Origin: Sphaerolaimus hirsutus
Taxonomy: Eukaryota > Nematoda > Chromadorea > Monhysterida > Sphaerolaimidae
DNA: 64,000 bases
Assembly (NCBI GenBank): GCA_964036195.1
Contig: OZ038454.1
Coordinates: forward strand, 28,754,315 to 28,818,314
Direction of reading: 5' to 3'
The notes under the pieces: model-generated
What the model was told of the DNA's origin: nothing
Databases searched by the model: none
What the model saw: the letters and a program-made list of their open reading frames with translations, nothing else
Shown here: in pieces, positions 1 to 64,000 of the stretch
Position numbering within the stretch: position 1 is the stretch's first letter
Layout of the letters: each line of letters begins with the position of its first letter
Translations under genes and position numbers: made by a program

Positions 1-590
1 AAACATAAATATCATGTAAAAAAATAATATAGCGCCACCAACGATAAATAATAAAGCACACAGAAACTCATTGTTTTTTTGTGTTTTTGTTTAACAGAAT
101 ATAATAACACGGAAAGTCGAATTTTTTGAAAAACTCAAAAGTAGTGATGGAAAAGTTCCAGGAAAAAGGGGGTCAAGCGCCAATGACGCTATTCAAAATG
201 AAGGTGCCAGGCGCCAAAGGTAGAGTCCAAGTCCAGGTCCCGGATCACAAAAAAATTCTGGGATTTTGTAGTCCCAATCCCGATCCTGAAATGTTGAAAA
301 TCACAATCATGATCCCAAAACCAAAAGGGTCTGCATGAATTTCAGCGCCTAATTTTTTTTGCCAATCTGCGTTAAGTTTAGCATTCCACCTACTTGATGT
401 ATTGATTACCGTGCTGTTTAGCACTATCTTTATGGCAGACAGTGTGTTTTTGGGATTGGGTACGTACAGTACTATTTATACTTTAAAGATATCCCTCCCC
501 ACTGAAACCCCACCCACGTTTTCCGTAACATTTTTTGACACCCTAGTATAAATGCTGCCAATGTACTCAATGCGGTGCTGGGTAAAATAC
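1..590. other. Gene-free sequence with transposon fragments
   Basis: At about 140-230 there is a degraded fragment of the GGCGCC hAT-like family (agtgatggaaaa start, GCGCCA motifs). At 225-330 a fragment resembles the GGGATC family. Nothing coding was recognised. Confidence 0.5.
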
Positions 591-595
591 ACTTA

Positions 596-701
596 CCGTA
601 TTTCCTCGAAATACCCCCCCCCCCTCGTTTAACCCCCCCCCCCCTCAAATTTCTCACTCTGAAACAACCACCCCCCGGGGGGGTATTTCGAGGAAATACG
701 G
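596..701. mobile_element. Short TIR element, CCGTATTTCCTCGAAATA family
   Basis: The ends are exact inverted repeats (CCGTATTTCCTCGAAATAC / GTATTTCGAGGAAATACGG) flanked by TA on both sides, with a C-run and G-run body. TA flanks suggest a Tc1/mariner-type origin. Other copies lie at 4071-5202 (interrupted), 6055-6297, 8399-8805, 24577-24955, 38492-38735 and 48435-48691. Confidence 0.75.
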
Positions 702-904
702 TATGTAGCCTCCCTGAGGATTCTGACAAGATTTTTCACCATGCAAACTATCCAAGGATTTACAGTACACAAGACCGGGGTCCGATTGAGTTACCGGTAA
801 TCACAAAAATAGTATTTAAAATGTACCGGACGGTTTACCGGGCCATTGGTGCAGTCTCCTATTCAGGAATAGGTATCTGAACTGAAACATGGATATAAGC
901 TGCA

Positions 905-1148
905 TTGTGCCTACACACACTAGTTTTCACCGTGACTTCATGTGAAAACTGAAATTTTTAAAATGCAAATAAATGAGCACGGTTGAATGATTTAATTTAA
1001 ATTAAATTTGAATTTAAATTTATAAAGTTAAAATTTGAAAACTAAAACATATAAAGCATACAATAAGAGTAGGCTGAATGTCGCCATGTGGCCATTTCAG
1101 TTTTACATTACAGAAGTCACGGTGAAAACTAGTGTGTGTAGGGCCATT
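905..1148. mobile_element. MITE, GCCTACACACACTAGTTTTC family
   Basis: The left end reads gcctacacacactagttttcaccgtgactt in part and the right end is its reverse complement (aagtcacggtgaaaactagtgtgtgtaggg in part). The middle is AT-rich with aaatttaaatt palindromes. Relatives occur at 10649-10852, 23320-24317, 34224-34362, 42640-42825 and 60890-61105. Confidence 0.7.
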
Positions 1149-1362
1149 AGGAAACATCATTGCAAAGCATGCATATCAAATGGGCGGAAATGACTGAAAA
1201 GATGTTTGAAAAAATGTCATGCCATTTCCCATTGGCCATAATAAATATGCATGTAGGTAATCTCGTATACTGTCAAATGCATTAGATATACTCGGCCGAC
1301 TGCAAAGTATGCGCACAATCCTACCACAATTTAATGAATAAAATTTTGCTATCAATTTCGTA

Positions 1363-1822
1363 ATTGAGGCGTCTAATTCTAAAAGTCGACAAGTCCACAA
1401 AATGCGATTTTGAGTAAATCGCATTTTAAGTTTCAAACCCAATTCCAGGCCCTAGGTGCGTGTCCAATTTGGCTCTCTCATGCTTTCCATTTAGTTCCAT
1501 ATGTTGACAATAAAGTGTCAAATTTTCAGCCCCTAATCTCAACGTATATGTGAAAAATGGGGTGTCCATAAAATTCCATTCGGTCAGAGCAAAACTGTTT
1601 TTGGGAGGGAAATGAACTTGTCGACTTCTTGCCCAAATTTGTTGCATTTTTCCCAAAAAATGTCAAATTTGGTACTATGCCATATGGGCATGTGAGGTCA
1701 AAGAATTTATGGAAAACGATGAAAAATGTGCGGAAGTAGCCCCAGATGACGTTTCCGGGCCTAACTCGAAATTTTCATATTTTTGGACTTGTCGACTTTT
1801 AGAATTGGACGCCTCAATTAAT
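1363..1822. mobile_element. TIR element, AATTGAGGCGTCTA family
   Basis: Starts aattgaggcgtctaattcta and ends with its inverse (tagaattggacgcctcaatt). Inner arms both carry aaagtcgacaagtcc. Related copies at 10865-11484 and 32093-32774 share the ttccatatgttgacaataaag and catgccatatgggcatgtgag interiors. Confidence 0.75.
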
Positions 1823-2039
1823 TATTCCATAATAAACGACGAAATATTATGATGAAAACACTGTATAATTTTTGATATACCTACTCGGGTTACTTTATGC
1901 CGTACATTTTTCCCGAGGAAACACTCCAGCGGTGTAACTTTTCGCCGCTGTCCAACTCGTTCCAGTGTGAAATACAGAAAAAATAATCTGGAATAGGAAA
2001 AAAATAATAGAATATTCGATCGATCAATTCGATATTGTG

Positions 2040-3100
2040 TGATGCGTAGTCGGAACGGAATATTTTCTGATTCTAAAGGCCATTTTTTGAACTTTTCGAC
2101 GCACGGTGAAATAGCCTGCTATAAGTTCTGCTATAGCAATATTTCTGGCTACGGAAACGCAGCATATTTACTTGAAAATAGTAGGGTTGGCCGGCATACC
2201 GGCAAATCTATTCATTTCTTAATTTTTTTTTGTGAAAGGTCGGTCCTTAAAGTTTTCAATTTGACTCAGATATTTGATTTTGATAAAAAAAGGTACATAA
2301 ATATTTGCGGTGGTAGAGTATCATGTTCGCTGAGTAGAAATTATTCACATGGGTTATGGTAGGTTTCCAGTCTAAGTGTGATGTCCGCCGAGGATAAATA
2401 TGTAACAAGTACCCATGTTTGTATGAGTATAGGTAGATGTTTCTGTGAGTATAGATGTCTGATGTAACCATACGACATCAACTTCACCCAATAAGCACAT
2501 TCTATCTGAAAATAAAAGTACACAAGTCCATTATGAGAAGGTACCTAATTCACAGATTTCTCATCAAATTTTTTACCGATTGTAAATTTGATGTCAATTT
2601 AGTTCATTTTTAATTTTTTTTGAAAAATATATTTTATTTCAATTTCATGTTCATTTTTTAAAATTTTATAAAAAAACATATTACAGCCAGCTGTGCCTTT
2701 CATTGGAAGTATGCCTTTTATTTATTTCATCACGTTCAAAATGGCCAAAATTGTACCTTCAATTAGAGGGTACTTTTATTGGAGCTATGCCTACAATTAG
2801 CATGTAACCTACGGTCATACGGTATTTGCATGTAAACTTCTATGCATTCACATGGGTTAAGTAAAATAAACCGTCGCCAGATAAAATAATAAAGCAATGG
2901 CGCATCTGCTCCATAGCAATAAATTGTCTGCACCCCAACAGAAATAATGAACGTGTGAGATAATTTCGCCTGCAGCACTGCTTATTATTGAGATATTTCA
3001 CTACCTACATAAATAGCAGCCAAGCAAACAAATAAATGTGTCGTGTTGGAATGAAAAATTGTGCGCGTAAAAATAAAAACAAGACAACGTGGATAGATAA
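2040..3100. other. AT-rich intergenic stretch
   Basis: About 1 kb of AT-rich DNA. The open frames are short, lack codon bias and match no family I know. No inverted repeat stands out. Confidence 0.4.
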
Positions 3101-3108
3101 GCTGTCAT

Positions 3109-4045
3109 TAGTGATGTAAAGGCACCGGGGCACCGGTGCCCCGGTGCTGGGCACCGAAGGGCACCAGCACCGGTGCTGGTGCGGTGCCATTGCAATCTTC
3201 AGGGGTGCCATGCCGGTGCCGGTGCCATTTTTTTCAGAATAGCACCGGTGCCGGTGCGGTGCGGTGCCATTTTTTTGCCGGTGCCAAAGGTGCTAGCACC
3301 AGGGCCAAATTAAAAGGCACCGGGAAAGGCACCGGCCAAGGCTTCATGTGCTGTGCAATTTTGTCCATAGTATGTGCTTATTCATATTTCAAAAAACAGC
3401 GATATATTTACCCAACCGTTTTTGCCTATTTTGTAAACCTCCCATAAAATAAATATACCTACTGTGAAATCCATTATACCCAATATGTGATCTGATGAGT
3501 GAATCTAAAATTTTGTTGAATTTTTAATAAATTTTATATTTTATATTTATCTTACTTGTTTGTTCAAAATTTGTTGTCAGTTTATGACAGAGATAGTTCC
3601 ATTCTCTGTACAGCAACGACTCCGATCAGTAGACAATAGTGGCAATGGACATTGCACTGAATTAAATATTTTATCTTTCATTTGTAATCATTGTAATTGC
3701 TTCATAAAAGTGATTGCCACATCATTCTGATCATTTTAAGTGCTCAACCATCAAAATCGGTTGAAAATTCATGGAAATATGCACTTCCAAAGGTGAGACC
3801 ACTGAGAAACTGCCCGATATTTACTTCAGAAATTCCAGCCCGGTGCGGTGCCTTTCGGTGCTAGCACCGGCAACCCGCCGGTGCCCTTCGGTGCCGGTGC
3901 CATTTTTTCCAAAAGGCACCGGTGCCGGTGCGGTGCGGTGCCATTTTCTGGCCGGTGCCCCAGGGTGCCAGGTGCCCTTTTCATGCGTTGGCAAAGGTGC
4001 CGGTGCGGTGCGGTGCCATTTTTCCCGGTGCCTTTAACATCACTA
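3109..4045. mobile_element. hAT-like non-autonomous element, GGTGCC motif family
   Basis: Ends are TAGTGATGTAAAGGCACCGG and CCGGTGCCTTTAACATCACTA. The 8-bp target duplication GCTGTCAT is perfect (3101-3108 and 4046-4053). Both subterminal regions are arrays of GGTGCC/GGCACC. The AT-rich middle has no transposase. Confidence 0.92.
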
Positions 4046-4070
4046 GCTGTCATACGGAGCGCACGCTAAA

Positions 4071-5202
4071 TACCGTATTTCCTCGAAATACCATCATAAT
4101 GCCCACCAAGGACGTATCCGGGGGGGGGGGGCGGGGGGGGGGCTGCAACCCCCCCCTTCCGGGGTGAGAGCTAATACGTCCCGGAAAATGCAACTTTTCC
4201 TATATATTTTTCGATGTTTCTGAAAAATTTTGCGCGCCAGCGCGCAATTGCTTCTCCGCGCATGGTATTTTCAACGGATCGGTCCATTTAGACCAAAATC
4301 GTTGAAAATCAACACATTTTTTGCGAGTTTCGCTGTATATGTATGCATATTTACATACATATAAAGCGGTCCATGGTGCTGGCGCCATCGCCAACGGCGC
4401 CATGGCGTGGCGCTTATGTATGGCGCTAGCGCCAAAACGTGTTTCCGTCCCTATAATGGGTAAAAAATTTAGGGGGGGGGGGGGGCTGAGCCCCCCCCCG
4501 TTCGCCGGCCCCCGTAAACAAGCACCCCCCCCCCCGCTCAAAAATCCTGGATACGTCCCTGATGCCCACTATGACTTAATAACCCCCCGAAATACCCCCC
4601 GTCAGGAATGATGTACATCACCTATGCAATGTACATGATGTATTTTTTTGCTGCCAGTCAGTTGATAATGCGTATTTACTTTTATTCACAAAGTAGGCAT
4701 ACTAGAGTACCGAGTAAATACGCATACACATGCTTTGAGAAAAGTATCTGTACTCGACTATCGTATTACCTCGAAATACCCCCATGAGAGTTTATTATTT
4801 CGCCAGCAAAACTTGAGGGGGGGGGTTTAATTCGAGGGGGGGGGGGTATTCGAGGGGGGGGGGGTGTTATTATTTCGTCAGAAATTTTCGTAAGGATCGT
4901 AGTAAATAGTAGGCATTTGCGTACACAAAATAGGTAATAAATGTGTCCAAACAGGATATATTTGGACAATAAAACGTAGATAGCTACACAAACTACTCTG
5001 TGTAGCTGCAATGCAAATTAACAGTAATATACATCATTTACATTGCGTACATGACGTGTTTATTATGTACATGACGTACATTATTCCGAAGGGGGGGGGT
5101 ATTTCGAGGGGGGTTTATTATTTCCCCAGCCCATTTTGAGGGGGGGGGTTAATTCGAGAGGGGGTTAATTCAAGGGGGGGATAATTCGAGGTAATACGGT
5201 AT
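4071..5202. mobile_element. CCGTATTTCCTCGAAATA element interrupted by a later insertion
   Basis: The left end (taccgtatttcctcgaaatacc) begins near 4071 and is broken at 4107 by the element at 4107-4561. The body resumes (accccccgaaatacccccc) and ends near 5202 (ttcgaggtaatacggta). An internal copy of the same end near 4750-4860 suggests several insertions. Confidence 0.55.
4107..4561. mobile_element. hAT-like element, CA(G/A)GGACGTATCC poly-G family
   Basis: Ends are CAAGGACGTATCC and GGATACGTCCCTG, with perfect 8-bp duplication ATGCCCAC (4099-4106, 4562-4569). The element has G-runs, C-runs, a GGCGCCA cluster and the core gcgcgccagcgcgc. No coding capacity. Confidence 0.92.
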
Positions 5203-5453
5203 ACGCTTACTTTTTGAGAGTACTCGAGTACAGTAGCTTAATCCTTGCGAGTACAGAAAGAGTATTTTGCCATTAGAGACCCCTGCTTTTCATAACGAAT
5301 ACTTATTTAATGAAAGAAAACACCTTTTTGTCGTCCAGGGTAAACACTGATAATGCCCCTTCTACATTTTCCAGAAAGGAAAGATAATTTTACTCACTTT
5401 AACGCTTTCCTGAGAAAAATACTCGCATTTGCGCTTTCTGGGAAAACAAGTAC

Positions 5454-5982
5454 AGGGGTGGGCATCTTCAGTTACCGCCAGAAAAACGGATAGCTTGAGC
5501 TACGGTTGAGCTATCACAGTGAAATTTTAACACAATATTCATAGGACTCCATAGGACACCTATTCTGAAGTTTGCAACCCAAACGGCCACATTTTGGGTG
5601 AGTTGTGGAACACACAGTTTTTAGTGTAATTTTGTGACTTGGCGTCACCCATAGGATAAATCGAGGGTGGCATTTGAGGGGGGGGGTCACTGGTCGTTGG
5701 TGTCGTCCCATTCTGTCGTACATGTTGGGGTTGGGGCTACGACCAAATTCTTTTTTTTTCTCGAATAGTCCCCAGGTCACGAGATCAGGGGGGTCAAGTC
5801 ACAAAATTACACTAAAAACTGTGTGTTCCACAACTCATCCAAAATGTCGCCGTTTGGGCTGCAAACTTTAGAATAGGTGTCCCATGAAGTCTACTCTATT
5901 GTGTTAAAATTTCACTGTGATAGCTCAACCATAGCTCAAGCTATCGCGTTTTTCCTGTGGTAACTAAAGATGCCCACCCCTG
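5454..5982. repeat. Long inverted repeat (foldback)
   Basis: Starts caggggtgggcatcttcag and ends with the inverse (agatgcccacccctg). The arms of about 220 nt include cagtgaaattttaacac and tagctcaaccatagctcaag in inverse copies. It sits inside an older element with actcgcgagtaaaagt ends. Confidence 0.75.
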
Positions 5983-6748
5983 TATTTTACTCTCATTTAC
6001 TCGCGAGTAAAAGTTAAAAAATGTACTTTTCGATTAATGTACTAAAAATGTACTTTACGAGGAAATACGGTATACTAGTTTGTGTAGCGATTCACGTTGG
6101 TATGTCCAAATATATCGTATTTGGACACATTTATTACTGGTTTTGGGTACTTAAAAGCATGTTCATTATAATACCATGAATTTCACGAAAATTTCTGACG
6201 AACTAATAAACCTCCCCTCGAAATAACCCCTTTTACACACCCCGAAAAATTTGCCTATAAAATGACCCCCCGGGGGTATTTTGAGGAATTACGGGATGCA
6301 TTTTTCTGAAGGAAACACTCCATCGTGACGTCATTGAAATAAAATTGTTAGAAAAGGAACGTTTTAGAAAACAAAACAAGAAAAAACTTGTGAGCGACTT
6401 CAAAAAAACTTCAAAAAAATATCTTTCGTCCTTGTGAAGTGCGTATCCTGCTCACGCGTTATCGACTAAGACATAAGTAATTTTGGACACTAATTTTAAA
6501 CATATTAGTGTCATATACGGGTGGTCTGCGGGCAGTAGCTAAAAATATTTCATACCGGGGTCTGAACAGATGTTAAAGCTGGAGATGTTAAGTTTGGGGG
6601 GGGTAAACCTCCCTTAAAACCCACTCGTAAGTTTGCACAGGACCTGGGAAAATAAATTCGTAGAGGCGCCTTTCATCGGAATTTTGACTAAATATTGTGT
6701 CTCTTGATGTAATGGTCACTCACTTCAGTCTGAAAACTCAGTGACGAC

Positions 6749-7406
6749 TAGGGTTGGCCGATGTTTTTTATTAAACGTTTTTTTTTTTAAAAACATGACG
6801 TCCGAAACGTTTTAAAAAAAAAAAAACATCGACCGAAATTTTTAGTACTAAGCACTAGGTATTTTGCAAAATTTTTGCGCGCAAGCGCGCAATTTCACAC
6901 ACAAATTGACATTGGTGGTTGTTTTGATTTGTTTTGTGGCATTTTTAGTATCAAAGTCTCCATTTCTACGTGCTACCATGGGTTAATAAGCCGTCATATG
7001 TTGCTCTACTATATAATATTGAGGTGATGTGCTTCCATGTACCTCCACAGTGTGTAACTTCACTCCCAAAGTAACAACCTCCTTTTACAACCTTGTTTCA
7101 TCACTATTCCGTGCCAAACTTTACCTGAAGTCACAAACATTCGACTATAAGGCGATATACGAACGATATGTCGACGAAAAATGGATATTTTTGACACAAA
7201 TCACCACTTATAATGCTATCCCATGGCTCCACAGCCATTATATGGTCATATATAACATCACAGAGTATTGCCACTGTCTGATATACCTATATATGTTGAC
7301 ACAAGGTCATATCTGGGAACTTTTAAAAAAAAACGTTTTTTTTTTAAAAACGTTGTTGTTTTTTAAAAACATCGAGTTAAAAAAAAACGTTTTTTTTCCA
7401 ACCCTA
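6749..7406. mobile_element. hAT-like element, TAGGGTTGGCC / AAACGTTTT family
   Basis: Perfect 8-bp duplication GTGACGAC (6741-6748, 7407-7414). Ends are TAGGGTTGGCC and CCAACCCTA. Subterminal arrays of AAACGTTTTTTT and TTTTTAAAAACAT surround the core gcgcgcaagcgcgc and a conserved AT-rich interior. A 158-codon frame at 7029 lies in this interior; other copies do not keep it open. Confidence 0.92.
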
Positions 7407-8398
7407 GTGACGACGAATTTCTATTTACACTTAAATATTGGCGACGCACACACAAGTTTACTGTCAGTAAACTACTATTTTGATAAACACATAAATGGGC
7501 TTTGAACGCATTTGAGTTGACCAGAATAAAGTGTCTGTCAACAACAGTTGACGAAATATTCAAATATCTCATTGTGGTAAACTCGATACGTTTGAAGCAG
7601 AGTTGTTAGAATTACTGAACTTTTTTTTCAAATTATGTAAATATAGTTTTTTACTCACCACAAAGTATAGACAATGTAAAACACTTTTTACTCATACTCA
7701 TGTGTAAATGTGAGTAAAATACTTTTTCCCCAGGAAAATGTAAAAGCGAGTACTTTTACCCCGTAAAATGTAAAAGATATTACTAATTACATGTGAGAGT
7801 GATTTTTACACTGGAACACATAATAGATGTCGTTTTTAGTGATTATTTAGTTGTTTTTTAAATGATGATTTCTTCAAGATTTTCTTTTTTTAAGCTTTTT
7901 GAGTTTTAGAATCATGAGTCACAGTGTGAGCAGCGGTATTGCTGTGTTTTGTGCGTCCAGGCTGCAATGGAACATCACATTAGCATGATTAACATTCTAG
8001 TCTGAGCGTCTTGGTCGACCCTCACATTGAAACATGCAAAAAAATGTTGCAAGGTCATAACATAACTGCTTGAGATAACGTTTCAACATCAAAAGCGTGA
8101 CTACAAAAACATGCAAAACATGACTAGTCTTATTGAAAATGCATGCATGGTGCTCATAGACATCTACCATTTTGTGCCGCCGAACGACATCAATTAAAAG
8201 GTTATGGTCTTGCAAATGACTTACCTGAATAAACCCCCCCCCTCAAAATGCCACCAGGTCTGAGCGAGCTGAGGAAAAAATTTACCCCACCTCAAAATAC
8301 CCCCCATCTTGAATGAGGTACATCATGAAGGCAAGGTATATGATGTATTAATTGCTGTCCATTTGCATAGCAGCTACTTGTGTATTTGTATTTGCCTA

Positions 8399-8805
8399 CC
8401 GTGTATCCTCGAATAAGACCCCCCCCCTTGAATAACTCCCCACCCTTGAATAACTCCCCACCCTTGAATAACACCCCCCTCAAAAACACTGACGAAAAAA
8501 AAACTCCCCCCTTGAAAAACTCCCCCCTATGATGAATCGAGAAGATACTGAAACAAGTGAGAAAAAAACGAATTACAAATGCAGTGCTGTGTATGAAACA
8601 AAAAATACGAAAGGATGTTAGCCTACGCAGCGAAAGCAGGATGCATACTGTGTATTTTTCACAGTGTATACACACCTACCTACCTGCAAGTTATGATGAA
8701 AAAATAACTCCCCCCCTTGAATAACTCCCCACCCTTGAATAACTCCCCCCTCAAAAACTCTGACGAAAAAATAACTCCCCGGGGGACTTATTCGAGGATA
8801 TACGG
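8399..8805. mobile_element. TIR element with TA flanks, CCGTGTATCCTCGAATAAG variant
   Basis: Ends ccgtgtatcctcgaataag / ttattcgaggatatacgg with TA on both sides. The body repeats cccttgaataactcccc many times. The sister copy at 24577-24955 is in the opposite arrangement. Confidence 0.7.
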
Positions 8806-9236
8806 TATTTTGTGTGTAGCCTACATTAAAAACCATATTCTATTTGGTCACATCTATTGAAGTTTTAGGTGTGTAAAAGCCTATTATTTACTACGATCTT
8901 TGATGAAAATTTGTGACGAAAAAACAACCCCCCCCCCCGAATTACCTTTCAAAATTTTCTGGCGAAATAATGAACCCTGTGGCTCTGGGGTAGTAAGCTT
9001 TGCACATGCAAAATAATAAACTTTCGAATAATAGCTCATTTCTAAGTTTCGACTCGACTAGCGCCGCGGGGGTTGCGCCTTGTTGATGAGTAAACTTTGA
9101 TGAAAACAGACAGATATTGCAACCACGAGGCTGAGAAAACATGAGGGGCCACATAAACACATATTTATATTTGCGTTAAAGAAATTCCAATCAAAATCAG
9201 GAACTAAAGCGACAACAAAAACGGGGCAGGCCTGAT

Positions 9237-9426
9237 ACGCACATCTACCCGTTACGCACATTTGCCCGTTTTTTCACTTGACACCTTCTCAAGTGATTTT
9301 CAGATATGAGTAAAGTGAAAAAGTTCACTAATGTCATTGCGCAGCGTTTTTCACTTCACTCATATCTGAAAATCAATTCAAAAAGTGTCAAGTGAAAATG
9401 TGCGTAACGGGCAGATGAACGTATCA
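9237..9426. repeat. Foldback with cagatatgagt arms
   Basis: The arms carry tgcccgttttttcacttgacacc and ttttcagatatgag, repeated in inverse at 9345-9415 (catatctgaaaatc, gtgtcaagtgaaaatgtgcg). Nothing coding. Confidence 0.65.
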
Positions 9427-9528
9427 GTGCACCCCCAACAAAAACTATGGAGCACACTAGAGCGGGAGCTGGCTTTGCAAGCAGAGAAGTGACAACAAAA
9501 GTGGCCAGAATTACGTGGAAATCAAGTG

Positions 9529-10053
9529 CAGGGGTCTCGAATGGGGGGGGTTGGGGGGGGGTTACCCCCCCCCAAACCGCCCAGCTATCTATCTATCCCG
9601 GAGGCCGCTCAGCTATCTATCTATCCCGGAGCAAAATTTTGGGCTACTACCCCCTTAACCCCCCCCCCAAATCGCTCAGCTATCTACCTATCTGGAGCGA
9701 TTTTTCAGAAACTATACCCCAATTTTCGCTCAAAATCGCTATTTTTCATACCTATATTTAGATTTTCACCTCCAAAATCACTGGTTCATGCGTCTAACTG
9801 CCTATTTTCAGCTATTTTAAGTACTATATGCTCTTGTATACCCATTTTGAGCTATTTTACACCTACTTTTAGCGATTTTTCTCCCTTTTCTTCCTTCTAT
9901 GCCCCGAAAAAGCCTATATATCGAACCACCACAACCCCCCCCCAAACCCCCCCCCAACCCCCCCCCAGAAAATTTTTCAGCTATCTATCCCTCCGGAGGA
10001 GCGATTTGCTATCTATCCAACCACTCGGAGGGTCAAAATTCAAGATACCCCTG
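9529..10053. mobile_element. hAT-like element, CAGGGGTCTCG / CTATCTATC family, copy 1
   Basis: Perfect 8-bp duplication ATCAAGTG (9521-9528, 10054-10061). Ends CAGGGGTCTCG and TACCCCTG. The subterminal zones combine GCTCAGCTATCTATCTATCC units with G and C runs. It is almost identical to 11822-12347. Confidence 0.93.
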
Positions 10054-10421
10054 ATCAAGTGACAAAAACGATGGCAAACTAAAATTATACAGTTCGAAAA
10101 CGTTTTCGATTTTATTTTTACTTTCGGATATTTTTCTAATTTTTTCAACCTTAAGAAAAACACCTAAATCGATTATTTTTAATAGAAAAATTTGGGGTGT
10201 TTTTGATTTTTTTCTAAAAAATTAACAGTTTTCGAAGCGGCAGAACAAATTATGTGCCGCTGGATGCGGTAACGCTTTGGAAAGTCGCAAATAATAAGAA
10301 TTCTTCAAAATTCTGCAGGCAAAATAAAAAATGCAACCACTTTTTGGAGAACAAAAAACGATAACCATTTTAGGGAAATTCGGCATCAAGAACAATTTTT
10401 AAACACTTTTTTCGATAGTTT

Positions 10422-10549
10422 GCCATTGTTGTGACAAGTAAAGTGATAAGCTACACATTATTAATTTATCACTTTAGTTTCTGTCACCTGACTTACCACA
10501 ACTTATCACTTTCCTTGTCAATTGTCCACTTCCGTAACCGGCACCAGAT
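10422..10549. mobile_element. Fragment of the GTGCCGGTTCCGCAAGTGG MITE family
   Basis: The right end (ccacttccgtaaccggcac followed by CAG) is the reverse of the GTGCCGGTT terminus. The interior has gtgataagc / gcttatcac arms. The left end is not clear. Confidence 0.5.
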
Positions 10550-10648
10550 TTCAGTACGATCCAGTTAAGACATTTTCCGACGTTTATTGCGCGAAGCAAG
10601 AGTACCGTATATTTTTTAATAAATCCCCGCCAAAAGAGGGTGGTAATG

Positions 10649-10852
10649 GCCCTGCGCACACTAGTTTTCACGCGAAATTTCGAAAACTCATAAATAAGCT
10701 TTGAACGTGTTTGAGTTTCCAATGATTCATTTTTAATCTCCGTCAACTGCAGTTGACGGCCACCTCATTGTAGAAAACTCAAATGCGTTCTAAGCTAATT
10801 TGTGAATTTTCGAAATTTCACGTGAAAACTAGTGTGCGCAGGCACATTGGAA
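10649..10852. mobile_element. MITE, GCGCACACTAGTTTTCACG family
   Basis: Ends ccctgcgcacactagttttcacg and cgtgaaaactagtgtgcgcaggc in part. The inner inverted arms are actcataaataagctttgaac and gttctaagctaatttgtg. The centre has the short palindrome caactgcagttg. Confidence 0.75.
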
Positions 10853-10864
10853 TAACAATAACAT

Positions 10865-11484
10865 AATTGAGGCGTCTACTTCTAAAAGTCGACAAGTCCA
10901 AAATATGAAAATTTCGAGTTAGGCCCGGAAACGTCATCTGGGGCTACTTCCGCACATTTTTTTATCATTTTCCATAAAATTTTCGACCTCACATGCCCAT
11001 ATGGCAAAGTGTGATATTTGACATTTTTTGGGAAAAATGCAAAAATTTCGGGCAAGAAGTCGACAAGTCCATTCCTCCGCTTCCGTTTTTATGGGAAAAA
11101 ATAGCAAGAAATGTGATATGTCTACTATGGACAGCTACTTCTAAAAGTGGACAAGTGCATAAATTGCCCATAAGGCAGCCTCGGCTTCCCCGGAAACAAA
11201 AATGTTTGTTAGTGCAAGAAGTCGATAAGTCCATTTCCCTCCCAAAAACAGTTTTGCTCTGACCGAATGGAAATTTATGGACACCCAATTTTTCACATAA
11301 AGGTTGAGAGCAGGGGTTGAAAATTCGACACTTTATCTTCAACATATGGAACTTAATGGAAAGCATGAGAGAGCCAAATTGGACACGCACTACGGGCCTG
11401 GAATTGGGTCCGAGACTTAAAATGCGATTTACTCAAAGTCACATTTTGTGGACTTGTCGACTTTCAGAAGTAGAGGCCTCAATT
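10865..11484. mobile_element. TIR element, AATTGAGGCGTCTA family, copy 2
   Basis: Ends aattgaggcgtctacttcta and tagaggcctcaatt, with repeated aagtcgacaagtcc blocks. The interior matches 1363-1822 and 32093-32774. Confidence 0.75.
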
Positions 11485-11821
11485 GTCAGCACTGATAAAA
11501 ATAAATATTCAAAAGGAATGAATCCCCGGGTTACTTATTCAAGTATAAACGGTAATTAAACCCAACGAGTAAATCTCGGGCAAAATCAGTTGCCGACAAA
11601 ATCTCAGCACATTTTTCCACACCTAGCCGCAATTATCGGCGTAAAAACACTTCCGGCGTAAAACAGAAATTTGAAACATAAATACCGATCCACTGGTTCT
11701 AAAATACCGTAAGTCGTCGATTAGTCCCCTCGATCACGCCCAGTGAAGGAAACATGCCCCCTTGAATAGTTCCCTCTTTCAAGGGGGGGGGGGGTAGAAT
11801 GAAATTTACATGACATTTGAC

Positions 11822-12347
11822 CAGGGGTCTCGAATGGGGGGGGTTGGGGGGGGGTTACCCCCCCCCAAACCGCCCAGCTATCTATCTATCCCGGAGGCCG
11901 CTCAGCTATCTATCTATCCCGGAGGCAAAATTTTGGGCTACTACCCCCTAAACCCCCCCCCCAAATCGCTCAGCTATCTACCTATCTGGAGCGATTTTTC
12001 AGAAACTATACCCCAATTTTCGCTCAAAATCGCTATTTTTCATACCTATATATAGATTTTCACCTCCAAAATCACTGGTTCATGCGTCTAACTGCCTTTT
12101 TTCAGCTATTTTAGGTACTATATGCTCTTGTATACCCATTTTGAGCTATTTTACACCTACTTTTAGCGATTTTTCTCCCTTTTCTTCCTTCTATGCCCCA
12201 AAAAAGCCTATATATCGAACCACCACAACCCCCCCCCAAACCCCCCCCCAACCCCCCCCCAGAAAATTTTTCAGCTATCTATCCCTCCGGAGGAGCGATT
12301 TGCTATCTATCCAACCACTCGGAGGGTCAAAATTCAAGATACCCCTG
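11822..12347. mobile_element. hAT-like CAGGGGTCTCG element, copy 2
   Basis: Perfect 8-bp duplication CATTTGAC (11814-11821, 12348-12355). Differs from 9529-10053 by only scattered substitutions and homopolymer lengths, so both are young. It landed in a GTCAAATG-type MITE whose halves flank it. Confidence 0.93.
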
Positions 12348-12624
12348 CATTTGACACTTGACTTTACACTTTACAGGCTTAGCACACGGTTCAAAAACTC
12401 TGACGTTAGAATAATTACTCCCCTTGAATAAGCCCACCCTAAGAAAAATCCTGACGAAAGAACGATTACCCGCAGGAGCTATTCGAGGATTTACAGTAAA
12501 TATGCGTATCTGACAGCTCAATTATTTGTAATTTACATGCATAGTCTGGCCTGCCATGTGCGTGGAAAATACAGAATTTAAGCGCTGCACTAAATTTTTT
12601 CAGATAGTATAATTGGAGCTTGGC

Positions 12625-12852
12625 TAGGGTTTGGACGATATATCGTATCGAATATCTTCTATTTTTTCAAATGGAATATCGATATCTAAAATTTTGAAAA
12701 ATTCTCGAATGCCCAATATTTTTTCATATCTAGGTAGATATCGGATATCGACCATTTTTTCTATTGAGTATCAAATATCGATATCATATCCATTTTCGAT
12801 TTTCGACCGAGTTTCCGTAAAAATATCGAATATTTGATATCGAAAAGCTACA
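12625..12852. mobile_element. ATATCG-array element, one end
   Basis: Begins tagggtttggacgatatatc, then dense ATATCG/CGATAT units. The other end is missing or decayed near 12850. It belongs with 21954-23093. Confidence 0.6.
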
Positions 12853-13199
12853 CAGTCAACACTAATCTTGGCTGCAGGATAAAAACGCCGTTTCTTTAAT
12901 AAAACTTATGCCAATCCTAAAGTCGAACATTCGTACAAACGGAAACAAAAAGATAATGTTCACGCTTGTATGCGCCACAAAAAGTAACCCTTGAGACCAA
13001 TAGAAAACACGCGGCAGCATGAATACTTGCAGCGACAAAATGGCGCGCAGATCAGCGAAAATGTGGGAAAACGAATGGCAAAGATAAGGCCCGGAACCAT
13101 GCGCGGGCGAGCGCAATAATCAAGAAGTTTGCGAGGCAGCTCCCCGCGGGCAGTGCACTATTCCGCATCTTAACCCATCCCGCATGTTGACCCGAACCC

Positions 13200-14095
13200 A
13201 TTTATTATACCTGGCATGTTGAAAATAGGTAATAAAACACATGACCTAGTTAATTTGAAGGTGAAAATCTATAAGATGTATGAAAATGAGGGAATTTTGG
13301 TGGAAATAAGGGTAAAATTGCTCAAAAGCGCTCCAGATAGCTAGATAGCTAGGCAATTTGCGGGTGGGGGGATGTTCAGGGGAATGTAGCCAAAAAAATT
13401 TGCGCCAGGGATAGATAGATAGCTGGGCGGTTTGGGGTGGTGTTACCCACCCCCTTTCTTACCCCTGCAGGCATATTGTGTCTATAATGGGTCTACATGC
13501 GGAATGGGCTTTGATGCGGAATGGGCCCTAGCCCTCCCCGCGGGGCCTGTCTCAAACAGACATGATAACAAATATAATGTTGATTTGAAGACAAATTTCT
13601 AAATATTCTAGTAGGAAATTACAAATACGCGATGCATTTGTTATAAAATTTGTTTTTGTTTCATTAATATATTTAAAAAATATATTTGTGTTTGTCTAAA
13701 GCAGGAGCCAGACCGAACGACTCATTGGCAGTGGACATGAAGACTGAGGCCTTCTGTGCATGTTTACCCGGTGTGCATGTTGACCCTTATTTTTGCTCAA
13801 AATCGCTAATTTCCATACCTTTTTACAGATTTTTTACCTTCAAAATCACTAGTTCATGTGTTTTATTGTCTTTTTTCAGCCATTTTTTTGTAGTATATGT
13901 GCTTATATACCCATTTTTAGTATTTTTCACCTACTTTTTGCGATTTTTTTAACTTCTTTTCTACATCACAAAAAGCCTATATATTGAACCCCCAAACCCC
14001 CTAACATTTTACCAGCTATCTATCCTTCCAAAGGAGCGATTAGCTATATATCCAACCCCCTGGAGGGTCAAAATCTAAAATACCCCCGACATGCA
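13200..14095. mobile_element. Two old CTATCTATC-family fragments
   Basis: 13200-13470 is a minus-oriented fragment (agatagctagatagctagg, ttacccctg end). 13789-14095 is the plus-oriented 3' half (ttgctcaaaatcgctaattt ... aaaatacccccg). The stretch between holds no recognisable gene. Confidence 0.5.
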
Positions 14096-14449
14096 CAGCG
14101 GGTAAACATGCACAGAGGCACAGGCCCAACATGAACACCGATGGACATCCCGCTCCCAGGACATCCCCCGCAGCCCCGGGATACGGCACACGTATTTGTA
14201 TACATACTGAGAGTGCAGCCGAGACACCTGGGCTACGCACAATAGCCGTGCGCCAAATTTTGCCACATGACTTTTGTGCACTTTTACTACTATCTATAAA
14301 TGCTGGACATAAACTGAGCACGTGTGTTAGATAATACTGAGCCCTACTACAAGTGCCGTAGGGCCGGCGGCCGCCCTCCCCTTCCCGGGCCGGACAAAAA
14401 AAAAGTGGGGCCAGCGCCATGGCGCCATTCCCCTAGTACATTGGTAAAA

Positions 14450-14728
14450 TTTTAGGGGGGGCGCCGCCGCGATTTTGGAGGTGAAAAACTATAAAAAGGT
14501 CCGAAAATTAGCGATTTTGAGCGAAAATTGACGAAATTTTTTCAAAAATCGCTCCAGATGGATAGATAGCTGGACGATTGGGGGGGGGGGGGTTAGGGGA
14601 TAGTAGCTAAAACATTTGCCTCCGGGATAGATAGATAGCTGAGCGGGCCTCCGGGATAGATAGATAGCTGGCGGGTTGGGGGGGGGGGGTAACCCCTCCC
14701 CCAACCCCCCCCTACTAAACCCCTGGAA
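14450..14728. mobile_element. CTATCTATC-family fragment, minus-oriented
   Basis: Carries gatagatagatagctgagcg, G-runs and the end actaaacccctgg. The internal third of the element is missing. Confidence 0.6.
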
Positions 14729-14884
14729 CAAACGCTTTCAAAAAAATCTATTTTTCTTTAGAAGTTTTTGAATTTATTCAGTATTTTTGGTTGAAAATGC
14801 ATGTATTTATAACAAATAAAGACAATAAAAAACTACCAGGTACTTCACATGGATCTATGGACGCGGAATGTGATGTGTATCGGG

Positions 14885-16448
14885 TAGGGTTGGGGAACCG
14901 AACCGACCCGAATCGAACCGAACCGAGAACCGAGCACTATTTTGGAACCGAGAACCGAGAACCGGAACCGAGCTTGAGAACCGAACCGGAACCGAGAACC
15001 GTCACTTATACCCGGAACCGAAGTAAATACCCGAAAGAACCGAAATTTTCTAGGAATCTTAAAGTTTTTAAACAGCGTTTTTCAACACCTACATCTAAGC
15101 CTTTAAACAGCAGCTGAACATCTTGGTTGCAGCAGCAGCAGCTAAATTGCAAAATTCTTCTGTTTGCAAAATGATTGCGCGGGAGCGTGTAATTTCACAC
15201 ATACTCCAGCGACATTACACCTTACAATGAAATCTACCATATCCCACCTGAATAAAAGAACAAACATAAAAATTTTCCATCATATTTATCAAATTGCTTT
15301 GATAAATATGATGAAATTTTTTTATGTATGTTCGTTTATTCAGATGGGATATGGTCAGTGGCGTAGCCAGGGGGGAGGGGCGGGGGGGGCGGCCGCCCAC
15401 CCCTTCCGGGGTGAGACATAGAAATGTACGGAAATGTTTTCGCGTGCAACGATTTTGGGGTCAATTTTCAAAAATTTTGCGCGCAAGCGCGCATTTGTGC
15501 ATCACATTACAGCCATTTTTATATCACAGGTCGCGATCGGCTCAAGCTGGGTGAAAATGCACTCAATTCTGTCCATGTCGCTGTATACGTAAATATGTGT
15601 AAAATACATACATTTACAGCGGTCTGTGGCGCCAATGATGCCATGGCGCGGCGCCTACGAATGGCGCCAACACCATGGTGTGGCGCTTACGAATGGCGCC
15701 AGCGCCATGGCGCAAGTTCCCTACTACAGGGGTCAAATTTTAGGGGGGGGGGGGGGCGCCCCCCCCCCCGTTCGCCGGGCTCCGTAAACAATCCGCCCCC
15801 CCGCTCAAAAATCCTGGCTACGCCACTGGATATGGTAGATGTCATTGTAAGGTGTAATGTCGCTGCAGTATACACATTATCACTGGTAGTAGTTTTCATT
15901 GGTTTTGTGGCAGTTTTAACCGTAGTTGGCAAAAGTTATTTATGTTTGTACTCAAAATAATACGCGTACTCACTCGCGTACTACATAAATACATTTACGT
16001 TTCCTCCAGAAAAAATACCAGTACTCATTTACTCGTGTACTTTTTGAAAGTACGCAAGTACAGAAAACGTATATGTTTGCTTTTAAACTTTTTTAAATAC
16101 CAGTATTATTATAACAACTCTGATTTCTGCATTCTACCATGAAATAATAAGCTGTGATATGCTCCTGTAGTATGAAATATCCAACCAATGTACTTACACA
16201 TGTAAACTTGGGTATATTGTTTTTCTGTTGTTCAGCCGATTATTACCCGATACCTGGTTATTTTATTACCCGGAACCGAAATTTTGATCATTTTAGAACC
16301 GAAAGAACCGAACCGGAACCGAGTTTAAGAACCGAACCGAGAACCGGAACCGAAAATTTTCAGGAACCGAGAACCGATACCCGAACCGAAATCATTTGGA
16401 ACCGAGAACCGAGAACCGGAACCGAAAATTTTGAAATTCCCAACCCTA
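14885..16448. mobile_element. hAT-like element, GAACCG motif family, with nested insertions
   Basis: Ends TAGGGTTGGGGAACCG and CCCAACCCTA, flanked by GTATCGGG (14877-14884, 16449-16456). Both subterminal zones are GAACCG/CGGAACC arrays. Inside is a foldback (about 15196-15870, ttacaatgaaatctaccata) that itself carries the element at 15356-15828. Confidence 0.88.
15356..15828. mobile_element. hAT-like poly-G element nested in two others
   Basis: Perfect 8-bp duplication GATATGGT (15348-15355, 15829-15836). Ends CAGTGGCGTAGCCAGG and CCTGGCTACGCCACTG. The core is gcgcgcaagcgcgc, with GGCGCCA clusters. Confidence 0.92.
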
Positions 16449-16456
16449 GTATCGGG

Positions 16457-16975
16457 TAGGGTTGGGATTTTCAAAATTTTCGGTTCCGGTTCTCGGTTCC
16501 AAAAGGGATCGGTTCTCGGTTCCGGTTCTCGGTTCGATTCTCAAGCTCGGTTCCGGTTCGGTTCTTACGGTTCTAAATGGTTACGGTTGTTTTATGGTAG
16601 CATGCAGAAATAGAACTTTGGCATTGAAACCGCGACAAAACCAAGTAAAACTACCACCAGTGTCAATGTGTATGTGAAATTGTGCGCTCGCGCACAAAAG
16701 TTTTGCAAAATACAGTGAACATTTACTAATATCGTTACATGCTGTCGGCAAAAACTGTTTTGATGCTGGGATTAAAAAACGCTTTTTTTTAAAACTGGGC
16801 ATTCCACAAAAATTTCGGTTCTTACGGGTATTTAGTTCGGTTCCGGGTATTTAGTTCGGTTCCGGGTATAATTGCCGGTTCTCGGTTCCGGTTCGGTTCT
16901 CAAGCTCGGTTCCGGTTCTCGGTTCCAAAAAACTGCTCGGTTCTCGGTTCGGTTCGGTTCGGTTTCCCAACCCTA
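16457..16975. mobile_element. Second GAACCG-family element in the same target
   Basis: Ends TAGGGTTGGGATTTTC and TTTCCCAACCCTA, flanked by GTATCGGG at 16449-16456 and 16976-16983. Shorter than its neighbour. The interior has gtgaaattgtgcgctcgcgc, as in the AAACGTTTT family. Confidence 0.9.
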
Positions 16976-17246
16976 GTATCGGGGATGTCCAGCGGGACTA
17001 GATGTCCAGCGGTTATTCCCCGGCCGAACGGCCAGAACTCTGAAGAAATATTCCCTCCAACCGCAAATGGATGAGATGAACGCAAGCACAATGCATCTAC
17101 CTACATGTAATTGAATTTTCAATTAGCGCCCATGAAAACAAACCAGTAAAAAGGGAACTGCTCAACAGACTGCAGAACATAAATCCTTCGAAAGAGCGGC
17201 TATAAAAAGTTAAACAAGTTTGAAGTAACACGTTTTCTAATGTAAT

Positions 17247-20200
17247 CTAGCCCCTGCCATTGTGCAGCGCCGCGCGCCGGTAATTCCAATAGCGCCGCCG
17301 TATGGGGTCTATTGACTCGAGTTCGCTCAGAAGCTGCGATAGGATGGGAAGATCTTTGTAGGGTATATTCATATTTCAGAGATTGACAAAATATTTAAAA
17401 AATGTGATTTTTTAAATTTGAATTTTCCAGGATTTAACGAAGAAAAAAATATATTTTTGAGAGGTTTTTTAAAAATATCAGACAATCTCTCAAAAGTATA
17501 ATATTTATATTTATTTATATTTTTCCCAGGGTTTTTTGAAAGCGATACTTTCTTTTTGAGAGATGTTCTGAGAGTATATTTAATTGTTTTTCAATGCTAT
17601 CTGAGGTTTAATTTGCAAATATTGTGACAAAAACACTCCGATAATTCCATATATGATGTATGGATTCAATGGCAAGTACCGTAAAAAGTACTGTAAAAAA
17701 ATTAAAAATGGCAAAATGTTTGCAAAATACCGTACAAAATTTTACAAAATGCTACAATTTCGTACAATTCTTATATCTTACCATGAATAGGGGGGGGGGC
17801 TGGATGTGTCCCCATAAAGTCACTTTTAACCCACTAAACGAACCTGCGTTATTTTACCCATGCGCTCTTTCTCATCATTTTCATTCTGATTCTCGATTAA
17901 ATCGTCCACAACAAACGACAATAAATGGCTGCAGCGTTTTTTCGGGTCTTCCATGCACTTTGCGCAAAAAAGTCGCACCGATTCGAGCAACTCCTTGGTG
18001 CAGTTCTCGTCGTTTGACAGCAATCTGCAATGGATCGGCTAAAAGGGTACAAATCGCCACTTCAAGTGAACGTACGGTTTCAAGTCCTTTCAAGTGTGTT
18101 TAAAACCTTTTTGTGAAAAATTTGGGAGAAACGCTTTCTGGAATTTTGGGGAAATTTGGGAAATACCAGGACTTTCTCCAAAATCCCAATCCTGAAACTG
18201 AAAGTCGATCCCGTTTCAACCCTAATAAAAACATGACTCACCCACGCAGATAGCTCCAAGCGCTTTCGTTGAACGGCACCCGGTCTATAGCGTCCAAACA
18301 AAATCTGTAAAAGTAAGTTCCAGGGTGCGGGACTGTCACCTAGGTTGATAGAAAATGCTACTCACGCGACTTCACTCTGCAGCGCGGCCTGGCTCAAGCC
18401 GATGGTGGCGGCCAATGTGCCGTATCTGCGATCGAATTTCCGATGAGAGATGAATAGCGGGTTTTTTCGCACAAAAATGGGAGTTATCGACGGGATTGCT
18501 GGCGATTCTTTAATTGTTCATAATTGTCAGAAAAGTGTCCAAATGTGACACTCCAACGAAGGGAACAAGTGATGTCGAAAAATTCCGAAAGCGGTGAAAC
18601 CCTAGATGCAACTTTCCCAGCTCCTCAATTTTCAAAATTTCGGATTTATCGACTTCTATAAGTTGACGCAATAAGTTGATGTGATAGTTAAAAGTCCTTT
18701 ATCAACTTAAACATGCACAATTCAATGCAAACATCACCTGTGGTGCCAGGCAGAGTTATTGCGCACATCCTCAGCGATCATGCGGGTAGTAAGGGCCAAT
18801 TCGTCAGAACTGGCCCAGAGATTGTGCGCGTTCAACATGTGCACCCTGCGAGTGAATGTTTTTTGGTTGTACAGGGTGCGGCAATTTAGACCTGCGCTCT
18901 AGATTTCAAATAACTTGTCACTGGGTGGTCGGATTAACGCCAAATTTTACGTAAACATTAACAACTAAATAGGAAAGGATCCCTGAAAATATCGTTCTCA
19001 AGTTATTCATGCAAACGCGTATTTGTCACTTTACCACCACCCCGTGATAGGTTTCAACCGGGATCCACTTTACGGGACCCGGATCAGGATTGAAATTGTT
19101 TTTTCAGTCTTTTTCTTTTTTTCGCAGCGGCATGCCAAAATGCGTTCGCGCGCGCCACTAATCCGCCTTACCGATAAGGAAATCGGCAGACGCTTGCGTA
19201 ATTGGTTGTAAAGCAAGGTGGTAGTAAAGCGACAATTATTAGTGTTTGCATTAGGGTTGGCAAGCGATTTTTTTTTAAATTTCGATTTTTTTAAAAAAAA
19301 TCGCAGCACCCGTACCGATTTTTAAAAAAAAAAAATCGCTGGCAAAAAATTTTGGTACTCAAGCACTAGGTAAAATGCAAAAATTCTGCGCGCGAGCGCG
19401 CACTTTCATGCAAACAATCCACAAGTTGCTTTTTTCATGGCTTTGACAACCAATTTGGGGGGTGTAGTACCCATTTATGCGTGCTTTTAAGCGTGTAAGG
19501 TAGGCTGGGAATTATTTTAGGAAGTATTCATAGTCATGCTTTGTGTTGTCACATCAAACATTTATGCAAAATGCATCCATGTTCACTTCCAATATCATCT
19601 ATATTTTGTTCTGAGCAAGAACATGCTTTTTCTGCAAATAAAATTGCAAATTGTCGATGAAGTGTGATTCACGTCACAAATATAACAATTTAATTACATT
19701 TACACTTAAAAATAACTGACTTTCAAGCTTTTCCGAAGCTCTACTGTACTTATATTAGCACAGAAAGTATAAGTGTGCACTCCCTACCAATTTATATGGC
19801 TTTTATTACCCCCAGAGGCGATTTTAGGCAGAAATGGGGCTAATTTTGACCCCAGCGATTTTTTTTAATTAAAAATCGGGGTCGTTAAAAAAAATCGATT
19901 TTTTTCCAACCCTGGTTTGCATCAATAACTTGAGAACTTGTGGAGCTATCGCAGCCATATTTTTAGAGATGCTTTCCTATTTAGTTGTTAAGGTTGACGT
20001 AAAATTTCGCGTTAATCCGACCACCCAGTGACAAGTTATTCGAAATCTAAAGCGCAGGTCTAAATTGCCGCACACTGTATTTTTAGTGACAAACCTACCA
20101 TTTCTGAATGCTACTATGTAAAGATGAGTCACGAACCTTCGACAAAAAGCGATATACATAAAAAGTGAACATAAAAAATGCATTTTTTTTGCAGAAATCA

Positions 20201-23200
20201 GCACTTATAATGCTATCCCATGGCTTCACAGCTATTATATGGCATATATCAAATCACAAAGTACTGCTAGTTGTTTGATATAAATACCTGTTAAAATTAG
20301 AGAATTAAAAATCCCCACTCTATTAAAAGATGTCTTTTTTAAACCTGGCCGGTAAAAGGTTATTTCATCCCTACCCATTATCAGAAAACAGACGCGCACA
20401 AAAAAGTTACCTATGCTGCCAGGCGTGGTAATTTTTGGCGTCATCTTGCAGCATGCGTTCCGTAACCTCCAATTCCAGTTTGGCTGCGTCGCCGCCCGCC
20501 CAGCCGACCAGTATATTTCGGTGATGCCTGGAAACGAGTGAACATCACATGGGGGTCTTGTACATTTGGACCCCTGCGGGGGTTCTGTCCGACACATAGT
20601 AGATCGCTCTTTCGAAGGGATAGATAGTTGATAAATATTCTGGGGGTTGACGGGTTTTGCGAAAAAAATTTGGGTAAAATTTCACAGAAATCGGGGGCGC
20701 TTGGGGCGGGACAGCTTTTCTATTTTTATAACTTTTTCCTTTGAGATAGATAGATAGATAGATTCTTCTTCGATTGTCGATTTCTTCTCATTCGCAACTC
20801 CACTCGAGATTCGTCTTATCGAGCATCAGATTATTATCAGTTGGCAAGTTTAAAAAAAATTAACAGCAAATTCATTATCCACAACATTATTTACCACAGC
20901 TGGTAGTTTTTGGGATTGGATTCGAGCAAGTCGCCGGCGAAATCTAACTCAGCCTTCAAGTCGGAATTCAGCGATTGCAGAATGTTTCGTCGATAGTGCC
21001 TGCAAATGGAACTCGGTATAGTGATCCCTGAATACGGTACAGTGTTCAAACGGGATCCCGAAACCCCAATTCCGAACCGGAATTTGAAAATCCCAAACCC
21101 GATCCCGAAAAAAATGCCCACAATCTCGATCCCTAAAAGAGTCCCACAATCACGATCCCGAATAATTTTTTCCCAAATTCCAATGCGATAGAGGCCAAAA
21201 AGTAAACAAATTGGACCCAAATCCCAACTAGGGTTCAAACGGGACCGCGGTACACGGTTCGGCAAAAAGTCGGGACTGGGGCGGTCCCGGTCCCGGTCCG
21301 ACAATTGGAAAGGCCAGTCCCGGTCCAGACACCATAAAATTTGTGGTCCCGGTCCGAAAAACTGGTCCCGTTTGAACCCAAATCCCCCCCCCCTCACCAG
21401 GCAGTGTAATTTGAGGGGTTCAAACGCAGGGCCACGGTGGTCACGTGCAGGGCGCGCTCCGAGCGCTCGTCCAATTTGAACATGGCGCGCAGGTACGCCA
21501 TCGCCGTGCTGACTGACCAGGGAATGGGGGGTAGACGCAGATGAAAGGGGGGAAGGGGGGTTATTCAACCCAAGCGCCACAGCTAAATATCCCAGAAAAC
21601 GCTCAGTTTTATTATTATGTATCCCGAAGCTTATATTATTAGAATAATTTGCCTATTGCCCCCAAATGTGACCGATTTTGCAATTCATTTCCAATCAAAA
21701 TGAAGGCAATTATCTAATCTTATATCTTTTTGTCTATTTCCAGCTAAGAACCAAACAGAGCCAAGGCTGCCAAATCGAAAGCTTGAAGGGGGTGAGCCTT
21801 GAATCCAGGGGGTGCGGGGTAGAGATGGCAAAAGCGCAGACTTTGGCGCCGAGCGCCACGGCCCTTTGGCACCTTTCCAACAACCAGCGTCAAGCGTCAC
21901 AATCGCCAAGGAGCGTTTTGCTTTGAAGACACCTACCGGAAATCTCCAGTGGGTAGGGTTCAAACGATATATCGTATCGAATATCGGATATCGACCATTT
22001 TTTGATATTGAATATCGATATCGAAAATTTTGAAAAAATATCGAAAATTTTGAAAAAAAATCGAATATCGACCATTTTTTCGATATATCGAACTTGTATT
22101 GTGTCCCTAATTAAAGTTATTATTTTCATTTTGAGATATTTGTGATTTATCTGATTTACTTATAGTATTTTATTTGATGAGTAAAAGTACAATATTTATA
22201 ATGTAATTTTTGTTGGGAGTGCTAAATTTGAAGCCGCAAAATGCTGATATGCTATTTTTCGCAACATGTATTAAGCACTTCAGTTATAAGTATGAACTGT
22301 AATATATACCAATTGTTGTTTGCCCGATACACTTTGATTCATCATGTTTTTCTTCCATTTTCAACTTTTTACTGAAGTAAACCTTTTGAAAATCACTTGT
22401 ACCATTCATATTTCAGTAAAAAGATGACTAACCATGTGTGCAACCACATGAAAATACAATATGCCACATGAAATTTGTCGTGCTATACCAAAAGAAAATT
22501 GCAATATCGAATATAGACCATTTTTTAATTTCAAATATCGATATAGAGGTTCCATATCGTATCGATATCGAATATCGAGGTTCAGAAAAAAATATCGAAT
22601 ATCGATATCAAAAAGTCATATCGTTCGAACCCAAGGACGTATCCAGGGGGGGGCGGGGGGGGCTGCAGCCCCCCCCCCGTTCCCGGGGTGAGACCAAAAA
22701 AATCGCGGGCAATGCGACTTCTCCTATACATTTTTCACGTTTTGTGCAAAAATTTTGCGCGCAAGCGCGCATTCACCCTCGCAAATGTATATTTATCAGT
22801 GGATCGGTCCCCTTAGTCACAAATCCTAAAATTTCAGTCAAAAATGTGCCCGTCGGCGTATATGTACGTATATTTACATACATATACAGTGGTTTCAGGC
22901 ACTGGCGCCAGCGCCAATGACGCCATGGCGTGGCGCCTACGAATGGCGCCAGCGCCATGGCGCTATTTCGTCACTATATGGGAAAAATTTTAGGGGGGGG
23001 GGGCTGAGCCCCCCCCCCGCTCGCCGGGCTCCGTAAACAAGCAGCCCCCCCCCCCCGCTCAAAAATCCTGGATACGTCCCTGTTCGAACCCTACCAGTGT
23101 GCCGTAAGCGCTTTCACCCATCACCCAAAAAACACGCACATTTATCCGTGTAAGTTATGCTCACGGCGGCGCTTTCATTTTCATCGTTGTAAATCGGACT

Positions 23201-23269
23201 GACATCCCGCAAATCTTCCAGTTTCAATTCTTCCTGTTCGATATCGACTTCACTATCGTCGGCCGCCAT
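17247..23269 (-). CDS. FNTA: Protein farnesyltransferase/geranylgeranyltransferase type I alpha subunit, 9 exons
   Basis: Exons, from the 5' end on the minus strand: 23269-23140, 21512-21398, 20999-20895, 20527-20411, 18845-18738, 18425-18366, 18304-18242, 18024-17858 and 17353-17247 (stop TAG). They sum to 972 nt, giving 323 aa. All junctions are GT-AG and in phase. The product is the alpha subunit shared by farnesyltransferase and geranylgeranyltransferase I, which attach prenyl groups to CaaX-box proteins such as Ras and Rho in the cytosol. The prenyltransferase alpha repeats are plain: NYTAWHYRR, NYQLWHHR, NYHAWQHR, NNSAWHHR and NESAWSYL. The catalytic lysine of the family (alpha-Lys164 in mammals) matches Lys148 in DAKNYHAWQHR. 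The protein is shorter than human FNTA (379 aa), mainly because the proline-rich N-terminal tail is absent. The start is the only ATG in frame just before MAADDSEVD. The last exon is the least conserved; its RRRYWNYRR aligns with RKEYWRYIGR. Introns 1 and 4 are packed with transposons. Confidence 0.93.
18872..20077. mobile_element. Tc1/mariner-like foldback in FNTA intron 4
   Basis: Ends CAGGGTGCGGCAATTTAGACC and GGTCTAAATTGCCGCACACTG with TA on both sides. The arms are about 150 nt (taacttgtcactgggtggtc). It ends 26 nt from the acceptor of FNTA exon 5. No transposase frame. Confidence 0.75.
19252..19914. mobile_element. hAT-like AAACGTTTT-related element nested in the foldback
   Basis: Perfect 8-bp duplication GTTTGCAT (19244-19251, 19915-19922). 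Ends TAGGGTTGGCAA and CCAACCCTG. The subterminal motif is AAATCGATTTTTT. The core is gcgcgcgagcgcgc. Confidence 0.9.
21030..21376. mobile_element. GGGATC / GGTCCCG-family fragments in FNTA intron 2
   Basis: The first part (gttcaaacgggatcccg ...) runs into a second one (tagggttcaaacgggacc ... ggtcccgtttgaaccc, 21233-21376). They resemble the elements at 23676 and 53060. No clean duplication is visible. Confidence 0.6.
21954..23093. mobile_element. hAT-like ATATCG-array element in FNTA intron 1
   Basis: Ends TAGGGTTCAAACGATATATC and GTTCGAACCCTA. Flanks CCAGTGGG and CCAGTGTG agree in 7 of 8 bases. Subterminal ATATCG arrays surround an AT-rich middle. The right end is split by the insertion at 22632-23082. 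It ends 46 nt from exon 1. Confidence 0.85.
22632..23082. mobile_element. hAT-like poly-G element nested in the ATATCG element
   Basis: Perfect 8-bp duplication TTCGAACC (22624-22631, 23083-23090), which is part of the host element's end. Ends CAAGGACGTATCC / GGATACGTCCCTG. The core is gcgcgcaagcgcgc. Confidence 0.93.
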
Positions 23270-23319
23270 TTTTCCAGAAATTGGTCACTGGTTGAAAAAA
23301 TAATTTAAAAAAATTGACG

Positions 23320-24317
23320 CAGACAAACTAGTTTTCAACCAAAATTTTGAAAACTCATAAATCAGCTGCGCTTTTTGGTTTAACGGAATGAGGTGTCCGT
23401 TAACTACGCAGGAAACAAAAATATCCCATCGGCGCACCGCACACTGAAATTTTGAGTTCAGCGTCCGAACGTTTTTGCACGCTGAACTACAAACGCTGAA
23501 ATCAAAATCTAATGGACACAAGTTTTTTGAAGCGTAAAAATTCGGAATTTGTAATTCTTCGCGTAATTAACGTTCGAGCCAAAATTCGTTCGTGTTCTTT
23601 AGATTTTGATTTCAGCGTTTGTAGTTCAGCGTGCGAAAACGTTCGAACGCTGAACGCAAAATTTCAGTGTGTGGTTAGGGTTCAAACGGGATTGACTTTT
23701 CGGGATCGGGATCGGGATTCACTTTTTGAGATTTCGGGATCGGGATTGGGGTTTTGGGATCGGGATCGGGATTGGTATTTTGAGATTTCGGGATCGGGAT
23801 CGGGATTGGCCGGGATTGGGGTCACGGGATCGGGATTGGCATTTTTTCGGGATCGGGATTGGGGTAAAGGGATAGAGATTTTTATCACTGTTCTGGCATT
23901 CACAATTGTTCATAAAGGTCTCAAAACACTGTTGGATGCCAGAAAAGTGACATAAAATGGACGCTGGGGGTTTGCGTTCACATTTTTGCACACAAAAACG
24001 TCATTATTTCACTTTTTATAATTTCCACTATTTTTTCCGGGATCGGGATCCCGGACTTGGGAGATTCTCGGGATCGGGATCGGGATTTGAAAGTTTTCGG
24101 GATCGGGATCGGGATTGGTATTTTTTGGATTTCGGGATCGGGATTGGGGTTTCGGGATCGGGACTGCTAAATCCCGGAATTTCACGGGATCCGGGATCGG
24201 GATCCCGTTTGAACCCTATGTGTGGTGCGCCATCCCGGTATAACTCAAATGCGTTCAAAGCTGATCTACGAGTGTTCGAAATTTCGGTTGGAATCTAGTG
24301 TGCAGGCACATTGCGGT
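23320..24317. mobile_element. ACTAGTTTTCA-family MITE just 5' of FNTA, with nested insertions
   Basis: The left end caaactagttttcaaccaaa and the right end ttggaatctagtgtgcaggcac are inverse. Inside are a foldback at 23446-23671 (cacactgaaattttgagttc) and the GGGATC element at 23676-24218. It lies 50 nt upstream of the FNTA start codon, so it may overlap the promoter. Confidence 0.65.
23676..24218. mobile_element. hAT-like GGGATC-motif element
   Basis: Perfect 8-bp duplication TGTGTGGT (23668-23675, 24219-24226). Ends TAGGGTTCAAACGGGAT and ATCCCGTTTGAACCCTA. Both arms are GGGATCGGGATT arrays. Confidence 0.93.
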
Positions 24318-24370
24318 AAAGTTTTTAATTTTAGTTTAAATTAACAATTTTCAATTTAGTTAGTAAAAGC

Positions 24371-25056
24371 GGTTCACACGGATTTTTCCTGACGACAACG
24401 ACAACACATGAAAAAGTTCCAGATATCAATTAAAAAGTTCCATATTCATGTAAAAACGTGGTGAAGCATATAAATATTACTTAGACGCACAGACATGCGC
24501 AATATTTACCAGATAATTTCTCAGTTGCTATAAACTTTTGAAAATCGTCATTTAGATTGTCGTAACATATACCCTAAATCCTCGAATAAGACCCCAGGGG
24601 AGTTATTTTTTCCTCAGACGTTTGAGAGGGGGGAGTTATTTTTTCCTCAGAAACTTGGACTTAATTCATTGTATCGATGCAGTCTGTAAACACATGTAAT
24701 TCAGGTATTTACCTGTCTTACAACTACAAAATGATGTGTATAAACTGCATACATATCATGTATGTGCTGTCGCTGCTGTAGACTATTATCCTTTTGTATT
24801 TTTGTATTGTATCGTTTTCATCGAGAGGGGGAGTTATTCAAGAGGGGGAGTTATTCGAGGGGGGGGGGTTATTTTTTCCTCACCTCGCTAACAGGGGGAA
24901 CTTATTCCAGGGGGGGAGTTATTCGAGGGGGGTCTTATTCGAGGATTTGCGGTATACTCCATCACATTTTCACACGAATATGGAACTTTTCACTTGACAC
25001 ATGGAACCTTTTCAACTGTCGTTGTCGTCACGAAAAATCCGTGTGAACCGCCATTA
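24371..25056. mobile_element. TIR element, GGTTCACACGGATTTTTC ends, interrupted
   Basis: The left end ggttcacacggatttttcc and right end gaaaaatccgtgtgaacc are inverse, followed inward by gacgacaacgacaac / gttgtcgtc. The tccTCGAATAAG element at 24577-24955 lies inside. A related piece is near 63610. Confidence 0.65.
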
Positions 25057-25793
25057 AAAGTTAAGGATGCATGGCTTTACATAAAGGTACGCAGAACAAA
25101 TGTGTTCAATCTAAAAATACTTATGTTTTGTGATTTTATTCGACATCAAGCAATCATAAACTATGACAAAGCGAATAGAGCAACAAAAATGACTAATATT
25201 TAACGACTATAGGTACCCACTAAAATTGGTATTGAGATAGGGCCAAATATTGATAGCCACGCCCACAATGAAATGCAATAAAATCTGCAAAAAATAACAA
25301 ACTATCATTCGAATACAACAACTAAAAGTACAAATTTAGGCGCACGGTATACTGGTGAATTTCGAACAGTTTTTGCACGTGAAACTACAAATGAGGAAAC
25401 GATAAATCTACAGAACACAACATGTTTAGGATAAAAAATTTAGGGCCGGATGAAAATTGAGTGAAGGATTACAAATTCCTTCGAATTTCTGGGATGATCA
25501 TTCAAAGAAATCGCTATTTTCGCTGATACCTCTCACGTGCGTGGGGAAGTGTAAGCTAAACTTTCAGTGTACCGTGCGAAATAATGTCTCGAGACAATAT
25601 CATTTCGTATTTTGTCGCTCTTTCACTGTGCAATATGCCAGTGAATGGGCAAAAATGTAAACAATCTACCATAATATTTATCTCTGAAAAATATAGTCAT
25701 AAATTCGATATTCGCCAGAAAACCAAAGAATGTTTTCTTGCCGCAAGACATTTTTCTGGGGGGAAAACATTAAAACCTCTGGAATCATTCTCT

Positions 25794-28700
25794 TTAATAT
25801 CTCTCCCACAAATATTTGATTCCGACCGCGGCGACGCCACACACGGCGCCCACCAGCGAGCCTTTTGCCAGCGGCACTGCAGATCTGAAATGGATACATG
25901 AAAGATTTAATATTCCGCTGACATTTCTGTTCGCTGCAGTGTAGTCTCCAGTAGGGATGGCCGTAAAAAGTTTTTCTTTCAACAACAGGGTTATTAACCG
26001 TTTTTTTCAAAAACAGGGTTTTATTTTAAAATAAAACCGTTTTTTTCAAAAGCTCCCAGATATGGGGCCAGTTCCGCAAGTGGACAAGTTACGAGTTAAA
26101 AGTTGAGTTAAATGAAAAATAGCGAGTTAAGAGTAAAGTTAAAGTTTAAGAGAAAAGTTAAAGTTTAAGAGTTGAGTTAAAATTTAATAGTTGAGTTAAA
26201 AGTTGAGTTAAATGTTAAGAGTTGAGTTGAAGGTTGAGTTAAATGTTAAGAGTTGAGTTAAAGGTTAAAAGTTGTGTTAAGTGTTGAGTTAAGAGTTGAG
26301 TTAAGAGACAAGTGGAAAATGATGATAAAACAATATAAAAAAATAAGAATGTGAAATTGGTATCGATACAACGCTCTCAAGATCCAAATTCATTTTTTTT
26401 ACATTTTCCACCATTTGTCTTTTACATCAACTTTTAACTCACCTTTTAACCTTTAACTCAACTCTTAACTCTTAACTCAACTTTTAACCTTTAACTCAAC
26501 ACTTAACATTTAACTCAACCTTTAACTCAACTCTTAACATTTAACTCAACTTTTAACTCAACCCTTAAATTTTAACTTTTCTCTTAAACTTGAACTTTTC
26601 TCTTAAACTTAAACTTTACTCTTAACTCGCCATTTGTCATTTTACTCAACTCTTAACTTTTAACTCTTAACTTGTCCACTTGCGGAACCGGCACATGGTC
26701 ATGAGTCAACATATTTACTTTGTGATGTTATATATAGCCATAGAATGGCTGTAGTGTCATGGGATCGGGTGGGCGCGCCAGCGCCATCCCTCGCTGCCGA
26801 GGGAGGGCGCAAGCGACCCACCCATAATATGGTCAGACACACCAAAATGCGGAAATCGCAAATTTAAAATCGCAATAACTTCGGAACGCAATGCGCTAGT
26901 GCAGAACCGACTGCACCATTAAAAAGCCCGTGTCGAAAAGTACCACCATGCAAATTTTCAAATCCAACGGTTGAGTTCGGAGGAACTTATTACGGATTTT
27001 CTTTTTCAAGTAGTGTTCTTGTTGTTGTTGTTGTTGTTGTTCTTGTTCTCCCGACAATCTTCAAACTGCAATAACTTCCTTGAAACACGACCGATTTTCA
27101 TGGTTGATGGCTCATTTGAAAGAGAAAATGATGCCATTTCTTATTTTCGGAAATTTTTTCACAGGCTCCGCCCACTTTGGTACGGTATCTGTTTGAAATT
27201 TTCAAACCTCAATAAATTTAAAATTTGAATACAAATGGGGCAATAAAAAAATTTGTTGATGTGTGCCATGACTAGAGCTTTCAAATGAGCCAATTTTCGG
27301 CAATTTTGGTACAGATTTACAAAAGTTATTCAAGTTTGCTTATTTTGTGTAAAATGCGCAAACATGCCCGTACTACTGCTTGATGTGATACTGAGCATGT
27401 GACCTTGCATGCTGATTACTATCAGGTCACAAATGTCTAGTGGTTGATGTCAAGTCAAATGTCAAGTTATAAATGTCAAGTCAAATGTCAAGTGATAAAT
27501 GTCAAGTGATAGATGTCTAGTGATAAAATATTAAGTGATAAAATATCAAGTCAAATATCAAGTGATAAATGTCAAGTGGTAGATTTCAAGTGAAATGTCA
27601 AGTGATAATTGTCAACTGATAAATTTCAAGTGAAATGTCAATTGATAAATGTCTGAAATGTCAATTGATAAATGTCAATTGATAAATATCAAGTGATAGA
27701 TAGTTATAAAATATCAAGTGATAAAATATCAAGTCAAATTTCAAGTGATAACTTTCAAGTCAAATGTCAACTGATAAATTTCAATTGAAATGTCAAGTTT
27801 AATGTCAAGTGATAATTGTCATGTCAAATGTCAAGTCAAATGTAAAGTGATAAATTTCAAGTGAAATGTAATGTCAAATGTCAAGTCAAATGTCAAGTGA
27901 CACATTTCAAGTCAAATGTCAAGTGACAAATTTCAAGTGAAATGTCAAGTTTAATGTCAACTCATAAATGTCAAGTCAAACATCAAGTCATATGTCAAGT
28001 CAAATTTCAAGTGATAAATGTCAAGTCAAATTTCAAGTGATAAATGTCAAGTCAAATGTAAAGTTTAATGTCAAGTGATACAATATCAAGTCAAATGTCA
28101 ACTAATAAATGTCAAGTCTAAAGTCAAGTCACGTCAAATGTCAAGTGATAAATGTCAAAGTGAATATAAAGTGATAACTTTCAATTGAAATGTCAAGTCA
28201 AATGCCAAGTGATAAATTTCAAGTGAAATGTCAAGTAATTAATTTCAAGTGAAATGTCAACTCAAATGTCAAGTTAAATGTCAAGTTTAATGTCAAGTGA
28301 TAAATGTCATGTCAAATGTCAAGTCTAATGTCAAGTTTAATGTCAACTGATAGATGTCATGTCAAATGTCAAGTTAAATGTCAACTGATAAATGTCATGC
28401 CAAATGTCAAGTGGTTAATGTCAAGTCAAATGTCAAGTTATAAATGTCAAGTCAAATGTCAAGTGATAAATGTCAAGCAATAAATGTCAGGCCAAATGTC
28501 AAGTGATAAATGTCAAGTGATAGATGTCAAGTGATAAAATATTAAGTCAAATATCAAGTGATAAATGTCAAGTGGTAGATTTCAAGTGAAATGTCAAGTG
28601 AAAAATGTCAAGTGAAAGATGTCAAGTGAAATGTCAAGTAATAAATTTCAAGTGAAATGTCGAGTCAAATGTCAAGTTAAATGTCAAGCTTAATGTCAAG

Positions 28701-31700
28701 TGATAAATGTCATGTCAAATGTCAAGTTAAATGTCAAGCTTAATGTCAAGTGATAAATATCATGTCAAATGTCAAGTTTAATGTCAAGTGATAAATGTCA
28801 TGTCAAATGTCAAGTGACAAATTTCAAGTCAAGTCAAATAACAAGTCATATGTCAAGTCAAATTTCAAGTGGTAAATGTCAAGTCAAATGTCAAGTTAAA
28901 TGTCAAGTGATCAAATATAAAGTCAAATGTCAAGTTATAAATGTCAAGTCTAAAGTCAAGTCAAATGGCAAGTAAAAAGAGAAGTGAATTGCAAAGAAAA
29001 TTGGCAAAAGTCAAATGAGAAGTGAAATGGCAAGTAAAAAATTAAATTGAAAAACTTTGATAAATGGATACTGAACTGTGATCCATAATTCTAGTTAATT
29101 TTTTTTTGTGAACAATCACATCATGCTATTGTTGCAAATATGAGTTGTACATAAAGCATGATACACTCCTTAACTCTTAATGGCGGACCAATTTCGTTTA
29201 AGAGACATTTTGCAATGAGTTTTGGATATGTCATTTAACACATAGCATATGCAAATATTGTTGGCACGCGTTGGCACCGTCCATGCCAGCCGATATTTGT
29301 AGGATGAAATTCACCCGGTCACATATAAACTTGACCCACATCCAAGTTATGGGTTGCATATTTTTGATCGAAATATAGTGCTGTTTGATGTGATACTGCT
29401 GGGTCTTCAAGGGTTATGATTTCAAATTGTGCGATTTTATGGAGTGGTGCCATCTACTCCAAAACGGTGCCATTTTCATGGAGTGGCGCCAACTACTCGA
29501 AAACGGCATCATTTTCATGGAGTGGCGCCATCTACTCCAAAACGGCACTGCCATCTACTCCAAAATGGCGCCATTTTTGTGGAGTGGCGCCATCTACTCG
29601 CAAGCATATATATTGTTCAGCAAGACACCTACTGGGTGTCATTCGGGGAAGCCTGGGCCACTGGCCACACAAAAGAAGTATATCAGTAAAAAAATGGCTA
29701 AAGCCAAACAAAAAGTGGACGCTGCCTCCACAGCAAATAGACATGAAGTGTCTTTCAAATGGACATGAAGTGCGTCTCTCAAATGGAAATAATTATATAT
29801 TGGATGCACAAAAGAAATGTATCATTCCTTAGAAAATGGCATACACTTCACTGATAACACACTTTAATGTGGTTACATATCCCACCTGAATAAAGAAACT
29901 AGACATACACATCCATGTAAAAAAAGTTTCACACCCTTCAACTATCTGAGACAAAAAGGAAAAAAATTCAGTCAAGTTTATCACAGCTGCGTGAGCTGTG
30001 CTATGTGTGTGTTTAAAACCAAAAAGCTCACGCTGCTATGATAAACTTGAGTGAATTTTTTTCCTTTTTGTCTCAGATAGTTGAAGGGTGTGAAACTTTT
30101 TTTACATGGATGTGTATGTCTAACACTGTAATCTGCCTTGAAAACTATTGAAAAAATCAAAGTCTGGGTTCAATGTGAGACATTTCTCACAATGCAGATG
30201 TAATGATATATTGCTTTTGTGCATTTAACAGTCAATACATGTAACTCTTGTGATGTAAAACAAATAGTTTCGTTATTCAGGTGGGATATGTAACCACATT
30301 AAAGTGTGTTATCAGTGAAGTGTATGCCATTTTCGAAGGAATGATACATTTCTTTTGTGCATCCAATATATAATTATTTCCATTTGAGAGACGCACTTCA
30401 TGTCCATTTGAGAGACACTTCATGTCGATTTGCTGTGGAGGCAGCGTCCACTTTTTGTTTGGCTTTAGCCATTTTTTTACTGATAGCATTATGAGTGGTG
30501 ATTTCTGTCAAAAATATATGTTTTAGGACAACTTATTACGGATATCGCCCTTTGTCGAACATTCGTGACTTCAAGTGAAAGTTCGGTATGGAAACGTGCT
30601 TAAATAAGGATATAAGAGCAGGCTAACACATTGGCAGTGGTGTTTCAGACTGCACAAGTATGTGGGGGCACATTGGCTGTATATTATATACTACACTAGC
30701 ACATCGTGGCTTATTATGACATAATAGCACAAACAAATGGAAGCTTTTACACTAAAAATGCCTCAAAACCAATGAAAACCGCCACAAATGGTAAAGTACA
30801 GGTCAAATTGCGCGCTTGCGCGCAAAAAATAGCAAAATACCTAGTGCTTAGTACTAAAAATTTTTAGCCAAGGTTTTTAAAAAAAACAACGGTTTCAATG
30901 ATCGGTTTTTTTAATAAAACGTTTTTTTATTTTTTAAAAAACCTTTGAAAAAAACCTTGGCCATCCCTAGCTCCAGTGCAGAATCCGTTTTTTTAGTATT
31001 TTTGTGTGATCTACGGCAAAAGTCAACAAAAAATTTCGAAAGTAACTTTTCTCTATTACATCTCTATCGCAATTGACAGCTTTTCATTCGTACTAGGATT
31101 AGGATGATGCCACTTTTCGATATTCGATATCAATATCGATATAGACCCTAGATATATAAAAATAGTCTATATTTGACATTCGATTTCTCCACCAAATATT
31201 CAATATCGATATTCGCCACAAAAAAGTCGACATCAGTTATCGACATTCAACACCCCCAAACCCACCTCATAGCATAAGCCTGAGGGCCCTTATAAACCAA
31301 TCCAGTAACAGTGGCCGCAGCCACAGTATTAATCTCATCGGCCACGGGCAGGGCGTTGGCGCCGAGCACGCCCACCACGCTGTACGTCAACAAGACCGTG
31401 CCCCGGGGGGCGGTCCCGGACCCTATAAAGCACCCTGTAGAATGGAAAATGTCACGCAAAGTGTCAAAAGTCACGTAAAATGCCGTGCAAAATGGCAACC
31501 GAGTTGCCATTTTGCACGGCATTTTACGTGACTTTTGACGCTTTGCGTGACATTTTCCATTCTACAGGGCACTTTACAAGGTGCGGGACTGGCACCAGGG
31601 CGCGGCCGGCCGCAGGTCCGTGCTTCACGTGGTAGTTCAGCATCTGGTTGAAGCGCACCCGTGGGGGGAGGGAACGCATCGAGGGGTCTCGTAGGAAAAG

Positions 31701-33722
31701 ACCTGGGGTTGGGGGAGGATATTGGCTGGATATTATATTTATAGTGCACTGACATATCAGTTTTAGGTTGTTTTTTACACAGTAGAATACAAAAATGTGA
31801 TTTTTTACTCTAATAATGTCTCAAAACACAAGAAAAATATTACCGATGATAATTTGTATGTGAAATTGCGCACTTGAAAATAACAATTGCAAATTACCTA
31901 GTGCATTAAAAAGTTACCTAGTGCATTCTAGGAAAGGATAAAAAAAATTGGCTGAGGTTAAACTGAGGATAAAACAGTTTCGATGGTTATGTTTTTAATG
32001 AAACTTTTTTAAACCTTTGAAAAAACTTCGGCCTATATGTAACTTTTTCATGTGCTCTCGTTGTCATCACGAAAAATAGGCGTAAAATATCTAATTGAGG
32101 AGTCTACTTCTAAAAGTCGACAAGTCCACAAGATGAAAATTTCGAGTTAGGCCCAGAAACGTCATCTGGGGCTAGTTCCGCACATTTTTTATTATTTTCC
32201 ATAAATTCTTTGACCTCACATGCCCATATGACAAAGTGCCAAATTTGACATTTTTTAGGAAAAATGCAAAAATTTCGGGCAAGAAGTCGACAAGTCCACT
32301 TAGTTTCGGGCTAAAAGTCGACAAGTTCACCCTTCGTCTTCACTTTAGTTGGGAAAAATAGCAAGAAATGTGATAAGTCCATCATGGACAGCTAGTTCTA
32401 AAAGTTGACAAGTCCATAAATTGCCCATAAGGCAGCTTCGTCGTCGCTGGGAACAAAAATGTTCTCGAGTGCAAGAAGTCGACAAGTCCATTTCCCTCCC
32501 AAAAACAGTTTTGCTCTGACCGAATGGAAATTTATGGACACCCAATTTTTCACATGTAGGTTGAGAGCAGGGGCTGAAAATTTGATACTTTATTGTCAAC
32601 ATATGGAACTTTATGGAAAGCATGAGAGAGCCAAATTGGACACGGACCACGGGCCTGGAATTGGATCGGAAACTTAAAATGCGATTTACTCATTTTGCGA
32701 CTTAAAACTAATGCGACTTAAAACGCGATCACATTTTGTGGACTTGTCGACTTTTAGAAGTAGAGGCTTCAATTGTATCGCATGCGCTCAGGCTTCTAGC
32801 TTTTAGGCTTACAAACAAATTTTCACTAACCAGCGCCTACTGCAGAACCCCACAAATAGCCAGCGAAAACACCGCCACCAATTTGGCTGAATGCCAATTC
32901 CAATCTGCCTCTCTTCGCTGAGGCTCCCTCGGGTAAAATATATTGAGGCTCCGCTGTTCTAAAAGGTGGTAAAAAAATTTTGCCAGATGTAAACCAGAAT
33001 TGTGAGAACTAAAAAATATTTGAAGTGATAAGTAAATGGTTAAAGTAGGGGTCTCCTAGGGGGGGGGGGCTGCCCCCCCCCCCAAATCCCCCAGCTTTCT
33101 ATCTATCCCGAGGCCGCTCAGCTATCTATCTATCCCCGAGGCCGCTCAGCTATCTATCTATCCCGAGGCCGCTCAGCTATCTATCTATCCCCGAGGCCGC
33201 TCAGCTATCATCTATCGCCGAGGCAAATTTTTTGGCTATCTATTCACCAAATCGGCCAGCTATCTACCTATCCGGAGCGATTTTTGAGAAATTTCGACCC
33301 AATTATCGCTCAAAATCGGTAAGTTTCGTACTTTTCATAGTTTTTACATTTTCAAAATCGCGCCTTTCGTCTATACACATGTTTATATACCTATTTTAGC
33401 TACTTTTAACCTGTTTTTAGCGGTTTTTCTCCGTTCTGCCTTCTATGCATTGAAAAAGCCTATATGTTTTACCCCCGCGAGCCCCTCCCCCCCCAGAAAA
33501 TTTTTCAGCTATCTATCCCTCCGGAGGAGCGATTCTATCCAACCCCCGCGAGGCCCCTTTCAAAGCTACGACGAAAAGCACCCCCAAAAAAAGACACCTG
33601 AAAATTCCTGGGTCTATATCCAAATAAGGCGAAAGCTGCTGATTCAATGGCATTTGTTTGGGCATTTGCAACGGCAGCGGCATCGGTGGCGCTTGGCCAA
33701 AATCGCTCCCACTATCGTCCAT
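25794..33722 (-). CDS. TIMM23: Mitochondrial import inner membrane translocase subunit Tim23, 5 exons
   Basis: Exons, from the 5' end on the minus strand: 33722-33598, 32958-32831, 31702-31596, 31402-31266 and 25884-25794 (stop TAA). They sum to 588 nt, giving 195 aa against 209 in human. Tim23 is the channel-forming subunit of the presequence translocase in the inner mitochondrial membrane. Exon 1 carries the intermembrane-space segment with LSPYLDIDP, matching the family motif LSPYLNVDP. Exon 2 has YILPEGASAKRGRLELAF, matching FILPTGANKTRGRFELAF, then the first membrane segment with GG/GxxxG spacing. Exons 3-5 hold the other membrane segments, including EINTVAAATVTGLVYKG and the C-terminal LAKGSLVGAVCG. 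Junctions 1, 2 and 4 are GT-AG. Intron 3 (31403-31595) has a GT donor but no AG at the position demanded by homology, and it coincides with a MITE. Either splicing is non-canonical or this copy is interrupted. Intron 4 is about 5.4 kb and almost wholly repeats. The start ATG precedes MDDSGSDFG. Confidence 0.9.
26066..26696. mobile_element. MITE, GTGCCGGTTCCGCAAGTGG family
   Basis: Starts ggccagttccgcaagtggac and ends with the inverse (gtccacttgcggaaccggcac in part), with ATG on both sides. The arms are long arrays of GAGTTAAAAGTT and its inverse. This is the family that forms BNIP3 intron 2. Confidence 0.75.
27011..27041. repeat. GTT microsatellite
   Basis: Short run of GTT units (gttgttgttgttgtt) inside the composite element. 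Confidence 0.7.
27425..28990. repeat. GTCAAGTGATAAAT / GTCAAATGTCAA satellite
   Basis: About 1.55 kb of imperfect 9-18 nt units built from tcaagtgataaatg, tcaagtcaaatg and tcaagtttaatg. It resembles the motif that fills the small GTCAAATG MITEs and may be an expanded MITE interior. It has no credible coding content. Confidence 0.85.
29690..30487. repeat. Double foldback
   Basis: The outer arms 29690-29900 and 30275-30487 are inverse copies (aaaaaatggctaaagccaaac ... gtttggctttagcc). An inner hairpin (29905-30120) has arms with catccatgtaaaaaaagttt and aaactttttttacatggatg. The transcript of this intron could form a hairpin of several hundred base pairs. Confidence 0.8.
31403..31595 (-). mobile_element. 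Inverted-repeat MITE that equals TIMM23 intron 3
   Basis: This 193-nt block separates the codons for ...GPAAGRAL and GTVLLTYSV, which are adjacent in other Tim23 proteins. It is a near-perfect hairpin: arms of about 90 nt meet around 31500. Its minus-strand ends are GTGCCAGTCCCGCACC and GGGTCCGGGACCGCCCC. They match the ends of other window elements with GTCAAATG-rich bodies (46510-46690, 55207-55397). The length is not a multiple of three, so retention would shift the frame. The 5' end gives a GT donor (CTG|GTGCC). The 3' side reads CCCCCCGG before GGC ACG, with no AG in the needed phase. A CTG target duplication that has decayed could explain the acceptor side. Confidence 0.75.
32093..32774. 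mobile_element. TIR element, AATTGAGG family, in TIMM23 intron 2
   Basis: Ends aattgaggagtctacttcta and tagaagtagaggcttcaatt. The interior matches 10865-11484. It ends 56 nt from the TIMM23 exon 2 donor (exon 2 ends at 32831). Confidence 0.75.
33046..33557. mobile_element. CTATCTATC-family element in TIMM23 intron 1
   Basis: Runs from taggggtctcc to gcgaggcccct, with five CCGCTCAGCTATCTATC units at the left. No clean 8-bp duplication. Its right end is about 40 nt from the exon 1 donor. Confidence 0.65.
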
Positions 33723-35030
33723 GATTTCGACGCAAAATTAATCGACGCTATTTGGAAGGTATCTGTGAATGATATTCTTTAATTTTTGTTGAGTTCAGGT
33801 AGTAAAATTTGGTGACCAGTGGGAAAAATCTTCGAATTACACGAATAATAGCAAAACGGAAGATCCGCGCACGTTTGTACAATAAATCGCAATTCTATAC
33901 AAAGACGAAAGCACGCATAAAGGACACTTTGACAAAGAATAGCATAAAAATCAACTGAAATTAAAACATGGATCTCCCCAGTAGTTTTTCGCACGGAAAC
34001 GCAATGTAATGTCAAAGCGATAAAATCAAATCGTCCCAATCGAATTTCTGTCCGTTAGTATACCTTCCAGATTGTCACGGAAAAAGAAAAAAAGTGACCC
34101 GATTTCAGTCGACAAAAACTGCCTTGACTCTCAGGGAATATATCGGGTTTTTAACCACTTCTAGCCGTCACGTGAGTGGCACGCGGGAGCGTTTCACTTG
34201 ACCGATTTTTGCAATTAAGTGCGCATCTGCCACACACACACTAGGTTTACTCGTAAATCAGCTTTGAACGCATTTTAGTTTACGCCCAAGGCCGATTTAT
34301 GAGTTTTTTAGAATTTTTTTCGAAATTTCTGTAGAACACTAGTTTGTGTAGGACCATTTTACTATTTTACCAGATTACAAATATCGACCATTTCCATGCG
34401 CGTATTATGTTTTCAGGCTTCTCTAAAAGCTCCATAACGTGACAAATATTTTCACGCATGTGATGAATGCTGGACATTTGGTGTTATGCGTGTTTCTAAG
34501 GGCAATCAATATAATGTCAGCTAGAAATGTCGTTTATTTGTTCTGTAGCACGCGCTATTTTAGTTGCGAGGGTGTACATGTAAACAATTTTGTGCGCTCT
34601 TGTGACAGCCGATTTGAGTCACTTGGCACCGGGCCAAATGCTGCTGTAGCCAATGAACAATTGCCCACAGTTGTTTACATGAGTTTTTGTGACAGCCACG
34701 CGGTGTTCTATGTCGCGGAAATTTTGCCAGAGTTCTGGAAAATTCGAGACGATTTTTGCCGCAGCGACGCTTTTTCAATGCTGATGCACTTGCGAGTTGG
34801 CAATAAAATTTTATTGCGTATTTAAATTACATTGATTTTATCGGCCGTTCGGCAAGTTCTCTGGAAAACGTGCTCTATAAACTGCGATATGCGTAATTTT
34901 TTCGCATTTAAACTCGGTCGCGTAAGAAAATTTACGTCACATGCCTTGGTTTGAAAATGGAAATCAAGCATCACAATTTGGCGCGGGTTCACCTATAATT
35001 TGCCTGAATTGTACAATTCAGTATGCCTAC
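33723..35030. other. Intergenic region 5' of TIMM23
   Basis: Mostly non-repetitive DNA expected to hold the TIMM23 promoter. A MITE of the ACTAGTTTTC family lies at 34224-34362. A 128-codon open frame at 34439-34825 matches nothing I know and lacks coding character. No TATA box can be assigned safely. Confidence 0.4.
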
Positions 35031-35032
35031 TT

Positions 35033-35357
35033 AGGGATGGCCTGAATTTTTTAAACCATTTTAAGAATAACGTTTTTTATATCAGCGCCTGAAATTTTCA
35101 GTACTTGTTCATGGGTATTTTGAAACTTTTTTTCACGCGAGCACGCAACTTCACATGCCAAAAAAACATTAGTTGGCAAAGAAATGGATTTTTTGACAGA
35201 AATCACCCATTTAATGCTTATGCTCTACATAATATTACGAAAGTACTCACTTGTCTCATATATTTACCTCTTATGTCAGGGTTTTAAAAACGTTTAATTT
35301 TAAAAACGTGTTTTTTTTTAACCGGGTTGTTGAAAAACGTTTTTTTTTTTCCATCCA
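35033..35357. mobile_element. Short TAGGGATGGCC-family element
   Basis: The left end tagggatggcctgaattttt and right AAACGTTTTTTTTTTCCATCC are typical. Flanks tatgcctac / tatgcctat are similar. Confidence 0.6.
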
Positions 35358-35498
35358 TATGCCTATGGTTCTGAAATTTTTGTTAATGCACTTAAATATT
35401 TTTTGTTGTATTATCCCAGTGAACAGACCAAGCGTGTAATTCATTTTTCTTTGTGAGTTTTTTATATTCTATTTATTTACCTTGTGCTGTGCTGGGAC

Positions 35499-35689
35499 TA
35501 GTGATGGAAAAGCGCCAGAAAAAAGGGCGCCAGGTTTTTTTCTTTTTTATTCATTCACGCAGCACTCACCTTGAAACCCTGCTGGCGCCATTTTGGCGCC
35601 CTTTTAGGGCAGGGCGCCAATGGCGCCATGGCGCGGCGCCGTTTGGCGCCCTCAAATGGCGCCAGCGCCATGGCGCCATTCCATCACTA
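35499..35689. mobile_element. hAT-like GGCGCC-motif element, short copy
   Basis: Perfect 8-bp duplication GCTGGGAC (35491-35498, 35690-35697). Ends TAGTGATGGAAAAGCGCC and GGCGCCATTCCATCACTA. At 191 bp it is the smallest intact member. Confidence 0.93.
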
Positions 35690-36189
35690 GCTGGGACAAT
35701 ATTACGTCAAAATAGACTATTTGTCTTGTAAGTACACCCATACATTGACAATTTTGAAAGTGTCATCTCATAGTTGAGCGTTGCTCACTGGTCAACTGAA
35801 AACCCCATTTTGAAACCCGTTTAGTTTACAGCAATACATTATCTTCTGTTTATGTAGGGTTGGCATACGATTAGAAAAACAAAAACAACTAAAGAATCGC
35901 GGCATCGAATCTGATTCTATAAAAAGCTGGCAATTTTTTTTTTGTATGTATGTAAAATGTTTTTTTTTGGTAAAATACAAAAATTTAACGAGCAAGCGCA
36001 CAGTTTCACACCATAGTCAGTTTGCTTTTTATGACTTTAGGAGGTATATCATCTCTTTATGTGTGCTTTTATGTGTATATTTTGTATAGGGATGGCACTA
36101 ACTGTTCTACTGTTAAAAAAAACAAGGCACTGTTTCTTTAAACACAAGGCACAATGGATTTTTCCTACCCTAATTTGGTAACCCATGGA

Positions 36190-36929
36190 CCCAGTGACGT
36201 AGCCAGGGGGGGGCTGCCCCGCCCCCTTCCCGGGCCAGACGGAAAAGTAGCTTGAAATGTCACATTTCAATGGCAACTTTGTAGGTTGTGTGAAAAAATC
36301 GGTGCTTAAATACTGCGCATTTCACACCTCACAATCTCTTTTCTTTTTATTTGCGTCTCAGGAGTGTAAATACCGCTGGAAATTGCTTAACTTGGTACCA
36401 ATTTCCATAAATTTTTTCGTGTTTAGGTAAATTTTTTCTTGTATTGTAGCCAACGCCATGACGCGGCGCCTACAAATGACGCCAGCGCCGTACGTCCATT
36501 CCCTCATTATTTTAGACCAAATTTTAGGCCCCCCCCGTTCGCCGGCCCCGTATACAATCCGCCCCCCCCCCACCCCACTCAAGGACGTATCCAGGGGGGA
36601 GGGGGGGGGGGCTGCAGCCCCCCGGTTCGCGGGGTCGGACCTGAAAAACACGGGGAAAATCAACTTTTGGTATCAATTTTTAAGGTGTGTGTGGTGTCGC
36701 GCATTCGTCCATTACACAGAGGTATTGTAAAAAATCGGCCCTGTAATCCCAATTCTGTATTAAATACACTAAATGGCCGGCCTGTCGCTCTATATGTAGG
36801 CATATTTACATACATAATAAGCGATTTTTGGCGCCAGCGCCAACGCCAATGGCGCCATGGTGTGGCGCCTACGAATGGCGTCAGCGCCATGGCGCCATTC
36901 CCTCACTTTATAGGTAAAATTTTAGGGGG
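36190..36929. mobile_element. Two truncated poly-G family copies
   Basis: 36190-36580 starts cagtgacgtagccagg but lacks a proper right end. 36581-36929 starts caaggacgtatccagg and stops where a TAGGGTTGG element begins. Both have the GGCGCCA cluster. Confidence 0.6.
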
Positions 36930-36933
36930 GGGC

Positions 36934-37948
36934 TAGGGTTGGAAAAAAACGTTTTTGTAACTCCATGTTTTTTTATATATAAAAAAACGTTTTTTTATTA
37001 AAGACGTTTTTTCTTAAACATGAATTAAACGTGCCAAAAAAACAATGAAAACAACCACCAATGTCAAATTGTGTGTGAAATTGCGCACTTATTTTGCACA
37101 CACTTATTTTCAACCAAAATTTTGAGAATGCATAAATCCATTTTGAATGCATTTGACTTTACTGGAAAAGGTTATTATTAATCCACATAAAATGAATGTA
37201 GTTGATGATCTTCATCCCATAAAACAGAAATGTACTCAGGGGTCTCCAGGATTTTGGCCCTCGCGGGGGCTGGATAGATAGCAAATTGCTCCTCCCGAGG
37301 GGTAGATAGCTGGAAAATTTTTCTGGGGGGGGGGCTTGGGGGGGGCTCGCGGGGGCAAAATATATAGGCTTGTTCAGTGCATAGAAGGCTAAAAGGAGAA
37401 AAAATCGCTGGTAATTGGTTAAAAGTGGCTAAAAGTAGGTTTAAAATGGCTAAAAACAGGCATATAACCATGCATATAGCTGGAGAGCACGATTTTGAAG
37501 GTGAAAAACTATAAAAAGGTGCGAAAATTAGTGATTTTGAGCGAAAATTGTGGGAAAATTTCTCAAAAACCACTCCAGATAGATAGATAGCTGAGCGATT
37601 TGGGGGGGGGGGGTCTTTGGGGGTAGTAGCCAAAAAAATTTGCCTCGGGATAGATAGATAGCTGAGCGGCCTCCGGGATAGATAGATAGCTGGCGGATTT
37701 GGGGGGGGGGCAGCCCCCCCCCCCAGCCCCCCCCCTAGGAGACCCCTGAATGTACTGAAAGCTGATTTACGAGCTTTCAAATTTTCCGCTGAAATTAAAA
37801 ATAAAATGTAAGTACATTTATATTCACTTTCCAAACTAATTATGAGGTGATTTCGGGGGAAAATGGGTGCGTGCTGTTTGAAAAGAGATTGATCTTAAAA
37901 AATCTTAAATGAGGCAGTTTAAAACAGTTAATTTCTAACCAACCCTAG
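36934..37948. mobile_element. TAGGGTTGG / AAACGTTTT element interrupted by two insertions
   Basis: The left end tagggttggaaaaaaacg is at 36934 and the right end ccaaccctag at about 37938-37948. An ACTAGTTTTC-type piece and the element at 37237-37748 lie inside. Confidence 0.5.
37237..37748. mobile_element. hAT-like CAGGGGTCTCC element
   Basis: Perfect 8-bp duplication AATGTACT (37229-37236, 37749-37756). Ends CAGGGGTCTCC and GGAGACCCCTG. Confidence 0.93.
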
Positions 37949-38281
37949 TTAATGGTGTTCACAAACCACACAATGTATTTATCATGCTTCTCTTAGATCA
38001 TTATCAGACACTATTCCGTGCCCAACTTCACTTGAAAAAAAAAATACTTGAAAAACCGTTTTTTTATCCCTAGTCCCAATTCTAACCGTCACAGCCGTCA
38101 GACAATACCAATTTGTCACCTTTCGCAGGCGCGCCGCACATGACAACACTTCATTTTTCTTGTGTATCCCACCAGTTCTAATCACTATTTCACTTGCCGC
38201 GTGCCATTGAATTTCGGTTCTCTCACGGGTACCCGATAGAATAGCTGAGTATTTGAATGAGAGCTTTATTTCGGCTTGAAA

Positions 38282-41200
38282 ATGAGCTCACTATCTGCCG
38301 AAGCGAAGAAATTGAAGGCGCTTTCTATGACCGAATGTTGCCAATTTCGAGAATTGAGATTGGATGAGGATACGAGCATTCCAGGTGATTGTTAATTGAT
38401 TGTTGGAAAAAAATCGATTGTTTTTAACGACCCCGATTAAAAAAAGAAAGATTTTGTTAAATAAAAATCGCTGGAGTCAAAAATAGTCCTACCGTATTTC
38501 CTCGAATTACCCCCGGGGGGTTTATTTTTTCAGAGTGAAAATTTTGAAAGAAAAACGTGAAAAATGCAACAATAACCACCATTTATAAGTTTTTACAGCC
38601 TTATATAAGGATGTAGATGGTATAAACGATGTTCTAACGTAACACAGTAAGTGTTTTGAATGTCTGTTATGCATTTCCCGGACCACAAATTCATAGTGCC
38701 CCTTTGATGGGGGGGGGTATTTCGAGGAAATACGGTATTTTTATTCAAAATCGCCCCTGTATCAGTGTTCTACTGGATTTTGAAAACACATAATCAGTTT
38801 TGATTGCATTTCAGTTTACTAAAAGAATTATTTTTCATCACCAGTCAATGTAGTTGACAGCCACCTCATTCTGGTAAACTCACGTGCAGTAAATCTGTAA
38901 ATAACTCAAGGACGTACGCAGGGGGGGCGGGGGGGGGGCGGCCGCACCCCCTTTTCCAGGGCCGGTCATAAAATTTTTCCAGTAATTACCCTTCGTAAAG
39001 CGATTTTGTAGGTACTTTGAAAATTTTTTGCGCAAGCGTGCAAACCCCACCCCGTTGTTTAATGTATCATTTTAGGAGTCCAAACAGCATTATAAAAGTG
39101 CCCAACGTCATCATAGTAACTATATGTAGGTCTTAATAGATACCTATATAGTATACGTTGGCGCCAGCGCCAACGCCAATACTGCCATGGCGCTGGCGCC
39201 TACAAATGGCGCCAGCGGCATGGCTCCATTCCTTTACTTTAGGGCCAAATTTTAGGGGGGGGGGGCGCCCCCACCCCCCCCCCGCTCGCCGGGGTCCGTA
39301 AAAAACCACCCCCGGTCCAAAATCCTGCGTACGTCCCTGAAATCACTATCTATGCTCCCACCTCAAATAAGCCCCCCCCCCATTTAGATTCGTGGGTGGA
39401 GATCTGCGCGCCGCCATCGCGCGGCTCACTGTGCAGCAGCGTCGGCTGGGCGCTGGGCAACGGCGCCAACGCCAACGCCAACGCCATTGCGCGCGGCGCG
39501 CCATTCAGACACAGCGTGCCCGCCAGCCAGCGCGACTCGCGCCACAGTCCCAAATCGCTGGCCAGGTGCCAATTCCGCAAGTGGAGAAGTGAAAAACTAT
39601 TTCAGAAGTGAGATCTTAAATGAGAAGTGTTAGGGGTTTAAAGCTAAGTCATTTTAGAAGTTAGAAATTAGGAGAAAAATTTAGAGTGATTTTAGAGAAG
39701 TACGTATGTAATTTTAGAAGTTGGAAGAACAGTTAAATGCTTGCTAGCTTTTAACTTTTTCCTTCTCATTACACTTTCCATTTTAGTTAGTTTTTACTTT
39801 TTATCTGCCATTTCACTTCTTAAATAGTTTATACTTCCAAATTAGCTGAATTGGCATCAGTCCATGCACATTGAACAATGTTGAAGTGATGAGCGATTTG
39901 GAAAGAGTCAAATACAAGATTTGCAGGGACGTGCTCAGTTGGGATTTGTCCAGTAGAATGGAGGCTGTGCCCCCAAAGTGAGCTGGTTTTTAAATTTTTT
40001 TTGCGTGGTGAAAAGTCTTAAGTGTGGTTTAGGGTTCAAACGCGATAGACTTTTCGGAATCGGGACTTCATAAGTGGCATAAAGTAGGGATGGCCGGTGT
40101 TTTTTAACTATTTAAAAAAAGTTGTTTTTAAAAAAAGAGGCATTGAAACCGTTTTTTTAAAAACATCAGCCAAAATTTTTGTACCATGTACTAGGTATTT
40201 TGCAATTTTTTTGCGCGCAAGCGGGCGATTTCACATACTGTTAAGGGCATTGCCGCCGCAGCATGTCAGCCCCTAATGTCAGCCCCTATACGAGAGGTGC
40301 GGGTTCGATTCCCGCCTGAGGCAAGTGCAATTTTGCACTCTTTCTGGTGCCGCGACCGTGGATCATACATACAGTGTGGTCCGAACACTGGTCTTTAAAC
40401 AGCACGGATATCCATCCGCTGCTTACCCCTCGGACTTTACCATTGGTGATGGTTTTTAGTTTTCAGAGGCATTTTTAGTGTAAAAGCTTCCATTTGTTCA
40501 TGCTATTGTGTCATAATAAGCTGTGATATGTTAGTGTAGCATATAATATCCAGCCAATGTGCTCCCACATACTTCTACATTGTGATCTATCACTGTCAAT
40601 GGATTAGCCTTGTATTATAACCTTATATAAGTGCTATTCCATGTAAAACTTGACTTGAAGTCACAAACATTCGACAAAAGGTGACAAAAAATGGATATTT
40701 TTGACAGGAATCACCACTTATAATGCTATCCCATAGCTCCACAGCCATTCTGTAGCTATATATAACATCACAAAGTACTGGCAATTGTTTGATATAGCTG
40801 TATATGTTGACCCATAAACATTTCTGGGAGCTTTTAAAAAATCGTTGTTGATTTAAAAAAACAGGGTCGTTAAAAAACGTTTTTTTTGGCCATTTCTAGC
40901 ATAAAGTACAAATTTTCATCGACATTTCTCACTACAAAAATGTCATTTTTCACTTTACCATTATTTGCTTCGGAATTTAGAGATTTTTCGTAATCGTATT
41001 CGGACCTCGCGATTGAGATCCCGTAATTCTAAAAATTATCGGGGTTTGGGATAGGGATTCCGTGTGAACTCTAATATCGATGCTCTAGGTAGGGTTGGCA
41101 CTTGAATTTTTTAACTGATTTTTTTAAAATCTGATTTTGTTTTAAAAAAATCAAAGGGTGGAAACTGATATTAATTTTTAAAAAATCAAAAAGCAAAATT

Positions 41201-42051
41201 TCTGGTAGACTTGCACTAGGTATCTTGCAATTTCGCATACACATTACCATTGGTGGTGTTTTCATGAGTTTTGGGGCATTTTTAGTGTAAAAGCTTCCAT
41301 TTATTAATGTTACCGTGTAATAATAAGCCATGATATGAGTGTAGTATATAATATGCAGCCAATATGTTCCCACTTACTTCTACAGTGTGTAACATCACTG
41401 TCAATGTATTAGCCTTCTCTTACAACCTTATTTAAGCACCATTCCATGCTGAACTTTACTTGAAGTTACGAATGTTCGACAAAAGACAATATATGTAATA
41501 AGTCAACATAAAAATGGATATTTTTGAAACAAATTACTGATTATGATGCTATCCCATGACTCCACAGTCATAATATGAATACATTGTCTGACACTTAACA
41601 TACACATATTTTTTCTCTAAACCCCCATTTTGGACGATTTTTAAAAAAATCTGATTTTAATTTTAAAAAATCAATTTTAAAAAATTGATTTTTTTAAAAA
41701 TCAAGGCATTTAAAAAAAAATGATTTTTTTTCCAATCCTAGCTGTAGGTGTGGATGACTACAAAAAAAATTGATAGCGAATGCTTTGAAATAATGCGGAT
41801 TTGATCCTCACATCAAAAACCACACTTCAACTCCAAATACCCCCCCCCCCCAGGGACTACCTACCAGCCGCAACGGGGGGTGGCGCAACCCTATACCTCT
41901 CGACCCCTCCAAACAGCCCCTGCCGCACCCCCCAAATCCGTCGCTGCGTGCGGCACTCGGGCATTGTCAAGTCGCCCCTATTTCGGGCTGAACTGCTGTT
42001 CGGCTTGGTAGTGTCCAATTTGGTCACCTTGTTGGTGGGAGTTTGCGTTGG
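38282..42051 (+). CDS. BNIP3: BNIP3-family mitophagy receptor, 4 exons identified, 3' exon missing
   Basis: Exons: 38282-38384, 39388-39565, 39861-39977 and 41854-42051, all GT-AG and in phase; together they encode 199 residues. BNIP3 proteins sit in the outer mitochondrial membrane and recruit LC3/Atg8 for mitophagy. Exon 2 opens with DSWVEI, matching the LIR motif region GSWVEL (core residues 37-40). Exon 3 carries VLSWDLSSRMEAVPPK, matching the family signature WDWSSRPENIPPK, after a stretch corresponding to the BH3-like segment. Exon 4 carries RHSGIVKSPLFRAELL and a membrane segment at about 179-199 ending VGVCVG. The two C-terminal glycines of the family's dimerisation motif are kept, but its histidine and alanine align with Asn and Thr. 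Exon 4 ends in a donor (GG|GTGAGT), so a short last exon coding the intermembrane tail must follow. I could not pick it among the repeats downstream. Intron 2 is exactly a MITE. The start is inferred from the ATG in frame with exon 2. Confidence 0.85.
38492..38735. mobile_element. CCGTATTTCCTCGAATTA element in BNIP3 intron 1
   Basis: Ends ccgtatttcctcgaattac and gtatttcgaggaaatacgg with TA flanks, as at 596-701. Confidence 0.75.
38907..39339. mobile_element. hAT-like poly-G element in BNIP3 intron 1
   Basis: Ends CAAGGACGTACGCAGG and CCTGCGTACGTCCCTG. Flanks AAATAACT / AAATCACT match in 7 of 8. It ends 48 nt before BNIP3 exon 2. Confidence 0.85.
39566..39860 (+). mobile_element. MITE forming BNIP3 intron 2
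   Basis: The element runs 39566-39857. It begins GTGCCAATTCCGCAAGTGG and ends GAATTGGCAT, and the reverse complement of its end (ATGCCAATTC...) repeats its start. The arms continue inward (AAACTATTTCAGAAGTGA at the left, AAACTATTTAAGAAGTGA reading inward from the right). The same terminus (GTGCCGGTTCCGCAAGTGG) is found at 26066-26696. CAG precedes the element (exon end GCCAG) and CAG follows it (39858-39860), a 3-bp target duplication. Splicing GT(39566)...CAG(39860) removes exactly the element plus one duplicate. It joins ...SLA-S-PCTLNN in frame into the recognisable BNIP3 signature. The termini and 3-bp duplication suggest a PIF/Harbinger-like origin, which is tentative. Confidence 0.85.
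40085..40898. mobile_element. hAT-like TAGGGATGGCC element in BNIP3 intron 3
   Basis: Perfect 8-bp duplication GCATAAAG (40077-40084, 40899-40906). It sits in an older GGGATC-type element (40032-41073, tagggttcaaacgcgat ... gtgtgaactcta). A tRNA-like SINE lies inside. Confidence 0.9.
40248..40450 (+). mobile_element. tRNA-derived SINE-like insert
   Basis: The perfect T-arm gcgggttcgattcccgc (40302-40318) has the B-box GGTTCGATTCC. It is followed by a non-tRNA body (ctggtgccgcgaccgtggatc). A D-arm and anticodon arm cannot be folded convincingly, so it is not called as a working tRNA. Confidence 0.6.
41090..41740. mobile_element. hAT-like TAGGGTTGG element in BNIP3 intron 3
   Basis: Ends TAGGGTTGGCA and TCCAATCCTA. 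Flanks GCTCTAGG / GCTGTAGG match in 7 of 8. The subterminal motif is AAAATCTGATTTT. It ends about 110 nt before exon 4. Confidence 0.85.
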
Positions 42052-42109
42052 GTGAGTGCCAAGAAATTAAGGTTGACTGTTGTGAAGTTGGGCAATGGTC
42101 ACACGTGTG

Positions 42110-42533
42110 CAGGGACGTATCCAGGATTTTTGAGCGGGGGGGGCTGCTTGTTTACGGAGCTCGGCGAGGGGGGGGGCTCAGGCCCCCCCCCCTAAAATTA
42201 TAGCTACATAGTGGCGGAATGGCACCATGGCGCTGGCGCCATTAGTAAGCGCCACGCCATGGCGCCATTGGCGTTGGCATCAGCGTCATGGAACGCTGTA
42301 TATGTATGTAAATATACATACCAAACAGCAAAAAGCACAACATTTTTAATGATTTGCGGCCACATGGAGCAAATCTGATGATAATACCCTATATCTGGTG
42401 AAGAATGCGCGCTTGCGCGCAAATTTTTTTACGCTGACGTTGAAAAAGTCGCATTTTCTGGTCACTTTCTGGTCTCGCCCCGGGAGGGGGGGGGGGCTGC
42501 AGCCCCCCCCGCCCCCCCCTGGATACGGCCCTG
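42110..42533. mobile_element. hAT-like poly-G element after BNIP3 exon 4
   Basis: Perfect 8-bp duplication CACGTGTG (42102-42109, 42534-42541). Ends CAGGGACGTATCCAGG and CCTGGATACGGCCCTG. The core is gcgcgcttgcgcgc. 63233-63550 is a close but truncated relative. Confidence 0.92.
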
Positions 42534-43079
42534 CACGTGTGGACGTGGGCCTACTTATCATGTAAACCCGCTGTCATGCTAATCCCCGATAAAATACATG
42601 ACTGGCGGGTCGACATTACTAGCGGGTTTGCACGATTACAGGAAGAGATGGCGATAAATCTGTTTTGAACACATTTTAGTTGACTGGAATGAATAACTTT
42701 TGATCTCTATCTGTTAGTTGACAGACTCAACGTGATGAACTCAAAATGTTTGAAACCGATTTATGAGTTTATGGAAAGTTCGGTAGTTATATAGTGTGTT
42801 TGTGGCCAATGTGTCTTTCAAGTGCCATGTACCGAACGGGTATACTTTGTGTAAAATGTTATTTCTAACATTATATGCGAAATTGAGATAATATTGCAAA
42901 AGTATGATAAACTGTGATCTTTTAATCGCAGGTTCTTCCTGTGCAAGCGTATCGAAAAGAAGTCCGTTTGAAAACCGTCCCGTGACAAGCTGGTGTGAAC
43001 GATTCGCATTGTACATAACTACCGTTCCAGTTGCAACATATTCCCTACACACATCAGTTGACAAGGACACGGGCCAGAT

Positions 43080-43690
43080 TTAATACTCCCTACATATTTG
43101 TAGGGTAGGGCGTACGCCCGATAGATTTTTCAAAGTTCAACCGCATCGACGCACATGCACCGAGAGCAAGGCGGTTCATAAAATACACGAAATTATCCCT
43201 TAAGGTCGCCGATATTGCAATATGACGGTTATCGCTTCGATTTTGGCTCGGAAATAACGATTTCGTCATTTCGTGGCCGTCTGCCAATTCGTTTTTTATT
43301 TTGTTTTGTCGGGCAGGTTACTCGCATAAGTCGCGCTTTTGTACGCTCGTGCATGCATTTCTTTCTTGTCGCTGCCCTCATGGTTTCGGTTGCAGACAGT
43401 GAACACTAAAAAAGTGACCACCTGACTACACAAAAGCGTGACCTATGCGAGTAACCCGCCCGACAAAATAAAATAAAAAACGAATTGGCAGACGGCCAAG
43501 AAATGACGAAATCGTGATTTCCGGACCAAAATCGAAGTGATATACGTCATATTGCAATATCGGCAACCTTAAGGGATGATTTCATATATTTTACGAACCG
43601 CCTTGCTCTCGGTGCATGTGCGTCGATGCAGCCAAACTTAAAAAAATCTGTCGGGCGTACGCCCTACCCTACAAATCTGTAGGGAGTATA
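43080..43690. repeat. Foldback with 240-nt arms
   Basis: The left arm 43080-43310 (atactccctacatatttgtag, gtcgggcaggttactcgcat at its inner end) is repeated in inverse at 43440-43690. A spacer of about 110 nt lies between. The arms differ by scattered changes. It is a candidate snap-back element. Confidence 0.8.
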
Positions 43691-43704
43691 AAATCTGGCC
43701 CCAA

Positions 43705-43945
43705 AGTGTCAACTGGTTCCCATCCCAATTGTAAGCGAGCTCACGAGCCGACGAAACGCGTTCAAATGCAAAAGTGTTAAATCATTTGCAAATGAAGCTG
43801 TAATTTTTCAAAAATATTGCGGTGTATGCAATGTATGTACAAGACCGACATAATTACATGTGTGTATACCCTAATGTGTGGTGTTACTCTGAATTGAGAT
43901 GGGCACCAGATGACATTTAGTGTTGATGTCAACGGTATTTACATA
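43705..43945. mobile_element. MITE, GTCAACTGGTTCCCATCCCA family
   Basis: The left end gtcaactggttcccatccca and right end gagatgggcaccagatgaca are inverse. The interior cgttcaaatgcaaaagtgtt and caaatgaagctgt recurs at 49919-50183 and 58198-58466. 52436-52510 holds one end. Confidence 0.75.
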
Positions 43946-44347
43946 AATCAACCGATATAATTACGGAAAATCGATCGCATACACTATCGAAATATCGTTA
44001 TTGATTTTTCGATAAGATACATGTCTATTCGGTTGCTTTTTCTACTCGTGTTTATCTTTACATCCATTTATAATTCAATCTGGATTCAAATTTTTGGCGT
44101 AAACAAGAGCTGAAGCGCTTTCACTTGTCGCATTTTCTTTCAGGTTTCCACATTTATTCAATGTCAAGTCCAAAATGATTTTACACACGTACCCTTTTGC
44201 TGTATGTATTTATTTGCTGTTTTTTGATCATGACATTCTGTCGCTTTCTTGTCATTCTGCTAGGGGATTAGTAAGTTTCCGGTGGCAGGAGTAAGCTTCA
44301 AATGGGATCCTCAATATTGATGATTTTCAGGATTTAGTGATCCTGAG

Positions 44348-45370
44348 CAGGGTTGGTTTTATAAAAATTCATTTTAGTAAAATTGTATAAAAATTGTATA
44401 AAAATTTTATTTTATTTTTATTTTATTCTTGTTTCATTGTATTTTATTTTATTTTATTCCCAAAAGTCATTAATAAAATAAAATGACACATTTTACAAAA
44501 ATTTTACAAAAATTGTACAAAAATTTTACAAAAAATCAGAATCATGCATGCAAGGCCAAAAAAATGTTATAATTAGACCTATACATGAAAAACCTGTGAC
44601 AAATTTTTCCCTTACTTTTCAAAAGTTGCATGCAGTATGTATTGTTAGCTAGCTGCAAGTGTAAAGTTACAATTATTGATAAGAATGGTTTGCATTTTCA
44701 GTAGAAGGACTAGTGGAGTGTGCTGGGCACATTTGTAAAATGTAATGCAATTTGTCAATTGTCTTGACAAATATAAAGTAGTGTCAATTCTCATGCAAAA
44801 TGTCAACTGTCATGTCAAATTTCAAGCAAAGTGGCAATTGTGTATCCAAATCTTGTGTTTTTGTATCCATAGTATGTTTTGTATCCAAACCTTATGTTTT
44901 TGTATCCAAATGTTCACATAAGATTTGGATACAACAACAACATAATTTGGATACAAAACATAAGATTTAGATATAAAACATAAGATTTGGACACAATTTA
45001 CTTGACAATTGATACTTTATTTTTTACATGTCATGACAATTTACACTTGACCTTACATTTGTCATGACAATTGACACTTTGCATGACATTTTACATGACA
45101 TTGGACACTTTACACTTGGGACTGCTCCCAGATCCATGAATAAACAGGTAGAAACTCAAGCAACGAGATAAAATTTTACAAAAAAATACGAATTTTTATA
45201 CAATTTTACAAAAATACGAATTTTTATACAATTTTACAAAATTTTTACAAAAATTCGAATTTTTATACAATTTTTATTTTTATTCTTATATTTTCCATTT
45301 TATTTTATTTTATTTTATTCTTGAATATTCCATTTTATTTTTATTTTTTTCTGAGATTTTGCCAACCCTG
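44348..45370. mobile_element. hAT-like TTTTACAAAA-motif element
   Basis: Perfect 8-bp duplication ATCCTGAG (44340-44347, 45371-45378). Ends CAGGGTTGGTTTTA and TTTGCCAACCCTG. Subterminal arrays of ATTTTACAAAAATT and TTTTATTTTA surround a GTCATGACAATTGACA MITE at about 44755-45120. Confidence 0.92.
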
Positions 45371-45378
45371 ATCCTGAG

Positions 45379-46505
45379 ACCCTGATCCTGAAATTTGAAA
45401 AGCCCGACCCTGATAAAAATTCCAACATAAAAGAGGAAAAAGTGAAAAATGACTAATTTGTGCTGAGATCTGCTAATAGCATCTATTTGAAATCTCCTTT
45501 GAATATTTGTGCATTTTAAGTTGGACGCCCTCCACTTTACCTGAATAGCAATCTGAAAAAATGGAACTTACTGGCTGCGTAAAATTTAGTCTTTTCTGAA
45601 AAACATTTGCGACACAAAACTTGGAAAAAATCCTACAGATATTTAGATGGACTGAAAAATAGGGTCTGCGCGGGATAATGGCCAAAATATAGATTTTTGA
45701 CAATATAAAAATAGGGTCAGCGAAGGATAATGGCTAAAAATTCAGATTTTTGACAATATAAAAATAAAACTTCTCAGGGGTGGGTGCAGGCCCCCTACTA
45801 AACCCTTGCATTGTACTGACAGTTCAATCTGTGGGCTTCAATGGTTTTATGCTAGTGATTTTTTATTTTCGACAATCTGCTTGCTTTTTGTCTTTTGACA
45901 ATAATTGTTAGACTTTCGGATTTTGACATAGTAGTTCCTATGTCTTTCTTTTCTTCAAAGCTGTCCACTGTGTTTGTTGTAGCGATGGTATGGCGCCATT
46001 TTTGTCATGCTTTTTTGTGCCCGGCGCCATTTTTTTATGGCGTTTTCCGTGGTGCAGTTGGCTTATTGCTTGTTTCCATTTCATGCCATCATTTTTTTGA
46101 CGCTACACACAAGTTGCAAGCGAAATATCAGAAACTCTTAAGCATGTTTGAGTTAACCGGAACGGATCATTTTCGTCAACTACTACTCCTACTTCCGGTA
46201 AACTCAAAGATGACTTATCAGTTACCGATATTATGACTGTAAACTAGAAAATGTGTGGGCCATTGTATAAAGAATTTGCTGTTCGTAATTCGTGGTCATT
46301 GTGAATTTTGTGTTGAAGTGCGGTAAAAATTTCTAATTGTAAGATTATTTTTTAGTCGGTTGACGTGTGAATGTAACATTGAATTAACGTGTTTTCTTTT
46401 ACATCGTTGTTAAATACATTGTCAATGTAAATAATCTTTCCTTATTTTATTTACCGCTTTGCAATTAAGTCATATAAATATTTACCCTATCGATAGGTCT
46501 TCTGG
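45379..46505. other. Intergenic stretch between BNIP3 and CSE1L
   Basis: No gene recognised. A decayed ACTAGTTTTC-type MITE piece lies at about 46140-46262 and a CTATCTATC-family end at about 45775. The missing last BNIP3 exon could lie here or nearer exon 4. Confidence 0.35.
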
Positions 46506-46509
46506 GGGC

Positions 46510-46690
46510 AGTCCCAAGCCCTGTAAAGTGTAAAGTAAAGTGTCAAATGTAAACTCAAATGCAAAGTAAAGTGTCAATCAAAACAAAAAAAAAAGATTTT
46601 ATTACTGAACTTTGCATGACACATGACAGTTTATTTTGCATTTGACGTTACATTTGACACTTTACTTTACACTTTACAGGGCTTGGGACT
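46510..46690. mobile_element. MITE, GGCAGTCCCAAGCCCTGTAAAGTG family
   Basis: Ends ggcagtcccaagccctgtaa and ttacagggcttgggactgcc, flanked by CTG. The arms are gtaaagtgtcaaatgta units. Its ends are the type seen in TIMM23 intron 3. Confidence 0.75.
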
Positions 46691-47656
46691 GCCACCTGTA
46701 TGAATGGTGTATTTGCGGTAATTTTCCAAATATGTGAAATATTTTTACATCGAGTGATGAAAGCCAAATGAATTATTTAAAAAAATAGGTAGAAGGGCAT
46801 CATTAAATAGAAAGGCGGGTAAAAAAGTTGACGGAGAAAATAGAACGACGCTCTTCTATTAAAAGAAATGCGGTATCCAATATACCGACACCCAATCAAG
46901 AATAAGAAATCCCACTTCATTTCAAACTGCGAATGGAATAAATAACAATCCAAAGGCGCCGGGTTGTGAAGGAAAAAAATACACCCGTGAAAGCCGCAAA
47001 GAAATTACATAACGCCACACTGCAATCTGACCAGGTACAAAATCGGTGCGGCAACTTTTCAAGTCGATAAGTCCACACGCAATTCCAGCCGAGGTTGATA
47101 AGTTCACCTTTGTTCATGGCACTAAGACCCTACGCAACGCACACCAGTTCACAACAGAATCACCCAATTCAGATGAGTCTCTTTTCAACACATTTGAGTT
47201 CACCGGAATCACGGAGATTGAAACTGATTGGTAAAGTCTATCATCATCAAATATCATCTTAAAGTAGACTTGTCAGGTTTGGAAATCAATTGTCAACTCA
47301 ATGGTGTGAACTTTTATACATTATAGAGAATAGGGGCATTTTCAACTCAAATATTTTCAGTGAACACTGGGCACAAATCACTCACAGATAATGTACATTT
47401 GAGTATTGATCGCGATTAATGCCAAATACACTTTCTTCGCTTATCGACTTTTAGAAGTAGACACCTCAAATATATCAAATCAAACACCAGTTTACGGCCG
47501 AAATTGCCCAAACTAATAAATCAGCTGCGAACGCATCTGAATTGGCAGGATCGGTTTACTTTGAGTTGACGGAACGCCTTTAACACAAATCTGAGTTTGG
47601 GAAATTCCGTCCGTGAACTCAACACAGCGTAGAGCCACATGGCTCAATCAATTGAG

Positions 47657-50600
47657 CTAGGCGAGCCTGGCGCCGTACTGTTTCGCATAAGCGCCGAGCG
47701 CCTGCTGCACGTTGTGCGGGGCAGCGTGCAGCAGCGGCAGCAGCTGGGCTCCCTTGGCCGCGGCGGCCATCTCCAGCTGCTTGGCCAGGTGGGCGCGCGC
47801 GTCGCTCACGCCTGCGAAGCACACTAGTGCGCATACTGAGCCCACGCACGCTAGTTGACATTGGAAATTCGAGTCAACTCAATGTCAACTAAAACAAACA
47901 AGAAAATGCTTAAAAGCACCACACTTAACAGAAACATTGCAAATTAAGTGTCATGATGTGGAATTAACCATGCTGTACCAGATGGGAAAGTTGAAATAAC
48001 AAAATTCATCAAAATTTAGTTGACACAAATGCAGTTGACATCCAGTGTGTCGCCAATAGCCCATACTACGCTATGGCAGCAGGGGGGTTCCATGGGGAAA
48101 ATATTTGCCCATATACGGTAGTCGATAAATTGGACACAATAAATTGTATCGAAATCGACACGATTACATCGACAAGTATACATTTAAATAAAATGCGAAA
48201 TTGCAAAAAAGCAGCGTACCAGTGGGGTCGGTGTCGCCGGCCACGTCCGCGTAGGCGAGCGTCGCGTGGGCGGCGCTGTAGCCTTGGCTCGCTGCCAACT
48301 CTGCAGCCGCCGCCTCCTCCATCTCTTCGGCGGAACTGGCCGCCTCGTCGAGCGAACCTTCCAACAGGGAAACGGCACCGGCCACGCACGCCGACCACAC
48401 CGAGGGTCTGCGTGTACAATGTTCAATTTACTATACCGTATTTACTCAAATAAACCACAGGGAGGTTATTTTTACCGGGAGTATTTGTGCGGAGATTTGT
48501 TTAGTCAGAATTCTCACGAAAGATCGTGAAAAAATACTATTCGAAAGTATACTCGATAATGATAGTTACTGTAACTTAACATAAAATATCGATTGAAAAT
48601 GTTGATATTCAACTGAAAAAGCTACAAGAGTGGATTTTTTTCCAGCTTTGGTACTCCGATTAATTCAAGGGGCATATTCGAGGATATACGGTAGATGTGT
48701 CGAAAGCATCGAGCTCAATTTCTTAGCAAAAATCGCATGAGCTACTTGGCAGTGGCGATGGGTTCCAACAACTCGGTGGCGATGTTGGTCAGCCCCACGG
48801 CGACGATTTTCTTCTGGCGCGCGTCCGTCACTTTCGGACCCTCCTCGCCTGCGGATGGCAGTGGACAACTGATTGAAGGGGCGGCGGTTGTGAAGCTTTT
48901 TCAAGATTACTTTTTACATGGCCAATGGTAAAATCTACCGTAGAATAATTCTATCGAGTAATCTACCGCGACCTATAAATCTACCATAAAACGTAGAACC
49001 CCGTGAGCAACGGGGTAAATTATCAGCGCATCGGAAGTCTAGTTATGAACTTCTGACTAAACTTCGTGTTTGCATTTGATATTCTAGCTAAATTTTTCAA
49101 ACACTAGTTTGAAATTCCGATCAGTGTTTGTATTGTAAATTCCGATAATATTTTTCAAACACTATATAGGACATTCCAACCAGCGTTTGAAAAATATCAT
49201 CAAAATTTTCAATGCAATCAATAGTGTTTGAATAATTTGTTTGCGTATGAATGAAGTGTTCCATTTGTGCCGCAGTTATTGTCTTGGCACAGTGCCAGCC
49301 CCATTCATTTGTGCCGCTGCACGCATGCACAGGGTCGCACAGATGCGCTAAGGGTTTACATGCACTGAGAGCAGATGTACACAGGAGGCGATCGAGATGC
49401 GCAGAGACTCAGCCAGCACGCAACTCACATATAATCTTCTCGAGCACCATGAGAAACATGCCCGGCTGAATGCTGTCGAGCAGGGCGCGCAGAGTGGCGG
49501 CGCCCCTGCGCACGACCAGGCGGCACAGGAACACGACCAGGCCGCGCGAGAACTTGTTCGTCTTGCACGTCTGGTACCTGTTGAACAGCATCACCAGCAT
49601 GGGCTTGGCGTTCGGCTCCAGCGACGGCCAGTCCATGTGCTGCAGCTGCGAGCGGCGAGAAAAAAAGATATATTTTTTGGAGAAAAATTATTTTTGTTAA
49701 AAAAAATTATTTACCGTGTTTCTAGAATAACCCCACCCACGCCGAAATACCCCGAGCTATCTCGCATGCAGTAACATGCAAAGTAGAGTGTCATATGTGA
49801 AGTGTCAACGAAAATAAAAAAGAATAGATTTTATTACATTTTGCATGAGATTTGACAAATTGGTATGACATTTTAGATGACATGACCCTTTACAACGTGC
49901 GCGACTGCCAATATTGGCCCCTAGTTGACAACTAGACCAAATGTCAGCCGGTTCCAATCTCAATTCGAAGTTTGCTGACGAGCCGAGGAACGCTGCCCAA
50001 ATGCAAAATTGTTGGATCATGTTGCAAATAAAGCTGTAGGTGATGAAAAAATATTGCGGTAAATGTGCAACGTTCAAGGTAGCTGAGTATAAATATGTGC
50101 ATACAATAATGCGCAGTGTTAAGGTGAGCAAGCCTTGAATTGGGCTGGGAACCAGTTGTCATTTGGTGTCGTTGTCAACTAGTGTATGCGACAACCATTG
50201 ATCCCCAGCGCACTCACCAGGGCGGCGGCGATGACAAATGCGTACTGGTCGTTGGCCTTGCTGGCGGCGAGCATCTGGAAGACGCCGAGCAGCGGGTTGA
50301 GCTGGGCGTCGGCGACCACCCTGGCGGCGCCCACGCGCACGTACGACGCCAGCAGAGCGGACAGACTCGGCGCTGCGCACCACAGGGGGGGTGTCAGGGG
50401 GGTTGCCACCAAATGCTGAGATTTAGAATGTCAAACAGGGGTCTCCAAGATTTTGGCCCTCGCGGTGGCTGGATAGATAGCAAATCGCTCCTCCGGAGGG
50501 ATAGATAGCTGCAAATTTTTCTAGGGGGGGGGGGGCTTGGCGGCTGGCGGGGGCTTGGAGCGGCTGGCGGGGGCACAATATATGTTTAAGCTTTTTTAGG

Positions 50601-53600
50601 TTAAGAAGGCAGAAAGGGGAAAAATCGCTAATAATCAGTTACAAGTAGCCAAAAGTAGCTTTAAAATGGCTAAAAATAGGTATATAACCATGTATATAGC
50701 CGGAAAGCACGATTTTGAAGGTGAAAAACTATAAAAAGGTGCGAAAATTAGTCATTTTGAGCGAAAATCGGGGCGAAATTTCTCAAAAACCACTATAGAT
50801 AAATAGATAGCTGAGCGATTTGGGTGGGGGTCTGTGGGGGTAGTAGCTAAAAATTTTGCCTTGGGATAGATAGATAGCTGAGCGGCCTCCGGGATAGATA
50901 GATAGCTGGCCGATTTGGGGGGGCAGCCTCCCCCCCCCAGCCCCCCAGGAGACCCCTGATGTCAAATGTCATGCAAAGTGTCAGAAGATTTCATGTAACA
51001 CGGCCAGAAAAACGTCAAAACTCATTTGCCACTTTTGACATGGCATTTGACATTTTCCATAGTCTAGAGAGTGGGTCCAGGGCACAGGAAAGACGAACGC
51101 ACCAGTGCCGCTTCTCTCCCACAGCGCGGGCAGGAGCAAAAACGGAAACAATGCGGCGTATGAATCGGGCGCACCGGAGCCAGGCGCGCGCATGTCCAAC
51201 ATCATCGCTGCAAATATGGAAATTTGTTGTTCTATTAGAAATTGCCGTTCAATTGCAGGGTGCCGGACTATTGTTATCTTGAGCTGAAAAACGTGCCAAA
51301 ACCTTCCGCCCTATTTTAGGTGGTTTTCTATAGGAGGTATGCCGTTGTATTCGAATGAATACAGTAACACGCCTCATAAATTCCGAGTAAAAACATTTCG
51401 CGACAGCATTGAGAATATATTTACTATTTAAACCCAGGTCAAAAACGCTACCCCTGCCAAACACTGACCCAAAATTTGAAACACGTAAGGCAGGAATTCG
51501 ACCACATCTTGCTGCAAGATCTCTTGGAAGGGCGGGAAGAGGGCGGACTCGAACTGGCCAATGACCGAGTCGCCCACGGAAACTCCGCCCACGGCCGCGT
51601 GCACGCCACGGATCAACACGCAGTACGTCTCGAATAGATAGTGGTTGAATTGCGGCTTGGACGGGTTCTTGGCGATCTGCCAGAAGCATTGTGATAGTTT
51701 GGCCAAGGGTATTATGGAAGTTCACTTTCCGCATTTAGAAATTTAGAATTTTCGAAAAGTTTCGCATTTTGAGTCATGAGCAATCCGTCAACTACAGTTG
51801 AATGACTGATTGTTGAAAACTGATTTATGAGTTTGCGAAATTGGGATTGAAAACTATTGTGTGCAGGCACACTCAACGGTTTTTACGACTAAAAATTATA
51901 CTAAATATATTTTTAATGCGGGAAACGGTAGATCTACCGAACGCAACGAGTTCAAAAAATAACAAAAATCTATAAATCCACCCAAAAAGAAAAATCGACA
52001 CCAATCAACAAACACACCTCAGCCAATTTCTGGCTCAATCTTGTCACAATAGTCTCCGTAAACGGCACCACTGCCGCCTTCAAACACCCCACTGTGCGCA
52101 TGATTGCCCGCATGACGTACTCGCACAGCTCCGTGCCCGACTTGTACAGGGCGCCGAACAGATTGGTCAGAAGGGGCGTGGCTAGCGGCTCCAGCATTGC
52201 AGGGGGTACCAATGGCTGGTGAGACTGCATTCGGGTGGAGTGAGTGTAATTGATTGGACTGCGGATAACTCAAGGACGTTATCATATTTTGAGGAATAAG
52301 GTCACGTGAAAAACTGTTCTCAAAGTTGACCCCCAGAGTGAGAGCACAGTAATGTGATGGGAAAATAAAATCGTCGGTCTTTTTTCAGATAGGACTCCAT
52401 TTGCAATATGGTTCAACACTTTTGCTTTCGAACGTCGTTGGTCGGCTGGAGCACGCTTTGAATTGAGACGGGAACCAGCCGGCATTTAGTGTCCTTGTCA
52501 ACGGGGGTATCACATTAAGACAAAAGCGCTTTAAGACAACAGCATCTTTAATGCTACAAACACGCTGTAGTGTTTGAAGATAGTTATGTTCATGTGAAAG
52601 TTCATTGTGTCAATTCTACTTAAATTACTATACTTCCAGCCTAATTGCATCACCAAAAAGTTACAAAATCTATTTATATTTTTTATCATAATTATAAAAG
52701 TCTATCTATATTTTTCGACCTGGAACATGACAAACGAGCATATTTGTTCAATTAAAGCTACTGTTGTCTTAAAGCGCTTTTGTCGTAATGACGCACACCC
52801 CTTGTCAACTAGTCTGTGTAGAACCTTACCGTATTTCTCAAAATCATCACCCGCTCCACAAAGTGCGCCGCATAGGTGCGCACCACGACCGACTCAGCAG
52901 TGAGCAATTTGATAGCAGCCTGGAAGCACTCGGTCAATCTGCCGGCTGCGTCCGCGCTCCCGTCGCAGAACAAACTGGCTCTGAACACTACGGCGTATTT
53001 GAGCGCCGCCGCCTTCAGAATGGGCAGTCTGCGGTGGGTAGCCAGGGCCTCGTTCCAAGTAGGGTTCAGACGGGATCCCGATCCCGATCCCGGATCCCGT
53101 GAAATTCCGGGATTTAGCAATCCCGATCCCGATCCCGAAAATTTTCAAATCCCGAAAAACTTTCAAGTCCGGGATCCCGATCCCGGAAAAATTAGTGGAA
53201 ATAATAAAAAGTGAAAAATGACATTTTTGCATGCAAAAATGTTAACACAACCCCCCAGCGTCCGTTTTATGCTTCTTTTATGCCAATTTTCTGGCATCCA
53301 ACAGTGTTTTGAGACCTTTATGAACAACTGTGGACGCCAGAACATTGGCCAAAATCTCTATCCCAAGACCCCGATCCCGATCCCGAAAAAATGCCAATCC
53401 CGATCCCGATCCCGTGACCCCAATCCCGGCCAATCCCGATCCCGATCCCGAAATCTCAAAAAACCAATCCCGATCCCGATCCCGAAAAGTCAATCCCGTT
53501 TGAACCCTATTTCCAAGTTGGTAGAAAGGGATATTTTACATGTTATGATTTGCTCATAAGACAAAAACTTTTACAAAAAAATCAGATTTGTACCTGTATT

Positions 53601-56600
53601 TTTAGACGTCATTTAAAATTTTCCACAACATTTTCATTACTTTTGACACTTTGCATGACAGTTTACACTTTCTATGGCAACTTTTCACTGAGTTGCTATG
53701 AGACACAGCTCAGGAAGACGCTAGTCTACCAATATGGGTTTAAACTAGCTTGTGGAAATATACAAACATTGAAATTTCACGACTTTTTACACTTTGCAAA
53801 AAATTTAACATGTCCAATTACTTTTTGCACTTTGCATGACAGTTTACACTTTCCACGGCATTTTACATAACTTTTTACACTTTGCATAAGATTTTACATT
53901 TCCCATGACTTTTGACACTTTGCATGACATTTTCCACTTTCCATGACTAAATTTCACACTTTACAGGGTCTGGGGACTGTCCCTAGAGCACATTTAAATA
54001 GTAAAATTCACCTGTTCACATCAGAATCGACCAGCTCTGGCTTGATATGTGCCGCGTAGAAATCAACCGCGCTCACTAAACCACTGGTTTTCGTGGCACC
54101 GAATCTCGCCGTGCCCCCTTGATTAGCCAGCGCCATCACTATGTAAATGCAGCCGTCTTTGAGCTTCCAGTACTCTGATGGATTTTCTGCATATTTTGAC
54201 AGGTTGTTCTGGATTAGAGATCTGAAATTTTGGGGGGTTCGTTAATATGTGACAAATCGCGCATTGGGTTTGGGGATTGGGGGAACGGGGAATTGTAGCC
54301 AAAATTCCCGACTCGGAATTCATGATTATTTTCTCCATTATATGAAAAAGTACCCACTATTATATTTTCAACTCAAAAGTACCCACATAAGTATTCCATG
54401 AAAAAGTACTTGCTTTTACATGTTATGTGAAAAAGTACTCGCTTTTAAATTTTCGGATAGAAAAATTTCACTCAGCTTTACGCATGAGTTGAAGTGAAAA
54501 ATGAAAATCTTACATTACATTTTCTGTAGTCGGTAAGAGAGTAAATAAATCAATCACGAATGTTCGCATTGTTAAAATGACTTTAAATCTGAAATTAAAA
54601 TTCCAAGTATTGAATAAATTTGATAAAGTTCTAAAAGTTAACTGAAAAAGCTTCACAACACCCAGAGTAAACATAAGATATTTCACATTTCAATACACTT
54701 ATAAAAAGTTCAATAATTTTAAACATATCATCCCACAACCCGCCGACCGACCCAAATATCTGTACGACCTTGGGCTCGAACTGTTTGCACAGCGAGCGGA
54801 CGAAATCGGCTGCGGCCCTTCTGCGGGTGTCGGCGTCGCTGCCTTCCAGGTCGTTCCTGATGAACTCCTCGGGGTTGTCGTCGAACAGCTCCGTGTCCGT
54901 GTCGCGCAGGAACATGTTCGGCAGCACCGTCTGCTCGCACACCCCGCGCAGGGCCTCTGCACAGTGAAATTTGGGACGGTGTTTTCAGCGGGCAGGTTTT
55001 TTGGAATGGTTTTCGATTTCATTTTTCACACGAGAATAGAAACCGCTGATGTATTTTGCTATTTTTCATGCGGAACCTCCTTTTCAGATACAGTGTCAGT
55101 ATATAATCGCATATCCCGAAAATTCGAAATGCCAATCCCAATCAAGTAAGTTCAGAAAATCTGATCCCGATCCAGCAAAGTCTATCTAGTTTGAAACCTA
55201 ATATCAATCAGGGGCTGTCCCAAGTCCTGTAAACTGTTAAGTCGCGCGTAAAATGCCATGTAAAACGTCAATCAGAACAAAAGACAAAAACATTTATTAC
55301 TGAAATTTTGAAACTTTGCATGCCAATTGACACATTTGTGACATTTTACATGACATTTGTCACTTGACTTCACACTTTACACGGCTGGGGAATGGCACCA
55401 GTTAAAAATCGACAGCCATACAGAATAAATTACAAGCAAACATCACAAAAATTCCCAAATCTAACCATCAGATTCAAACAAGCTCTTATACTGGGGCCTC
55501 TCAGCGACGCTACCCAAAAACTGTATCGCATTTGCAACTAGCGAGTCGAATTTGCCTCTGCTGTCCGTTTGCATCAGCAGCGACCAAACGACTTCCACGA
55601 AATTGGGCAAATACGGGCCAAACTCTTCCTCGTACTTTTGCGCGTACCTGCGCAGGAGATTGGGCGACAAAGATTAGCCCGAAACAAGTGGTTCCTGGGA
55701 TTTTGACCGTGGAGGTTCAATATATGGGCTGTTTCTACATAGGAGTTCGCCACCGCCATCTCTTATTACAAAAACTACAGTCCCGCTGTAAAGTGTAAAT
55801 CCAAGCGTCAAATGTATTGTAAAATATCATACAAACCAGATCAGGGGTCTCGAATGGGGGGGGGGGGTTGGGGGGGTTACCCCCCCCCCCCAAACCGCCC
55901 AGCTATCTATCTATCCCGGAGGCCGCTCAGCTATCTATCTATCCCGGAGGCAAAATTTTGGGCTACTACCCCCTAAACCCCCCCCCCCAAATCGCCCAGC
56001 TATCTATAGTCGGCAGACATGATATTATACAGGTTTGGTCCACTTATGTTTCCCTTCACTGAGCGTCAATGAAATTCAACATCTTACTGAACAGCGAAAT
56101 GCGATACATCTTAAATACGGTAGAAAAACGGTGCACAGTGGGTCGTGAATATGTCAATATGTATAGTCATCAGACATATCATTCTACAAAATTGGAAAGT
56201 TATATTTTGTTCTTGTAGAGCGAACGAGAAAGGAATTTAGTAAAAAAGAAAATATAAAGATAGTAAGAAGGAAAATAAAAATGTGCTGTTCTTTACGCAC
56301 TCGTTTACTCTAATTTTTGTGCCGATAGGTGCTGCAAATTTTTGATTATACATTTACCTACATTAATCTAATTCATATTGAGAAAAGTTACACGCTATCG
56401 ATTCATTTTGACGAAAACTTGTTACGTTCAAGATTTTGAATTCAGAAAACGTTCCCGCTTTGTATTTATTCAGATCCAGACGACGCTTGGATGGCATCAT
56501 GCCAAAAAAAAACTCAACTACACTTTGACGGGGGTTTGAATTGTGCCGGCACAATTGAATAGTTTCATTCGGTATATGCGTAAGCACGAGTCACCAAAAC

Positions 56601-59600
56601 AGAGTTCTACGGGTTGGATACAGCATGCATGATATGACATCATGCGACTCATTGTATAGTATCATGTCTGCCGACTAGTGATGGAAAAGCGCCAGAAAAA
56701 ATGGCGCCAGGCGCCATTCGGAAAGTGAGCGCCAAGCGCCAAGGGCGCCACAGAAAAAGAGGGCGCCATGGCGCCATTCAGAAAGTGGGCGCCAGGCGCC
56801 AGGGGCGCCACGGAAAGAGGGCGCCATGGCGCCATTTGGAAAATAGGGCGCCAGGATAAAAAAGTGCCTAAAACACCATGCGTGTGCTAAAAATGTTTCT
56901 ACAGCACCATTGTACGCGCATTCACTTCTTAATTCGCGTTCTCCAGGATGTAATGAACAAAAACAAGGCTAGCAACAAATTTTTTAGAATAAAATCCACA
57001 TGACGAATTCAAACGCAATGGTAATTGTCATTTGACAACAATCCGTTCATTACAAATAGACCATTCCAAACAATGTTTCCTAATTGCAACGATTTAAATC
57101 CGTTTATTTATGAATTTGCAAGTTAGACGGTCCATCATTTTTGTCTTCTGATCCGTCAGACAGATCTGATGAACCGTTGGACGAAAGATTTCCACCCACT
57201 CACACCACTTCGTCCATTTTTCTGGCGAATTTAGATCATCCACGGATGCGTTTTTCATATTTTTTTTCGTTTACACAGCACTCAGCGTGAAACCCTGCTG
57301 GCGCCTTTTTGGCGCCCTTATTAAGCAGGGCGCCAGGCAGGGCGCCAGGCGCCAAGGGCGCCACGGAAAAAGGGCGCCAAGCGCCAAGGGCGCCATGGCG
57401 CCTTTCAGAATGTGGGTGCCAGGCGCCAAGGGCGCCACAGAAAAAGGGCGCCAAGCGCCAATGGCGCCATGGCGCGGCGCCCTTTGGCGCCCTCAAATGG
57501 CGCCAGCGCCATGGCGCCATTCCATCACTACTGCCGACTATACCTATCTGGAGCGATTTTTCATAAACTATACCCCAATTTTCGCTCAAAATCGCTATTT
57601 TTCATACCTATATATAGATTTTCACCTACAAAATCACTGGTTCATGCGTCTAACTGAATTCAAGATACCCCTGAACCAGATTATTGTCATGTAAATGTGT
57701 GAAAAGTTCAATAATAAAACATATCCTTCTTTATTGAAATTGACATTTCTCACATTACATTTGAGTTTACGCTTTACACGAGTTTGATTTGAGGGCGCGG
57801 GCAGCCCCCTGGAAAACGTATAAAAATGCTTCAGGGGAGGATGCTTCCAAAACCAATAAAAGTTTGTGTTTTACATGTACGGAACATCGACAAGCCGCAG
57901 AGAACAAACATCTGCATACAGCTTTGAAAGTTTTCCGACAATTTTCTCGCAACATATGACTCACCCAGGCGGCAATGAAGCATGCGCAAATTGAAATGCA
58001 TGCGTTGTCAAAACGACCACAGCACGCAATTCAACATTGAGCAATTCATTAAGAGCAAATGAACGGGCATGCATTTGCCGCACGGGATCAAGGAATGTGC
58101 GCCGAAAAAATAAGCGATGAAAACCGAACCAAAGACGAAGACATTTGCACAGAACCACGCAAAGATCCCACGCGTGCCCACACACACACACATTTATTGA
58201 CAAAGTCAACAAATGTCAACTGGTTCCCATCCCAGTTCAAAGCTAGCATACGAAGCGACAAACGACGTTCAAATGCAAAAGTGTTGGATCATGCTACAAA
58301 CGAAGTTGTGGTGTTGGAAAAAAATAAAGCGGTATGCGTAATGTATTTACAACGCCAGTATTAAGTATACATTTATGTGCACACAATAATGCGTAGTGTT
58401 ACTCGCCAGCAAGCTTTGAATTGGGATGGGAACCAGTTGACAACTGGCATCGTTGTCAACTAGTGCTTGTAGAGCCAAACTCACATAGCAATGCAATCGG
58501 ATATGGCAGAGGCTAAGTCCTCTACAACTGAAGATTCATCATCAGTGTTGCCAGCTGCGGCGATGGAAACACTGCTGCCCGCGTATGGATAGCCTTTGAG
58601 CAATTGTAGAAATCCATTCATCCAAACAGCCATGTTGTCCTCGAAATACTCGGGTAGGTCCTGGGAAAATACAATTCGGGGGGTTAAATGGGTTAAAATG
58701 GTAGAAAAATTGGTCAAATCACGATGGCAAAGAAAAAATCGATATCGACACGTAAAAAATTATGTTTGTTAATATTAATTTCAGTTTTAATATTAAATAA
58801 TAAATTTTTATTTCAATTTCAGGGGCGGGGGGTTGTGCTGTAACTTTTTAGTTTACCATTTTTTGGAAAAACATAAATAAATAGTGTAATATTTAATTTT
58901 ACAATTGTTTGTTTATTATCAAACACGCTAAAATTAGCAATTCCATTTATTAGGAACAAATGAGTGAAGCGTGTGCGGACCCCGACAGAATCTTTGCATG
59001 AATAAGACAGGGGTTCGCCCTCAGTTGACAGTGTCAACTTGACACCCATCAGAAACCCAGCCAACCCACCTGGGCATTCAAGCAATAGAACACCTTGACA
59101 CACAGGACCAACGTGTTCCACAAGGGCAGCCCATCTGCACTTGGCACTGTGCCAGCCGCCTGCGAGCGATCAGCCGCACTCGCAGCCACCGCGGTGGAAA
59201 ATAATTGCGTGAGCGGCGGGGCGAACGCTTCCAAAACGTATTTTATTTCCAGCCATAGTTTGTCCGACCTGGCCTCGTAGCGGTAATGTCTGAATTGGGA
59301 GGGAGAGACCAATTCGGGGATAGCCCCGTATCCAGGAAGTCGCTCACCCATATGGCTTTACAGATGGATAATTTTCCCTACTATCCCGACCCCTCACACC
59401 CCCCAAAAAAAAAATTGCTACGTGTTTATATACACGCCTGGAACAATTTTACGCCACTTTTTTCAAAATCGCTGATTTTCATCACTTTTTCCCGTCCAAA
59501 TCACTAGTTCATGTCTCATCCCTATTCTCAGCTATTTTTGGTTACTATGTGTAAATATAAACCCATTGTTTACCCAATATATATTTACCCATTGTTCAGG

Positions 59601-61785
59601 GACGTACGCAGGATTTTTGAGCGGGGGGGGGGCGGATTGTTTACGGAGCCCGGCGAACGGGGGGGGGCGGCGCCCCCCCCCCTCAAATTTGGCCCTATTG
59701 TAAAGGAATGGAGCCATGGCGCTGGCGCCATTTGTAGGCGCCAGTGCCATGGCAGTATTGGCGTTGGCGATGGCGCCAACGTATACTCTATAGGTACCGA
59801 TTTAGACCTTTATATAGGACTAACACCATGTTGGATACTTTTATGATGCTTTTTAAGCTCCTGAACATACACATTAAACAATGGGATGGGGATTTGCGCG
59901 CTTGCGCGCAAAAATTTTTGAAAGTGCCTACAAAATCGCTTTAGAAAAGTGCCATTCCTGGCAAATTTTTATGTCTGGCCCGGGAACGGGGGGGGGCGGC
60001 CGCCCCCCCGCCCCCCCCCCCCTGCGTACGTCCTTGCCATTGTTGACCTATTTTTATCGATCTATCTCCGCCCTTTTCTTCTTCAACACCTCGAAGAAGC
60101 CTATAATATTGAACAGCCACGAACACCCCCGCCCCCAGAAAAATATTCCAGCTATCTCTGCGTAGGTTTTACCCTTTACAATCTACCGGAACCCCCCCCA
60201 GGGGTCCAAAATCTACAAGACCCCTGGCACAGAGCCAACTTGAAAAGGGAATATGCAGTGCGCAGGGCCGCGTCGCTCGCCTGCCAGTTGGCGCCGAATT
60301 TGTCGGTCAGCTGCGGCAGCAAACTTTGCCAATCATTGGGGAAATCGTACGCGCCCACCAGACTGACTACCTGGAAAACGATTACTGGGGTCAGATTCAA
60401 TTATATGCCATGTTAAATTCCCTGTACAATGTCAAATGTCATACGAGGTGGCAAAAGTCATCTGTGGTGTGAAATGTCATAAGTCATGTAATATTTATGT
60501 CAAAGAGCCAGTGAAATTTTATGACATTTTACAGAGCCTGGGGGTGGCATCTGCTAATGGGGGGGGGGTGGCATCTGCTAATGGGGGGGGGGCGGCAGCC
60601 AGCTACGGATTCGTAGCAGAACGCGAGGCCCCAATACGTGCATGAAATTTTACACTGTACGCACAATTTTACGTGCTTTAACGCCTGTCGGGCGCTTTAA
60701 TTTAATTTTGGCGTTTGTGTGGGGGCGGGGGATTGTGTTGCTTTTTCTTCGATTATTTTGCAATTTTTATAATATACATCAGATATTCGATTTTCAATAC
60801 ACTGTAAATGTTGACAAAACACGATACAAAAAACTTTTTAAATTTATTTGGTCAAAAGTTTTTAGTTTTTATTTAACTAAATCGAATGTGCTAGATAGGC
60901 CCTACACACTTGGAGACAGCTTAAAGTTGATAAACCTGTTTTGAACACATCTGAGCTTACCGGAATGACTAGTCGGTCAACTAATCTTAACTGAGTTCAA
61001 AAATTACCCATTCTGGCAAACTCAAATGTCAAATATGTTCAAAACAGATCTATTATCTTTGAAAAATTCAGCTGTCAACTGGCGTGCGTAGGCACATAGT
61101 AACCGGACCTCGGCTAGCTGTTTCTGCAGCGGCGGTTCGGAAACGAACATCAAAGAGACCACGTTGTCTTTTATGAGATCGCGATCGGACTTGTTCAGCG
61201 AACTGCCGTCATCTTCAGATACCTGCGGGTACACGCTTTTTAAAAACCGTTTTTTAAATAAAAATTTAAAAAAACACACCTTCCACTGTCGCTTAACGAT
61301 GTTTTTGAGCCGGATAGCGGCGGCGACGCGCAGCTGCAAAGCGACCGTTTGCTCGCGGATCACTGTCATAAGAACGTCTGCATAGCCTGCAAAATGCACT
61401 GACACTACATTTTTGAAGGCGCGGCAACAAAATTGAAAGGATAAAAGGTGCCAGTGCCGCACCTTGTAACGTGTGTAAAGGGCGAAATGACACGAAAATA
61501 AAAGTTTTTCAAGAACGGACTTACATGGTTGAAAACAGGTTAAAAAGGTTGGTATGGAAGGCAAAAACTTTGAAAAAGATACAAAGATGAGCAATCAAGA
61601 GCTAAAAATACACATCGCTGCAAAACAACATTCCACCAGCCCAAACCGCAACCCCAAAGCCGACCAGGTTTAGCCTCAAAAGCGAGCAGTTGCTTCTCTG
61701 CATTCCGCCGGTTGTCCACCTGCAAGCCGAGCGTGTCGTTCAGCAGCGCGGCCACCTGCGCGCACGCCAACTCGCCGCCAGACAT
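47657..61785 (-). CDS. CSE1L: Exportin-2 (CSE1/CAS), importin-alpha re-exporter, 18 exons
   Basis: Exons, from the 5' end on the minus strand: 61785-61665, 61386-61280, 61222-61109, 60370-60240, 59289-59070, 58660-58485, 55647-55466, 54956-54752, 54221-54012, 53028-52830, 52224-52018, 51676-51469, 51207-51103, 50372-50218, 49645-49429, 48848-48746, 48407-48220 and 47811-47657 (stop TAG). They sum to 3003 nt, giving 1000 aa (human 971). Every phase closes. CSE1L is a HEAT-repeat karyopherin that carries importin-alpha back to the cytoplasm with RanGTP. Exons 1-3 hold the importin-beta N-terminal domain (RRNAEKQL, RVAAAIRLKNIVKRQW). Signature blocks follow: YDFPNDWQSLLPQL, LPEYFEDNMAVWMNGF, RNDLEGSDADTRRRAA, KNPSKPQFNHYLFE and LGVFQMLAASKANDQ. 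The C-terminal 60 residues diverge and are alanine-rich. Several donors are weak (GTCGGC, GTCCGG, GTTGGC, GTCGGT). Introns hold MITEs, some within 10-40 nt of a splice site. The start is the first ATG, aligned with the family N-terminus. Confidence 0.95.
48435..48691. mobile_element. CCGTATTTACTCAAATAA element in CSE1L intron 16
   Basis: Ends accgtatttactcaaataa and ttcgaggatatacggta. It fills most of the 338-nt intron. Confidence 0.65.
49919..50183. mobile_element. GTCAACTGGTTCCCA-family MITE in CSE1L intron 14
   Basis: Ends agttgacaactagaccaaat and atttggtgtcgttgtcaact. Interior as in 43705-43945. It begins about 35 nt inside the exon 14 donor. Confidence 0.7.
50436..50958. mobile_element. 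hAT-like CAGGGGTCTCC element in CSE1L intron 13
   Basis: Perfect 8-bp duplication ATGTCAAA (50428-50435, 50959-50966). Ends CAGGGGTCTCC and GGAGACCCCTG. Inserted into a GTCAAATG MITE. Confidence 0.93.
53060..53509. mobile_element. hAT-like GGGATC-motif element in CSE1L intron 9
   Basis: Ends TAGGGTTCAGACGGGATCC and ATCCCGTTTGAACCCTA. Flanks GTTCCAAG / TTTCCAAG match in 7 of 8. It lies about 30 nt from the acceptor of exon 10. Confidence 0.9.
53640..53990. mobile_element. GTCAAATG-type MITE, tandem-repeat body
   Basis: Repeated cactttgcatgacagtttacactttcca units end in cactttacagggtctggggactgtcc in part. The opposite end is unclear. Confidence 0.55.
55207..55397. mobile_element. GTCAAATG-type MITE in CSE1L intron 7
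   Basis: Ends ggggctgtcccaagtcctgt and acggctggggaatggcac, with CAG on both sides. Confidence 0.7.
56007..57540. mobile_element. TA-flanked element, TAGTCGGCAGACATGAT ends
   Basis: Left end tagtcggcagacatgatatta. The right end tagtatcatgtctgccgacta is itself split by the element at 56676-57530. A TA duplication of the host sequence ctaTAcctatc is visible. Confidence 0.85.
56676..57530. mobile_element. hAT-like GGCGCC-motif element, innermost layer
   Basis: Perfect 8-bp duplication CTGCCGAC (56668-56675, 57531-57538) made from the host's terminal repeat. Ends TAGTGATGGAAAAGCGCC and GGCGCCATTCCATCACTA. Subterminal GGCGCC/GGCGCCA arrays. Confidence 0.93.
58198..58466. mobile_element. GTCAACTGGTTCCCA-family MITE in CSE1L intron 6
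   Basis: Ends gtcaactggttcccatccca and tgggatgggaaccagttgac. It starts about 20 nt inside the exon 6 donor. Confidence 0.75.
59597..60036. mobile_element. hAT-like poly-G element in CSE1L intron 4
   Basis: Perfect 8-bp duplication CCATTGTT (59589-59596, 60037-60044). Ends CAGGGACGTACGCAGG and CCTGCGTACGTCCTTG. It interrupts a degraded CTATCTATC element (about 59380-60230). The core is gcgcgcttgcgcgc. Confidence 0.93.
60890..61105. mobile_element. ACTAGTTTTC-related MITE at the start of CSE1L intron 3
   Basis: Ends ggccctacacacttggagac and gtcaactggcgtgcgtaggc. The inner arms are aacctgttttgaacacatct and caaatatgttcaaaacagat. It begins within about 10 nt of the exon 3 donor. Confidence 0.65.
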
Positions 61786-61879
61786 TTTTTGAAAAACTTT
61801 TTTTTTCAAATTGGATTTGGACTGCGAGAACTGCGGCGAATTTTTCGGGTTTTTTAAGAAACGGTGTGGGTGTTTAGTA

Positions 61880-62556
61880 GGGGTGGGAAAGATCTTATAG
61901 CCCGTTTTTTTAATATAAGAAGTTTTTTATCCTAGGTCCATCCTAGATACAGATAAATACATATAAGGGACCGGTCTTAGTACATAATGATGGCGAGATC
62001 TCGGCCGTGAAGTAAACCCGGCCGTAAAGTAAATCCGGCCGTAATGCATAGTTGTACAAACGTATTTACTTTTACTCGATAAATACGTATACTCGAGCGC
62101 TGCGTAAATACGTTTACGTTTCCTCCCGAAAAAATACCGGTACTCACTTACTCGAGTACTTTTTGAAAGTACGCGAGTACAGAAAACGAGTATTTACAGA
62201 TATTTACGTTTACTCACCTTTTACACAGCGTAAAAGTAGAAAAATTTTACTTAACGTTTTCTGTACTCAGGTGTGACTAAAAATAAAATACTTTACGTTT
62301 ACGTTTACTTTGAAAAAAGTTCAGTACTTCTAACAACTCCGCCGTAATGATGCCCGGCCTAAAGTAGCACCCTCTACTTTACGGCCGGGTTTACTTTACG
62401 GCCGGACCATCCCCCTTAATGATAGGTTTCCTGTTTCCATATATTGGCTGTAGAGCCATCGATAGCATTAAAAGTAGTGACAAATTTTAGAACGGTTTCA
62501 GTGTATTCATTTTTTAATCGTTGATTTTTTAAACGGCTTAAATACTCTAGCCATCC
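61880..62556. mobile_element. TAGGGGTGGG element upstream of CSE1L
   Basis: Left end taggggtgggaaagatctta, right end agccatccttag. Inside are a zone of ggccgtaaagtaaa units (near 62000-62060 and 62340-62410) and an actcgcgtacttt element. Confidence 0.5.
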
Positions 62557-62909
62557 TTAGCGGAAAGGTGAAATAAATAAAATACTATCTGTTCATATAG
62601 ATAGGGCGGATTTGCGCATAGCAATGCAACCCATATGAAGCTATGAATTTTGTATTCAGGGCTCGAATAATATCGGTTTTTGATGTCGATATTGCAGATA
62701 TGGTCCGAAGTCCGATTATCCATAAATTCATTCATTTCGCTATAAATATGCTCGATAGCCGGTAAGATTTACATATCGTTGTAACCCTAATTCAGGCGAG
62801 ACTGTAAACACAATTCCACGTTATTTTTTTGGTATTTTACCGCATACCTACCCAAATTTATACATCTTGAGTAATTCGGATCACAAGTAAATTTACAATC
62901 ACTTTCAAT

Positions 62910-63065
62910 CCCAGATCGTGTAAAGTGTAATGCAAAGTGGCAAAAGTCTCGTAAAGTGTCCAATTTTTATTTTTACTCTTATTCGTCATGATACTTTTAT
63001 ATGACAACTTTGCATGACGTTTGATATTTTCCAGGCCACTTTACAGGATCTGGGAGTGGCACCTA
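62910..63065. mobile_element. GTCAAATG-type MITE
   Basis: Ends cccagatcgtgtaaagtgta and ccactttacaggatctggga, with a short hairpin body. Confidence 0.65.
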
Positions 63066-63232
63066 TTTAGTAAAACACAACCAATTACGATGAGGCAGAT
63101 TGTTAATAAAAAATATCGCACAATAGCAAATGAATGACAAAACCAAGCACCAATATATCAGTCGTGATATGCAACAATGTTGTCACTCTTATCTGAAAGT
63201 GTGCTGCAAGACACAAATCGTATGGCATACTG

Positions 63233-63550
63233 CAGGGACGTAACAAGGGCTCGGCCCCCCCCCCCCTAAAATTTTAGCTACATAGTGGCGGAATGGCGCC
63301 ATGGCGCCATTGGCGTTGGCGTCAGCGCCATGGAACGCTGTATATGTATGTAAATATACATACAAAACAGCAAAAAGCACAACATTTTTAATGATTTGCG
63401 GCCACATGGAGCAAATGTGATGATAATACCTTATATCTGGTGAAGAATGCGCGCTTGCGCGCAAAATTTTTTACGCTGACGTTGAAAAAGTCACATTTTC
63501 TGGTCACTTTCTGGTCTCGCCCCGGGAGAGGGGGGGGGGCTGCAGCCCTT
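63233..63550. mobile_element. Truncated poly-G element
   Basis: Starts cagggacgtaacaagggctc and shares almost its entire interior with 42110-42533. It lacks a right terminus after ggggctgcagccc. Confidence 0.75.
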
Positions 63551-63559
63551 ACACGGTCA

Positions 63560-64000
63560 CGGCCACAACTCAGACACTACCAGGGTGTAGCCCCGCACCC
63601 TGTAAGACAGCGTTCACACTGCATTTTTGTGACGACTCCGACAACATTTGAAAAAGTTGCATATTCATGAGTGAATGTGGTAAAGTATACATACCACCTA
63701 GGTGTATATGCATGTCAAATTTCAGATGAATCGTGTGTGTTGCTCAAGAGTTATACATGTTCATACAAAAATTTGCCACTGTAGGAGCCCGACAGGTGCG
63801 CCGACAATTAAAAAAAAGTGGTCGTCACATTGCGCGAGTGTGACGACAAGAAAAATATTTGATCTAGTCGTCACAATGGGCACCCACACACTGGATGTCA
63901 AATGAATTCGTGTCAACTAAATGTCAATTGAATTTAAGTGATACTGTGATTTCAACTTATCATCTGATAGAGCATAGTTAATTTTACATCATGACACTGC
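63560..64000. other. Window end without recognised gene
   Basis: A piece related to the TIR element at 24371-25056 (gttcacactgcatttttgtgacg) lies at about 63610-63860. The rest is unassigned. Confidence 0.4.

Follow-up and report, generated by a model that had tools for sequence, protein, structure and literature searches.

Introners are a leading candidate for the sudden gain of introns. They are reportedly treated in the work of Huff et al. 2016, and Henriet 2019 is said to deal with the introns of Fritillaria borealis. In Gozashti 2022 (PMC9860276), introners are described as DNA elements, for the most part non-autonomous, that turn into introns once inserted, with family medians of 30-654 nt and an occurrence in only two animal groups across 835 animal and land-plant genomes. 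For the alga Chrysochromulina, Fig. 2C of that paper places the 5′ splice site in the element and has the 3′ site co-opted, with a 4-bp target-site duplication and no terminal inverted repeats (TIRs); PIF is not mentioned in its main text. In the tunicate Fritillaria borealis, transposon-derived introns are mostly non-GT/AG (PMC13326754). On the transposon side, the NuwaI group of PHIS (PIF/Harbinger-ISL2EU-Spy), found in animals, is characterized by a 3-bp CWG target duplication and by TIRs usually starting with GGG, and the main text on PHIS, as far as it bears on this group, does not mention introns (PMC4482050). A literature search, limited and mostly at listing level, returned no report of introners joined with Harbinger or CWG-target transposons.

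The BNIP3-Like Gene and the Element within It

In the window, that is, the whole stretch of 64,000 nucleotides analysed here, a MITE with CAG on each side interrupts a BNIP3-like gene (Table 1). The element lies where the first-pass annotation had located it, and the interval given there (39562-39864) takes in the proposed intron and a handful of adjoining exon letters; its numbering there as intron 2 is provisional. At 295 nt (39566-39860), the proposed intron consists of the element and one CAG, with no other sequence. When this interval is excised, the exons join in one frame (...RHSPKSLA/SPCTLNNVEVMSDLERVKYKICRDVLSWDLSSRMEAVPPK; slashes mark junctions), and the three-exon product, built from the letters of the window only (SWVEI...SWDLSSRMEAVPPK-DYLPAATGGG...SNLVTLLVGVCVG), matches Pfam BNIP3 with an E-value of 1.1e-6 (28.9 bits, cut-off 26), so that the in-frame resumption noticed at first sight is borne out. 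The Pfam signal sits 3′ of the junction: the post-junction part by itself gives E 7.1e-7, and the upstream exon by itself has no Pfam BNIP3 match. The upstream exon was joined to the product on the basis of its position, its frame and the SWVEI motif, which we liken to the LIR region of BNIP3.

As for the element itself, its outer 10 nt pair at 9 of 10 positions and its arms further in are only 70-77% complementary, which indicates that the BNIP3 copy has decayed at its 3′ end. Its 5′ half has a purine fraction of 0.64 and its 3′ half a pyrimidine fraction of 0.65.

Table 1. Positions of the BNIP3-like exons, the element with its predicted splice sites, and further family copies in the window
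Feature	Position	Strand	Remarks
Family terminus GTGCCGGTTACGGAAGTGG with 2 mismatches, from what seems to be an incomplete copy	10526..10544	-	
Second family copy, 630 nt, both termini	26065..26694	-	GTGCCGGTTCC end at 26694, GGGCC end at 26065
Exon upstream of the element	39388..39565	+	Contains SWVEI; predicted start after TTTAG; 3′ end ...CTGGCCAG
Target triplet CAG, 5′ copy, closing the exon	39563..39565	+	
MITE, 292 nt, GTGCCAATTCC...GAATTGGCAT	39566..39857	+	Opens GTGCCAATTCCGCAAG, closes GAATTGGCAT
Terminal GT of the element, proposed donor CAG/GTGCCA	39566..39567	+	Basis: frame and position
Rival internal donor GAA/GTGAGA	39608..39609	+	Keeps the frame; 42 nt (14 codons) would stay in the mRNA
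Target triplet CAG, 3′ copy; candidate acceptor	39858..39860	+	
Downstream exon (SWDLSSRMEAVPPK)	39861..39977	+	Starts TCCATGCAC; ends CCCAAA/GTGAGC
Next exon, transmembrane segment (DYLPAATGGG...LVVSNLVTLLVGVCVG)	41854..42051	+	Predicted end GG/GTGAGT

Termini, Target Triplets and Transposase

Exact matches to the terminus GTGCCRRTTCCGCAAGTGG number 1,758 in the 348-Mb genome, and its reversed control has none. With up to 3 mismatches it is matched four times in the window, against 0.05 expected, and one of these four matches is a GGGCC end. The partner terminus GGGCCRRTTCCGCAAGTGG, which carries the GGGCC end, is present at 1,506 places genome-wide. In addition, 21 of the 23 copies of up to 900 nt with an AG/GG terminus close with GGCCC; the two ends of the element therefore differ, one starting with GT and the other, read inward, with GG.

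CAG or CTG stands directly before at least 1,553 of the 1,758 exact termini, a sum over AA and AG/GG termini, and this is the CWG target triplet of NuwaI elements. Specifically, termini of the AA type stand 36 times after CAG and 28 times after CTG, and those of the AG/GG type 704 times after CAG and 785 times after CTG, so that CAG is not in excess among the latter. In 56 distinct copies with resolved ends, the flanking triplets are CAG..CAG in 23, CTG..CTG in 16, CTG..CAG in 13, CAG..CTG in 1 and other in 3, where 3′ ends were sought, in all groups, with a preference for CAG or CTG afterwards. Repeat entries of one locus were counted once, and copies longer than 900 nt were left out of the set used for composition and end type. 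TIRs combined with a short target duplication, as expected of MITEs and cut-and-paste elements, are found among these 56 copies. The original reading of the CAG flanks as a target duplication does not hold in every case, since copies with CTG before and CAG after the element are common (13 of 56).

Some individual copies deserve mention. The 26065-26694 copy is flanked by CAT on its own strand and is an exception to CWG. The sole CAG..CTG copy (L085) is doubtful, and the scarcity of this class, 1 against 13 CTG..CAG copies, would be consistent with an element contributing a T of its own (read inward) to position W and with repair of the mismatch in either direction. L006 (C407) and L043 (C1:31593835) represent one insertion, apparently in two haplotypes, flanked by CAG..CAG in one of them and by CTG..CAG in its counterpart; either a plain SNP or an insertion heteroduplex that segregated could account for this difference. 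L068, L069 and L074, on C3 and C6, have common upstream sequence (GCGGAGACAAAGCAG) and may be carried by a larger repeat; as their ends could not be resolved, these three copies were left out of the counts. As regards composition, the mean pyrimidine fraction of the 3′ half is 0.62 in 30 AA copies and 0.65 in 23 AG/GG copies, and this similarity makes it a trait of the MITE and not of genic copies.

The genome contains at least 163 matches to DDE_Tnp_4, a transposase domain of PIF/Harbinger type. By-eye comparison of the 15 such matches listed on contig C1 with the termini listed there found none within 5 kb of a terminus, and a 3.09-kb span between two termini (L100) holds MITE-like copies and other DNA, with no obvious transposase ORF. 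In most of the matches listed, this abundant DDE transposase contains an additional stretch with four in-frame TGA codons, which may be a short intron of the transposase gene. The CWG target and the GGG end suggest that the family belongs with the NuwaI group of PHIS. A GGG start at both TIRs is not found, one end being GGGCC and the other GTGCC; as one end is GTGCC, and as NuwaI TIRs start with GGG only ‘usually’, the family is not filed here as a NuwaI member.

Open Frames across the Joined Flanks

The copies sampled for coding potential comprise 30 of the 36 AA copies after CAG together with L006, L097 and L002, all 28 AA copies after CTG, and the first 30 copies on C1 by position. Among the 30 AA copies after CAG, 13 resolved with CAG on both sides and one with CTG at its 3′ side, and in 16 the ends could not be resolved; the same holds for 12 of the 28 AA copies after CTG, 3 of the 30 C1 copies and L097. 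Before counting, L003, L005 and L098 were removed for want of a terminus that the scan would match, L097 on account of its unresolved ends, and L002 as the haplotig of BNIP3. In all, 14 distinct AA loci with resolved CAG..CAG flanks, L006 and BNIP3 included, were available.

Both joined flanks stay open over 37 codons or more in 13 of these 14 loci, the exception being L087. In 20,000 draws, the GC-matched null for the same loci averages 3.95 and never exceeds 11, and 13.1% of 1,179 control positions in the flanks of resolved loci reach the 37-codon criterion. This threshold was picked after the scores had been seen; a threshold-free rank test gives p 6.6e-8. For sense-strand openness in the other classes, p ranges from 0.07 to 0.76 (AA CTG..CAG, n = 7; AA CTG..CTG, n = 9; AG/GG CAG..CAG, n = 9; other AG/GG, n = 15). 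Antisense frames are also more open than control ones in AA CAG..CAG (p 0.004) and AA CTG..CTG (p 0.013) copies. The earlier proposal that this MITE family makes introns at CAG sites can thus be retained in part: whole intron-like interruptions do recur in several unrelated genes, in the AA CAG..CAG class, and the sampled CTG-flanked and AG/GG copies are without sense-strand enrichment.

Twelve open-flank loci were compared. All carry GTGCCAATTCCGCAAGTGG at the donor side, where identity was demanded by the search pattern, and their mean identity is 71% across the opening 65 nt and 62% across the closing 40 nt, against about 50% over the full length, which points to common termini and not to one near-identical family. 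Judged from the frames, the putative introns of different genes would share sequence up to their splice boundaries, as introners do. Open frames alone support 7 of the 12 loci (L083, L089, L053, L076, L017, L082 and L006), and frames are likewise open at L075 and L079.

Homology across the junction is available for other loci. The joined flanks of L070 match 7tm_1, the rhodopsin-type receptors, with E 7.6e-9 over residues 20-85, the junction falling after residue 30. The three-exon join of L093 aligns with Speckle targeted PIP5K1A-regulated poly(A) polymerase (5wu6), presumably TUT1, with E 0.0069 over residues 4-141, an alignment that crosses the element, placed after residue 45, as well as a second intron, placed after residue 96. 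The Pfam poly(A) polymerase central domain is matched (3.8e-7, residues 87-140) in a stretch that lies 3′ of the element and runs over the second-intron junction. This second intron ends GGAATTGGCAACATTCCAG and resembles the decayed 3′ end of another family copy. At L090 a FAM166B-like match (best E 0.0014) covers the left exon only; the best PDB matches of this locus are designed Scone proteins and were disregarded. L083, L089, L053, L076 and L017 have no Pfam match above cut-off, and neither has L096, which looks receptor-like by eye.

Haplotype Divergence and Splice-Site Choice

The haplotig C680 bears the same BNIP3 insertion. Between the two haplotypes, the exon sequence next to the element has 1 substitution in 175 positions upstream and 1 in 117 downstream, whereas the middle of the element, 205 alignment columns in length, has 11 substitutions together with 14 gap columns; at the ends of the element, the first 42 nt show 1 change and the last ~50 nt plus CAG (53 columns) none. 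Haplotype divergence in the BNIP3 interval is therefore intron-like, with both ends held. Moreover, the two filled intervals have a net length difference of 4 nt, so that they cannot both be read through in one frame. Elsewhere in the window, positions 26764-28987 are repetitive, with a tandem-like array at ~27.4-29.0 kb, and a stretch neighbouring the array is inverted on the haplotig (C680:3200-4490) relative to the window; an ORF at 49409-49687 on the minus strand resembles, we presume, part of the exportin CSE1L.

Donor sites were scored at the 12 loci with a rough matrix, internal GT sites below 2 bits being ignored. On this rough scale the donor CAG/GTGCCA is weak, with 3.5 against 12.5 for the consensus, and the in-frame GAA/GTGAGA of BNIP3, 42 nt inside the element, reaches 6.5. 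Seven of the 12 loci, BNIP3 among them, have another frame-preserving donor inside the element; in the other five (L083, L090, L096, L076 and L017) none of the scored donors except the terminal GT preserves the frame. In L053, where CTG stands before and CAG after the element and the flanks are open, a strong internal in-frame donor (GTG/GTAAGT) lies 45 nt in, and the acceptor is perhaps not derived from the target.

It is unlikely, although by no means far-fetched, that BNIP3 uses the internal donor at 39608, in which case its mRNA would keep 42 nt of the element as a 14-codon scar. The higher score and the open frame speak for such a scar, as does the single haplotype difference in these 42 nt beside the divergent middle, and the addition of codons by introners is on record in a part of Gozashti 2022 (PMC9860276). 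However, the last 53 columns of the element, CAG included, are also unchanged between haplotypes, so that an end that diverges little is not necessarily coding; in addition, no scored internal donor keeps the frame in five of the 12 loci, and the intronless paralogue of L096, described below, agrees with exact removal. Scar-free splicing of BNIP3 through the terminal GT and the downstream CAG, as first claimed, is likely and is the simplest reading, which also fits the L096 paralogues. The restored frame supports that claim; its vulnerable part is the exact donor, since GAA/GTGAGA scores better and is in frame as well.

Animal genes contain many old introns, and such an intron might have been present in BNIP3 at the same position, with the MITE entering it or replacing most of it. 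The interval, however, leaves no room for non-element sequence apart from one CAG, and the exact fit between element and interruption recurs at other open-flank loci, which makes an older intron improbable.

Intronless Paralogues of L096

Empty sites were sought by querying the joined flanks of 12 loci against the genome at the DNA level. Filled sites were returned as separate halves, and a single uninterrupted match, at C14:7627271, was to the flanks of L096, a membrane-protein exon split by the element; for BNIP3 and the other 10 loci this query of the genome returned no empty site. The filled L096 site reads ...CACATCACCAG-(272-nt element)-CAG/ATTATCTG..., and the paralogue on C14 (L101) has a single CAG there, ...CACATCACCAG/ACTCTCC..., in the same frame. 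Of the 15 differences between L096 and L101 to the left of the junction, 11 fall at third codon positions, as do 14 of the 34 to the right, counted over 28 codons in gap-free alignment. At the protein level, three paralogues (C14:7627267, C2:25032268 and C14:7526136) run uninterrupted through the site in one frame and with no stop, where L096 splits. Three weak matches to L070 (E 5e-4 to 7e-3) also cross its junction uninterrupted.

The putative L096 intron is accordingly absent from the homologous sites in the three paralogues found, as expected of an introner, and was apparently gained by insertion. Precise intron loss through cDNA is an established process, and the paralogues might each have lost an intron that L096 kept, which would remove the evidence of gain. 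Such a history is highly improbable: all three paralogues found are without the intron, L101 retains the upstream TTTCAG/AACAGACT boundary and is therefore not retrocopy-like, and the sequence that splits L096 is a copy of a transposon, one that has terminal repeats and a CAG at either flank. The general CAG rule drawn earlier from BNIP3 gains from the absence of the L096 intron in the three paralogues found; it does not extend to the AG/GG termini genome-wide, given their 704 CAG and 785 CTG.

A Model for the Origin of the Intron

Taken together, the BNIP3 interval is very probably an introner, namely a non-autonomous DNA transposon that inserted at a coding CAG and is read as an intron. We infer that the BNIP3 intron arose by the same kind of insertion as that of L096, with splice sites predicted from frame and position. 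Mobilization would be due to a PHIS (NuwaI-like) transposase. Insertion at a CAG of the sense strand would leave CAG before the GT of the element, a usable though weak donor; the pyrimidine-rich second half of the element could supply branch point and tract, and the CAG downstream would act as acceptor. Use of the terminal GT and of the downstream CAG would restore the original reading frame exactly. In the opposite orientation, the usual GGGCC end would offer no GT. That the genic copies spread through RNA by reverse splicing, as proposed for fungal introners, is scarcely credible, for the copies do coincide with usable splice sites but the 1,758 exact termini, most of them after CAG or CTG, and the many sampled copies without open flanks point to DNA transposition.

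It is quite possible, if somewhat short of probable, that an animal introner lineage arose from a CWG-targeting MITE of PHIS/NuwaI type in which one of the two GGG ends became GTG, insertions at sense-strand CAG being potentially silent. The CWG preference would yield an exon end that matches U1 and an acceptor AG, and the tract would come from the inverted purine and pyrimidine arms; together with the change from GGG to GTG, these traits would make such silent insertion possible. If the element carries its own W base, as CTG..CAG flanks may indicate, it could supply the acceptor even at CTG targets, of which L053 may be a case. An animal family with a CWG rule, a terminal GT, exonic insertions and, for one gene, intronless paralogues would render intron gain directly testable in a multicellular host, where the splicing efficiency of new and old copies, the choice of donor and selection on insertions could be measured.

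Comparison with Known Systems

By every criterion assessed, and on the evidence of sequence, the family would qualify as introners, which are already known, though rarely in animals. It resembles NuwaI in its CWG target, in one GGGCC end and in its animal host, and differs from it in the GTGCC of the other terminus and in the shortness and non-autonomous nature of its copies. The host is regarded as an animal on account of its BNIP3-like gene and of a COX1 fragment, on contig C762 (14,754 bp), whose frame is open under several invertebrate-type codes that do not read AGA as a stop, and is not open under the vertebrate mitochondrial code; the arthropod cuticle family PF00379 had 0 matches, although it had none in any control genome either. 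As in the introners of Chrysochromulina, the donor would be carried by the element and the acceptor co-opted, and the length lies within the introner range; in contrast with them, the target is a 3-bp CWG, TIRs are present and the genes are those of an animal. Unlike the introners of Gozashti 2022, the copies described here share termini and not whole sequences. Finally, whereas the transposon-derived introns of Fritillaria borealis are mostly non-GT/AG, the sites proposed here are GT and AG.
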